NCBI GenBank assembly: GCA_014871385.1
Contig: CM026422.1
Span: forward strand, 11,904,718 to 11,968,717
DNA length: 64,000 nt
From: Ceratodon purpureus
Taxonomy: Eukaryota > Streptophyta > Bryopsida > Pseudoditrichales > Ditrichaceae
Direction of reading: 5' to 3'
Shown here one piece after another: positions 1 to 64,000 of this stretch. A model generated the notes under the pieces. It was not told where the DNA came from, made no database searches, and worked only from the letters and a program-made list of their open reading frames with translations. The position numbers and the translations under genes are program-made. Positions within the stretch are counted from its first letter, which is position 1. Each line of letters starts with the position of its first letter.

Positions 1-1893
1 GGGGAGTTTGGTGGAGCTGGGGATGGCGTGGTGGCAGGGCATTCTTACTGTGTTGATTGGGAATCTGGTGGTTCTGGTGCCCATGGTGCTGAGTGGGCAT
101 GCGGGTACCAAGTTCGGGGTTCCTTTCCCAGTGCTGGCGCGCGCTTCGTTTGGAATCCGGGGCGCGAACGTGCCGTCCCTGTTGCGTGCTCTCGTGGCCT
201 GTGGGTGGTTTGGGATCCAGACGTGGATTGGGGGGCAAGCTATTTATCAGTTGCTCAATACTCTCCTTAAGGGGAGCCTCACAGGTGGCGCCGTGCCATG
301 GTTGGGGATCAGCGTAGCGGAGTTTGGGTGTTTCATGGTCTTCTGGCTGCTGCAGGTACTTGCTGTTTGTTGGAGCGTGAGTTGAAATAGTACAATTATG
401 CTATTGATTATTTGTCTACCTTTTTTAGCAATCTGTAGAAAGCTGCGAGCTCGATGCCGTATCTTGAATTATGCGAGTTTTTACACGAATTGTCACATCC
501 TGGAAAAGATTGACTGGTCTGATGCTGGGCTTTGTACTTCATGGATTAGCTTGATTTAGTTTGTCGTTAATTATTTGACTTGTTTTGCAATGAGTTTAGT
601 GTCCCATTTGGGACTAATGTCAAGGGGCTTGCAGATTTCCGTGGATGTAGTAATCTGAATCGAAAATGACATCGGTTTCAGATGAAAGACGCCGCTGCTC
701 TTGTACATAGTTCTTATGCCGGGTGTGGCTCGTAGGTTGGTATTATTTGGAATGGTATTGAGAGCATACGGGAGCTGGAGAAATTGAGTGCCCCGATTCT
801 CATATTGCTGTCTGGAGCATTACTAGCATGGGCTTACATTCAAGCGGGAGGCTTTGGACCCATGTTGTCGCTCCCCTCACAATTCATCCCTGGAGGTCCC
901 AAAGAAGGGCAATTCTGGCAAACCTTCTTTCCAGCATTGACAGCCAATGTTGGCTTTTGGGCCACGCTCAGTTTGAACATCCCGGGTGAGGCTGCCTTGT
1001 GTCCTATGAATTCTTTTTCGCTATTTGTCCTTTGAATTCTGCTCAATAGCCGGCTTCCTTTTAATGACTGTAACCATGAAAATTGTTTGATTCGTGAATT
1101 TGTTGGCTATGGCTAGATATCGAGATATTGAGCACCGTGTTGTAAATGTGATTGGCCAGATTTTACTCGATACTCCAAGAGCCAGGCGGACCAGCTGACA
1201 GGCCAAGCAATAGGTTTACCTCTTTTCATGGCAGCTTTCACTTTCGTGGGCCTAGCAGTTACTTCAGCGACAGTGGTGATCTTTGGGCAGGCTATTTCGG
1301 ACCCAATACAGCTCTTGGCTCGAATTGATGGCGTCCTTCCCACCCTCTTATCTCTGGTAGGAGTTATTTTAGCAACTCTGACCACAAACATTGCAGCTAA
1401 TGTGGTGGCTCCAGCCAATGCTCTCGTGAACTTGAACCCCTCAATCTTTTCCTTCAGAACAGCTGGGCTCTTTACAGCTATCATCGGAATATTGCTTCAG
1501 CCATGGCGGTTGATTCAAACAAGCCAGGATTACATTTACACCTGGTTGATCGGATACTCTGCGTTATTGGGACCTGTCGGAGGGATTATGTTGGTCGATT
1601 ACTTCGGATTGCGAGGCCGGTCCCTCAATATTGATGATATTTTCTCTCGTGACAAAGGTGCTCTGTATTGGTACACGAACGGTTATAACATTGCAGCTTT
1701 AGCAGCCCTTTTTGCTGGCATAATCCCGAACATACCCGGGTTCCTGGTCGCTACTGGAGTGCTGAAGAACTGCCCACACATCTTCACTGTTATATATGAC
1801 AATGCCTGGTTTGTGGGTTTCTGTATAGCTGGATTAGTTTACTGGGCTCTATCGAAAAGACAGTTGCAAACCATGAGAGTGGCTGAAGTGTAA
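1..1893 (+). CDS. NCS1 nucleobase permease (PLUTO-like), 5' end cut by the window
   Basis: Secondary transporter for purines and uracil, with up to 12 membrane helices; plant members sit in the plastid envelope or plasma membrane. Three exons are visible: 1-355, 736-985 and 1160-1893, with GT-AG junctions and phases 0 and 1 that close. The protein shows the family motifs [25 protein letters not shown] and [12 protein letters not shown] in exon 1. Exon 2 carries the [18 protein letters not shown] block, and exon 3 carries [16 protein letters not shown] and VDYF. The N-terminal part and start codon lie upstream of base 1, so length cannot be compared. It ends at TAA 1891-1893. The nearest gene, DPH6, lies about 2.5 kb away on the other strand, so no functional link is implied. 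Family assignment is firm; substrate is inference. Confidence 0.93.
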
Positions 1894-4367
1894 GCAGATG
1901 GTTTTTTCTCGCTCCAGAAGCTCGTACCGCCCTGGATTCTCAATGGCATGAACCTTTGAAGGCACTGTGCAACCAACATACCTCATACGGTAGTTCCTAG
2001 CCATCTGTTTCTTGCTGGACCCAAGCTTAACAACATTCTGCCATCTCGTCATGGCACGCCTCCTTTTTCACCTGAAGTTCACTTTCAGATATTCTCCAGA
2101 GTAAGGATGCCATGATTATGAACGAAGATGGGCTCAGTTGCAAGGATCAGCATACTCTTAGCAGGTTTTTGGTCCGGACCAGCAGGTAGTCTTCCTTATA
2201 ATTGACACCAGTTTGGAGACATTGTCAGGTACAGCGACGTCGACTGCACCTTCCAGATGTTTTTATCTAAATTCTGTGCACATATGGCTTGGGATACAGC
2301 GTGGAGTGCCATTTTTCAGCGACGTCCAAGTTGCAGCCAGGGATACACCGATTGGCAGCACCACAGCACTATCAACCCAGAAACTCTTCAAGGAGCCTCC
2401 TAAATTATTCCATTGTCAGATCCTGCATTGAAATTTTACTGCTAAGATGAGGCTATCCATGAATTACGATCACTAAAGGACAAGCCTATTGCTGTAATGA
2501 CATGATCACCTAAGATTAGGTCTTATCTTGTGTCCATATGGTTTCTAGAGCAGCCCATTATGAAGCGTAGGCTTAACTGGTTCAACAAAACGAATTTAGG
2601 ATTGGTAACTTCATTTCTGGAAAGATTTGTGACATCCTGGTTGCAAGTCGTCTCCTTAGTTGTGGTAGCACTGCGTTGATGCTGCGAGCGTCCGAAGTCA
2701 AGCTTAATATTTACTTTGCTTACTATCAAACAGCTTCACGTGAATTTGAATCTGTGAAATGTCCTGGAGTTTCCTGTGGTACATCATTCGCACCCGAAGC
2801 ACGAACTCTCATCACACTAATCAGCATCTTGTATGGTATCCACTTCGTAACGTAATAAAAGTCACAAATGTTAGGCTTCGAGGGATATTGCTTGCATTAA
2901 TGGCACAGTTAATGCAGTGGCGGTATTCATCGATGTGGAATGTATTCTTGAATGGCTCCCCTGATTGTGCCGATGATGACGATGGCATTTTCCAGAAATG
3001 GCATCTATCGAGGTTGTTGCATTGTCACATAATTCCCAGCATGCACTCCAACACAAATCACCAACCAAGTGCACATACCATAGATGACGTCCATATTACT
3101 GTAATACCAATTCAGTCACGTACTTGGTCCGTAGTTGTGGGGTCACAGCAGGAGTATGTTGATACTTAGTAGGTGGATTCATGATTATTTAAGGAGGAAT
3201 GTTGCGTGAAAGACTCTGAGAGTGGCGTGGGTCTCCATGTGTTTGGCTGCGAGCCACATATTTTGGCGGAAGTAGATATATTCCAAAGGGTGTGGTAATG
3301 ATAGATTGATCTTTTTGCGCTGCCTCTGAGTTATGCATTCATTTCTTAACTGATCTGGTTTTCACACAAGCAAGCAGTGGTGAGGGTGAAGTCAGTCAGT
3401 GTGTCGGAACAGGGGTATGAATGTATCAGGTACCGCTTAGGCGAAGTCTCTGGGACGAGTAATTTTATAACAGAACGATGGGTGGCTTGTTTTATTTTGA
3501 AGCAACGCGCTGAGTCAGGTGATGGGTGGAGTTATGGTAGAAACAGGTTGACGATGATGAAAATTCAGCAGTTGGGATCATGCAATGCGTACAGTGTAGC
3601 GGTGGGAACTTATTAGATTGGGAAAGGTTTCCTTCTCACAGGGGTCCTTTAAATAGAGAAGATGAAGATGATCTGCAGTGTACATGCAGGAAGGCTGATC
3701 ATTCTGCAGAGGCTGGCTGCTAGCTATGAGAGAGACGCCTCAAGGGACTGTACCAATGACGTGAACTACCAGTGAGGTTCTTGTTATTGCAAGATTTACA
3801 GGTGGGTTTACTCGTACCTGCGATGGCAATAGGCATGGGCCATGGGTGTTTCGCCAGCTCAGCCAAAGCAGTGTCACACGTAGAACTTACAAATAATTAA
3901 ACTGTTCTGAAAGAACTACAACTAGTTTCCTCTAGGACTGTGTCGGAACTCGTTTGTTGTAAAGGAAGCAGATTATGAACTGTGGTATAATATATAAGAC
4001 CCATCTAAGATAGGGTAAGACATCGCTGGTTTCACAGTTCCTGAAAATTGTCACATTCATAATAAAACTTTGACAAACTTGACAAGAAAGCCCTAAAGAC
4101 CATCTAGATGTTTGTAAACTTGTATAGTGAGTTTCTGGAGGTAAATCCAGAGTGCCCGGCAAGCTGTCAAAAATCAAACCAAAATATCGAGCGACTATTA
4201 ATGGACTAAGAATTGATGCATTTATTGCAGCTTGGAACCACTAACGACGCATTGAAAGACATGGCTTGGCATGATCTCAGCACCATAGAGAAGTTGTGTT
4301 GGGCTTGCACTACTGCGTGCACACTGATAATAAAAATTTCAACACTATGACAACATTCACCTTCATT
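1894..4367. other. Spacer between convergent NCS1 and DPH6 genes
   Basis: No coding region could be recognised here. The ORFs are short, lack family motifs and overlap on both strands. The first few hundred bases are probably the 3' UTR of the transporter, and the last one to two hundred bases the 3' UTR of DPH6. No tandem or inverted repeat stood out. Confidence 0.5.
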
Positions 4368-7300
4368 TCATGGTTGGTTGTGAGCACCAGCAGCAATGAC
4401 GTCTAAGACTAGAAGATTCAGCTCCCGGCTCCCTAATATGCAGCTGACCCCAGAAACCGGAAGGAAGGTTGGAGCCACAGAACTACAGGTTGCGGCATCG
4501 GTGACACTTTCGAGAGCTTCTGTCACAGCTTTACACAAAGGAGCAGCTGCAACCGCGTTGACATCATAATACACCCGAAATGCCTAGACAAGCAAGAATG
4601 ATGATTCAATTAGTGCTGAATTCATGTTCGCAGAGAAAACATTTTCAGAAAACCAATTGATATTTATCAGTCTTAAGGATGCAGGAGGAATGAATATCTT
4701 AAATATGCAATTTATCAATCTTGAGCTGCATATTCATGAGCAGCATGAGCTGCTAAGTCAAAAACAAGCAAAAGTTAATGCAAAACGTACCGTAATGTCG
4801 GACCATGAGAGTTTCGCCATTGTCTCGAAAACTCTGCATTTTATGGTAGTTACAGCTTGGAGGATGTTCTCCTGCAGCTCCTGGAAGTCTACTTGGGCAT
4901 TTCTGGAGTTTTCACTGTGGTTGACAGACCCCGGAGAGTCAGCAGAAACGCTTCTAATAAAAACCATAGCCCGGCCATATCGCCGTGGCAGAATCAAACC
5001 TTCACATGGAGTGCACAACAGGGTCCTCGTGTGGATTACTGAATCTTTTGGTCTTCCAGTGGTTGGATGGGTTTCAACGTGGATACGTTGCCAAGACACA
5101 CTTGAATCTAGATCTGAATCGATGTCCCTGTACATAGCCGAGTCCACGAACAAGGATGGTTCCACTTCCACTTTCGCTCTGCCACCACAAAACGCACATT
5201 TAAAGAAACATGGTAAAAAAGTGGTTGGTTGACTGTAATTAGCAAATTCTAGCTAAAGCTAATGAATGTAAAATATGTAGCCCAGAAGTGCAAAATCTTT
5301 GAAATAATAAATAACTAGTTTCAAATGATCAAGTGAATATGGGGCAACATTCAGTAAATGTAAAGATTCTCAGCTAGGAACTCACCCTTTCGGCAAAGCT
5401 GGTACAAGAAGAAAGAGGACCAATGGTTTAGGAATAATTTTCAAATATCTACTTATTCTGTGAGACTCATCAGAGCCAGTGTCTTCTTCAGCTTCTGCAT
5501 GAAGGAATTCCTGGAGGCAGTGCTCAACTTGTACTTGATCCTCGATAGTCAAAGCAGCTGAACAGTAGATTGTAATGGCGATAGCATCTCCACGAAGACT
5601 AACTTTAAAAGCTTCTGCTACTGCTTCACAGTTCTTCATAGCTTGTCGCATTTCCAGGGTTGCGCCACCTTGTACCAATTCCATGGTGGGAGGGTCCAAG
5701 CCAAGCTGCCCAGCCATATGAAGAATATTCCTATGCAATGTCGCCTGAAATGCACATGACCCTAAACTTGTAAGCCAATTCCAAAATTAAGAGATATGTT
5801 ACCGTATAAGAGCCAAACATATGAGAAAATCCAACAGACAACAATTCGTTCATGTATACCGAAGTACTATCAAGTAATAAATTTCACAAGACAAAGCCAA
5901 CATCGCATGCTGCTGAATGAAGTTTATGAATTATATTTTTGTGAAAGAATATGCAGATATACATATGAATTTCTAAAGTCTCGGTACATTTCACGAGCTA
6001 TGAACATGTAAAATAGCCTAAGAATTGAAAAATGACGAGTGCTGTAGCCATGATACCTGACTGTAAGGGCCAATACAGCATGGAGCCCAGCAAGAAATAC
6101 TCTGCACATGGAGCACCTGCTTGCTCGAATCTGATGCAGCAGTAACTTCTACCAAAACTCCGCCGAAGCCGGCCTCTGGTAAGCACAGTTGCATGCAACA
6201 TCGAGAGGGAGCTCCTCTCTCACATTTCTGATCTGTGATATGCTTCACGTAGACCTCATTAGCAAGCCCAAAGAAGGCCAAATCCTCCAAAAAGAGGCGG
6301 ACATACACCACATTTCCCCATGTCAGACCCTTGCTGTGAAGGGATTTTTCCACGGTAGATAATAGTAGTCCAAGTTCTTCTCGCAAACCTGCTCAGCCAA
6401 TGATCAACAAGGGTATTGCCGTATACTCCCGTCAAATTCAAAACCTAAGTGCCAAACAAAATTCTTTTTTAAGTGCCTCAAAGCTATCATCAAAATTCAA
6501 GCTAAAATGTAGCAGATTCCATGCCTCATAATTTCTTGCACTTTCAGCATTTGTCCCTTGAAATTTCAACACCTCATACTTAATTATTTTGTAGTTCATA
6601 TAATTAAAATCTGCGGGCGAGGTATCTTCTACTAAAGTATTCTGCCATGTGTTCCATACTGGTTGCCATGAACTTTCTTACACGTATGTTTGAAATATCC
6701 ACTTTATCATAGAGATCTGGAAGGTAGAGATAACAATTAGAAATGCTCACCAAGCCTCTCACAATGTTGCCGCCAACAGCCCATAGTGACCACACCGTGT
6801 TGTTGAGACATGAGTGTCAACTGGACTTCGGGATTTGAAACAACATTTGCTGAGTCCTCGAACACTGCAAGTTCCTCGTCGCCTCTTAAGACCGTTTCCT
6901 CCACAGCCACATTCCCCATTACTTCAATCACAGAGGACAACAACTCCGGGTTGAACTTAGCAGATGGATCTTTAGCCTCCAAATGAAACTTTGTTGGGTG
7001 AAGCACACCAACAGGAGCGATTTGATCAGGCGAGTGCAGAGCGACCTCAAACTCATCCAGAATAATGCGTGCATGCTGGGCCAAAGCAGTCCAGCTGTGA
7101 GGATGGAATTTAGCAATCAGCCTTTTCACTCTGTTCAAAAAAACCAGCATCCCTTGATGTCCAGCTTCTCATACATGACTTTCTTCTGTATACCTACTTA
7201 ATAATAGTCGCTCTGATACATACATACTGACAAGAAAATAGATAGCCAAGCAGATATATCAGATTAACATGCGCCCACTATCTGGTCATGTAGCAATCAT

Positions 7301-9488
7301 ATCCAACGCAGAGGAACGTAGAAATTTTGTGGAAGGCGATCTCACCTTAAAAAGGGGCGAGTCCAGCGTGAGAGTCTCGTACTCTCCACCTTCACCACAT
7401 ACATTGCTTCCATACAGACTGCAAAGCAACGCAGGATAGAAAATGACAACGAACATAAATCAGGCTAGATAAACGTAAGAGGTCAACACGTCACGGTTTC
7501 CTTTAAACCTCAATTTATTGTGAAAATCACCCTTACGTACTGAAAATCACATCAAACACTGATATACCTCCCAAGGCGAGTAAGATGTGGCTGCAACGAA
7601 GCCAAATCCTTCCCCAAATGTTTGTGCGGATCCATGCCAATAGCAGCCACCTGCGTATTCAAGTTCAAAGACACAATAAACGCTCATAACTGCAACTTAA
7701 AACTCACCTTTCTAGTACCATGAATAAGTTCATCAGAACAATCAATCCAAGATATGGATCTACATATGTAGAAGCACTTAAAACACTCGATGGTTGAAAA
7801 GTCTTCATTAGGGAAAACAAAATCCTGGTATGAATTGTACCTTGACGAGTACAGCGTAAATCCCACTGTCAATCTACTCAAAAGCAACAGACTGTCGGTT
7901 AAAAATCTGTCAGATTCCTGCTAACTTTGACATAAAGCGCTGAACCTAAAGAGATACATGTGAATGGCCACTCACTACAACCTTCGTTCCACTGTAATAG
8001 ATACTGAATAAAAAGCATTAGCAATCAGGATTATCGATAGTACCACTTACTATGCTCTGAAGAAGAGTAGCCTGATCTTGCTCCCACATGTAAGCAAGTG
8101 AGATGAGACCTAATCTAGAGCATACATTCTCTACTCTCAGTCGCTGATAATTGGATTTAATAGCTCCTGAAGAGACTGCTTGAATGTCAGGGTGCTTCTG
8201 CTTCACTGCCACCAGAAGCTTTTCCAGATCCTCTACTTCGTCCCCAATTGTTTTCCTGTATCTTAAATCCTGCAACCTACAGAAAACACTTAAATGAAAC
8301 CTTCGTCATTTCTCAAGGGTTAGTATACATTAATTTACAAAACGCACTCCTCAATTTATAGACCCGAGTAAAACGCTGACAAAGAACTAAGACGTACTAA
8401 AAGCGTGGAGCATGACAATAGAATGGCATGGGTAAAATCGACTGGCTCAGAGAAGGCGCGGAAGAACCTAGATGTGCCTTCGATTCGCTTGCGAAACAGT
8501 GGCAGTCCCATACACTGAGCTATGGCGCATATCATCTGATGTCCCACCTGCTCGAACAGAAAAACACGAACGCACCATCAATATTGTAAACTAACTAAAT
8601 CCTGTTGCATTTGCAACACATAGAACCCCTTGCACGGAGTCACCTCCCTCTTGCAGAGTCAGAAATAATGGACTAGGTGATGGCAAATTATTGCGAGGAC
8701 ATGAAAACATATGAAGATCTTATTAATGTTCACAATGTCAAAATATCACAAAACAAATATACATCTCTCATGGAAAATGATGTGAACTGTTAAGAAACTA
8801 CTCTCCTAGAACCTAATTCACCTATTTATTTTCTTCCAACAAATAAATATAGAATCAAGTTCAATGAAGTCATGTAAGTACCCAAACATTATCAACCACC
8901 TAAGCTCAAATTTGGAAAAACAAAAACAAAAAACAAAAAAACCAAGGAATTGAGGTTCACAATCCCGAAAACCAACACGTTCAGGCAGGAGCCCCGGAGG
9001 TTAAAACAAACGTACAGTCTGGAACATGAAGCTATCAAGCTCATCGACATCGTCGTCCGCAGGCAGCAGATTGGCGAGCGCCACAATCTGCAAATTGACA
9101 TAACAGCAAATCACAAATTACACACACGCAACCAATGGCCTCACAGCGTAAACCCCTAATCACACCATATCTATCACCCAACCAAACCTAAGACACCAAT
9201 CACAAAAACACCTAACCCAAACCTACTATCACTCCCCTCCCTAAACCCCCTAAACCTCCTAAACCTCATAAACTCCCAAACCAAAATTGACGATCCAAAA
9301 CCTCCGTCACCAAAACCGAACACGATCTCACCTAGAATGCGCAAAATTTCCAAACAAAGAAGCTATTCCCAAACCATGACGAACTGAAAGGAAGCAGAGA
9401 GTGATCGAACCTGGTGGCCATAGTCGATGCAGCGCTGCATCGCATAGCAGCTGTCCTTGCCACCACTAACAAGCGCCACGACCTTCAT
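4368..9488 (-). CDS. DPH6: Diphthine-ammonia ligase with C-terminal YjgF/L-PSP domains
   Basis: Performs the last, ATP-dependent amidation of diphthine to diphthamide on elongation factor 2, in the cytosol. Thirteen exons: 9488-9411, 9087-9016, 8547-8468, 8276-8051, 7873-7841, 7650-7568, 7418-7346, 7075-6751, 6716-6660, 6388-6057, 5744-5386, 5178-4791, 4583-4368. All phases close, giving about 773 residues, near the usual plant size. The start is set by MKVVALVSGGKDS, the PP-loop ATP-binding motif SGGKDS at residues 8-13. YGSNVCGEGGEYETL is the conserved end of the ATP-PPase domain. The blocks VQSISCWAPCCIGPYSQ and HMAGQLGLDPPT mark two YjgF/RidA-type domains, an arrangement known in plant and fungal members. 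The eighth-exon end and ninth exon are the least certain parts. No break is seen. Confidence 0.93.
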
Positions 9489-11340
9489 GATTGTGAGCTT
9501 CCGGTTGCGGGTAGTGAGCAGTACTAGAGTGCAGCCGTCGAAGTGAGGGGAGAGAGCGATGTCATGATGCAGGAAGGGGGAGAGGGAATGCGATGGCGCA
9601 TTGCAGCAACCCTGACGCAAGCAGTGGCATGCTCTGTCCGAGGCTCTGCCTGCGATGGCAATGGCCCAGTGCGTCCCCCCTTTCTTCCGCTGTTTCCTCA
9701 CCAGGCTCCTCTCCGGGCCCACCGTCGGATCATGGTGGTGCCGTCGATGGCGAGGGAGCTCTTGATGCCCGCTTATGGCCGTCGATGCGCTTGATGCTTT
9801 TCATGTTCCTGATCGTTGGATCAAGCTGTTGGCAGGACTGGGAGGGTGGCTGGTGGGGTAATGTCTGGACTGAGGTAAGTGAGGTGGAAATATCTGAAGC
9901 GCAGAGAAAATGAAGGAGATTTTGTGCATTAGGAAGGGGAGTTTGTTTTAACTCTTTCATGACCACTCTTGTTTTTGGAAATCAAGGTTCTTTGAGGGGT
10001 TTGGATGTACTTTGCAGTGTAATGAATAAATCAAGGGTCAAAAATGGGATCCAACTGTATAGATTTGTAGTCCCCTTAGTATATATTCTATTGGCCAAAC
10101 ATGGATGAGATTTATATTGTATGAATTAGAATATTATGATGTCCCAAGTTGGGTGTAGTACACAACATATACATGACCTCTGTGAATCCAACCAAACAAT
10201 CTAGACTCGGGCAAAATACATGGAATCGATGTTGTGAAGACATTGAAAATCTATCCAACAACACCATGAGCGTTGCATTTTGAGCATTTTTGAGCGTTTC
10301 AAGAAATTCATTGCCATGTATAATTAGCTCGAGCACGTACATTAGGAGTCCAAATGCGTCCCTATTTTGTATAGAAGATCAAATATGTACATTTGTTCTC
10401 CGGCATTGTTTCCTAAGATTTTGCTATATCTACATTGAATTTACTCAATTATGGAATAACTATACCTCAGCGACCATATTTGGTTGATTGGTCATGAAAG
10501 GCTTAAATACAACATTTTACTTTTATACGTAAAGAATGGAGTATTGTGAAGGGGCCAAAAAACAAAGTGATTTCCAACAACACCTCCCATAAACCACAGA
10601 TGCAATTCACAGTAAACCCTATAAACACATCCAACTACTAGAAACACACCAACTCCAAAAACTACACATAACACAAAAGAGATTGTTGAAAGCAAAACCT
10701 AAACCCTCTCACTTCACGAAACTCTAAAACCAGTCCACCGAAGCAAGAAAACGACTATCTGGTGACAAACTCCAACACCGTCTTCTAAAACCTTAACCAG
10801 TGGGCTCAAAAAAAAACCACAACAATCACACACAGCCTAATTCAACCTAAGTACTGAATTTCAAATTCCAGAGGTCTCGCACCATATACACATAGCATTC
10901 CTTCACTTGGAAGAGCACCAACTCCGCATTGCTCTCCTGATCATCAACCGTGACGCTCTCCATCCCTGCCGCCATATTTTCGAAATCGCGATTTCCCAAT
11001 CATGCAACAATCCACTCACCAATATACCCCAATATACCCCGATGTGCCCAGATCGACAAACATAACGGTCTCAGACCAATCAATCTGCTTGCTCTACTTG
11101 GCTCACAATTCCTCACTCGTCATCGTCACCCTTAGCATTCTTAGCCGGCTTGCCCTCCTCTCCGGATGCGTGTATCCTGAAGCTTCGCCTCGAGCTGACT
11201 ACTTGCAATGATCTGTAGACCCCAGTGGAGCCTTACTTAGGCTAGATAGAACGCAATATGATCACGAATTAGTCGATAGAAAGGAATTCATAACAGAAGA
11301 TAGTCTGGTTAGAATAGTACAATATCTGCCATGACTTTGT
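9489..11340. other. Spacer upstream of DPH6
   Basis: The first 400 bases are GC-rich and probably hold the DPH6 promoter and 5' leader. ORFs of about 80-106 codons there overlap each other on both strands and match nothing known. From about 9.95 kb the sequence becomes AT-rich. A short direct repeat of AATATACCCC occurs twice near 11020-11040. No gene was recognised. Confidence 0.45.
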
Positions 11341-12125
11341 GACGTGGTGTTTTTACTCCTCTACGCAGCCTCTTATAGGCGGCGCGAGAGCTCTCCAGGG
11401 GTACTGCCGTTAACGGCAGTACCCTAAAGCTACATTTTTATGTCTTGAAGTTGAGGTTTTACTCTTCAACGCTGCCTCTCATCAATAGTGTGAGAGCTCT
11501 CCAAGGGTACTACCGTTGATGGCAGTACCCCGAAACTCCTATTTTTAATTTTTTTGAAGTTGAGGTTTTACTCTTTTTGGCTGCTTTTTTAAATTTTTAG
11601 TTCTGTTTTAGATCTTCTTTGTTGCCTTTCTTCGGAAGCCCCAGAGCTCTCCAGGGGTACTGCCGTTGACGGCAGTACCCTAAGGCTGCTTTTATTTTTT
11701 CTGAAGTTGAGGTTTTACTCTTGTATGCTGCCTTTCTTCGGCATCGCGAGAGCTCTCCAGGGGTACTGCCGTTGACGGCAGTACCCTAAGGCAACTTTTA
11801 TTTTTTCTGAAGTTGAGGTTTTACTCCTGTATGCTGCATTTCTTCGGCATCGCAAGAGCTCTCCAGGGGTACTGCCATTGACGGCAGTAACCTAAGGCTG
11901 CTTTTATTTTTTCTGAAGTTGAACTTTTACTCCTCTATGCTGCCTTTCTTCGGCATCGCAAGAGCTCTCCAGGGGTACTGCCATTGACGGCAGTATCCTA
12001 AGGCTGCTTTTATTTTTTCTGAAGTTGAACTTTTACTCCTCTATGCTGCCTTTCTTCGGCATCGCAAGAGCTCTCTAGGAGTACTGCCGTTGACGGCAGT
12101 ACCCTAAGGTTGCTTTTATTTTTTT
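11340..12125. repeat. Tandem array 1: 106-bp units, each with a palindromic core
   Basis: At least seven units. The palindrome centre falls at about 11411, 11517, 11667, 11773, 11879, 11985 and 12091; spacing is exactly 106 bp except for one 150-bp step between units 2 and 3. Each unit reads roughly GAAGTTGAGGTTTTACTC, a CTGCCTTTCTTCGGCATCG stretch, GAGAGCTCTCCAGG and then the palindrome. In unit 1 the palindrome is perfect over 26 bp (11399-11424) with centre TGCCGTTAACGGCA. Later units carry GTTGAC or ATTGAC at the centre. Units 5 and 6 share private changes, as expected from recent local duplication. No coding potential was seen. Confidence 0.95.
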
Positions 12126-12244
12126 GGTTTTTGAATTTAACCCCTTAAAACAGCAGAGGATATTTCTAGAGACGTGCCATTGACAACACAACCTCCACAG
12201 CAAATTTATTTCAACAGATCATAAAATGACCAAAAGAAGTCTCA

Positions 12245-12276
12245 AAAAAGAAGTGCCGTTAACGGCACTTCTTTTT
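12245..12276. repeat. Perfect 32-bp palindrome with the shared core
   Basis: The half-site AAAAAGAAGTGCCGTT is followed directly by its exact reverse complement, centred between 12260 and 12261. The inner TGCCGTTAACGGCA equals the core of array 1, but the flanks differ completely from the 106-bp unit. It stands alone between the two arrays. Confidence 0.95.
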
Positions 12277-12352
12277 AGGCCTTTATCAAGAGTTGAGAAA
12301 TTATCAAGTAAACCTTCAATTGGATACTTCAAGTACTTCAAATGGCAGTAAA

Positions 12353-12505
12353 AAAGTACTGCCGTTAACGGCACTACCTTTGAAGGTCGTCAAAAAATTA
12401 ATTTTGAGTCTGTAATTGATTTATAAGCGCTATTTTTAGGAGTTTGTCGGTATTTTGTGCATCTGAGAGATGCTTTTGGGATACTGCCGTTAACGGCACA
12501 TCCTT
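12353..12505. repeat. Two solitary copies of the TGCCGTTAACGGCA core
   Basis: Copies near 12357-12376 (flanked by AAAAAGTAC on the left and ACCTTTGA on the right) and 12481-12500 (flanked by GGGATAC and CATCC). The core is perfect in both, but the outer arms are only partly symmetric. They lie in otherwise unremarkable AT-rich DNA and share no other sequence with each other. Confidence 0.85.
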
Positions 12506-12617
12506 CTTCATGCCTTATGGATATTTTTGAAGCTCAAGTTGTCCTATATTTTGATTTAGTCCCAAGTCACTTCAACACCACCGTTTTCCCTAAGATATTC
12601 TCTTAAAAGTAGTGTTG

Positions 12618-13400
12618 ATGCTTTGCTGTTGACAAGGCCGTCCAAGGTAAGGAATTTGAGTACTTTTTAGACATCTTGGGAGGTCATAAAAGTAGTGCCG
12701 TTAACGGCACTCCCTTTTGACCCTCCCTTCTTATATAATTCTCCTCCCAAAACCGCTCCATGTCTAGTTTTTGCATCCTGCAGAATGGTACTTTGCTGTT
12801 GGTTTTCCGTTGACAAGGCCGTCCAAGGTAAGGAATTTGAGCACTTTTTAGACATCTTGGGAGGTCATAAAAGTAGTGCTGTTAACGGCACTCCCTTTTG
12901 ACCCTCCCTTCTTATATAATTTCCTCCCAAAACCGCTCCATGTCTAGTTTTTGCATCCTGCACAATGGTACTTTGCTGTTGGTTTTCCGTTGACAAGGCC
13001 GTCCAAGGTAAGGAATTTGAGCACTTTTAAGACACCTTGGGAGGTCATAAAAGTAGTGCCGTTGACGGCACTCCCTTTTGACCCTCTCTTCTTATATAAT
13101 TTCCTCCCAAAACCGCTCCATGTCTAGTTTTTGCATCCTGCAGAATGGTACTTTGCTGTTGGTTTTCCGTTGACAAGGCCGTCCAAGGTAAGGAATTTGA
13201 GCACTTTTTAGACATCTTGGGAGGTCATTAAAGTAGTACGGTTGACGGCACTCCCTTTTGACCCTCCCTTCATATATGATTTTGCTTTAAAAACCGCTCC
13301 ATGTCTAGTGCATCCTGTAGAATGGTCTGTCTAACGAAACGAAGTTGAGCACTTGCAAGACATCTTGGGAGATCATAGAAGGAGTGCCATCATTGTGACA
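12618..13400. repeat. Tandem array 2: about 180-bp units, each with core palindrome and TATA-like motif
   Basis: Four good units and a decayed fifth. Palindrome centres lie near 12702, 12883, 13063 and 13243, spaced 181, 180 and 180 bp. Each unit contains GACATCTTGGGAGGTCAT, then AGTAGTGCCGTTAACGGCAC, then CCCTTTTGACCCTCCCTTC, TATATAA (TATATGA in unit 4), CCGCTCCATGTCTAG and TTTTCCGTTGACAAGGCCG. Apart from the palindrome, no part of the unit resembles array 1. ORFs reading through the units are by-products of the repeat. The last unit is diverged around 13321-13400. Confidence 0.93.
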
Positions 13401-14957
13401 TTCTTTTCTTCCTCTTGTGATATATGTATTTTCGTGTGTAAGTTGTTGAATGTCTTGGTATTGCGTCGTGTGCCAAGCTCGGTTCCGTCTAGTGGATGAC
13501 GTTGTGGTTGTTGGATGGAGAGTAGTGAATGAAGACTCTGGCCGGGCGTTCACGGAGATGATGACTTTTAGGCCTTTACTTGTAAGATCTTCATGGTTTG
13601 AAATTTGGTTTAAGCTAAATTGTTAGGGGCATTCTTCCCAACTATCGGTAACGGGAGTGGGTTTGACAAGGGAGAAGGAGCTGGATTTTCTCAACTTAGG
13701 GGTGGGCAAGTGGTTAGGATTGAGAGGGACTTTGCTTGCCCAATTGCTTAATTTTGAGGAGCTCCTATCTCCTACTACCAAAAATTGCAGCGGATTCAGG
13801 AAGAGATAGGGAGGTGTATTTCATAAATAGTAAATTGAATTCATTTGTAATTGAATGGCTGGTCACTTTTGGAGAGATATATAAGTTTTTACTTTATAAA
13901 TGCCATTTATTACTCTGATTCTTCTTCTATATTTGACCCTAATTCATTACAATTTCCGATTACTCATTGTGCTGCACATATCTATAGTGGATTTCACCTT
14001 TGAAAATATGAAGAATCAGGTGTTTGAGATTCATGTTATTACCTGGATGTTTTTTTTTATAATTTTTATTTGCGTAGATGCTTCACGATCTTTTGGACAC
14101 AGCCCCTAGAAATTTTCAATGCCTCTCCCTATCCAATTTCACTTGAATGCGCTGAAAAGAAATACATGTATGGAGTGTTGAGATTGGAATACAGTTTTTC
14201 TGAAAATCTTAGTCCCAATACTGGAGCCTTACTTGGTTCTCCGCTTCGCCAAAGTATGAAAATGGAAATGTTTAAAAATAATCTATTCTGTGAATTTTCC
14301 TACAACACTCGGAATTGGAATTGCGTGGAATCTTTTATTGTTGAACCACTGTGCATTTATGAGAATCCACGAGCGCAGTGCAAGCGAAACAAGTTGGCAA
14401 GACACTCAGAAGACTATTAAAGGGTGATTTAGCTTCACCCTTAAAAAGCTAGTTTACTGTCCAGATCTAAAGAGAAATCCACAAAATTTTTATACCCACC
14501 TAGCTAGTTCTACTTAACACCATTCTGCTCCTTTATTGCTCCAGATTTCTAAGTCTCCTGCCCCTTTCTACTGACATTAAAGCAACAAGCCAACAAACCC
14601 ACATACATTTCCTATACCCTAATATCAATGTATACACTCAATCTACTCAAAAGAGTCTTTGTTTTCTCATTAATCTCTACCTCATACAATCAGTTCTGCC
14701 TTGTACAGTCCTGTCCTGCCCTCATAACTACTCCTAACTTCTACAACCCCCATTCCAACCTCCATAGTCGCACAAACTCCAAGGGGAGAGAGAGAGAGTG
14801 AGAGCCGCCAAGGTCTCACTCCTTACTACCCCCCCCCCCCCCCCGCAACCCTAGCCGCCACCCTCCATCTGTCCATTTTTCATCCAAGTCAATTTTTCAT
14901 CCGACTGTCAAAACTTCATCCAAAACGCAATAACTAAGAAATCCGCAGTAACTAACT
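13401..14957. other. Gene-free AT-rich spacer
   Basis: ORFs of 60-116 codons occur at 13.7-14.4 kb but have low-complexity AT-driven composition and no recognisable domain. A GA-rich microsatellite lies near 14790-14800. A run of sixteen C residues spans 14829-14844. Confidence 0.45.
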
Positions 14958-15046
14958 GTTTTACTGCTCCTGGTAATTTAATGTTCCTGCTCCTGTTTTA
15001 CTGCTCCTGGTAATTTAATGTTCCTGCTCCTGTTTTACTGCTCCTA
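14958..15046. repeat. 37-bp minisatellite, about 2.3 copies
   Basis: The unit begins GTTTTACTGCTCCTGGTAAT and continues TTAATGTTCCTGCTCCT. Copies start at 14958, 14995 and 15032, and the third is cut short. Its pyrimidine-rich end runs into a CTCCTAG splice-acceptor-like site at 15041-15047, just before the ORF that follows. Confidence 0.85.
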
Positions 15047-15047
15047 G

Positions 15048-15731
15048 GTAAAAGGCAAAAACCCCTTTAACAAAGACGACTGTCCATTATGTGATGAATG
15101 GCCGCACACTGAGGAACCTCAGTGTCGTTGGAAAATTCAGTCGGGTGGAGTCTATGTGTCTCAGTTCAGTCCTCCAAGACGTTGCAAGCACTTTCTTAAA
15201 AAACGTGAGTTCACACTGAATCCATACACATGGCCATTGGTCGAGAGACTTGGCGATTACATGGTTACAATGCTTAATGACCTTGACCATGAATTGATGC
15301 TAGTTTACGGACCGGTAAATGGGGACAAGACTCTCAGAACACTTCCATCCCGCATTCAGAGACCTTGTGCAAATGAACGTACCACAGGAGTTATCTTGAG
15401 AAGGCATTCACATCCTCATTATAGTATAGAATGGAAATGCAAGTTCATTTCTGTAGCAACAAAGAAAATCTGCAAAGATGTATTCATTTGGATACCACCT
15501 GATGATCCAACACGCATGACGTGTATTGATTGCGCTTGGAAAACAAATGACACTGGTATTTATCTAGATACCAGAGGGTGTAACCAAGATAGACCAATAT
15601 GGGTAAAACAATATGATTGGTCCAAAATTCGCGGATCAACTATGGAAGTGGAGGAAGCAAGAGCACCCATGGAAGTAGACACTGCTGGTCATCAGTGGAG
15701 TCAGAGATTGAAAATCCAAAGAAACGTCTAA
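15048..15731 (+). CDS. Hypothetical protein, probable terminal exon
   Basis: Not recognised. The frame is open from base 15048, directly after an acceptor-like CTCCTAG, to the stop at 15729-15731. No ATG lies near the left end, so an upstream exon is likely. The start VKGKNPFNKDDCPLC holds a CxxC pair, followed by further Cys and His residues (PHTEEPQC, RRCKHF) that could bind zinc. The middle has IEWKCKFISVATKK and a Cys-rich DCAWKT patch. The end has RPIWVKQYDWSKI and a run rich in MEVEEARAPMEVD. No signal peptide or membrane segment is seen. The RPIWV segment resembles QPIWVEP in the converging ORF next door. It may be a lineage-specific gene, but a pseudogene cannot be excluded. Confidence 0.45.
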   Translation, partial: VKGKNPFNKDDCPLCDEWPHTEEPQCRWKIQSGGVYVSQFSPPRRCKHFLKKREFTLNPYTWPLVERLGDYMVTMLNDLDHELMLVYGPVNGDKTLRTLPSRIQRPCANERTTGVILRRHSHPHYSIEWKCKFISVATKKICKDVFIWIPPDDPTRMTCIDCAWKTNDTGIYLDTRGCNQDRPIWVKQYDWSKIRGSTMEVEEARAPMEVDTAGHQWSQRLKIQRNV

Positions 15732-15947
15732 AACTTGACCGCACTGAATTGTGACTATAGTGAGCTGTAAAAGGTTTTCTAGAATATGCGTTGAAGGATA
15801 ATCTAACTATTCATAGATATCGATAGGTACAAAGTGCAACTCATGTAATTAGCCCGAATGCACATATAATTGAAAGACTCATAATATACATACATCACTA
15901 CTCATATATAACTGTATTGCATTCATGATTTCTTAATCACACCAATC

Positions 15948-16460
15948 TCATCTATGCTTAGGAGAGACCCAAATACCATCACTAGGAATCAATTTCTCTC
16001 CCGGTTCCACCCATATTGGTTGATTTCTGTTGTCCATGAGGATCGACCTCAAGTGATCTAACTCAATGCAACGAAGTTCACCAAATGACGCTACTTCTAA
16101 CCTGTCATTGCGAATCGGATGTGCTAGAATCCAGGAACTCTTAAAAATATTCCAGTTCACGTTGAAGCGAAACGCTTCAAAGTCTTTCTTGGGAGTCCAC
16201 TGCCCCTCTAAGTATGAATCGTAATTCCATTTTGCAAGTCGGAGGCAAGCATATTCAGTTCTGTTGTCAATCTCACTTCTCCAGAGCTTCGACACAGCAG
16301 GAGCATTCTCCACATCTTCAAACGTGATCACTACTGGAGGACTACAACTTTGAGTTGTACTAACACACACTGATTCCCAGAGATCAGGTCCATCTGCCAT
16401 CCGCCAAAGCAGATCCTGAAGAATTGTTTCACAAGCAACTACTTCAAAGGTATTGCTCAT
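15948..16460 (-). CDS. Hypothetical protein, 170 residues
   Basis: Not recognised. This is one uninterrupted reading frame from ATG 16460 to TGA 15948. It begins MSNTFEVVACETILQDLLWRM and has evenly mixed composition with several Trp residues (LLWRM, LWESV, KLWRS, KWNYD, WNIFKSSW), unlike a chance AT-rich ORF. The C-terminal part reads ELDHLRSILMDNRNQPIWVE and IPSDGIWVSPKHR. There is no signal peptide, membrane helix or known motif. It converges on the preceding hypothetical ORF, and both carry a PIWV motif near the C-terminus, so they may be diverged paralogues. Function unknown. Confidence 0.4.
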   Translation of the reverse strand: MSNTFEVVACETILQDLLWRMADGPDLWESVCVSTTQSCSPPVVITFEDVENAPAVSKLWRSEIDNRTEYACLRLAKWNYDSYLEGQWTPKKDFEAFRFNVNWNIFKSSWILAHPIRNDRLEVASFGELRCIELDHLRSILMDNRNQPIWVEPGEKLIPSDGIWVSPKHR

Positions 16461-17307
16461 TCTCTCAAACAATGCCTATGAATTGCAAGATTCTGTGTAT
16501 CGATTGATGACTCTAAACAAGTAGATCAAAAACCTCTATGGTTTATATGGAATTGTGAGACATAAAAAGCTAGAATAGATCTTATCTATAGCCGATGGAA
16601 TTATCAGTGAGGACAAGCAATTTTGGAAAGGATAAATTTTTGACTAAGTAATACAATTATTGTACACGATTTTTTAGAAATCTCAAGAGGATTTCAATGG
16701 CATGCTTTATAAAGTGGCAGAAGCAACGAAGCTCAACTTATTTTTAAATCTATCTTTAAAATTATTTTCTAAAGTATCAAGTGCCAATTATTCACTGTTT
16801 TTATCGTATCCTAGATCATAGCAGGAAGATGGATTCCTATTGTCAATCGGCAAGGTATATGAAACAGAAAAAGATGTAGGATTTGAAACAACTTTAGAGG
16901 TGCATACTCAGGGCAATACGTCATCATGACGTCAGCCCTAATTTTACTTACTCCCTTTTAACTGTAGGTTAAATATGGGTTGGGAGAATTTTTCTACGGA
17001 ATTACACACAATTACTATAAATTATTCTAAAAATATAACTCTAAATTTAGATACTACCCACGGTTATAGGGTATTTTTTTTAATCAAATGGGTGTTCAAA
17101 GGTCAAATCTCTGCTCTCGAATCTTCGCTCGCCGCTCTCCGCTCGCATGCTAACTTTCTCCCATCATACTCTAGGAGAATAAACGATTGTAACCTTTATC
17201 AATTTTTTGAGCTTGTTGTCAATAGTTTGGGGACTGCAAATTAGCTACTCTTGGTACATTAATTTCACTTCTTCCTTTTCAGAATTTGAACTTACTGATA
17301 CAAAATA
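16461..17307. other. Gene-free spacer
   Basis: AT-rich. A perfect TGACGTCA (CRE/bZIP-type) octamer lies near 16927-16934, about 470 bp upstream of the 16460 ATG on the minus strand; any role is speculative. No gene was recognised. Confidence 0.4.
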
Positions 17308-17409
17308 CTCCCTCTGTCCCATAATGGCTACCCCATAGGTCCTCTCAAGTCTACCTCCAAAGATAGATTTGAGAGAACTTATGGGGCAACAATTATGGGA
17401 CAAAGGGAA
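17308..17409. mobile_element. Stowaway-like MITE, 102 bp
   Basis: The left end is CTCCCTCTGTCCCATAAT. The right end, read inward on the other strand, is TTCCCTTTGTCCCATAAT. A TA dinucleotide flanks each side (17306-17307 and 17410-17411), the target-site signature of Tc1/mariner-family Stowaway elements. The inner halves (CCCATAGGTCCTCTCAAGTCTACC and its partner GATAGATTTGAGAGAACTTATGGGG) also pair, so almost the whole element folds into one hairpin. No coding capacity. Confidence 0.88.
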
Positions 17410-17411
17410 TA

Positions 17412-18308
17412 TGTACAGTCGGGTACAACATGCTTACGAATTTTTCTTTGGAAGAAGTTTTTTTGAAAAGTTTAAAAATTCAATGTGAACTCAAAAATCA
17501 TGAGATTTGAAAACCCTAAAGTGTTTTGGAATTACATCAGAGTGTACTATAATATTGCGATAAAATATCAATACTTTTTAGTCATATCATTCATCATATT
17601 ACAATTACTTTATACACCATCTACCATTAACTACTCCTACTTTTTCTTTCAATTACAATGTACATTTCAATTGCAAATTAAAAATGAACTTTTGAAGTTC
17701 TTTTTGGGACACTTAAGTGCATATTTGAATGATAAAAAAGAATATTCTCTTCGATTTAGAGTGGTTTCTTATGATTTTCCAATTAAAGCTCAAGGTGGAA
17801 AAATAAATCTTCCTTTAAACTTGGCAGGGATACTAGGATAATTTAAACTAAACATGGGAGTTATTAATCTAATTACCTTCAATCATCTTTCACTTCATTT
17901 GTAGTAGTGTGAAAGGCTTTGGAAAAAGTTTACAATTAATTAGAGTTTTTTAAGAAACTCCTCCAAATCAAAAACCAAAAAAAAGGTATATCAACAATAC
18001 CACAAGTATGCACTAAAGTATCTTAAAAATAACTTTGGAAGCTCAATTTCAATTTGAAATTGAAATGTTGAAACAAAAGATAGGAAGAGTTATAGTTAGA
18101 TGGTGTATAAAATAATTGTAAAATGATGAATGATATCACAAAAGATACTTATATTTTATCATAATATCATACACTCCAATTTGATTTCAAAACACTGTAC
18201 TGTTTTCAAATCCGATCATTTTTGAGTTCACAATGAATTTTCAAACTTTTTCATATATAAACTTCACCCTAGGAAAATTTGTAAGCATGTTGTACCGGAC
18301 TGTACATA
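17412..18308. mobile_element. Eroded long-inverted-repeat (foldback) element
   Basis: The left arm starts ATGTACAGTCGGGTACAACA at about 17411. The right arm ends near 18308 with the near-exact reverse complement (TGTTGTACCGGACTGTACAT). Internal blocks pair in order: the AAAAACTTC-type stretch near 17455 with GAAGTT near 18250, GTGAACTCAAAAATCATGAG with its inverse near 18213-18232, and AATTTCAATTTGAAATTG near 18045 with GTACATTTCAATTGCAAATT. Arms are about 250-400 bp with a loop between. No transposase ORF is seen. Family is unassigned; a MULE-like or other foldback transposon would fit. Confidence 0.6.
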
Positions 18309-18469
18309 TCTAAGGTAGTGGTACCAAAAACCGACCAGTAGCCTTCACTTAGTTTGTTTCCTGAAACTGTGCAAAAGCATTCTAATTTTGTCCATGGCTG
18401 CACAAATTGAGTGTTTGTGATTGGTGTGTCTACCTTACATGTCAACTGCGAATCAACTTCTGACTGGGT
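17412..18469. other. Gene-free AT-rich spacer
   Basis: ORFs of 118 and 86 codons occur but have no motifs. Stretches around 17530-17720 and 18000-18200 appear as inverted partners: AAAACCCTAAAGTGTTTTGG, TATCATTCATCATATTACAATTA and CCATCTACCATTAACT on the left have reverse-complement counterparts near 18050-18240. This suggests an eroded foldback element of roughly 800 bp (about 17410-18290). The outer parts GTACAGTCGGGTACAACATGCTTAC (left) and GTAAGCATGTTGTACCGGACTGTAC (right, to about 18306) are also inverted partners. Confidence 0.55.
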
Positions 18470-18862
18470 ATAGGCCAGCACCCAACCGGCTCCCCACAAC
18501 CGATCAGCAGACCTCTCCAATTTCGACAAGTTTTCAGATTTAAAATCTTAGGAGATCTAAAAGAAAGTATGAAGCATGATTGGTAGAAAGGGAATCATAT
18601 GGAAATATTCTGGTAGTAGCATAGTGATCAAGTTTTGGTGTCATGGTCGTCGGCTTTAGGTGAGCCCACATATCGGTTATATGTATTATACAAAAAATGG
18701 CTTTAATAATTCATAGTAAATTAAATTTTGAAGTAAACATGAAATTTTAAGTTCATTCCTCCTTAAACCTATCTCCCCTTCAAGGAAAAATCTCCCTCAA
18801 CTTATACACCTCTAATATCAGTGGGAAATCTCTTAACTGGTTGGCTTTAGGTGCGTCTACCT
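18470..18862. mobile_element. Dispersed repeat R1, copy 1 (non-autonomous DNA element)
   Basis: Matches 23289-23692 over about 380 bp in the same orientation. Shared blocks include CCGGCTCCCCA, GACAAGTTTTCAGATTTAAA, GAAGCATGATTGGTAGAAAG, GATCAAGTTTTGGTGTCA, CTCCCTCAACTTATACACCT and the right end AGGTGCGTCTACCTTA. The left end is less well preserved than in copy 2. It lies downstream of the 3' end of the lectin-TIR gene. Confidence 0.85.
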
Positions 18863-19415
18863 TAAGATTAGTTTTGTTGAATCAACATTTGAAGAGAATA
18901 ATTACTCCTATCATTCTTGAAACCGGCCAAATGAACACCTGACCTGTCATCGATACCCGCGTCCCTGGTCGAAGGAGTTACTTGTGATGGCACAAATTGA
19001 TTTGTGCACTTTGCATTACAAACCAAGCTTCAATTTGAGTTCTCAAGCACAAAATCCACTGTCATCTCCGTGTGGATGTTCACAGACATAATCTCCATAT
19101 ATACTCATTGTCTGAACTTATATACAAGATCGACATGGGGAATAATGCACTGTATTTGACTGTCCATGGAGAATGCAGCAAAATTCGAAATCCACTGACA
19201 GCACCCAACACTACTAGCAAAGGCGCCGTTTTTGATACATGTATGGGTGTATCCAATCTGTCACATGTTCAGACAAATATTATGACCCGCTCGCTCGCCG
19301 AGTGCAGATCACCTTGCCAATGGTCACAGGACACACGATCACATTCTGTGATCAAAATCGACACTGTCAAGGTCCAAAAACGACGCCTTTGCTAGCAGTG
19401 CAACTTTCAGAATCA
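18863..19415. other. 3' flank of the lectin-TIR gene
   Basis: Probably holds the 3' UTR of the gene on the minus strand. ORFs here are antisense or AT-driven. No further repeat was recognised. Confidence 0.4.
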
Positions 19416-21649
19416 TCATCTCTTCCAAATTCCTTCTCGCACAATCTTAGCCACTACCGCGACAACCGACTCGATGTACTCGCGATCATGCCCCAAACTA
19501 TTGGCGTGATACTCAATCCCGTTCACATCGCACAGCCGCTGCACTGCAGCGCGGCAGTCTCCCGGCACAATCTGGTGCTTGCCATCACCGAAGATCCTCG
19601 TCCATGCCTCCTCCCACAACCCTTGCCGCAGGTTCACTCTCACGTCGCTCACGGGCATCTTGTAGAAGAGAGGGAGGATTCTCACGTCGGGATTCTTGTC
19701 TTGGGACTTCATGAAGGAGACGAGTTCTGTCATGGGCCACCTGCGAGTGAAAAACTCCGGGGTGACGACGACGATGCCCACCTCCGTCTTGGCTAGCTGT
19801 TGGTTGATCTCGTCCGGGAATCGCTTGCCCTTGGGCAAACACCTTCGGTCCAAGAACACCTGGAAAAACCTCGACTCAATTTCGTTAAAATTGCACTGTC
19901 CCGCAAGAATGGCACTTTCAAAAACATTGATGATATTCGAAAGTATGATAGTGATGTTCGAAACTGAAGTTTTCTTTGGAAAAAAGTGCCATTTTAAACG
20001 GAACTGCTTGCCCATACCTTGATGAAGCGCTTGAGCTTCCAGTTTGCGGTCATCTTGTCGTAGAGCCAGTCTGGGAAATTCTTGCCTTCCTCATGCTCAC
20101 CACCTGCATGGGACAGGAAGATTCGTTGCGGCCGCCTGAACAACCTGAAAAGCTTGTATGCCATGGCTATGGCCAGCAATGCAGCCACACCCACAACTGT
20201 AATCCCCCCAGCCAGCTTCGCAGTGCTGCCACTACCACCCCCGGTTGATGATGGAGTTGGTCCAATGGTGCGGCCTCCAGGGCTTGAGGTTGGTGCTCTT
20301 GACGGCGAACTTCCACCAGGACCCAAGCCTGCAATCAAAGTGACAACAATCGTAACGAGTGGAATTCACATGTAGAAGATGGTGTCCGTAATAACATAGA
20401 ATCACTTCTTTTTTTCTATGAAGTTTTTTTCTTCAATCAATCATCACATTAATCCTTAAATGCCTAGCCATCTCAAGAATACACTGAAAAGGAAGCCCGA
20501 GGGGCTTTGATGGGCGTTTAAGGGTTAATTATCAATATTTCTCAAAATTTTATTCGTGTAGTAGGCCAACCTACGCTATTATTGAATTGGTAAAAATTTG
20601 ATGAAAATTGACCATTGTAATAATTGATTGATGTACACAAATTTATAGAAGAAAATTAGCGGTTCTAGAATGCCATTCCGGACACGTCATTACAAACACC
20701 ATTTTGGGCAGTATTTCTACTCTAGATCAACAATTTAACATCGAAGTTCTGATATGTGTTTTGCGAGTTTTCATCGCGGATTGATGGTGTCCATACCTTG
20801 TGTGTGCGTGCCAGCGCTAGTGCTGAAGCTCCAAGACACGATACTCTTGATCTCCGAATTCATATCAGTCGTCGATCCGCTGAACCCCACGAACATCTCC
20901 TCACTCATCACACCCTCCAAATCAACCGGAACTTCAATGATAGCACTCGCAGGCTTCGAAATATCTTGCAATGTAGACCCATTCGTCAAAAAAACCGCCA
21001 CAGTCTTCGTGACTCCGTCATACTCCACCCACGACGTGAACTCCTGGACGATGTTCGACAGATAATCAAACGCAAGATAGGAGCAGTCCTCAACCCCCTG
21101 CCCACACAAGTTATACGTAACCGAGGAGTTCATGCTGTTGACGTTCACACCGACGTGGTTGTTGCTAGGATCATTAAACTCCGGGTTCTTGAAAGTGTCG
21201 AACTCCACTGCGAAGAACTTGCTAGAAGTGGGATCTAATGCTCTCGGCATCAAACAGAGCTTCCCACCGGGGATGCCGAGGGTGTGGTTCTGGGGCAGGA
21301 GCACGAATGCGAACCCGGCGGTGTTGGTGCCCGTGATGGAGAATGTGAAGAAAGTGGAGAAGGAGGAGGAGTTGTTGTTGTTACCGAGGAGTTGAAGTGG
21401 CTTGGAGTAGAGTAATGAAGCGCAAGTGCCGGAAGTGGTGAGGCTGGCTTGGTTGCCTATGTTGAGATAGACTTGGGAGGTGCCGTAGACGAGGTCTTCG
21501 TTGAATTCGGAGTCGCCTCCGAGGGAGAGGTTGCTTGTGGCGTTGAATGGGGGGTAGGTGAAGGTGGTGCCTCCGCCATTGTTCTGAGCTTCGACGAGTA
21601 GCATATGGATTATGAGTACCAGAACGTGAAGTAGCTGCAACGTACCCAT
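19416..21649 (-). CDS. Lectin-TIR receptor: signal peptide, legume lectin, TM helix, TIR
   Basis: Predicted type I membrane protein of 535 residues. Exons 21649-20797, 20328-20018 and 19859-19416; both GT-AG junctions and the phases (1, 0) close. ATG 21649 is preferred because it begins a clean signal peptide, residues 1-21, cut before QNNGG. Residues about 25-284 match the legume-lectin ectodomain of plant L-type lectin receptors (FTYPPFN, TAGFAFVLLP, FFAVEFDTFKN, NHVGVNVNS, SWVEYDG, VGFSGSTTD, WSFST), with several N-glycosylation sites. A Pro/Ser/Gly stalk (285-320) leads to one helix at about 323-342 and a basic stop-transfer. Residues 353-535 resemble a TIR domain: RIFLSHAGG, FLDRRCLPKGKRF (BB-loop region), VGIVVVTPEFF, and WPMTEL with Glu433 at the position of the TIR NADase glutamate. 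No kinase domain is present. Confidence 0.85.
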
Positions 21650-23288
21650 CAATGCTTCCGAAGTTGCATGCACGTGCGTGCCTCAAACTGTCAACATGTT
21701 CATCTTAGTCTCTCTTGACATGCACTATCGTGTTTGTGCAATCAAGATTCAGACCTCGTTGCTTCTGCTTGCGATCGAGCTTCCGACCTACGAATGCAAC
21801 GTGAGGCCACACAATCAAAACATGGATACAAGCACACTGTTGTCATTCCCACAAGAAGAATAACTTAGAATACACTTTCATGAGAAATTTTTGTACTCTC
21901 GTAGTTGATACTTAGCATGTACCCGAGAATGTCAGCCTTAAAATTCGAAGATGATTAGCTCAAACCGGAATGTTAATCCATAGGACATCTACATGGCCGG
22001 GGACACAGGTGTCATTCGGGACCCGCCCATAGCCACTCCTCAAATATTCATACCCATACCCAGTACCCAGTATATTAAGGGCGACTCATTTGTGCGCATA
22101 AGTTAGACACAGCTATAAGTCACTGGGTAGCTCTCTCAACCTTAAATCATGATTGATGAATCTGCTTTGAAATGATGAAACCAAGAGGTAACTATATAAG
22201 CTTTCAATATGCACAGAATGATCTCCGAACGACCTGATAAGTGAACTCCACTCTATTAAAAACGAACTCAAGCGTACGAAAAAGGTGGTGTGATGACACT
22301 CCTTCTGACTTTGGAGACAGACAGGAGGGTTAGGAGGAGGAGGAAAACCATGAGCCGGTGCAATCCACTGTTCATTGTCGCGAAAGAACCACTTTCTCTT
22401 GTATGACTCCTCAATTTTGGGAGTGACTCAGAATAGGAATCAAAAGCGTCGAGTTTGCTACTGCTGTTATTCTCACATGCAGAGAAGTGAAAAAACTCGA
22501 GAATTAAGTATCACCGTACCCATACTCAAAATATACGCCAGTGAGAGTTGAAGGCATTGTTCGTATAATACTTACCTGGGTCCTGAACGAGATCGATCGA
22601 AGATGACCACATTCAACTTCCTCGGCATGAGTACAACATCGCTGTCGGTAACATGACGACTTCCTTGCTTAACCCTAAACCATAGCCGTTCTTGTGCTTC
22701 ATAAGCTCCCTGTTCAGATTACATAATGCCGGAAAACTATCATTCTAAACTTCCTAGAATATCTGCTTCGATCTCATCTTGGTATATACTCGATCAGCAA
22801 ACAGCAAACAGCTAACAGATTCAGTTTCTGTGCAACAAAGAAAATGCTCTCCAGGGCTACTAGCTATTAGCTCGGGGACCTTGTTCAGTTGAGTGCCGAC
22901 TCCCGAGTGCCCTGCTTGCAAGAGTGTCTGCAATGCATTATACTCTACCGATTGACAACGTTACTTGTGAATTGCTTGCTGCAGTGAATTCCCGACTGTG
23001 GAGCATGTGGCCCAGTGGCCCAGTGGAGAAGTGAGTCTGAATATAGTAGGGACGCCAAAGTTCGTGGCTTTACATAGTATGGTGCACTACCATTGCTACA
23101 GCTCGGTTTAATTTCCTTGGCCTTTCCGAGCTCTTGCGACTGCAGGTCCCTCAGGTGGGGGAGCACTCAGAACATATGGTAGACGGTATGAATGTGTCCA
23201 CACACTTTGGAATGAAGGTTACTTTCGGATGATTTTCATCTTCTAGAAGCTGCCTCATTGTACCTTCGAAGCCTACAGGCTACGACTA
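21650..23288. other. Upstream region of the lectin-TIR gene
   Basis: Expected to hold its promoter and 5' leader. No second gene was recognised; the 73-codon minus-strand ORF near 23.0 kb has no motif. A short direct repeat of CCCAGTACCCAGTAT character lies near 22055-22075. Confidence 0.4.
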
Positions 23289-23692
23289 AGGTAGACACAC
23301 CCATACCCGGCCGGCTCCCCATTACCGATCAGTAGACTCCTCCAATTCTGACAAGTTTTCAGATTTAAAATCTTGGGAGTTTTAGAAGAAAGTATGAAGC
23401 ATGATTGGTAGAAAGGGAATCATATGGGAATATTCTGGTTGTAGTAGAGTGATCAAGTTTTGGTGTCACGGTGGTCAGTTTTAGGTGGGCCTACATATTG
23501 GTTATATGTATTACACAAAAAATGGCTTTAAAAATTCACAGTAAATAAAATATTGAAGTAAACATGAAATTTAAAGTTGCATTCCTTCTTAAACCTATTT
23601 TCCCTTTAAGGAATAATCTCCCTCAACTTATACACCTCGAGTATAAGTGGGAAATATCTTAACTGGTAGACTTTAGGTGCGTCTATCTTACA
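23289..23692. mobile_element. Dispersed repeat R1, copy 2, with terminal inverted repeats
   Basis: The left end AAGGTAGACACACC and right end GGTGCGTCTATCTT are near-perfect inverted repeats. The interior matches copy 1 at 18470-18862. No ORF. The size and TIRs suggest a MITE-like element, but no superfamily hallmark or clear target duplication was found. Confidence 0.8.
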
Positions 23693-23791
23693 ACATCAAA
23701 TTGTTCTCTAAAGATAGATAGAAACATCAGGCTTTAGGTGCGTCTACCTAACAACATCAAATTATTCTCTAAAGATAGACAGAAACATCAG
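23671..23791. repeat. 61-bp tandem duplication of the R1 right end
   Basis: Two units starting at 23671 and 23732. Each begins CTTTAGGTGCGTCTA, continues ACAACATCAAATT and ends GATAGAAACATCAG or GACAGAAACATCAG. The first unit overlaps the right terminus of R1 copy 2. Confidence 0.85.
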
Positions 23792-25789
23792 TTTCTATGA
23801 AGGAGGGAAGCCAGCTTATATAAAGTGTCCGTTCGTAATTCTAGTGACCATATGTCCATCGGACAAGGAAAAACAGGGACACCATCATTCTATAAACGAA
23901 AATGATCATAACCGTTTAGGTTCACTTAAAAACACAAGAAAATTTTAGTGCAATAATAGATTCAAAATGTAACACGACATAACTTAAAATAATATTATGG
24001 ACAAAGTGGTTTACTCTTTTACCGTTTTTACCCTAATGTCAGAAAACGACATTTTGGATGACAAGCTAAAATTTCTACTCCCATAACTTCATTCAAAGTC
24101 CATTTCGGACGAAGTCACTTCGACAGGATCTGAAATCAAGTCTTGTTTGTATGGTAAAGTTTTCAAACTCATACAAGAAAGTATGAATTTATGACATGCA
24201 TTTTAGTGAAGGTAGCTCTTGTTTGTGAGTTTTCAAACATGAGGCATGATTTACCATTGCAAGCTCATCATGTGAAATTTAATCTTGTTCCTCATAAAAA
24301 AGAAATTGCATGAGTATAATCTTAAGATGATGCCAAAGAGATTTATCGTGAGATTTTTTTTTATTTAATAGTGAGCGGTTATGTAGCACTCTATATATTA
24401 ATTACAATTACAAGCAACTTCCACATAATTATTTTCACAGTAGGAATAGAATCACAAAACTTTTTGCATTCAGCATTAACCTTTTGTTTGCACACATGAA
24501 AAATCCTCTTCAAATTATAAATCTTAATAACATATGCTAAAATCCTTAACCCCTAAGAACCCAATCAACCATTTTATGGTCAATTCCAAATTTTGAGGAG
24601 TTGTGGCAGACTAGAATAATATTTTTTTGGAATTTTTTTACTTTCCAGAAGTTTGGTGAGTTGGAAAGCACATCCAATTTAGAGAACCTTGTTTGGAATT
24701 ATAGATTGCTCACACCAAGCTTTCAAACACAAACAAGGCAAGCTTTTCTTAGTGTCAGAAAACTTACTATTAGGGGAAAGTAATAGTATTCTTCTTAAGT
24801 TATTGAGAGCCCTTTTTAATTTTATCATGGAATGTATAATTTTAGCCAATCATACCAAGTTTTAAGTACTAATAATAGAAATTGTAATTTCTATTGATTT
24901 AATAAGTTTTAGCCTCTTTAATTTATTTTTAAATGAATAGTTACTATTTCAAGGAATTCAACCGTATAGATTTAATTTAAGCATAAAGGTGTTTAGATTG
25001 TCTTTTGAGAAAAAATTCATTAGAGTTTAGAAACTCACATTTTATAACACATCTAAGTTTTTCTCTAAATCCCCTTCGGCTATTAGGGATTAAATGATCC
25101 GTTATAGGTGGCTCTACCTTACAATGGAAATTCCATAACCAAGGCTTCCGTCCAAGAGCACGGTCTTAGGCCTAGGGGTTTAAGAGAGCACCTTGCCAGT
25201 GAGTAGTGTATCACTGTGGCTTGCTTCCATCAATCCTCATCGTTATCGTCATCGTTGCGATGTCGATTTGCCCTAATTTGTTGAGGAGCTCCATCCCACC
25301 TCTTCTCGCAAACCAAGCATTTGTGTACAACAACTAGTTTCTATTTGTTAGCCTATTGTGTGTCTTCTCTTTTATACCATGTTTTCAATGATTGCTTCTT
25401 TCATCATACAATTCCAAAACCGTATGCTTTAGATACAATATTTGTGGAACCTGTTTTTATGTGACAAAAACACTTGATTTTCTTGGAGCATGGTTCTTTG
25501 GGACAAAAATTAATTATTCGCTAATGACAAAAGGGTCTGCTTGAAAGAAAAATGTTTTCTTAGTATGAGAGACAAATGGCTTTGAGAAGTCAATATGGTG
25601 AAACCATCAAGTTTTCTCCTTAAATGCAAAGCTACACAACTTGGTTTGTTTCTTCAGATATTAAATGATAAAAATGGAAGAATGCCATCATTGCTAAAAA
25701 TATATACCCCCTTTAGCGTCCAAGCACCCATTTGAAAAGGTAGTGGATTGTACCATACATTCACATTTGGCAATAGGTGAAAATTCAGG
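23792..25789. other. AT-rich gene-free DNA
   Basis: No coding region was recognised. Only short AT-rich ORFs occur. A TCTACCTTACAATG string at 25113-25126 recurs in the same orientation at 28419-28432. Confidence 0.45.
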
Positions 25790-26210
25790 TCACTAAAAGG
25801 CCTTACTAAATGGCATGTAAGAGAAAAAAACAGGGTGCCTGAGCACTTTTGACAGGGCACCACTCATGCCACCGTGGTGCCAGCAACACCGGAGCGGGGG
25901 GTCGAACCAACGACCTTTGCGAAGAATGTGTGTGAGGCATTGCTATAGTCGCACGCTAACAGCACTCCTCTCCGCTGGGCACACCTTCCAAGCAGGCTTA
26001 CTTATGTTAATATTCGGCGTCGTATTAATAAAAGGGCCCACACTTTAGTATAGTTTAAAAATTCCACCATTCCCCCTTAGCCAAATCAGCGCCATCGAGC
26101 ACTCCTCTCAACTGTGCGGGCAGCAATTCTGGCATCCGCTGCCAAGAGCAGAGGGGCCTTTGGGCAGTTGGTTCACCTAACCCGGGCTGCATTAAGGGGC
26201 CTTTTAGTGA
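25790..26210. mobile_element. Short TIR element enclosing a tRNA-like segment
   Basis: The 13-bp ends are perfect inverted repeats: TCACTAAAAGGCC at 25790-25802 and GGCCTTTTAGTGA at 26198-26210. Similarity extends a few bases further inward. The CACTA-like terminus hints at a CACTA-type non-autonomous element, but no 3-bp target duplication is evident. The interior holds a tRNA-like region and no coding capacity. Confidence 0.55.
25889..25980 (-). repeat. tRNA-derived (SINE-like) segment
   Basis: On the minus strand the segment reads GCCCAGCGGAG, then TGTTAGCGTGCGAC (A-box region), then GTTGGTTCGACCCC (B-box match GGTTCGANNCC), closing with GCTCCGG. Downstream on the same strand a T-run follows about 60 bp later, as in plant SINEs with T tails. 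The acceptor stem pairs only partly and no clean anticodon arm is seen, so it is not called as a functional tRNA gene. Confidence 0.5.
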
Positions 26211-28729
26211 TCCCATTTTGCACGTAATGTAAGTTCCAGATAGTGAGTCCCTTTAGTATTTGTCATTGTCTTTGGTAAAGCAAGAGTTAAAAGGGTAAAT
26301 GTATGGTGATCATATATGGCATAATGAAAGGTGAATCCCTCAATCATTGGATTACTCTATCATAATTATACCGAATCATTTCAACTTTCGTAATGGACTC
26401 TGAAATTACATACCTTTTAAATTTTTGATATGGACAATAGATGACCAATGCCACAAATCAACTTATATTTGGCCTATATAAGTATTCCTTTTAAGTCCAA
26501 CAAATGTTCTCTCTTTATTTTCATCAAAATGAATATGTGGCTTTTGATTACACCCTCGATGTTTAACTAGGGTTTGTCATGAATGTAAGTTAATCACTAT
26601 TTCATAAGAATCTGCCAAAAACTAATATGAAATTCACTAAGAGAATGAAAATTTAGTTTTTTTAAGCATATTTTGTACATGGAAATACAATTTTAACCCC
26701 TAAAGGACAATCATCCAAATTTAAGTTTTTTTTGGAATTTGGGCATGTACCCACAAATGCAATTTACATCGGGATTTTTTGAAATTTTTCTTGAAGGTGG
26801 GCCGTTCGGAGATCTTCATGTGGGTATTTTTGTTTTTCAATTCCGACATCGGGATCAAAAGTTATGAAGGTTTAAGTGTCAAACGCTGCTTATTGGGCAG
26901 CTGCTGAAATTTTCTAAGCCACTATGAATGCAGCAAATTCTGCCCAAAACTGCCCAAAATTACAAAAATCTGCTAAAATCTGCTAAAATCTGCTAAAATC
27001 TGCCCAAAGACAAAACTTTGAAGTTCCACCAAAAATTGAGATTTTGATATTTTTCAAAAGTAAAAATTTCTGTTACTAGAGAAGGCAGTAGAGCATGTTT
27101 CCACTATTCGGATTTTCAATCCAAGAGTTTTTCATATGCTATTTTATTCTCAAAAAACGGCCTTTGTATGTGAATTTCAGCATACCCCCTAGCAGAAAAT
27201 GATTTTTTGGGAAACCTTCCACATTTTTTTGAATATGGTATTTTTTGAAAATGTACCTAACTCACTTAGCAACAATAATATGGAGAGACTCATTCCTTAT
27301 CTACTTTAGAAAATGGTTTTTTGGGCCTTCAAAACTCTGCTGTCCCCTTTTTTTGCAGGGAAAAAAAACTTATTTTTCTACTTTGACTGTTACGATCTTG
27401 CAATTGGTCAGGAATAAGTGTGTGAGATTTGGTGGACATGTAGACATAGAAGTTAGTTACAACATAGCTCAGAACTTTAGAGGTTAAAACATTACCTCAC
27501 CGCTCGGATTTACAACCTTTTAATTCTACATGTTCTTTTTTTCTATCAAAGAGTGACCTTTGTATTTCATTTTCAGTATACCTCTATGTGAAAATGAAGC
27601 ATTTCTTTAGGCTTTACTAGCCATTTTAGGGTAAAAAGTGCATTGATATATTCCTAACTCACCTTTGAACAATAATTTGAAGAGCATCACGTCCAATTTA
27701 CCTTTTAAATTGATTTTTTGGCTCACGAAACACTTCAAATCCATGTTGCAACATGGAACATAAACGTTTTTTTCCTACTTTGTACATTAATTTCATAAAT
27801 GGGAAGGAGTTTGAATCTAAGATTTGGATTACATATACCTATACTAGTAAGGTTCTAGATTCTATGGTTCATTTGATCCAAAATTTACTAAAACTTGAAA
27901 AATTACACCTTGTATTGAAAAAGTTAGTTTTGAGAGGTTTTGGGAGTTTTGAGGCCTTTTGACTTTAGATGTTAAGGAGAATTAAGTTGTGGTGTAGAGG
28001 ATTTATCAGACTTTCCATTTTGTAAAATATTAGAATTAGATTTTGAGGGAACAAAAATATGAAACAACTTGCATTCTCCATGATTCATTTCTTTCATCTT
28101 GGAAAAGTATAGCATGATTTTATGACCATCTCTTTAATACAAATCACCTTAGGTTTACAGGTTATGAAATTCCTATTTTACTAGCTTAAAAATTTATCAA
28201 GTTGACACCAAAACATTTTCAGGGCAACACCACACTTTTCACAAGTTGATAGTATATTAGATGTAATAAAAATTACAGATGGACTATAGTTCCAGTAAAA
28301 TGAAATTCTACTCGGACATAGCTATCTTCCTTGACAGAAACAGTAGAGACATTGAAGAGGCCTTCTGGTCTACCTGTTGTAGATGAGGCCAGTTGAAGGA
28401 CTCGTCTTCCGATCTAAATCTACCTTACAATGTCGAGCTCCAAAAAATTGTATCTCCACTTCACATCTGCACTAAGCTATCTTACATCACCGCCAAGTCC
28501 AGAGAATGGACGGGGAGAGCAGGGGCAGTCCTCTTGCACTTGCAGGTATGGTGCCCACTCCCAGGAATGAATATCTCAGATCGTGGGCGCAATTTGGGTC
28601 AGATTGATAGTCATCTTAATGATGTCAGTGTGGAGGTTTCTGAAAGAAATCTGGATCTAAGAAAAGAATGGAAATCTAACTGAGAGTCTAAGTTTTGAGA
28701 GCTGGTGTATGTTGCAGACTATCAACAGC
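26211..28729. other. Repeat-like gene-free region
   Basis: AT-rich DNA with three perfect TGCTAAAATC copies at 26971-27000. A diverged tandem duplication follows: unit 1 from about 27120 (GGCCTTTGTATGTGAATTTCAG, CCTAACTCACTTAGCAACAATAAT), unit 2 from about 27540 (GACCTTTGTATTTCATTTTCAG, CCTAACTCACCTTTGAACAATAAT). An ORF of 96 codons at 28393-28683 was not recognised. The last stretch probably contains the 3' UTR of the Ca2+-ATPase. Confidence 0.5.
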
Positions 28730-33056
<4,327 letters not shown>

Positions 33057-34780
33057 TGCTGCAACAATTTTACCCAAACCCTTGTGCACAGTTTCACCCA
33101 AACCCTCGTGCACTGTAACCTTTAACGCAGGAGACCAGAAAAACAGAGGAGATATTGTTTTCAGCTGGCAGCTTTCGCGAGAAGAGCATCTGCATGCACA
33201 ATTTTCTGTGTTGCTTCTAAAGCTCTACCTACTCTAGATAGTGGACACGGACAAATAGGCGACATCACTTCATTATTTCATCGGAAGTGACGCTCCTGCA
33301 CCTCTACCAGCGTCACAACTTTCAGCTGAGAGCTTCAGTCTAGTCAACAAGGTCACCTCCAGAAAACCCAGTAGATATCTGCCACACTGAATATCACTTC
33401 CGACCTGCAATCAATTTTTCTTCGAGCTGCTCGAAGACTAATCTGCAACAATGTAGAGCCGACAAGTCAATAAAGCCGAATAGACCGTGAGGGTAGTAAA
33501 GTTGGATCTAACATCCTACCTCCAGAGGCTGCCATAAAAACAGGAACTGTTTAATATCGCTGTACGAATATCTACCTATCCCCGATAAATGATCCACTAA
33601 AGTATAAACCATGGGTACATATAATAAAAAACAAACAAAGGGCAAAACGCAGAAATAATTTTCAAGCTAACACCAACTCGACTGCTCGATTCCTTCGGCC
33701 ATGTTCAACCAGCAAGGTGCACATACAATGTCAAAAACTGAAACATTTTCGTCGTCCTAAAGCACCGGGCAAGGCTTGCTGATCTCTTAGCGCAGAAAGA
33801 AGTAACTCTTGAAAACAGCCATAGAAAGAAGGAAGGAGGAAAAAAATACCTAGCAAACTGGCTTGCAACAAAAACGCTGGCGAGAAACAGAAAACCTTAC
33901 CGATGTTCCCAGAGTTGAAGTAACGGCTAACAGGTTGTACAGTAACAAAGTTTGGAAACACCCGCAAACAGAGCAGGCTGCAACGTTCGACACGAAGAGC
34001 GTGACTAGAAACTAACGGCAAGGGACGACAGTCACTAGAGAGGGAGAGTAAGGGCGACAAGGTATCAAGCAGCGGAAAACGTACCACGAGCAAGCACAGA
34101 AACGCAGCGCAGGGTTCAACTAGGCGAGCAACAACTGTAGAAGCTACGACTAAAGTTAAACTTGGGGGCGATCGAGGCTCAAGAGCGAGCGACGGACGTC
34201 ACAGCGAGGGGGTGCGACTCCGCGAGCAGCGCGAGCTCACGATCCACCAGTCAGAGAGCGGGGATCTGGTCGGGAGACCGGGTGGTGCGATGGAGCTGCA
34301 AGCTACGCCGCGAGTGAGAATCGCCTGCGCCGCAGATCCAGCACCGCGACATGGCCGCCGAGAGGGACCCATCCACCAGGCATGACGCGTTATTGCGGAC
34401 ACCGAGGCTTGGCGCTTGCAAAACCGCGTGAAAATGATTCAAGCGCATTTATGCTCCACATGACGCTCGCAGCTGCAGATGAGTCCCCCATCTCGCACGA
34501 GCGCATCGACATACGTATCTCTGCTGGCAATGATTGAGCTCAACTCACCTACTCCGACGCGGTCCACAAATTCCAACTCCAGCTCCTCCACAGTTTGCAT
34601 CTTATCGACCCAGTTGATCTTCAGATTGCTAATCTAGCAGAAAACTCTCAGAGCACTGTCAGTGCGGAGCTTTAGAGACCGTCACTGTATGTCGACGACC
34701 ACGAGCTGCGCAGTGCAAGTGGTTGTGTTCCGGATTCGCTCAGGCTAACAGTGATTCTAGTTTGCGACTGATCATGTCTG
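33057..34780 (-). promoter_or_regulatory. Long 5' leader and promoter region of the Ca2+-ATPase gene
   Basis: About 1.7 kb between the ECA start and the next features, with GC-rich segments at 33.9-34.4 kb. The run just upstream of the ATG stays open for 19 codons without ATG. A 5' UTR intron is likely, given acceptor-like and donor-like sites around 33.1-33.5 kb, but it cannot be placed firmly. ORFs of 65-120 codons on the minus strand lack motifs. Confidence 0.4.
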
Positions 34781-35816
34781 TGCACACACGGTTAAGTTAA
34801 TCTTCAAGCGCTGTTCTCGAACGTTACTGTTGATATCGGAGGTGAAGTGTTTGCAAGCTTTGTAATTAGTTCGGCGTTGCAGGGTGGCGAGGTGGTGATT
34901 TGAAGGAAGTCAATTGTGGCGCGTGACCGGGATATTGCGTGATCTATTTTTCAATTGTACTTGGAGGTTACGGTTCAGGTGGAGGCTTGTACTCTGGTTT
35001 GAACTTTGTGCGGTAGCTAGTAATTAATAGTTTTTGAGATTTTAAGTAGTGGATGTTTGTCCCGCCAACCACAGCACGTCGCGCCTGCGTGGTTCATTGA
35101 TTTTTTCTGCACGGATACTTTAATGGTTTCAACTAATTGCGGACTATCTACCGGCAGTCGGAACTGTGAACATTGACTGAGGGTGCAGAGTGGAGTGGAC
35201 CGAGCATTGAATAAAGAATGGTTTACTCAATGCGGGGCAGGATGCACTGTTCCGTCGTCGGTGTTTTGTGATTGAGGATGATTTTTAGAATGAAACCCTG
35301 TTTGGGATAGGAACTATAAATTATAAGTAAAGCACTGTTGGGAGTTCGGCACTGGATTTGTGGAGATGCGAGATTCTTGATATGGGTGGAACGAGAAATA
35401 AATTCGGGATAAATGTTTGTGTTAATGAAGGAGAGGATGTCATGGAATCTGTCTAGTTGTGGATTGAGCACTCTATTGTCCAGAAGTGTGGACCCAAAAA
35501 ATTTGAGTTGGAGGGGTGCAGCTGAGGTGGGTCATCAAAGATGGACCAGAGAGAAAAGAAGGAAGTTGCAGATGTTGTTGCTAGCGATTCTACCTCACCT
35601 GCTGAGCATGCTTTCATGTGAAGCAGCCGGATTCAGCAATTTCACAACAAGCAGTTAGCAGTGTGCGATGCCCAACCACTGAATTGGTCTAGATTCTGAA
35701 GATAATGCATTTGCAGATGAGTTGTATCAACTGTAAAGATAGGAAGCACTGAGATGCGTCTTTGTGTCGCTAGATTGGTCAACCAGCTAGGATCCAGGGG
35801 CGTGTAGAGAGTGCTA
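34781..35816. other. Spacer between ECA promoter and PIG-M 3' end
   Basis: No gene was recognised. An 81-codon plus-strand ORF (35413-35658) has a hydrophobic stretch near its end, but no family match could be made. Part is probably the PIG-M 3' UTR. Confidence 0.35.
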
Positions 35817-37609
35817 CTAATCAGACTTGGAATTAGAAAACCGGCGAATTCGTACAAGCTTACCCTGCTGGAATAGAGGGGTGAAAGAGTGCTGATGCAC
35901 AAGAATTCCCAGGATACCCACAGTAGCTGCAAAGAACACGATGCTTGCTGTCCATAGCTGGAAAAACACATTCTGGCCTCTGAATTCTAGAAGGTACGCC
36001 CACCCTAGCCAATGCACTTGAGCAGCTGTCCAGATTCCCATACAAAGAACTCCCTTCTTCCAACTCAGTTTGCTGGCTGGAATGATGATAGGTAGCAGGC
36101 AGAAGAACCACACAAAATACTGTGCAGTGATCACCTGAAATGGACACCACACCAGAAATGAGATGGTGAAGAAAACCTCACCAAGATACTTGCATTGAAT
36201 CCAGAGTGCTTCTGAGAATTGCAAACCCTTGGAAATAAACTTCTACAAAGTCTCATATGGTAAGGGATGCAGAATATTAGACTGTCTTCCATCAACACCT
36301 CGCATTAATAACACGCACTCTTAACAGGATTTTAGGTCAACAAAGAGAAAGCTAAAACATGCTTAGCAGAAGGAAGGGCAAGATCGAGACTGCACCTTGT
36401 TGAAAGCGACGAAAGCCACCGTTTGAGCGAAAATGCAGAAAGGCAGATCCGTTGCGAAGTAAGTTGCAATCACTGATTGGACTGCAATTTGAGGTACGAA
36501 TGCTAAGAGCCGTTCCAATAATGTGAACCCCAGGGAATGATGAAGATACACATAATAGAAGTAAATGGAGAAGTTATGGCGGGGATCAGTGCGCGTGAGG
36601 TGGTACAATAATGCCTCTTGCAGAAACTCCATGCCATAGAAGTAATAACACAGCCCAGTGAGCGCAAAGAAGACGCCTCCAGAAACAAAGCCGAAAGTGA
36701 TTCTCTCGGGATTTAGCCATCGCATCAGCCCTTCCGAGTCTACCTTGTATCTTGCAATCCGAGCCGCCACTGAAGGATAATCCTCATCGAGAAACAGAAC
36801 GATCGGGAGCGCGTATATGATAGGATAGATGCGGAAATGCACCACCACTCCGTACCAAATCGCAGCCTGCACCAGCCGCCCTAACAAAAAAACCAACAAA
36901 TCCCAACTCAATGCCAAACCAACAAAACCATCCACACGATCTGCAACAAAATGAAAAAAAAACCTAATCTAACCCAACTGATCACACAGCCCAACATCCA
37001 AAAAACACAGATCAACGTACCAGTCATGAGGCATTTGAGGATCCAGAGAATAACAGCACACACCAACGCCTCACAGTTCCCCCGAGTCGCAACAGCGAAC
37101 GTGAACGGATTAAAAAACCACAATGCCGCGCACACGACTTGCACATTGCTCCCCACTCCCCGCAGCTTCAGCACTTGGCTTATCAAATGCCCCACAAGCA
37201 AATCTGCAAAACCATCCCTCCAACACTCTCAAAACCCAAATCTCAGCCCTCAAACCCACTCCCCTCACACAAAAAAAAAAACCAAAAAACAATCACATCA
37301 TCGTAACCCACCTGCAGCAGCGAAGAGGACCTTCCCCCAGCACCGATGCAGGACAATGTTGGGCACGAGCACAAGCGCCAACAACGGCGAGTAACGATAT
37401 GTATCCCGTTCAAACGGCGACTTCCCCTCCACGATCAACCTCGCAGCATCCGAAAACACGGTGTAGTCGATGTCGGTATACGCCACCTCCATGTGCGCAT
37501 CCTGCCATTCCCCATAGATGATCAACCCCACCCGCAGCAAAGCTGCAATCCAAACAACCGCCGGCCCAACGCCATCCCACGAACGCGTCATCCTGGATTG
37601 CGACACCAT
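35817..37609 (-). CDS. PIGM: GPI mannosyltransferase 1 (PIG-M)
   Basis: Adds the first alpha-1,4-mannose from dolichol-phosphate mannose to GlcN-acyl-PI in the ER lumen, during GPI-anchor synthesis. Exons 37609-37312, 37203-37021, 36880-36396 and 36134-35817; phases 1, 1, 0 close and give 427 residues, close to the 423 of human PIG-M. The start [13 protein letters not shown] is the first ATG; an acceptor-like site sits just before it, so a 5' UTR intron is possible. The DxD-type motif is TDIDYTVF, followed by [15 protein letters not shown] and RGNCEAL. The segment [16 protein letters not shown] is a hallmark of this family. The rest is hydrophobic, with about ten membrane helices. A 56-codon ORF starts 300 bp upstream on the other strand. 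Confidence 0.95.
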
Positions 37610-37916
37610 GATCCTGTGCCTGCAATCCGAAACCAAACAAACCCAAACCTTAGAATGCGGACCCCAACTGGTACTCTAGGGCTTAGGCTACGCCATCTCC
37701 GCATCAATCTGCAGCCACCTGGCTCGCCCCGCTTTTCTCATCAGCGTCTGTCAGACACTCCGGATCAGTTTGCCTTTCCTCACCGTCACGGATCATGGGC
37801 TCCCGGCACTTGTTCCAATGCCTGAGTTGGAGGAGCGTCGGTCAGTGTCTATCTCTTGCTGAGCTCTGAATTCTGCGACGTGGTGTGTGTTTTTTTATCT
37901 TCTTGAGTTTCTCCTC

Positions 37917-38087
37917 ATGGCGGTCTCGGCGGTGCAGCGGATGGTGCGAGTGATGGTCGACTTCTCCCTCAACTTGTACTCGTACATGTTCGTGGTGAAG
38001 GACATGGTTCTGTTTCCGAATTGGTTTTGCCAGTTTGTGCGTAATTTCTGGAATAGCTTCATTAGGATTTGGTACACCAGGCTATGA
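37917..38087 (+). CDS. Small hydrophobic ORF, 56 residues, divergent from PIG-M
   Basis: Begins with ATG at 37917 (MAVSAVQRMVRVMVDFSLN) and ends at TGA 38087, with no intron. The middle and C-terminus are hydrophobic and aromatic (LYSYMFVVKDMVLFPNWF, FWNSFIRIWYTRL), which could form a membrane hairpin or a mitochondrial/ER small protein. The base composition is less AT-rich than the flanks. It could share a promoter with PIG-M. No known family was recognised and it may be a chance ORF. Confidence 0.35.
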   Translation: MAVSAVQRMVRVMVDFSLNLYSYMFVVKDMVLFPNWFCQFVRNFWNSFIRIWYTRL

Positions 38088-39025
38088 CAGCGGCATCTCG
38101 TGTTCGCTTGAATGACTTCCACCGTTTCTGTGCAAGATGGTGTGCTCCGGGTGGTACTCTTGAGCTGTCTGTTAGGATTTAGAAGCAGTGCTATGTTTGC
38201 CAGATTCCAGGCTTCCAGATGCGAATTACAGCACTGTGAGCGGCGTTTGTCTGCCGATAAGGGTGCAAGTATTCAGGCGATTCACGTGCTGCCCAACGTG
38301 CTTCACTGCCTTCACTGCGAGGTATTCTCGTGTGGCACCGTTTCGGTGAGCTGGAAGTTAGCAAAATTGGCACTCGGTGTTTTTGTTGAGCTGGTACCGC
38401 AATTGCCGAAGCCCTAGTTGTCTGTAAGGAAGGGAGCCTCGCATGAGCTCCGGGAAGAATGTATTTACTGTATTCTTTAGTCATAGAAACATCTGTTTTT
38501 CAGATGATTGTTTTGCATTCCTTGTGATGAGTTTTGAAGCTTCCTGTGCTCGGTATTGGCAATGTGTTTACCGAACTCTGAGTTTTGTGGATGGCTTTCG
38601 CACTGTGGGGTCAAGTTACTTCCTACCAAGAATCTGAGGTTTATGAGTGTACAGCCACAAGGTGAATATTGTGATTTGTGCAAGATAGGCAATGAAAAGG
38701 AGTCTTTGAGATGCAGATTGTAGAGTAAATAGACCAGAGTATAGATTTCAAGTGAGACTTCATTGAGGGATTGTTTATTATAGTATTTGTATTCGTGAGC
38801 TTACATCATATCAAAGAATTGAAGTTCCTCTGCTCCGTGAGTATCTGATTTGACCATTAGGACGTTCAGTGCACTCTTGGAGTTGTCTAATCTAATATGT
38901 TCCGTCGGTCAAAATTTCTGAAATATTGGTGTGCTACGAGGAAATATCTAGTGCAATTTTGCTTGAATGAATGAGCTACTGTGTCAAGACGTATTTGTAT
39001 GTGTGCACCTAGTATATACCCTGAT
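38088..39025. other. Spacer downstream of POP1
   Basis: No gene recognised; likely includes the 3' UTR of POP1 next to 39026. ORFs up to about 100 codons have no motif. Confidence 0.4.
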
Positions 39026-42000
39026 TCAGAGAATGTCCTCTATCATCAATGCTGGCCGATACATGGACGAAGATGCGTTGCGGGCAAGTACAAAAACTTC
39101 GGAGCTTGGGGCCTCCTCGTCGGGATCCAGCTGCTTCGCTCTCAGAACGCCGAGAGCAGCAAGTTCACAGATGCCTATGGCTGAAGAGGAAGTACTGCAC
39201 CAACAAGACAAGCCTTGAAGTTAGCCTGGCAGCTCAAAAATATGCTGAGGTATTCAATGTGTGTTCAATGATAACCCCTATGACATCACTTTAGCTACTG
39301 GATTCAACTTGTAAATATATTGTTTACAGCCTCACTCCTAAAGTTCGGTGACAAAAAACCTCGTTCTGTTGTAATTCAGTTATCTTAATTGAATGAAGAA
39401 CAAAGTTAAATAGTGTATGCAAAACGTTACCTTCCTCTGACAGAACCTGAAGTTACGATTCCGATTGGAACTCGCAAACTGTAGCTTTCAGACTTCGGCT
39501 CAGGCAGGTCTGTTGGATTAACTGTACTTTGAGGTTGGGTGGAGTCGTGGAGTGCTGACGTTGTTTTCTGTTCTCCTTTTGCCTTCTGTTTTCTCTTCTT
39601 TTTATTTAAAAATGATTGCTGGACCTGCTTAAAGCTTGGATCATCAAAACCTTGCCACCTTTGAGACCTAGCAAACACAAGAAACAATCACCACACGTTT
39701 TAAATCAAATATTCATAAGATTGAGCTGAATATGCACAAAAGCCGGTCGATCAAAAGCACACTTTCAATACAGGCCTACAGTACCGAGATCGTTTTGTTT
39801 GGTCCTATTTTATTAGTTAAATTAAATTCACCACCCATGATATGCCACGTTGAACCACTACGCCACTCTGAACGAACTAGGTAACATATTGTGTACAACA
39901 ATCATAAAACGAACTCTCATGAAGTGAATGGTGATAAAAGATACATACGAGCTGAAATAGGAGTCCACGTCACTAGGAAGTGGCAAATAGATGATGGCTC
40001 CTGAATCAAAGACTCCTTTACGAGGAGCATGAATCAGCACTTTCACAAGGCAACCTTTCTTCGCCAACTCCGTGCTGCCATGGCCAACTAGTTTCCAAGT
40101 TGGATGACGTGGCAAAATTGGCAAACTTGGAGAAATTGGACAGTCTGACGATTCAGTTGACCTCCTGAATCCTGTAAGCAATGGCAGGTGGTGAAGGTCA
40201 CAATCTCGTAAAACCGTTTGTAGAGTACTCCTTGTTCGCGCCACAAATATTGAGGACTTTTCATTGTCGCCACCTTCTGATGCCTTTCGTTCTCCAACTG
40301 CAGCCCGCACCTGCACACAAACAAAAATACCAGATTCATGAATAATATTTAGAACTACTCGAATAAGCCACTTGCAATAAGTATGCTTAATCGTTTCGCT
40401 AGACTTGAAATGAAGACAAAGTTGTGTCCTCTATTTACAGAGCAAGTTATCAATTTGTCAGTCACTTACAGACTCATCTTTCAAGGTCGAAGGATCCTCC
40501 ATATGTCCACTGACTTCCTGCAAGGTACGAGCACTCTGTGCAGAAGTAGATGCCTCCATATCAGCAGTTAAAGAACCACGCTCTTTATTCTGTCCCTCCG
40601 TATTACTTGCCAAGGGCTGGGAATCAGACACGCAGTCAGTCTGAGGAGGATGTTTTTCACGTGATCCGACAGTATGATCGGATGTGAGACCCTCATGTAG
40701 GACTTCCATCGGAGCAGGGATTGTGGGATCACTAGTGCAATCATCTCCTGCATCTCTTGGAATAATCTCAGCTGCTGTTAGATTGCACGGGGAGGGAGGG
40801 ACAAGGGCTTCATTAGAAGGCTTGCCAGAATCTCTCATAGAAACGTCAGCCTCTGTCACACCTGATATCCCTGCCCCAGATTCTGTCGTTAAGACATGAT
40901 GAACCGTGCTGTAATCGAACTGCGCAGAAGGTGCATCAGGACCAGTCGAAGAGGGACAAACAGTAGTGTCATTGGAAGTCTTTTCTTCGGAATTTTCACA
41001 AATTGCATCAAAAGATGTCTCTGCTCCAGACTCTACCCTTGAAACACCCTGAGAAATACTGCGATTCTCTGGATAAGTTGGAAAAGCTTCATTCTCAAAA
41101 TTCCAATCTGGCAGCCCGCTCTTCCATATGCCTCTTTTAGAAGGGGGTTTTCGACTGTATGCTTCTTGTTCTTCTGCAGCTTTCCTGGCCATGTGCTGGT
41201 CGTAAGAGGAACACTCTGGATAATCGTGCGGGAAGGACGAAAGCTGGGCCTGCGGCAACAATGGAAAAAAGTTACAGAAAGAAAGAAAATTACTGCAGTA
41301 CCTATTAGGCCCAAACTGTCATCCCTCTCTTGCCAACCTTAGTCCCTCCCCGTGCAGTTCATAAACACATTTATGGGACTGTTTCTCCCTCCCATAAACA
41401 TGAACCGACGCAAGATTTGAAGAAGACAGAAGCGCCAGTCATTTTCAATCGGAAGACCATTTCTGTATGAAAATTTCATCTAGACCTAATATAGATTAGT
41501 GTACGTGCATAAAGAATCACTGATATGAAATCTTAGAGTTTACCAAGGAATGAAACAAATTAGAGGCGATTAATAGACAACAAAACCAAACTAGTAAATC
41601 AAAGAAAACATTCCCCACATGAAGTCAACTACTTCTTTCTGACCAGATAGAAAACAGGAGTGACGATTGAGTTGCCACATGCAAGATTCATACATCTGTA
41701 TAGAGCCAATGTCGCTCCCGTAGTCCAATAACATGACCTCCTGCAAACACCAAAGGTACCCAAAAGGCCCGCACCCATGCTATTGGCAATATAAGCGAAA
41801 ACCTGCATGATGCCAACCATAAATCAATTAAACTCAATCTCAGATATAACAACAAAATGAAATGTGAAGAAAAGAAACATAAGAACGCCAAACTTCGACA
41901 ACAACATGAATCCACTAAAGATAAACCGTAGTTTTCTTGACTGCCTGACAGAAATCCTGGACAGTTTTTTTCTTCTTTAAACACCACCTATCTAGTCAAA

Positions 42001-44956
42001 GAGCAATCAGAAAACTCACCCGCAAGCTGATGACCTCCGACTGGCGTGCTTTAGAATCAGAACAGGGCACTTCAAACTTTCAGAGGCGGCACTGAGCTCT
42101 TCGTTGGTATTTTCAATAACCTCGTTAAGTTGGATGTAAGATAACCGCTCCTTGTGCCGCCTGGTGCTCAGATCCTTTTCGCTGGAGGGCTTTACAATAT
42201 TTCCATGGGCCATACTGTCTAACCGATCCCACATTTCCCGGTTGCTTGCAAGTTGTAAGCGTTCAAGAGCATTGCTTTGAAGAATTGGCTCTATAATCGA
42301 GCTCTTCACATCCGCATGGTTGTCCGTCGAAGGACATCCAGAATTGGAAACTGCAATGTCCATATCCTCTACTTCCATCCCGTCAGAACCCGCATCTGCG
42401 AGAACAGATGGTTGGAAGGTCATATTCGAGTGTGAGCGACCTCTGGGATCCCAGACCTCCATTCCAATAACTGCACCTCCAGGAAATTGACGAGAGTCTT
42501 CTAGAGATGATATGGAAGTAGACGTATCACAGGAGCTAGGAGAGATAGCCTCCACGCAACCTTCTTGTGTATCCTGTCTGCAGGAAAAACTTCGTAGTTC
42601 AGACCCTTCAAATATATCGGGCATCTACCACAACCAGAGTTTCCTCCAAAAACCTGAAATAACATCGTTCTATCACTCTTCGATGAAGGCCACACTGAAC
42701 TTGGCTAATAATCACTGACCAATTATATAAAATAGACATTTCGACGAACGACATTCGAATAAGAAAAGGGAAGAAGGATGGACATCACACCTAGCAACAG
42801 GATGGAGCACTTTCTTCAGGATGGAGGCTGCTTTACTCCCCAGCAGATCCAATCGCCCCAGTTGGCCTTTCCTCGACCAGCATTGCAACCCCTGGGATAA
42901 CGTCAAATGTGACAAGTGTAAGCTCAAAAGCACATGTTTCCTATACGAAGAGTGGAAACCAAAAACAACGATTGGTGATTTGTCCAACGGCAAGAAATCG
43001 CAGAAAACAACTCATATAACATAAATGCAATATCACTAAAGAAGCAGCATAAAAATATACAATTTTCAAGGCAATCAATCTGTACTATCCAAATGATCTG
43101 CATTCAGACTCCAAGCTCAAGCAAGTTCACATGCTGACATTCAGTACACAATACACTCGCAAACCAGTTTCAAATCGTCATAAGAGTTGCAGGCAGCTTA
43201 AATGAACGTTGAACCGGGTATGTTACATAACACTTTCTTCTTCAGCTACTCAATCCATGAAATTAAAGGACAAAGGAATCAGATAAACCCTGCGTGATTG
43301 GCATTGCTCTGTAACCTATGTACTCATCTTCCACAAATTCGAATCTAGATGAACCTACAATGAACACTCCTGGTTGCACAACATTCCGTTCATTTGTGCT
43401 GGTTGAGATGAGCGATTGACCAGTAGGTATATTAGATAAAAGAGAGTACCTGAGTTTGACACAAATGCTGGAGACAAGCAAAAGCCTCCTCAAAAGCTGC
43501 AGCGTGCACCCACAGCCAAACCCGTCGCTCTTCCCCTGCTTTCGATTCAGGACGCGATATAAGTGTAACTGGCGCAATTGCTCCACGCGGACACCTATCC
43601 AAATGATATAACTGCAACCCACCAAGAGAGTTATCAAACTCATGGAAGTCAAGAAGAAAGTCAAGAAGAAGATTGCTGCTATTCATTACAAAAAGATATT
43701 CACAACCAAAATTCACTCAAATGAATACTCGCACCAGAGAGTGACAACTCACGATTGCTTCTCCATACTTCGCACCGCTATACAAATCAGAACTTTCATT
43801 ATAGGCCTCTGATTGTGGCGCAGGCTCTAACACTAACTGCAAAGCTTTTGAAATGGAGTCCTTCACATACACAATTTAATGGAACCAATTGTTAGTATAT
43901 GAATCGATACATGTGATGACGAATAGATGTTGGAGCAGCATGCAGACAATCAACCAAGAAAAAAAATGTCAATCAAGCTTTCAAACACTTAACACAAGAT
44001 TTTGTTGCCAACGTCCAAAAGAAGATTCAATCAAAGAGCATAGCCATGTAGAGAAAACATTGGCCAGATTTGATTTCCAATTAAAACTGTTTTCCAATCC
44101 CAAATGAAACTTCCGGTCACAGCATTCAACATACCCAACTGCCTTCCAGCTCAATGGCAGAATAGAAGCTGGCATCCTGAAGCACGGCAGCCTCCTTTGC
44201 CCACCTAACGACTGCTCGTGAACCTCGACCTCTGCCCTTCCACCAAACAACAAAATTTCAGTCAGGAAACAAACACCCGTCTAAACAACAACCAAGATGT
44301 CAGTGTTTAGGGTTTAAGGTTTAAACCCTCCTGAAGGACAAGTCCTCCAATTCACATGCAATTCCATGAGCATGAATTCCAACCACAACATCAATCACAC
44401 CAATCCTCAAAACGAACTTCAAAACGACTAAAAAGATCATCACCTTCCAGGTAGCCCCTCGGGAAGCCAGTGACCCCAAATCTTCGTCATCGTAAACCGC
44501 TTCGCATGCCACACATGAGTCACCAGCCGCTGCGTCCCATCCCTAGCACAACCACCTCCTCCCGCCTCATCCCCCTTCAGCTCAATCCTCCTCCGCACTC
44601 GCCTACACGGCGCCTTCTTCGCACCATCCCCCTCCCCCCCGCCCACTCCCACCACCAATCACCTCCCCCTCCCCCTCATCCCCCTCCTCCCCATCCCCAG
44701 CCTTCCGCTTCTTCTCCTTCTGCTTCCTCTGCCAAAAGAAAGCCTTCCGCCGGTTATGACTCGTCGTCCGCCTCCGCAAACACCGAGGAATCGCCACTGC
44801 CCCATCGCCCCCCTTCGCCCTCTCCTTCAACGCGGCGTGCAGAGCATGCACCTCCATCCCCCGCGCGTTAGCAAACTTCTGCACGTCCAATGTCCTCGGC
44901 GCCCCCGCATGACGACTCCCTCCTCCTCCTCCTCCTCCTCCTCCTCCTGCCTCCAT
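39026..44956 (-). CDS. POP1: POP1 subunit of RNase P and RNase MRP
   Basis: Protein subunit of the ribonucleoprotein that trims tRNA 5' ends and processes pre-rRNA, in nucleus and nucleolus. Eleven exons: 44956-44444, 44231-44135, 43860-43753, 43611-43450, 42891-42791, 42577-42020, 41802-41694, 41249-40470, 40310-39949, 39667-39431, 39194-39026. Phases close to about 1064 residues only if one base is removed in exon 1. Key segments: RTLDVQKFANARGMEVHALH (N-terminal POP1 motif), HVWHAKRFTMTKIWG, GRGSRAVVRWA, VTLISRPES, RRVWLWVHAAAFEEA, LPIAWVRAFWVPLVFAGG, SSFPHDYPECSSY (POPLD region), VPIGIVTSGSVRG and the C-terminal EVFVLARNASSSMYRPAL. The N-terminus has a run of ten Gly residues. The acidic/Ser-rich stretch in exon 8 is long and variable. 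It is divergent from the DUF1995 gene. Confidence 0.92.
44915..44950. repeat. (CTC)n trinucleotide run inside POP1 exon 1
   Basis: About eleven to twelve CTC repeats on the plus strand encode the poly-Gly tract right after the POP1 start (MEAGGGG on the minus strand). Such tracts change length easily. Confidence 0.9.
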
Positions 44957-45518
44957 CGCTGCCAACAAATTCCTCCCCTAGTCCCCCTCTCTTCCGCCAA
45001 GCTACCTCACATCCTCACGTCATCTGCACCGCATTGCACTCCATAGCTTTGCATTGCATAGCAGTTCTTTTCTTTCCACGCCAGTCTAGCTCATCTCCGC
45101 TGCATTGCAATTCTGTTTCAAGTGTGTTGCTGATTGCATTCCGTCTTCTGCAATTGCGGGGTCTGGACATCCGGACGCTGGAGCTCGGTGCCGTGACTTC
45201 TGTGTCTTGGAAGATGAGTTGGAGTAGTTTCAAGTGTGAGTTGCAAACCGGGGTCACTTTTACTTTATATTTAAAGTAAAATATAAAGTAAAAGTGTACT
45301 TTATAAGCAGTGATTTACTTTACTTTATATTGCATTTTCCTTTACTTTACCTTATATCCGCATGGTCCCACGTGCCCAGGAGTGATTGATTGAGGACCGC
45401 CATGTGCGGTTGAGAACCGTCTCTGACCGTGGTATTATCCAGAGTAAACTGGGGCGTGGTCTGTCTATCCGCTCAGGCGGCCAGTTTTGCGAGCTCGCAG
45501 GAAGGAAGGAAGCGAGCC
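44957..45518. promoter_or_regulatory. Bidirectional promoter region, POP1 / DUF1995 gene
   Basis: Only 562 bp separate the two divergent ATGs, so the region must carry both promoters and leaders. It contains a 17-bp inverted repeat (45255-45271 and 45280-45296; arm CACTTTTACTTTATATT) with an 8-base spacer. Further TACTTTA / TTTACTTTA copies follow to about 45356. A CACGTG G-box lies at about 45368-45373 (CCCACGTGCCC), which fits light-linked control of the plastid gene. Assignment of sites to one gene or the other is inference. Confidence 0.6.
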
Positions 45519-48500
45519 ATGGCGATGGCGACCACCATGACGATGACGACGGGATCCATGGCGCTTCACCACGCCGCGCTCGCCAACCCGCTCTTCTGCG
45601 CTTCGCCTGCGCTGCCGCCGCTGCGCCTCGCTGCCGGGACGCCCGGGGCTGCTTCCACTGCCGTACTACGTGGTGAGCCTCTGGCGCTGCGGAGGGAGGC
45701 CCGGGGGGCTGGTTTTAGGCGGTTCGCCAAGTTCCGGCAGTTCAGTCAGGACGGCACGGACGAGACCGCGGTGGAGGAGGGAGGAGTGGAGGATGCGGCA
45801 GCGGAGGAGGAGGATGACGCTGAGCAGTATGTGGACATTGAATTTCTCACTTGTTTAGATAAGGCAAGAATGTATGTGCGTGCGGAATTGATCTAGTGAG
45901 GAAGTGCTGTCGTTGCTTTTGTCAATTTAGACTAGGTGAGTGTTTTGGCTCTGCTATGTGGCGAGGGTTTAGCTCGGTGGAATTTTTGATAAATGTTTCG
46001 GTGCAGGATATTGCCACAAAATCTAGAGACTGCTATGATTCACGCTGGTGAGGCCGCTGGACTGTACATCAACTCCGGTGGAACTCGTGTGATTGTAAGA
46101 ATCTGCTATTAATTTTCATTGTTGAAATACTATCCGCTGTTGTTCCTGGCATTCTTGTTGATGTGCACTTGCAACGTTGTTGTCTATCGTGAATGCTGTG
46201 GAAGTGGTCTTTGTGCGGTTTTAGTTATATTTGAAAGTAGACGTGGTTCAGTACTTTTTAAGGACATAGTTGCCACCGTGGTCGATGAGTAGATATTGAC
46301 TTCAGGGGCAACAGATAGTGTGGCTCCAGCTGGATCGATAACATGAACGGTGATTGTACAAAGAACTCTTTGAATTATATGCATATGGTTGTGTGAGGAG
46401 TTAGTTTACCTAGTGGAATAACGACTAATCATTGATATTGGGGGAAATACTGTGACAGGCAGAATTGCTAGTTCCTGAGTTGGAAAATCTAAACGAGGAT
46501 GGCGCCCAACAAAGAGTCTGGGACCTTTCTAGATTATTTCTTGATACCTTGCAAGAAACTTTGGGAGATCAGGTTTTTATTCCACCTTTGTTACACCTTC
46601 TGTTATATGCGATTGTGCTAATTCGTAAGCATCGCTGGTGCAGTTACTTCTGAAAAGAAGGCAGGCACTTATTTGGAATGGAAGATTCTTTCGATTTTGT
46701 CCTTGTTTACGTTATTTTGGTTTCTGCCTTTTCTCATTGATATTTGAGTATATTTCAGTATATTTCAGTATATGTTTGTCTCTTGCTGTGTATGACCAGT
46801 AAGAACTCGTGATGATTTTAATATTTAAATAGAATCATATATCAACAGTCGTACCCAGATTCTATTATTTTTCCTTGGGAGGATTAAATGTCTATCCGAA
46901 CACTCGATTCTTAATCCCTTCCAATTGTTCCACAGCGGGTTAAAGCGATTTTCCCAGATGCTGGCGTAGCTGCTTTTGTGAAGTACCAGTGGAAAGATGT
47001 ACCATATGTTTTTGGCAGGTTTGTATTTCACCTACTTTGATAGCTATGATTTTCTAATTTGATTGTTGTTTATCATGTTGGGGACCTTTAACACTGCAAT
47101 AAGGTCAGTACCTTTCTGTGAGTCGCATTCCATTACAACAACTTACATACATTATTATAAATATCAACATATCTTGTGTCTACCGTCAACAATTTGCAGC
47201 CTGAACGACCGAAGGCCTGTTTCCAACGAGGATGAGGTTGTTGTATTGCTGACTCCGGACCATCAAGGTTTACCTGACGTTGAGCGTATTAACACAACTC
47301 TTGCGGGTGATGATGATACTCCTGTAAGTTCTCTCTGTTGTTCATCTGGATTTCTTTATTGTGAATTGGATATACCTGCAGTTATACAAATGACGCTCTA
47401 GTGAAGCACTGGGTTGTCGTCATTTCAGGCTAGGCCGATGGTCATGCTGAACCCACGTCTTGTCAGCGGAGATGTTGGAATTGGTCTCAATGTTAGGCGC
47501 ATGCGTGAACGCCTTCTGAGGTAAGCTTTTTGCTAGCATATGTTCCACTTCCTTAAGTAATTGCAACAGCAGCGCATGGTAGCTTCCTGTTTCTCAAAGA
47601 AAACTTTGGAAGGGTTTGTTTGCATTTTTGCTTCCATTTCATTCGGATACCCTATTTAAAGTTTTCGTCATCTGTTGTCTAATAATGTGTTTGGCTTATT
47701 GCAATGCAGTAAATTTACTACAGTGTATTCAGTACGACCTTTACAAGATGCAACAATATTTAGACAATATCCAGGGTATGCGTTGCAGCTCTTTTGTGAA
47801 CATTCCTCGATTATATTAGATAATACTTGATTTCAATTCCTTGTTTACATGCATTATTCTTAGATCTCTTCTGAGATTAGTAATTACCATTTGCAACTAC
47901 GTAAGCAAGTCGAAGTCTCTGGCCTTTTTAATTCTCTTGTGTTGAGAGAACAAAGTCCTGGGGTTTCTTTTTGGGATATTTGGCTGTTGTCACTAATGCA
48001 CCAACATTTGTACGTTTCGCATGCAGACTATGGCAGATATTTGTAGATGATAGAAATCAACCTGGACGCCTGATACTGGCAAAGGAGCAACCAAGTCGAC
48101 CCACTTTGGATGATATTGATGTAAGAATTTTGTCTAAACCCGTCAACACTGGTCTCTCTTCTATATTCAATCTTTGTGACATCCTTTTACTCTATTTTTT
48201 GATTTTCCATTCTGCTCATCAGACAGGCTGGTTGCAGAAGACGCTAGCAATCTTCACGTTCAGTTCACACCTTTCTTAAGTTTGGCAGAATATAATGCCG
48301 GCACTACTCAAGATTCTGCTCATTTCTGACAGATAAAGAGGGAATTCGTGACTCTTATGATATTGATCTTTTGTTTCAGAAATATTTTTTCTATTTTGTT
48401 CGAAATATGTCTTTGTCAAATTTGTGAATGTATGAATGGTCTTGGAGTACATAGGAAGCAGCAGACAATGTCTAACTAGGGGTGTTGGTGTGTTGGCATT

Positions 48501-48621
48501 GATTCAGATGCTACTTTTAGGTGGAGAAAACAGCGAAACTGGTGAGCAACCATCAGCTTTGGCGAATGCTGTTGGTGTCTTTGCTTCTTTCAACCGCTTC
48601 ATGCGTTCACTCTCTCAATAG
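45519..48621 (+). CDS. Plastid DUF1995 protein, LOW PSII ACCUMULATION 3-like
   Basis: DUF1995 proteins are nucleus-encoded chloroplast proteins; LPA3 helps assemble CP43 into photosystem II. Exons 45519-45871, 46007-46094, 46459-46572, 46936-47018, 47200-47323, 47429-47520, 47710-47775, 48027-48120, a proposed 15-base exon 48455-48469, and 48508-48621. Phases close, giving 380 residues (375 without the micro-exon). The start MAMATTMTMTTGSMALHHAA and the Arg-rich, acid-poor first 75 residues look like a transit peptide, followed by an acidic linker. The DUF1995 core includes AELLVPELENLNEDG, AFVKYQWKDVPYVFG, VVVLLTPDHQGLPDVERI, RPMVMLNPRLVSGDVGIG and RQYPGLWQIFVDD. The C-terminus VGVFASFNRFMRSLSQ is typical. 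Assignment to LPA3 rather than another DUF1995 member is uncertain. Confidence 0.85.
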
Positions 48622-50906
48622 TCAGCACAATTGCTAAAAATGTAAAGTAATACAGAATCGAATTTTGCATTACAGCTACACTCCTTGTTTCTCACTGATG
48701 TTTTCTGCACTATCATTCGTGGTGTTGTGTCTGCTACTCTACATTTCCTGCCCTTGTATTTGTTCGAATTCCCTTTCCTGTTTGCCCCAAGCTCACATTC
48801 TTCCACACCACAGCCCAACGGGACCACTCCAGAATCTCCACAATCCATTCCACCATGCCACTGTGAATAATATGAGTAAAATAAGATCACTGTTCGGTTG
48901 CAGACTTCAAAGCCTGATCACCTCAGTGAGCTCGGTCGATGGACTCCATAATCTATAATTCCTTTTATGACGTGACTTTAAAGCGTGTGAACTGAATCTG
49001 GTGAATGAGTGCTTATAAATTATTGTTTGGAAAATGTCTCCATATGTATATAAGTGTCAAGATCAAAGGATTCACAAATGCACGTAATTATTATATTTGT
49101 ATGCATCTGAGCAACAGAACTCTGCGGAAGAGGTGTTTGAAGAGCAAGATTGATGTTCCATGTCATCCATTGTGTAAGCAATCATACCATGTGTTTTGTC
49201 ATATTTTTTCATTCTATGTATTTTTTATTCAATTCTAAATAAGTCTCAAATACTAAAATGAGTTGAAAAGAAATCACACATTGACTAAATTTCACGCAAT
49301 CTTCTTCACTTTAAAGTGGTTGAAACAAATTTCATCTTCTATTGAGGGACGACCAAAATTTTCTTTACTTGATAAGAATTCTAATTGAAAATTTTCCTAA
49401 GTCTTTTATATCGAGTAGCTATTTGATCAAAATTCATGGTGTTAAATTATCCATTTTCTAAGTTAGTTGCATTGACTCAATCAATATAGCTTCAAGACAC
49501 AATACCACCTTATTTACAAGTCATCGTCTTCAATATCAAACAATTCTTTAGCCTATTTACAAGCAATATTCATAACGTATATTGCTCATGTTGGTTGACA
49601 CTTATGACTATTTACTATTAAACATGTTCTTTTTAGTAGTGTTATCTTGATGTCAATTCTACTAAAAAAATAATTAAAATAAGATCCAATGCTTAGTTGC
49701 ATCAAAATTCTTAGCATAACTTATCTATATTTTGTGACGTATCAAAAATGTTTTCATTGATAAAAAGGTTCTTGGTTAAAGTTAATTAAAATGTAACAGA
49801 GTTTCACATCAAATAATTTTGTAATAAATATATAAATTATTCTAATACATAGAATATTTAGTATTTTAGCTAATTGGATCTTCAACAAGACTAGTTTTGG
49901 TGTTTCCATATTGATTGATTAGGTTTTATTGTGATCTAAAATCTTGCATATAAGATCTAGTATTGGATTTTTTCATTTTAAAAACATTTTTGAATGTCTT
50001 TACTACATTACTACAAAAACCCTCAATCAATGATTATAAGACATTCAAATTACTCATGTATACTATCTTATTGATATACATAAAGTTTATCACTACAAAG
50101 TGTATAACTTTTGATTTTTTTGTATGCAAAAATATCTACAAAAGTATTGAAATAGATAAAACATTGTTTCATGATATATCCAAGAGCTATATCTACAAAA
50201 CATTGGATATGAAAACAAAACTATCCCACCCATGACAAAGAGTAGAATAAATTTTCTTACGCTACCAAAGCTTTTTAACAGCTTAAAAACCTTTATGCAA
50301 ATCCTTTGTTTTAAAAATAATAATTAGACAATACAAAAAGAATATGTTAAAAGTGGGCATTTTGGATTAATAATAAATAACAAATTAGACATTCATCTTT
50401 ATACATGTTAAAGTTGAAGGATATTTTATATGTACTTCATCCACAATCAATGAAGTATCATTGGATGTTTGCAGTGGACTTTGTGTAATCACTCTAAACA
50501 ATTTATATTTATTTTAAAAATATTTAATACTCAATTCATATGTTGGATTTCAAGATTTTTCATCATTCATTTATTTTATGGTTTAGCGGCATATTGGAAG
50601 CATGATTTAAAAAAATCCAACATTTATATTTGGAACTATCTTTTTGCCAAAACTAGCCTAGAGTCCGGTATATATTTTCATGATTTTAGGCATTACTTCA
50701 ATGCCATTACTATGTCTTGAACAATCAATGTCCAAAGTTTACAAGAACTGTATGCACCCTTGCACTATTTGTTTTTTTGCTCAACCTGCTCAGCCAAATC
50801 AAAATTGGCCATGTAGGGTATGAAAATCAAATTAATGTGAACTGAAAGTGTCACATTCAAATTTCAAATTGTCTATTGTTATGTTTCTAGTTTTCAGAAG
50901 GCCCAC
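48622..50906. other. AT-rich gene-free region
   Basis: Strongly AT-rich from 49.0 kb. ORFs of 77-90 codons are rich in Ile, Phe, Tyr and Lys, as expected by chance. No terminal repeats or domains were recognised. The left 300 bp probably include the 3' UTR of the DUF1995 gene. Confidence 0.45.
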
Positions 50907-52080
50907 TCACACATTTGCAACCTTCTTGGCAGCCAGTAGATCTGAGATGTTATTGGTGTAGTAATCAGGTTGGGTTTTGTTCTCATCACTCTGAAGTGCT
51001 TCAAGCGTGGTCACACCTACAAGAAAACAAGCTTATTGATCAAGTTCTTGCATGAGTAGGAATTACACGAATGGCTTTGGATGTAGTAATGCCCAAATAA
51101 ACAATGGTCAAAGTTTCTCATATTTTAGTAGTCATTTGAACAGATGATTTACCTGAAAGAACCAAGAGAGTTGCACAACCTCCATTTTGGCCAAATAGGA
51201 TCTCCCACCTTGCATAGCTGTGATGTCTTGATGTTGAACCTGCCATATAGCAATCCTACTCATCAGAACTGCTGTTATCACAAGCCAAGATATAGGTTAT
51301 GAGATGTTCCCACAATAAAGAAACCTGGCTTTATCTACATTTGAATTTCTCATAACAACTTTGCAGAGTATGCTTGATGGATATCCTATTGCTAGCAAAA
51401 TAAGAGTTTTTACATCAAACTCAGGCCAATGCTCAGTCTGGTCTAGTTAAACCATGTTAAACATTGATGATTTGTATTTTGAAGGAGAATCATTTGATGG
51501 GCGCAGCTCAAAGGTTGGCAGTTTACTTTGATGCAACATGATCCATCATGAAGGTCGAGGGCCTGCCAACCACAAGTGGTTCCTTCTTTGTTGAGCCTTT
51601 GATGGCACCAACCATAGTGCCAGCCCCTGCGTAAGTCGACAGCGTTCACTGGTTAATAATCTCTGTCCATTTTGCATACACTTGACTTGTTGCAAAAACA
51701 CAAATATTGTATAAACAAACACACATGTCGAAGTGACTCAAGTGAAACTTCAACCCATTACAAAATCCAGGACGAAATAGGATGGACAATAAGTACCAGC
51801 TCACTCTTGAGATTCTGTTAAGTGAATGCCGGCATCACAATTGGTGGCAATGAACATGCACCCAGGATTCTCACGAAGGCAGCAAGTAGCATACCTGGAG
51901 ATACACGACGATAATGAATTGAGCGACATCATTTGAACCAACTTCATTCAAGGTAGAGAATGTATGCGCTTGTTACCAATATGCATGTGTACTACAATTA
52001 GCGAAGGCTTAGTAGGCTTACTGAAGCTTGTAGTAATTAACATGTCGATCAAATCTCACCACCACACCCGCAACCTTTTC
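50907..52080 (-). pseudogene. 2-phosphoglycolate phosphatase (PGLP) pseudogene, C-terminal half
   Basis: PGLP removes phosphate from 2-phosphoglycolate in chloroplast photorespiration (HAD superfamily). Five remnant exons are visible, with splice sites kept: about 52080-52022 (VVVRFDRHVNYYKL), 51894-51797 (ENPGCMFIATN), 51626-51527 (TMVGAIKGSTKKEPLVVG), 51239-51153 (FNIKTSQLCKVGD, then LFGQNGGCATLLVLS in another frame) and 51016-50907 (GVTTLEALQSDENKTQPDYY). The N-terminal half with the catalytic DxD is absent. A TGA at 51803-51801 replaces the conserved Trp after the TESQE block. In the fourth exon about 17 bases that normally encode RLDTDI are missing, which shifts the frame and removes the HAD motif IV Asp. 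It is a host-gene fragment with intron structure, so not a retrocopy. Confidence 0.85.
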
Positions 52081-52476
52081 GGAGAAATTTGTTTTTGGTC
52101 AGACTCCACGTTATCGAATAGCAAATGAACTTAAAAAATCGACGTAGAGGTTCTGAAGTCAGAATTAGGAAGACAATCGTTCCATAGGCAGGTGCAAAGA
52201 CACAGTAACAGTAGACACAGTTGAGGCATGGAACATGGGCACAGTAAAATTTGTAGACTAAAAACACTAAAGTCGGCCTTCCATCCATCACAATAAAGAC
52301 AGATTATGTAAAATCTTCTTTACACTTTTGGAAATGAGAAGAAAGCTAGTCAAACCTAATAGAACATCCAAAGGAAAAGCATATAGTAAAATTCCATACC
52401 TTGCCAAAACCCTGTTTTGTCGCATCTCTCGAACAAAAACCTGGAACAATTACATGTTCCATGACTTTACAAAGTA

Positions 52477-53186
52477 TCATGTTGTCAACGAGAGCACATG
52501 TTCAGCTAACTGCTTTGCTGCATCTGGTGCTGCCATCTCTAGTACAGCATTTTGCATCTTCTTCTGCACCACATCGTCTCCTGTTAAGACAACCGAAACC
52601 ATTATCCTTAGGAACACCTTCATCCTTAGGAACACCTTCATATTTCACATGGCATCTCAGATGAATGTACACTTTGTCACAACCTTTCCTAGTTTGCATA
52701 AGCGACAGAAAAATGAAAGAAAATATAATAATTTAAACAGAAATTGCTCAGTGAAGGACAAAGCAGCTAAGAAAATTAAACACAGTACCTAGAATTCTTA
52801 AAATCGCTGTCGCAAGACTATCTGCACTGAGGTCCCTCTCTGGTAGAATAGTGGCAGCGCCGGCCTCGGCCATGGCCCGAGCATTCTTCATTTGATGATC
52901 CTCAGCTACAGAAGTGGCCGGAATCTGTCACAACTCCCAAAGCTTAGCGCACTATTACAAACACGTCAGAATATCTTGCCAGCAATCCATAGCAGAGAGC
53001 ATCAATGCATATCATGCCAGAAACCCTTACATTACAATTCACGTCACACACACATCTCTCATCGTCTAAGCTCATACCAAAATGGCCGGCGTAGCAGTGA
53101 CCAGTAACTCGCTGCAGGTTATTGCACCTGCCCTGGCTACAACAACATCCGCACTGGCATACATCATTTCCATAGCGTCCACATAC
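52477..53186 (-). pseudogene. MurG C-terminal fragment (exons 53186-53078, 52924-52789, 52580-52477)
   Basis: MurG (UDP-GlcNAc transferase) makes lipid II for peptidoglycan; moss nuclei encode it for chloroplast division. Three exons with proper GT-AG sites and closing phases encode about 114 residues: MYASADVVVARAGAITCSEL (donor-sugar site region), then VAEDHQMKNARAMAEAGAA and LPERDLSADSLATAILRIL, then QKKMQNAVLEMAAPDAAKQLAEHVL. This matches the C-terminal Rossmann domain and lacks the N-terminal domain and the GGS loop. The reading frame is intact, so it is called a fragment by lack of the 5' part rather than by internal damage. The missing upstream part is partly represented at 59.8 kb on the same strand, beyond two other genes. 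A genuine gene with a huge intron remains possible. Confidence 0.7.
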
Positions 53187-54479
53187 CTACCAACCATCCA
53201 AAACCACATCAGTGAACTCTATTTAACATAAGTCCATCAAAGAGCAATTTGGCATCATGAGCTATTAGAAAGCTTCGACCACGACAGAGTAATTGATGAC
53301 CAAGAGGAAGAGTGGAGCTTGATTACAATTTTCCCAGATTATAAAGAATAGCAAAACCTTAATGGACGCAAAACCTGGGCTACAATTTGATCTAGGTTGC
53401 AGTGCCGCAATGGAGATGCTGTAAGTTAGTGTTGGAGAATGAGTCCGCTTTAGCATCATTACGGTCAGGTACGGCGACCGAGTATGAAGTGATTGACTGG
53501 GTTTTGGATTGGGATTTGGCTTCTGAAATGGAGCTGTTTGGTTTGGCATTTCTTTGGCAGTTGCACAGAAGAGGAAGGGGAAGGATCTTGGTAGTACTCA
53601 TGTTGCACCTCCAAGTCTATTTCGCACGGGGTTATGCTTAGGGTCAGTTTATTGCAAAAAATAATTCACTCTACATTCATTTTCTCTCTTCAGACAATTT
53701 CTATTTTTTATTTTTAGGATAATTTTTTGAGGAACCTGCTGTGGTACTACGGTACTCAGGCCGGACTGGGACTTCAATTTATCCTATGTGGCATCCTGTG
53801 TGGTACTATTTTGGCGCCAAATTTTTGGAATACTTTGATGCAATTGGAATAATGTTTCCTTTGGACCAAAGTTTCAACTTGGGTCCAACCTTGGGGCTAC
53901 ATTGGAGGTTGAAATAATTTTTAATCCAACCCACATTTTGGCTAGCCCCAGGTTGTGTATAAAGTGGGCCTTAATAGAGATGGATACAGTGTTTAAAATT
54001 GGAAGTTCCTCCTGTATAAAGCGGTGATAGAATTTGTTCATTTCTAATCTTAACCTCTAAATGCCCTTGGTGTTGTTGGAGCTAAAACTGCCAAAAGCAT
54101 CTATTGTTTTTGTACATAGATATTTATTATTAAAGGTACATAAACATCTATTGTAATAATAAATATCTATTGTTTTCTATATGTAAAATATAAATTGAAT
54201 ATTTAAAGAAAACAATGCTTTTACTTTTACACATAATTTAATATTAATATATTATCTATTTAAACTATATAATCTATATTTGATTAAAAGTAAAATAATT
54301 AAAAGATAGGAAAGCATATATATATGTATGTGTGTGAATGTTAATAATTTATATATTTGTAAATATATTATTGTATCAAATCTTACATTGTATCCAAAAT
54401 CTTCTTACAATTGTTTTTCTATATTTTATACTTATATTTTATTATATAGTGTTTGAAAACCATCAATCATTAATAAAAA
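53187..54479. promoter_or_regulatory. Upstream region of the deoxyhypusine synthase gene
   Basis: A perfect 12-bp palindrome TTTGGCGCCAAA (E2F-like) lies at about 53809-53820. A TATATAG motif lies about 35 bp before the ATG. Nested short inverted repeats (TTGGACCAAAG with CTTGGGTCCAA, and GGGGCTA with TAGCCCC) occupy 53860-53955. From 54.1 kb the DNA is extremely AT-rich. An 79-codon ORF at 53402-53641 (+) was not recognised. Confidence 0.4.
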
Positions 54480-55574
54480 ATGGATTCTAAGAATGAAGAC
54501 TTACTAGAGATTCGAGAAGTTTTGTTCAAAGCTTCAAGACCAATCAAAGATCTAAAGCCAGTGCAAGGATACGATTTTAACAATGGCATCAATTTAGAAG
54601 CCCTTTTGAATTCGTTGACTTCAACAGGTTTTCAAGCAACAAATTTAGGACGTGCCATTGAAGAAGTGAATTGCATGTTAAATTGGAGGCTAAATGATGG
54701 TTCTATTGATGAAATCTATGGCAATGAAGTGGATAGAGATTCTATAAATCATTCTCAAATCAAATGCAAAATATTTTTAGGATGCACATCCAACATTATA
54801 TCGTCCGGAGTACGGGAAAGTATTAGATTTCTTATTGAGCACAAACAAGTGGATGTTTTGGTAACCACAGCTGGGGGTGTAGAAGAAGATATCATTAAAT
54901 GTCTTGCAAACACATATATAGGCGATTTCTCTCTTAAAGGAGCTTCCCTTCGAAAACAAGGCTTGAATCGCATCGGTAACTTATTGTTACCGAATGAAAA
55001 TTACTGCAAGTTTGAAGATTGGCTCACACCTATTCTTGACAACCTTCTACTAGAGCAGCAACAGAATGGCACGTTGTGGACTCCTTCAAAAGTCATTGCT
55101 AGGCTTGGTAAAGAAATCAATCATCCGAAGTCAATATGCTATTGGGCTCAGAAAAATAACATACCTATATATTGCCCAGCTCTTACAGATGGATCATTTG
55201 GTGACATGCTCTACATGCACTTAGTCCACAACACAAATCAACTTGTAATTGATATTGGCCAAGATATAAAAGCCATGAATAGTGAAGCTATCAATGCCAA
55301 ACCTACGAAAACAGGGATGATAATTCTTGGTGGTGGTTTACCCAAACATCACATTTGCAATGCAAATCTTATGCGAAGAGGAGCAGATTTTGGTGTATAC
55401 ATTAACACAGCACAGGAGTATGATGGGAGTGACTCTGGAGCAAGCCCTGATGAAGCTGTTTCATGGGGGAAGATTCGGTCTGATGCAAATGTTGTAAAGG
55501 TTCATTGTGATGCTACAATTGCATTTCCTCTCCTTGTAGCCCAAACTTTTGCCCAAAGAATTACGAAATTATAA
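54480..55574 (+). CDS. DHS: Deoxyhypusine synthase, intronless copy
   Basis: Transfers the aminobutyl group of spermidine to a lysine of eIF5A, using NAD, in the cytosol. It is one unbroken frame of 364 residues, the normal length. Conserved blocks: [122 protein letters not shown] and DEAVSWGKI with the catalytic Lys at residue 331. Plant DHS genes normally have several introns, so this looks like a retrocopy that has stayed open. Codon use is AT-rich. The stretch [13 protein letters not shown] is unusual: plant DHS normally has HSFRNPGLIIDI, one residue shorter. No poly-A remnant is visible downstream. A changed function, such as the DHS-derived homospermidine synthases, cannot be excluded. 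Confidence 0.9.
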
Positions 55575-56187
55575 AGTTTGGAACTAGACTATCCCATGCT
55601 TGTTAGGTTATATGAAATATGATATTAGAAGAAAACAAGATCATTGTAAGACATGTAATATACTGCTAGTACAGCGTGTACCCAATCCAGATGACAGATA
55701 CAGTGCAATCCTATCAGCGTGCACTGAACTGTTACAAGAACTGAGGCTCACCCATCCGGTAATCAGTTCATAAGCGAGCCTTAAAACGAACCTATGCTAA
55801 ATTGTTTTCATTGTATATTTGCAGTTACTGAAAATCGAAGGTCACAGTAGGATTTTTGTTATGCCATGTACATCTTTCCAACTGTGGAAAATATCCAGCA
55901 TGTCTCAAAAATTAAAATATTACATGAATAATACACATTTCCCGAGGGAGACACATTCATCCTAGCTTGGCACACCGCCATGGCGAGAAATAAGAGCTTT
56001 CGCCGGGTTGCATCAAGTTAACGAAACTGTCCTCTGTATGTTGGGTCTAAATATGTGGATTGTCAGCGAAATACACGTGGATGCACATGAGGCATGAACA
56101 TTATATATATTCAAGTTGCCATCACCACCTCCCGGAAGAAATGACGTCAGACAAAACCAAATATGTGATGATAATGACCTATTAAAG
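55575..56187. other. Spacer between DHS and the RING gene
   Basis: Convergent 3' flanks of DHS (+) and the APD-like gene (-). No gene or repeat recognised. Confidence 0.45.
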
Positions 56188-59100
56188 CTAAGCATCGTAA
56201 ATCCTTCGCACAGTACGGATAGTTTGCCGACACATTGGGCACCTGTTAGAGTTGCCTCCTTGAATCCTGCAATCGCAACCAACCACTCAACTTTAGCCCA
56301 AAGAAAAGAATGTAAAATAAAAGCCATTGTGTACAACACACTAGACGGTACAGAATACCTGCTAGCTACCGAGTGAAAGTCAGAATGAGAAAGAAACTGC
56401 CATGTACAGAGTAAACATTTAAAAGCATGCACTTTAAGCCACTAGAAGGAAAACAGGATTTGTCGAAGAAAAATACTTACTTCATTCCACAAGAGTAACA
56501 GGTGCATCGATGGCCGCAAGGATCAAAGAAACTGTCCTTCGGTGCATCCAAGCATATAGTGCAAAGCCGATGCTCAGATTGATTAGCTCTCTCGTCATTG
56601 GCGTCATCAGCTTGCATGAAAGGGTCAACCGGGACAGCTGTCGATGATCCAGGATGTTGAGCAGCATCATCTGTGAAAAGAGGAGCATGCTCCTGAGTCG
56701 TGGGAGCTTGCGAGCGGGTCTGTCTTAATTGAGAAGCCTTTGTAGAGAGCAATCCCGCAGCAACCAGACCTACATGATGCAAAAGTATGGTAAGAATTTT
56801 CGAAAACCAATTCTCCAACTAACAAGAAAACAGTTTAAAAGGATACACTTTCCAAAAGGCATTCTAAAGCGACATATGCCAAGGGTTATAATCAAGTAGA
56901 ACTCAGCTTCATTTGCAGGAGAATATGATAAGAAATTACCCCAAAGAAAGATGTACGTGATCCAACGGGGTACGTATAAGATTTTGATCTTCCAAACATC
57001 TACTCCATGCTGCGAGTATGCAACAGCCACAAAATACAAATAGATCCATGAATGTATCAGCAATTTCAACTTCTAAAGCAATTTCTGGAATAGAATTCAA
57101 GTTTACAACACTTCCAGTTTAGTGGTGCCACAATATTTAATTTGAGCATCAAAAGGCTTTGCTTCCAAGTAGTAAAGTATAGAACAAACATTTAAGTTCA
57201 AGATCACTGAAACAAAATTGTATTTTGGTACAAAATTGGGGATTAAAGAACCAGAATAATAATGGTTGAATCACTAGACAAAGAAGTACCAACTAAATAC
57301 CTGAATAGCCACTGGAGATTTTAACAAGATATAGGTAGACTTTCCGAGTGCTACAGGAAACTTGCAAGTGTCTGTTTGAGGTGAGCACTGAAGATCCGCA
57401 TTCTTCCCGGAATGCAGTACATGGCGAAATTCCAGATTAATCGAGAGCTGCAACACGTCAAGAAAGGTAGGATTATGCGGAGAAAACCAAGCAAAAACCA
57501 AGCAAGTCTTCTATTGAAAATATTTAATAGTTGAAAGTCGTAATTAATTTTAGAATTATCACAATTTCAATAGCTGATTGATTCGGAATGATAACTTGAT
57601 GCTCCTGAATACTGTAATTCTATATGACTCCCGTCCATTCCAATTAAATCGTCAGCTCTGATCATTAAAACCCTAAACATGATGAGTAAAACATATTTTG
57701 AGGGCATAAGCAAAGAAACCACTCGTAGCAGTACCTGACAATAAACACATTCCCTGTTGACTACCTCAATGGAACACCCAAAGCATTTTAAGCAAGGAGG
57801 GAAGAGGGAACATATGACTCACAGTCATCTTGCGATTGTTCAAATTGCCAAAGACTATGCTGTAATCGTCATCTTCTTTCACCGTCAAACTCAATGATCC
57901 TTTGTCTGCATACCAACATAATGAACACCTTGGAAGCATTACTAAACCTGGAACATTCATAAGCTTGTGCAGTTGAATCAAAAAGTAACGCAGAACGACA
58001 ATGCCTTAACATCTGAAGTAAAACCAATAACGCGAGATTTGGACCACCGGGACTCATGGTCAAATCTAAAGACACTCCAAGCTAAACCACTAAGAGTCTT
58101 TGCATTTACTTCCGGACATACATACCACGTATACGTGTCCACCTCAATGCCAGATCCGGATTTGCAGGATCGACTTTCCATTCCTGAAAACCATCTTCAC
58201 CTGCATAACAAATTGCAAACAATTCTTTTAAATCGAATGATCATAACAAAAGAAAGATTAACCCTTTCATTGGAACCAATGCTAACGAACGGAAGTGCCA
58301 GCAAACCGACTGGTGGTTAAACCAAATTCGGTAACTTAAAACTCAACAGCCCGAATCCTTACAGCAGATTGTCAAGCGAAACAATGGGGCTAAGAAATTT
58401 TGATGGTTGGAACATTATGTCAAGCAAAACCGTTCACAAAGCGATACTCCAGGAAAACGATGTGCACCTTACGATGATGTAAGAGCCTCAAAAATCATTG
58501 ACAAACAGAAAATGGCACTGGATCACACCTTTTACAACAGCTACAATCAAGCTGTCTGTTCCAGACTCAGAATCCTTCAACGTGCATGATATCTCCAAAT
58601 GCGAGCCCTTATTTAACCAATATATGTGTCGCTGGAGAAAAATACAAAAAGCATCCTAATCAGTCCCTTCAAGAGCCTGATAACAAGATCTGCCTTCAAG
58701 AAGCTAACAAACAAAGAAGAAATAGTAAAAGACAGCAATAAATGGAACATGCTCTTGACAAAAGAGCCAGAAACATACCTGATGATTCCTGCGGTCAATG
58801 AGGATATCTTGAGTTCTTTTATCAGAAACTGGAGGAGCAAGTTCGGGTCGTGTCGAAAACGAATAAGCAACTGGACCTTTGTCCCTGACATTTTGTACCT
58901 GAATTAAGACCAAATTTGCATAAGGCCGTTATTTATGTATTACATGAAATAAGGCCGTCAATATCTACTGCGCACCTGATGCAAACTGGTAATTCTACGA
59001 ATCAAGCATCTATATCTTTCTGCCATCAGTGTAGAAAAGCATTCCTGAAAGCTCCCTCTACACCTTATGGAGCAGAAGGTGCAAGTTTAAATGCGGTTCA

Positions 59101-59758
59101 TACATGATAGTGGAGATTACAATGCTTCACCCTACTTTTTTGTCTTGCTTCTGGTAGCCACTGACACTAACTTCCTTCCGAGGAATAGATTATAATTGAC
59201 ACATAGAAAATTAAGGCTCTTACCTTGATTTCCTTCACAAAGAAGGAATTAGCATGCATCACCCGTGAGTAGAACACACCCATCTCCACCTCTTGATTTC
59301 CATAAAGGCCAAGCAGCATCCACAGCGACACTGATTCACCATCAACGGGCACAATGCAACATTAGAACCAGATAACCTCCGCTAGTTAAAAATCATTTGA
59401 AAATGCAGCAAGTAAAATCAAACAATGGGAAACGACGATAGTAAAAGGCCCTGCATGCCAAACATCTTCTGTACTGGAAAATCTAAAAACCCAAATTAAG
59501 ACCTAGTCCACTTTCCTCAGCGAAGAATGAAGCTTACAGAAAAATGCGAAAAACGAAAAGACGACAAAGAAGCCATAGCCGGCTTCCGTTCCCCGCCCTT
59601 GTCCAAAGCTCCGCGACCGCTGATGATTAGAGTATGAGCTCCTCCACTGGTCCCGTCCACTACTCCACGTCCTCTGAAATGAGTTATCATAATTTTGAAG
59701 GTCGTCCGCCCGCGCTCGACGAGGGTATTCACTTACATCTGCAGCAAATGCCTCTGCC
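56188..59758 (-). CDS. APD-like membrane RING E3 ubiquitin ligase, 5' end unresolved
   Basis: Resembles plant APD1-4 E3 ligases, endomembrane proteins with two helices and a C-terminal RING. Supported exons: 59758-59538, 59330-59224, 58898-58779, 58183-58126, 57899-57823, 57447-57301, 57009-56940, 56769-56481, 56266-56188. At least one more exon probably lies between 58.7 and 57.9 kb. The first exon is open without ATG and encodes a basic Arg/Ser-rich stretch, then helix 1 (GYGFFVVFSFFAFF). Next come GLYGNQEVEMGVFYSRVMHA and SFFVKEIK (family hallmark), SLTVKEDDDYSIVFGNLNN, and the juxtamembrane ILYVPRWITYIFLW. The RING is LCTICLDAPKDSFFDPCGH, CTCYSCGMK and CPMCRQTI (C3HC4), ending VRRIYDA. 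The true start should lie upstream of 59758, but a MurG fragment abuts there, so the 5' end may be lost or rearranged. Confidence 0.82.
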
Positions 59759-59774
59759 CTGCCACTTGAATTAA

Positions 59775-59969
59775 TTCATTAGATCATAATTAATTGCCCC
59801 AGTTTGCCAGATGATACATCTCCGGGGGTTCTGCTTCAACAACGATATAGCAATTCCTGCCACAGCCTCATTGATGAGACGAGCACCGAGAGATCCTCCC
59901 ATCACAACAATCACCTCCTCAAGCCCATCCACAGTCAACTCCGTAGCATCGAAAAGCTTGGTCGCCACG
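59775..59969 (-). pseudogene. MurG middle fragment with the GGS loop
   Basis: On the minus strand the frame encodes GLEEVIVVMGGSLGAR, INEAVAGIAISLLKQ, PRRCIIWQTGAINYDL, which fits the start of the MurG C-terminal domain (nucleotide-sugar loop GGSLGAR) and lies just N-terminal to the part found at 53186-52477. About twenty residues between the two pieces are absent. Upstream there is no N-terminal MurG domain: the frame runs into a hairpin and a C-run, then the Dof-like gene on the other strand. The 3' end shows no donor site and lies within 30 bases of the APD exon acceptor. Confidence 0.7.
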
Positions 59970-60000
59970 CAAACAATAGGGGAATGTCCCCTATTGTTTG
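59970..60000. repeat. Perfect 14-bp hairpin beside the MurG fragment
   Basis: Arm CAAACAATAGGGGA (59970-59983), three-base loop ATG, then its exact reverse complement (59987-60000). It marks the 5' edge of recognisable MurG sequence. Its position fits a breakpoint or transposon footprint, but no element ends could be named. Confidence 0.9.
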
Positions 60001-60033
60001 CCCCAACCAATCGAGCTCCAAACCAATATAATG

Positions 60034-60047
60034 CCCCCCCCCCCCCC
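60034..60047. repeat. Homopolymer run of fourteen C
   Basis: Directly upstream of the CT-rich leader of the Dof-like gene. Run length may be inaccurate. Confidence 0.85.
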
Positions 60048-60405
60048 GCCCATTCCCAATCCACCGAAGCCGTTTCACGATTGTGTGAGCCTGCAATCTC
60101 AACGCTCAGGCTCAGGCCCGCTCTCACGCAACTCAGCCTACATCTCTCTGCATGTGCCACACCTCGGATCCCTCCATTCCTCCCTCCTCCCACACAGTGA
60201 CGCTCATCTCCTCTCCCTCACACCAACCTTGCCACCATCTCTACAAGCTCCCACAAGACTTCAAACCTCACATTCCTGCTCTGTCTCTCTCTCTAACGTC
60301 CGTCTCTAGATTGCCCTCATACGCTTCCACAGCCTTGTGGAGGTTATTTGCTATTGCTGTTGCCATTTTCCATTTTCTATTACTTTGATTTTGGTAATAG
60401 AACTT
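60048..60405 (+). promoter_or_regulatory. CT-rich leader / promoter of the Dof-like gene
   Basis: The region is C- and T-rich with long pyrimidine runs near 60280-60300 (CTGTCTCTCTCTCTAACG), a common feature of plant 5' leaders. No ATG lies in the gene's frame between 60337 and 60406. Confidence 0.4.
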
Positions 60406-61191
60406 ATGGCGGATCAAAAGGATCAAAAGGTTCATTGCGTGCATTGTGGATCTTCAAATTTGAAATTTAAATTCCTCAACAATAAGAAGCCCGATCAACA
60501 CCGTTACAAGTGCTTGAACTGCGAGGCCATTTTCACGTGGGAAGATCACAAAAGGCCCAAACCCAAGCACTACAAGAAGGTCCGCAACGAAGACCCCGTG
60601 GAGATTCAAGGCCAACGCACCCAGTGCAACAAGTGCTTTGCAGTGAACAACGCACGCTTCAAGTTTTATAACAACAAAAAAAAATATGGCGAAACCCAAC
60701 CTCGCTTCCGATGCCTGAGTTGTAAAAACTACTTCCAAATGCACTTGAAGGACGGAGTATTGGTGGCCATCAAGACGAGAAGTAAGAAATCACCCACTCT
60801 GAATGCAAATGAAGATGACCAGCTTGACATGTTTGACATATTGTTTCCCTCCGAGGGAGAGAACCCTCCCGACCCAAGCCACAGCCTCCAGTTGCAGGAT
60901 GCAGCTCAGGCTGCGTATGAATGCAGTCTGGACAATTCTTCCATGCACGATGAAGACCATCATGAAGGCCCTCACCATGCATCTCCCGATCAGAATCCAT
61001 ACTACGATTGGGAGAATGACTTCGGAGAGCTCATCGATAATCCCAACTACGGACATGCTAACGATCATTCCTCCGACTCGTCTCCTTCAGCCCTTTCCAC
61101 CGACGGATTGATCGGCATGATGGACGGTGTTTCCGAAGCACTTGCTGCAGCCGACATGATCTATCTTTCAGACTTCGAGAAGCCGCTTTAA
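60406..61191 (+). CDS. Protein with two tandem Dof-like zinc fingers
   Basis: Intronless, 261 residues, starting MADQKDQKVHCVHCG. The first finger is C11-x2-C14-x21-C36-x2-C39, exactly the Dof spacing. The second is C74-x2-C77-x25-C103-x2-C106. Both keep Dof-like features: the FKFLNNKK and FKFYNNKK segments correspond to the Dof FCYYNN, and QPRFRC to QPRYFC. The classical W after the last Cys pair is displaced or replaced (FTWEDH, NYF). The linker is Lys/Arg-rich, suitable for DNA contact or nuclear import. The C-terminal half is acidic with Asp/His/Ser clusters (DEDHHEGPHH, SSDSSPSALSTDG) and a hydrophobic tail, suggesting an activation domain. Likely a nuclear DNA-binding protein; Dof kinship rests on spacing and these short motifs. 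Another C2C2 family is possible. Confidence 0.65.
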   Translation: MADQKDQKVHCVHCGSSNLKFKFLNNKKPDQHRYKCLNCEAIFTWEDHKRPKPKHYKKVRNEDPVEIQGQRTQCNKCFAVNNARFKFYNNKKKYGETQPRFRCLSCKNYFQMHLKDGVLVAIKTRSKKSPTLNANEDDQLDMFDILFPSEGENPPDPSHSLQLQDAAQAAYECSLDNSSMHDEDHHEGPHHASPDQNPYYDWENDFGELIDNPNYGHANDHSSDSSPSALSTDGLIGMMDGVSEALAAADMIYLSDFEKPL

Positions 61192-62149
61192 AGTCAACTG
61201 ACTCGCCTCTAGAAATGACATATCTGGCACTTCTATCCAGCAGACAAACTTTCCATTTTCAAACATATATTATATGCCTTAAAATGACAAGAAACAATGT
61301 CCATTACCTTCTGTGCTCCCATCACAAACACATGAAACAAAAGAGGTGAAATAGCAAGCCAGATTTTGGTTGATAACAGGATTGAATTCACAACCACCTT
61401 TGAATCTACAGAACTCGTGTAAAATCTAGATGCTTATTTCAATAAAATTATCTAACTTCATCAACAATATCCTTGCAATAAACACAGTACAAAAAGAACA
61501 TGTTCAAAACTTCTGATTTACAGCTAGGATATTTATAAAATAAAGTTTTACTGTTACATTCCCTATTCCATAATCAGCCTTGCCAGTGGCTGGACCAGAA
61601 GAAACATCTTCTTCCACGTCGGTCTCAAACCAAAAGCAAGAGCAATTCCTTTTGCGCCATTCAACATTACAAACACCATCTAAAACCTCTCCATCTCTCT
61701 ATACACAATATGCTAGAGGCCGTCATCAGAGACCCCAAAATCGCAGAGAAAAAACTCCCCAAAAACCAAAAGAAAAATCTACTGTTACAACAAGTGACCC
61801 CTCAAGAAGTCCATACTTGGTCTCTGTGATTAATCAACCAATTAACAAACTAACATCCTCCTGCAGTTGGGTACCTGCAAAGTAGGCTGCAGTTCTTCAA
61901 CAGGCTTCCAACTTCGTAATCTTCTCCACAAAACACCCATCCAAGTATCCAGTGGGTACCATCTTAGAATCAATTATGATGATGGACACCTTCCAATTAT
62001 AGTGGACACAGCAAACTTCGGTTGCATTCGGGCCACCCTTCTGGTTCGATGGACCTTGCAGAATTGGGCCATGAGCATGAGTTCCAGCTCAAGAGATGCA
62101 GTGATTCAGTTGTGGAGATCGACTCGGGAGTTCATGTGATAGATTGGAA
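61192..62149. other. Spacer between Dof-like gene and membrane-protein gene
   Basis: Convergent 3' flanks. ORFs of about 90-100 codons lack recognisable domains. No repeat seen. Confidence 0.45.
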
Positions 62150-64000
62150 TCACTTGTGAATGGCACTGAATGACGGCCTGGCGTCGGTTGGTTGGAGCTC
62201 AGATTGGGGGGTGATGCTGCTGATATACCGTTGCTCTGTGTTGCGTCGGTTTGCCAGGCACCAGAAGATGATGAGGAGGATCATGATGGAGGACAGGACG
62301 GCGAACGAGATCCAGATGCGGTTGATGGCGATCTTCGCAGGGCCGCACCGTTCATTCACCATGGTGTTGATTGGGTTTGTCACCAGGGAGCAGTTGGTGA
62401 GTCCCTCCATTAGTGGAAAGGCATCCAGGGTGCTCTGAGAGGCTGCAACCAGGGGAAAGAGAATGGGTGAGAAAGACGCAATATGTGTCTGTTTTCACTC
62501 TCATCTTAAATCATTGATTCTAAACCCTTAAAGAATGAACCAGCCCTGGTACACCTTTCTAAACCCTTCCAAGATTTTTATGCAACAATAGACAACGTTG
62601 CTGGAGAGGTACGATGAATTTCTTGAATTTCAAAAAAAAAAAAAAACATGAGGTGGGGTTGGTCATGAGTGCTCACCTCTGGTCATCGCAGAGATATCGT
62701 TATAAGTAGTCTGGTTCACATAGAATGGGTGGCCTGTCTGTAAACAAGCTCTTCGGGTGCCGTTGCACACAAAAGGTTTGACAAGCTGCAGACAAGAAGC
62801 CGACTGTGAGTAATGAAGAGAAGTGTTTTTCCCATGCGTTTAATAACACCATCTGATCAGAAACGTCACAGAAACCAACAGAAACAGATGTCTGGGAACG
62901 AATCAATCACTTACATTAGCAAGTTCACCAATTGGTAGTGTATCATTTGCACAGATGCCAGTGTACTTGTAGTCGGGAGCTGGCCCAATTGGATCACATA
63001 CTCCTGTCAACGAAGTAGACCTATTGGTGTAGAATAAGAACTGATCAGTCGCCTGCGTTACAACAATGTCCACATAAATTACACAACGTACTCGTCTGTA
63101 AATTCTTGATTATACCAGAGACCTCAACCTGCTCTTGTTGATGCCAGTGATAAAAGCCACAAGGTTGGCATGTTCGAATCCATAGCTAAATGTTCAGACT
63201 TGACATAGATGTTTATAATGAGTACGGGATGTTCAGAAGTCTTACCGAAGTAATGACACCCTTCATGGCCACCCGAACTTGCTTATATTGCGTAGACGAT
63301 GAAGCCAAATCCGCGCACGGAAGTAGGTCATCAAGCGTAGTGTTTTGCGGGTCTTGAAGATACTGTTTAAAAGCTAAGCAGGTATCATCTGCGATACTGA
63401 GATCCAACCAAAAAAAAACTCATTACCTAGAAACACTCCATTTTGATCACCAGAATTACTACTACTACTTCTAATGTAACTGTGTCTAATCGTTTTCCCG
63501 AAGTTGTGCAAAATCTTATACACGTCCTCCTACATACAACTCGCTGCAGAAACAAGAGATTCAACTGAGCAAGCATTTGCAACAAGCTCCAAAGTAAAGG
63601 TTAAGCATAACTCACTAGTGAACAGAGAGAAAGAACCCAAACATCAACCAAGTCAAGGCGGTGAATATCCACGTGACCACGATTATGCTGCACAACCAGC
63701 AAATGCTTTCAGAAGCCGACCAACTCCAACATACGATGTAAAAGCACAGAAAATGAATCTTAAGCACCCTGTTATTGACTAGAATACACTACGGATTTTG
63801 GGGTTACCAATAAAAAAATTCTCTACTTACAAGTAGAAGAAGCGTCTCCACCTCAGAAATGTTGATGCTGTGCTCCCAAAGACACCAAATATTAAAAAGA
63901 AACTGGTTAGTTCTCGGCATCTCTACCATGATAAATTTCTTAGATCAACCGACCACTTGAACTGTAAAGCTCATTTCAAGCTCAACTCTCAATCATTAAT
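62150..64000 (-). CDS. Plant multi-spanning membrane protein of unknown function, 5' part beyond window
   Basis: Belongs to a plant family of large-ectodomain membrane proteins (Arabidopsis relatives include At2g12400 and At2g25270, by recollection). Exons: 63396-63246 (DDTCLAFKQYLQDPQNTTLD, LLPCAD), probably 63185-63129 (GFEHANLVAFITGINKS), 63020-62915 (CDPIGPAPDYKYTGICAND), 62785-62677 (LVKPFVCNGTRRACLQTG, NQTTYNDI) and 62442-62150. The last exon has CSLVTNP, CGPAK, then one helix (WISFAVLSSIMILLIIFWCL) and a short tail. Paired Cys residues and N-glycosylation sites point to an extracellular loop. The junction between 63246 and 63185 is out of phase as drawn, so one boundary is wrong or the gene has a lesion. 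A further exon may lie near 63830-63910. The start is off the window. Confidence 0.75.

Follow-up and report, generated by a model that had tools for sequence, protein, structure and literature searches.

Gene structure and genomic context

The window, i.e., the whole 64,000-nucleotide stretch of the Ceratodon purpureus genome analyzed here, harbors on its minus strand a three-exon gene predicted to encode a legume lectin domain, a transmembrane (TM) helix and a TIR domain (Table 1). Joining of the exons yields an in-frame open reading frame (ORF) of 535 amino acids with a terminal stop, the two introns being in phases 1 and 0; coordinates and closing splice phases of the original prediction are thereby borne out. 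All four splice sites are the top-scoring GT or AG of the surrounding stretch scanned, as judged by a simple consensus score of our own. GC content amounts to 0.52, 0.57, and 0.56 in the exons and to 0.35 and 0.37 in the introns. If intron 1 were retained, the lectin domain would be followed by GMDTINPR and a stop codon, equivalent to a secreted soluble lectin isoform. At the point of intron 2, the homologous proteins P0064 and P0065 are uninterrupted (FIKV|FLDRR). A further homolog, P0063, is 95% identical across 80% of the TIR domain. This sequence stems from other data, is near-identical to window positions 19416-20015 and continues across intron 2; the 52 residues that derive from the intron match the window exactly, with six substitutions in 147 exon residues (small counts).

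Table 1 Features of the lectin-TIR gene, neighboring genes and further lectin-TIR loci (positions refer to the window unless a contig is given)
Feature	Position	Strand	Description
Exon 1	20797..21649	-	ATG, signal-peptide-like N-terminus, lectin domain; residues 1-284 plus first base of codon 285
Lectin_legB domain	20810..21565	-	aa 29-280; Pfam 1.2e-50; best PDB match GSI-B4 lectin 1gnz, 4.7e-17
Intron 1	20329..20796	-	468 bp, phase 1, GTATGG..TTGCAG
Exon 2	20018..20328	-	Pro/Ser/Gly stalk, TM helix, start of TIR domain, up to aa 388
TM helix	20147..20221	-	about aa 321-345 (hydropathy), continuing into basic KLFRLFRRPQR
Intron 2	19860..20017	-	158 bp, phase 0
Exon 3	19416..19859	-	Remainder of TIR domain and stop
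Glu433 codon	19725..19727	-	WPMTEL, aa 429-434; aligned to Glu of W-x-x-x-E-L in plant TIR domains
Purine/cytosine permease	1132-1893		Pfam
Cation-transporting ATPase	28730-33224		Pfam
PIG-M mannosyltransferase	36363-36968		Pfam
POP1-like protein	39858-41318		Pfam POPLD; POP1_C under cut-off
Deoxyhypusine synthase	54477-55574		Pfam
Protein with two partial Dof-type zinc-ribbon stretches	60310-61191		Pfam, 54.7 bits
L020	C4:6.10 Mb		Uninterrupted 517-aa ORF; Lectin_legB 6.7e-45, TIR 1.1e-10
L021	C7:2.79 Mb		553 aa; lectin ORF and TIR ORF via inferred 95-bp GT-AG intron
L065	C4:12.95 Mb		602-codon open frame, 595 aa from first Met; own lectin and TIR profiles, not Pfam

Approximately 0.7 kb upstream of the gene, a short ORF on the same strand (22268-22510) has a signal-peptide-like start, MNSGLHRLMVFLLLLTLLSVSKVRR, and no Pfam match. 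To look for a paralog inside the window, the window protein was used as a tblastn query (E up to 0.01) along with 70 database proteins (P0001-P0070), and no match was found outside the gene itself; Rfam gave no match at gathering thresholds. About 22 kb to the left of the window start and on the strand of the gene lies another TIR-encoding sequence (L062, G000:C2:11882199-11882630) with the motif WCLKEL, similar to WCLxEL of solved plant TIRs.

Domain architecture of the encoded protein

Pfam assigns to the 535-residue protein Lectin_legB as well as TIR_2 (1.9e-10, residues 354-456) and TIR (2e-8), all above their curated cut-offs, and a fourth match, Lectin_L-type_dom (2e-7), under its cut-off. 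No kinase, NB-ARC or repeat domain was identified by Pfam, and the ectodomain is a legume lectin rather than an LRR. Exclusively TIR families match beyond the TM helix: all families placed on residues 353-535 are TIR, and so are the matches among solved structures, a plant TIR coming first. The hydropathy profile displays a hydrophobic stretch from residue 1, from which the signal peptide was assigned, and a TM stretch at about residues 318-349 running into the basic KLFRLFRRPQR; a marginal stretch (residues 100-118, mean 1.37) is located within the lectin domain. Since a hydrophobic N-terminus is combined with one TM stretch that runs into basic residues, the protein is predicted to be a type I membrane protein whose basic residues lie on the same side of the membrane as the TIR domain. 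The proposed order of signal peptide, Lectin_legB domain, stalk, TM helix, and TIR domain is thus recovered by Pfam and hydropathy.

Structure models are available for homologs. The AF2 model of P0002, a protein with the same domain set, contains a helix spanning residues 314-343, with a mean pLDDT of 86-88 over residues 321-340 and of 52-58 at the helix ends. In the full-length model, lectin domain and TM helix are well modeled and the TIR domain poorly (block means of at most 56); the TIR part was set aside.

Catalytic position and affinities of the TIR domain

Modeling of the TIR fold was performed on P0064, a homolog with 64% identity, instead of on the window TIR, and its predicted fold is closest to plant TIRs. 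Searches of solved structures agree in placing a plant TIR first: when the window sequence alone serves as query, this plant TIR is followed by three bacterial TIR chains at ranks 2-4; the first nine matches of a second search are plant TIRs. Glu433 aligns with the Glu of the W-x-x-x-E-L motif in the solved plant TIRs AT1G72930, L6, L7, and Roq1, confirming by alignment with the catalytic Glu of helix alpha-C that it occupies the TIR NADase position, as had been proposed. Where the window motif reads WPM, the solved plant TIRs displayed in the second search read WC. The motif Glu is kept in nine of ten database homologs, the tenth (P0068) not including the region, and also in three further loci of the genome (L020, L021, and L065).

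In a tree comparing 26 TIR domains, the receptor TIRs form one clade (100/99) apart from 15 others; P0070 was left out of the TIR trees. A bacterial origin of the TIR domain was considered as well: a contig scan gave 64 pattern matches, none of which was confirmed as a relative, confirmation requiring a tblastn match with the first query sequence, a condition that distant bacterial TIRs could escape. Five homologs were compared with NCBIfam. Three of them match bacterial TIR families, anti-phage or other, at scores far under cut-off, P0064 being best with 34.7 of 600 bits; the remaining two have no match.

TIR matches over cut-off are numerous in the genome, at least 150 (150 of 285 candidates scored). 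Ten weaker-scoring ones (L051-L058, L063, and L064) all read WPM-x-EL, and in nine cases the ORF is 212-261 amino acids long; L051 (G000:C10:6138600-6141900, minus strand) is open over 641 codons, has its TIR domain in the last third (residues 446-612) and contains no other Pfam domain.

Metal and sugar sites of the lectin domain

In the aligned stretch of the window lectin, the Ca/Mn-site residues E149, D151, N155, D160, and H165 are kept, which we take to correspond to E8, D10, N14, D19, and H24 of the ConA Ca/Mn site. At position 111, the window protein carries Ala where carbohydrate-binding legume lectins carry Asp, presumably the sugar-contacting Asp in the ADG loop of legume lectins. This Ala is found in all 12 nearest lectins; 49 others comprise 14 with Asp and one with Ala. 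L020 and L021 read GDG at the sugar-site loop, and L020 keeps the Asp. The lectin domain of L065 is without two metal-site residues (AVKFGSQRN instead of AVEFDTFKN), and its ectodomain may bind something else. For L-type LecRKs, passages of PMC10311507 name eATP, NAD+, and NADP+ as ligands. The designation as a “glycan sensor” in the original prediction is therefore unsupported as worded: metal-site residues are kept, but the sugar-site Asp is Ala111, and ligands of L-type LecRKs include molecules of the kind just named.

A moss family of lectin-TIR proteins

A search with the full-length protein yielded 62 proteins (7995 candidates scored), three of which, P0001 (589 aa), P0002 (587 aa), and P0003 (573 aa), contain the same domain set. 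These are continuous proteins (sources ena and jgi) in the order N-terminal hydrophobic sequence, lectin, TM helix and TIR, and their lectins are nearest to moss lectins. According to their Pfam lists, the remaining proteins are LecRKs or other lectin proteins; no NCBI-named Ceratodon protein combining lectin and TIR occurs among the 62. A hydrophobic helix precedes the TIR domain in P0064 and P0065, too.

The Ceratodon genome contains 84 Lectin_legB matches, some of which are exons of one gene, and a lectin is joined to a TIR domain at no fewer than four loci: the window gene, L020, L021, and L065. As L020 and L065 are uninterrupted ORFs, the pairing is independent of splice prediction. Recurrence of the domain order at the three other loci and in P0001-P0003 is beyond what a chance pairing would give. 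The intron inferred for L021 is in phase 1 and lies between lectin and TM helix, as does intron 1 of the window gene. When the genome was searched with the TIR domain of L021, the four lectin-TIR loci came out on top (2.5e-137, 1.7e-55, 2.6e-33, and 5.3e-31), the next TIR following at 6.8e-20 (150 of 272 candidates scored). Four genes are a lower bound: a TIR domain was looked for at 30 lectin loci with 1.5-kb flanks, in 20 wider stretches, of which seven surround loci already covered, and at L065, and the other lectin matches were compared in part and by eye with the TIR lists (150 of 285 and 150 of 272 candidates scored). With its lectin-TM-TIR order and a TIR domain inside the receptor-TIR clade, the window protein belongs to this family.

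Lectin and TIR domains appear to differ in their histories

Four lectin trees were built, all of which bear long-branch warnings. They comprise 62 rows (P0062 dropped), 28 rows, 72 rows (LG+G4; ORFs below 180 aa and weak matches left out, three short rows dropped) and 61 rows (LG+G4; 12 long-branched or duplicate rows removed, L065 added). The lectins of the window protein and P0001-P0003 fall into a moss clade together with the LecRKs P0005/L017 and P0007/L018 (98/89 in the 62-row tree, 100/96 in the 61-row tree), whereas those of L020 and L021 are placed in a separate, LecRK-rich clade (100/99). There, L020 and L021 are sisters with 97/86 on a starred branch of the 72-row tree and with 81/83 on an unstarred one of the 61-row tree. 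The lectin of L065 pairs with that of L041 (100/100), an ORF without kinase or TIR domain according to our own motif check. Lectins of the Ceratodon proteins P0005, P0007, and P0027 have zero distance from loci L017, L018, and L022, respectively. One clade for the lectins of the window protein and P0001-P0003 is not rejected in the 28-row tree (p-AU 0.133). In the TIR tree, P0001-P0003 are grouped with L020 and L021 and the window TIR stands apart from them; lectin and TIR histories therefore appear to differ. A single origin for all fusions was considered and rejected: the TIRs form one clade, yet the label “lectin-TIR” needs several changes on the lectin trees, namely at least 2, 1, 3, and 4 on starred branches of the 62-, 28-, 72-, and 61-row trees.

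Similarity between P0001 and the LecRK P0007 extends through TM helix and juxtamembrane segment and ends at ..LW, where the kinase part starts (..LLWPREFSF). The segment scores 107, a value reached in none of 2000 shuffles (mean 23.9, maximum 50; one pair tested). Such a pattern is what replacement of a kinase by a TIR domain would leave. Because the TIRs form one clade, the lectins several, some of them shared with LecRKs, and because the P0001 segment is LecRK-like up to the kinase start, we conclude that TIRs probably replaced, or were exchanged with, LecRK kinases.

Comparison with known receptor and TIR systems

L-LecRKs such as Ceratodon KC19_6G017300 (P0005) and KC19_1G043300 (P0007) resemble the window protein in their hydrophobic N-terminus, Lectin_legB ectodomain, single TM helix, and common lectin clade, and in the case of P0001 the juxtamembrane segment matches as well; the cytoplasmic part is a kinase in LecRKs and a TIR domain here. 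With a TM helix, an L-lectin and no kinase, the protein fits the definition of L-lectin receptor-like proteins (PMC10834447) but differs by its TIR domain, a term that the main text of that source uses twice, for TIR-NLRs and in a reference title. Plant TIR architectures named in the main text of PMC9806590, where the word “lectin” is absent, are TNL, TN, TIR-only, and TNP. These share the TIR fold and the Glu at the catalytic position with the window protein, which in contrast to TNL and TN proteins contains no NB-ARC domain, has its TIR C-terminal to an ectodomain and TM helix, and belongs to a separate TIR clade. Arabidopsis PP2-A5 likewise combines a lectin-type and a TIR domain in one chain; as described in passages of PMC12355970, however, its TIR is N-terminal and its C-terminal domain is PP2 instead of legume lectin, with no mention of a membrane helix there. 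Among the nearest described architectures is also a soybean prediction, GNA-SLG-PAN-TIR-NB-ARC-LRR (given in part of PMC6272470). The main text of a survey of lectin evolution (PMC6362431) does not contain “TIR” as a word. In line with the statement that no described plant receptor of this form is known, no legume-lectin-TM-TIR receptor was found among the matches listed in the open-access PMC literature.

Animal Toll-like receptors consist of an extracellular sensor with LRR ectodomain, one TM helix and a cytoplasmic C-terminal TIR domain. The layout predicted for the window protein, with the lectin outside and the TIR domain in the cytoplasm, supports the analogy to these receptors drawn at the outset, judged from sequence alone; differences are the ectodomain, a legume lectin rather than LRR, and the lineage, moss rather than animal. 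The likeness would be a case of convergence. Composed of known domains, the predicted lectin-TIR receptor is a new receptor architecture with several copies in one moss and further members in P0001-P0003.

Proposed mode of action and alternatives

We favor, with moderate confidence, the reading that the window protein spans the plasma membrane once and serves as a receptor, as a member of a small lectin-TIR receptor family of moss, in which the TIR domain would act as a clustering-activated NADase. The legume-lectin domain would face the cell wall and bind a ligand from outside the cell, which may be something other than a sugar; clustering upon ligand binding would gather the cytoplasmic TIRs, turning them into an oligomerization-activated NADase via Glu433. 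The output could be a second messenger or a cell-death or defense response in a plant lineage reported to be devoid of EDS1. In evolutionary terms, one moss TIR clade would have substituted for the LecRK kinase, with repeated reassortment of lectin and cytoplasmic halves. Several observations weigh against this reading: the sugar-site Asp is missing from the window copy and the 12 nearest lectins, two metal-site residues are missing from L065, bacterial TIR chains hold ranks 2-4 in one structure search, the motif is WPM in place of WC, and the lectin trees bear long-branch warnings, with L020 and L021 as sisters on a starred branch in one of two trees and one clade of the window and P0001-P0003 lectins not rejected.

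Seed-free plants are described without EDS1 in parts of PMC11218826, its absence being noted in PMC10834447 as well; EDS1/PAD4 are present in some ferns according to passages of PMC12512272. Since seed-free plants are reported to be without EDS1 (PMC11218826), the output of moss receptor TIRs would probably be independent of it. Among TIR domains of non-flowering plants, 11 of 20 give moderate-to-strong cell death in N. benthamiana, for which TIR enzymatic activity is required, as stated in sections of PMC11218826.

A real receptor whose TIR serves solely as a scaffold recruiting cytosolic TIR proteins, comparable to animal TLR-MyD88, and has no NADase activity would share the type I layout with TLRs and find possible partners in the large genomic stock of other TIRs (150 of 285 and 150 of 272 candidates scored). 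We regard it as rather unlikely, given that all nine homologs including the motif keep the Glu, as do L020, L021, and L065, and that the fold, in the homolog model, is closest to plant TIRs. That the kinase-less receptor acts as a decoy or negative regulator, its TIR tail blocking LecRK or TIR-NLR signaling, appears improbable: ectodomains in the same clades as LecRKs and the missing sugar-site Asp of the window copy would suit this role, but the TIR motif with its Glu has been conserved among deeply diverged sequences, and a single genome retains four copies or more. Two transcription units never joined in mRNA, a secreted lectin (exon 1, when read through, ends at a stop after eight residues) and a TIR-only protein starting at Met340 within the TM helix, are highly improbable in view of the locally top-scoring splice sites, the lack of any Met between the TM helix and the nearest in-frame stop ahead of exon 2, Met340 being the first, the whole chains in single ORFs of L020 and L065 and in the continuous P0001-P0003, and the hydrophobic helix ahead of the TIR in P0064 and P0065.

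The favored receptor reading can be extended to the group as a whole, if tentatively and at slightly less than even chance in our estimate. Lectin-TIR receptors would then constitute a separate class of plant cell-surface receptors, in which an extracellular ligand leads to TIR clustering and an NAD(P)+-derived messenger instead of kinase phosphorylation, without EDS1, and which arose by repeated kinase-for-TIR exchange on LecRKs in mosses, convergent with animal TLRs.

In current descriptions, cell-surface immunity of plants relies on kinases, and TIR signaling of plants is cytosolic, via NLR and TIR-only proteins. With a plant TIR placed directly after an extracellular lectin domain, a single protein would connect cell-surface immunity and TIR signaling; if true, pattern recognition and TIR signaling would be united in one molecule. 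With four genes in a sequenced moss, it should be feasible to knock them out and to transfer them to Nicotiana, and the lectin-TIR genes would offer a direct route to the targets of moss TIR products in plants reported to be without EDS1.
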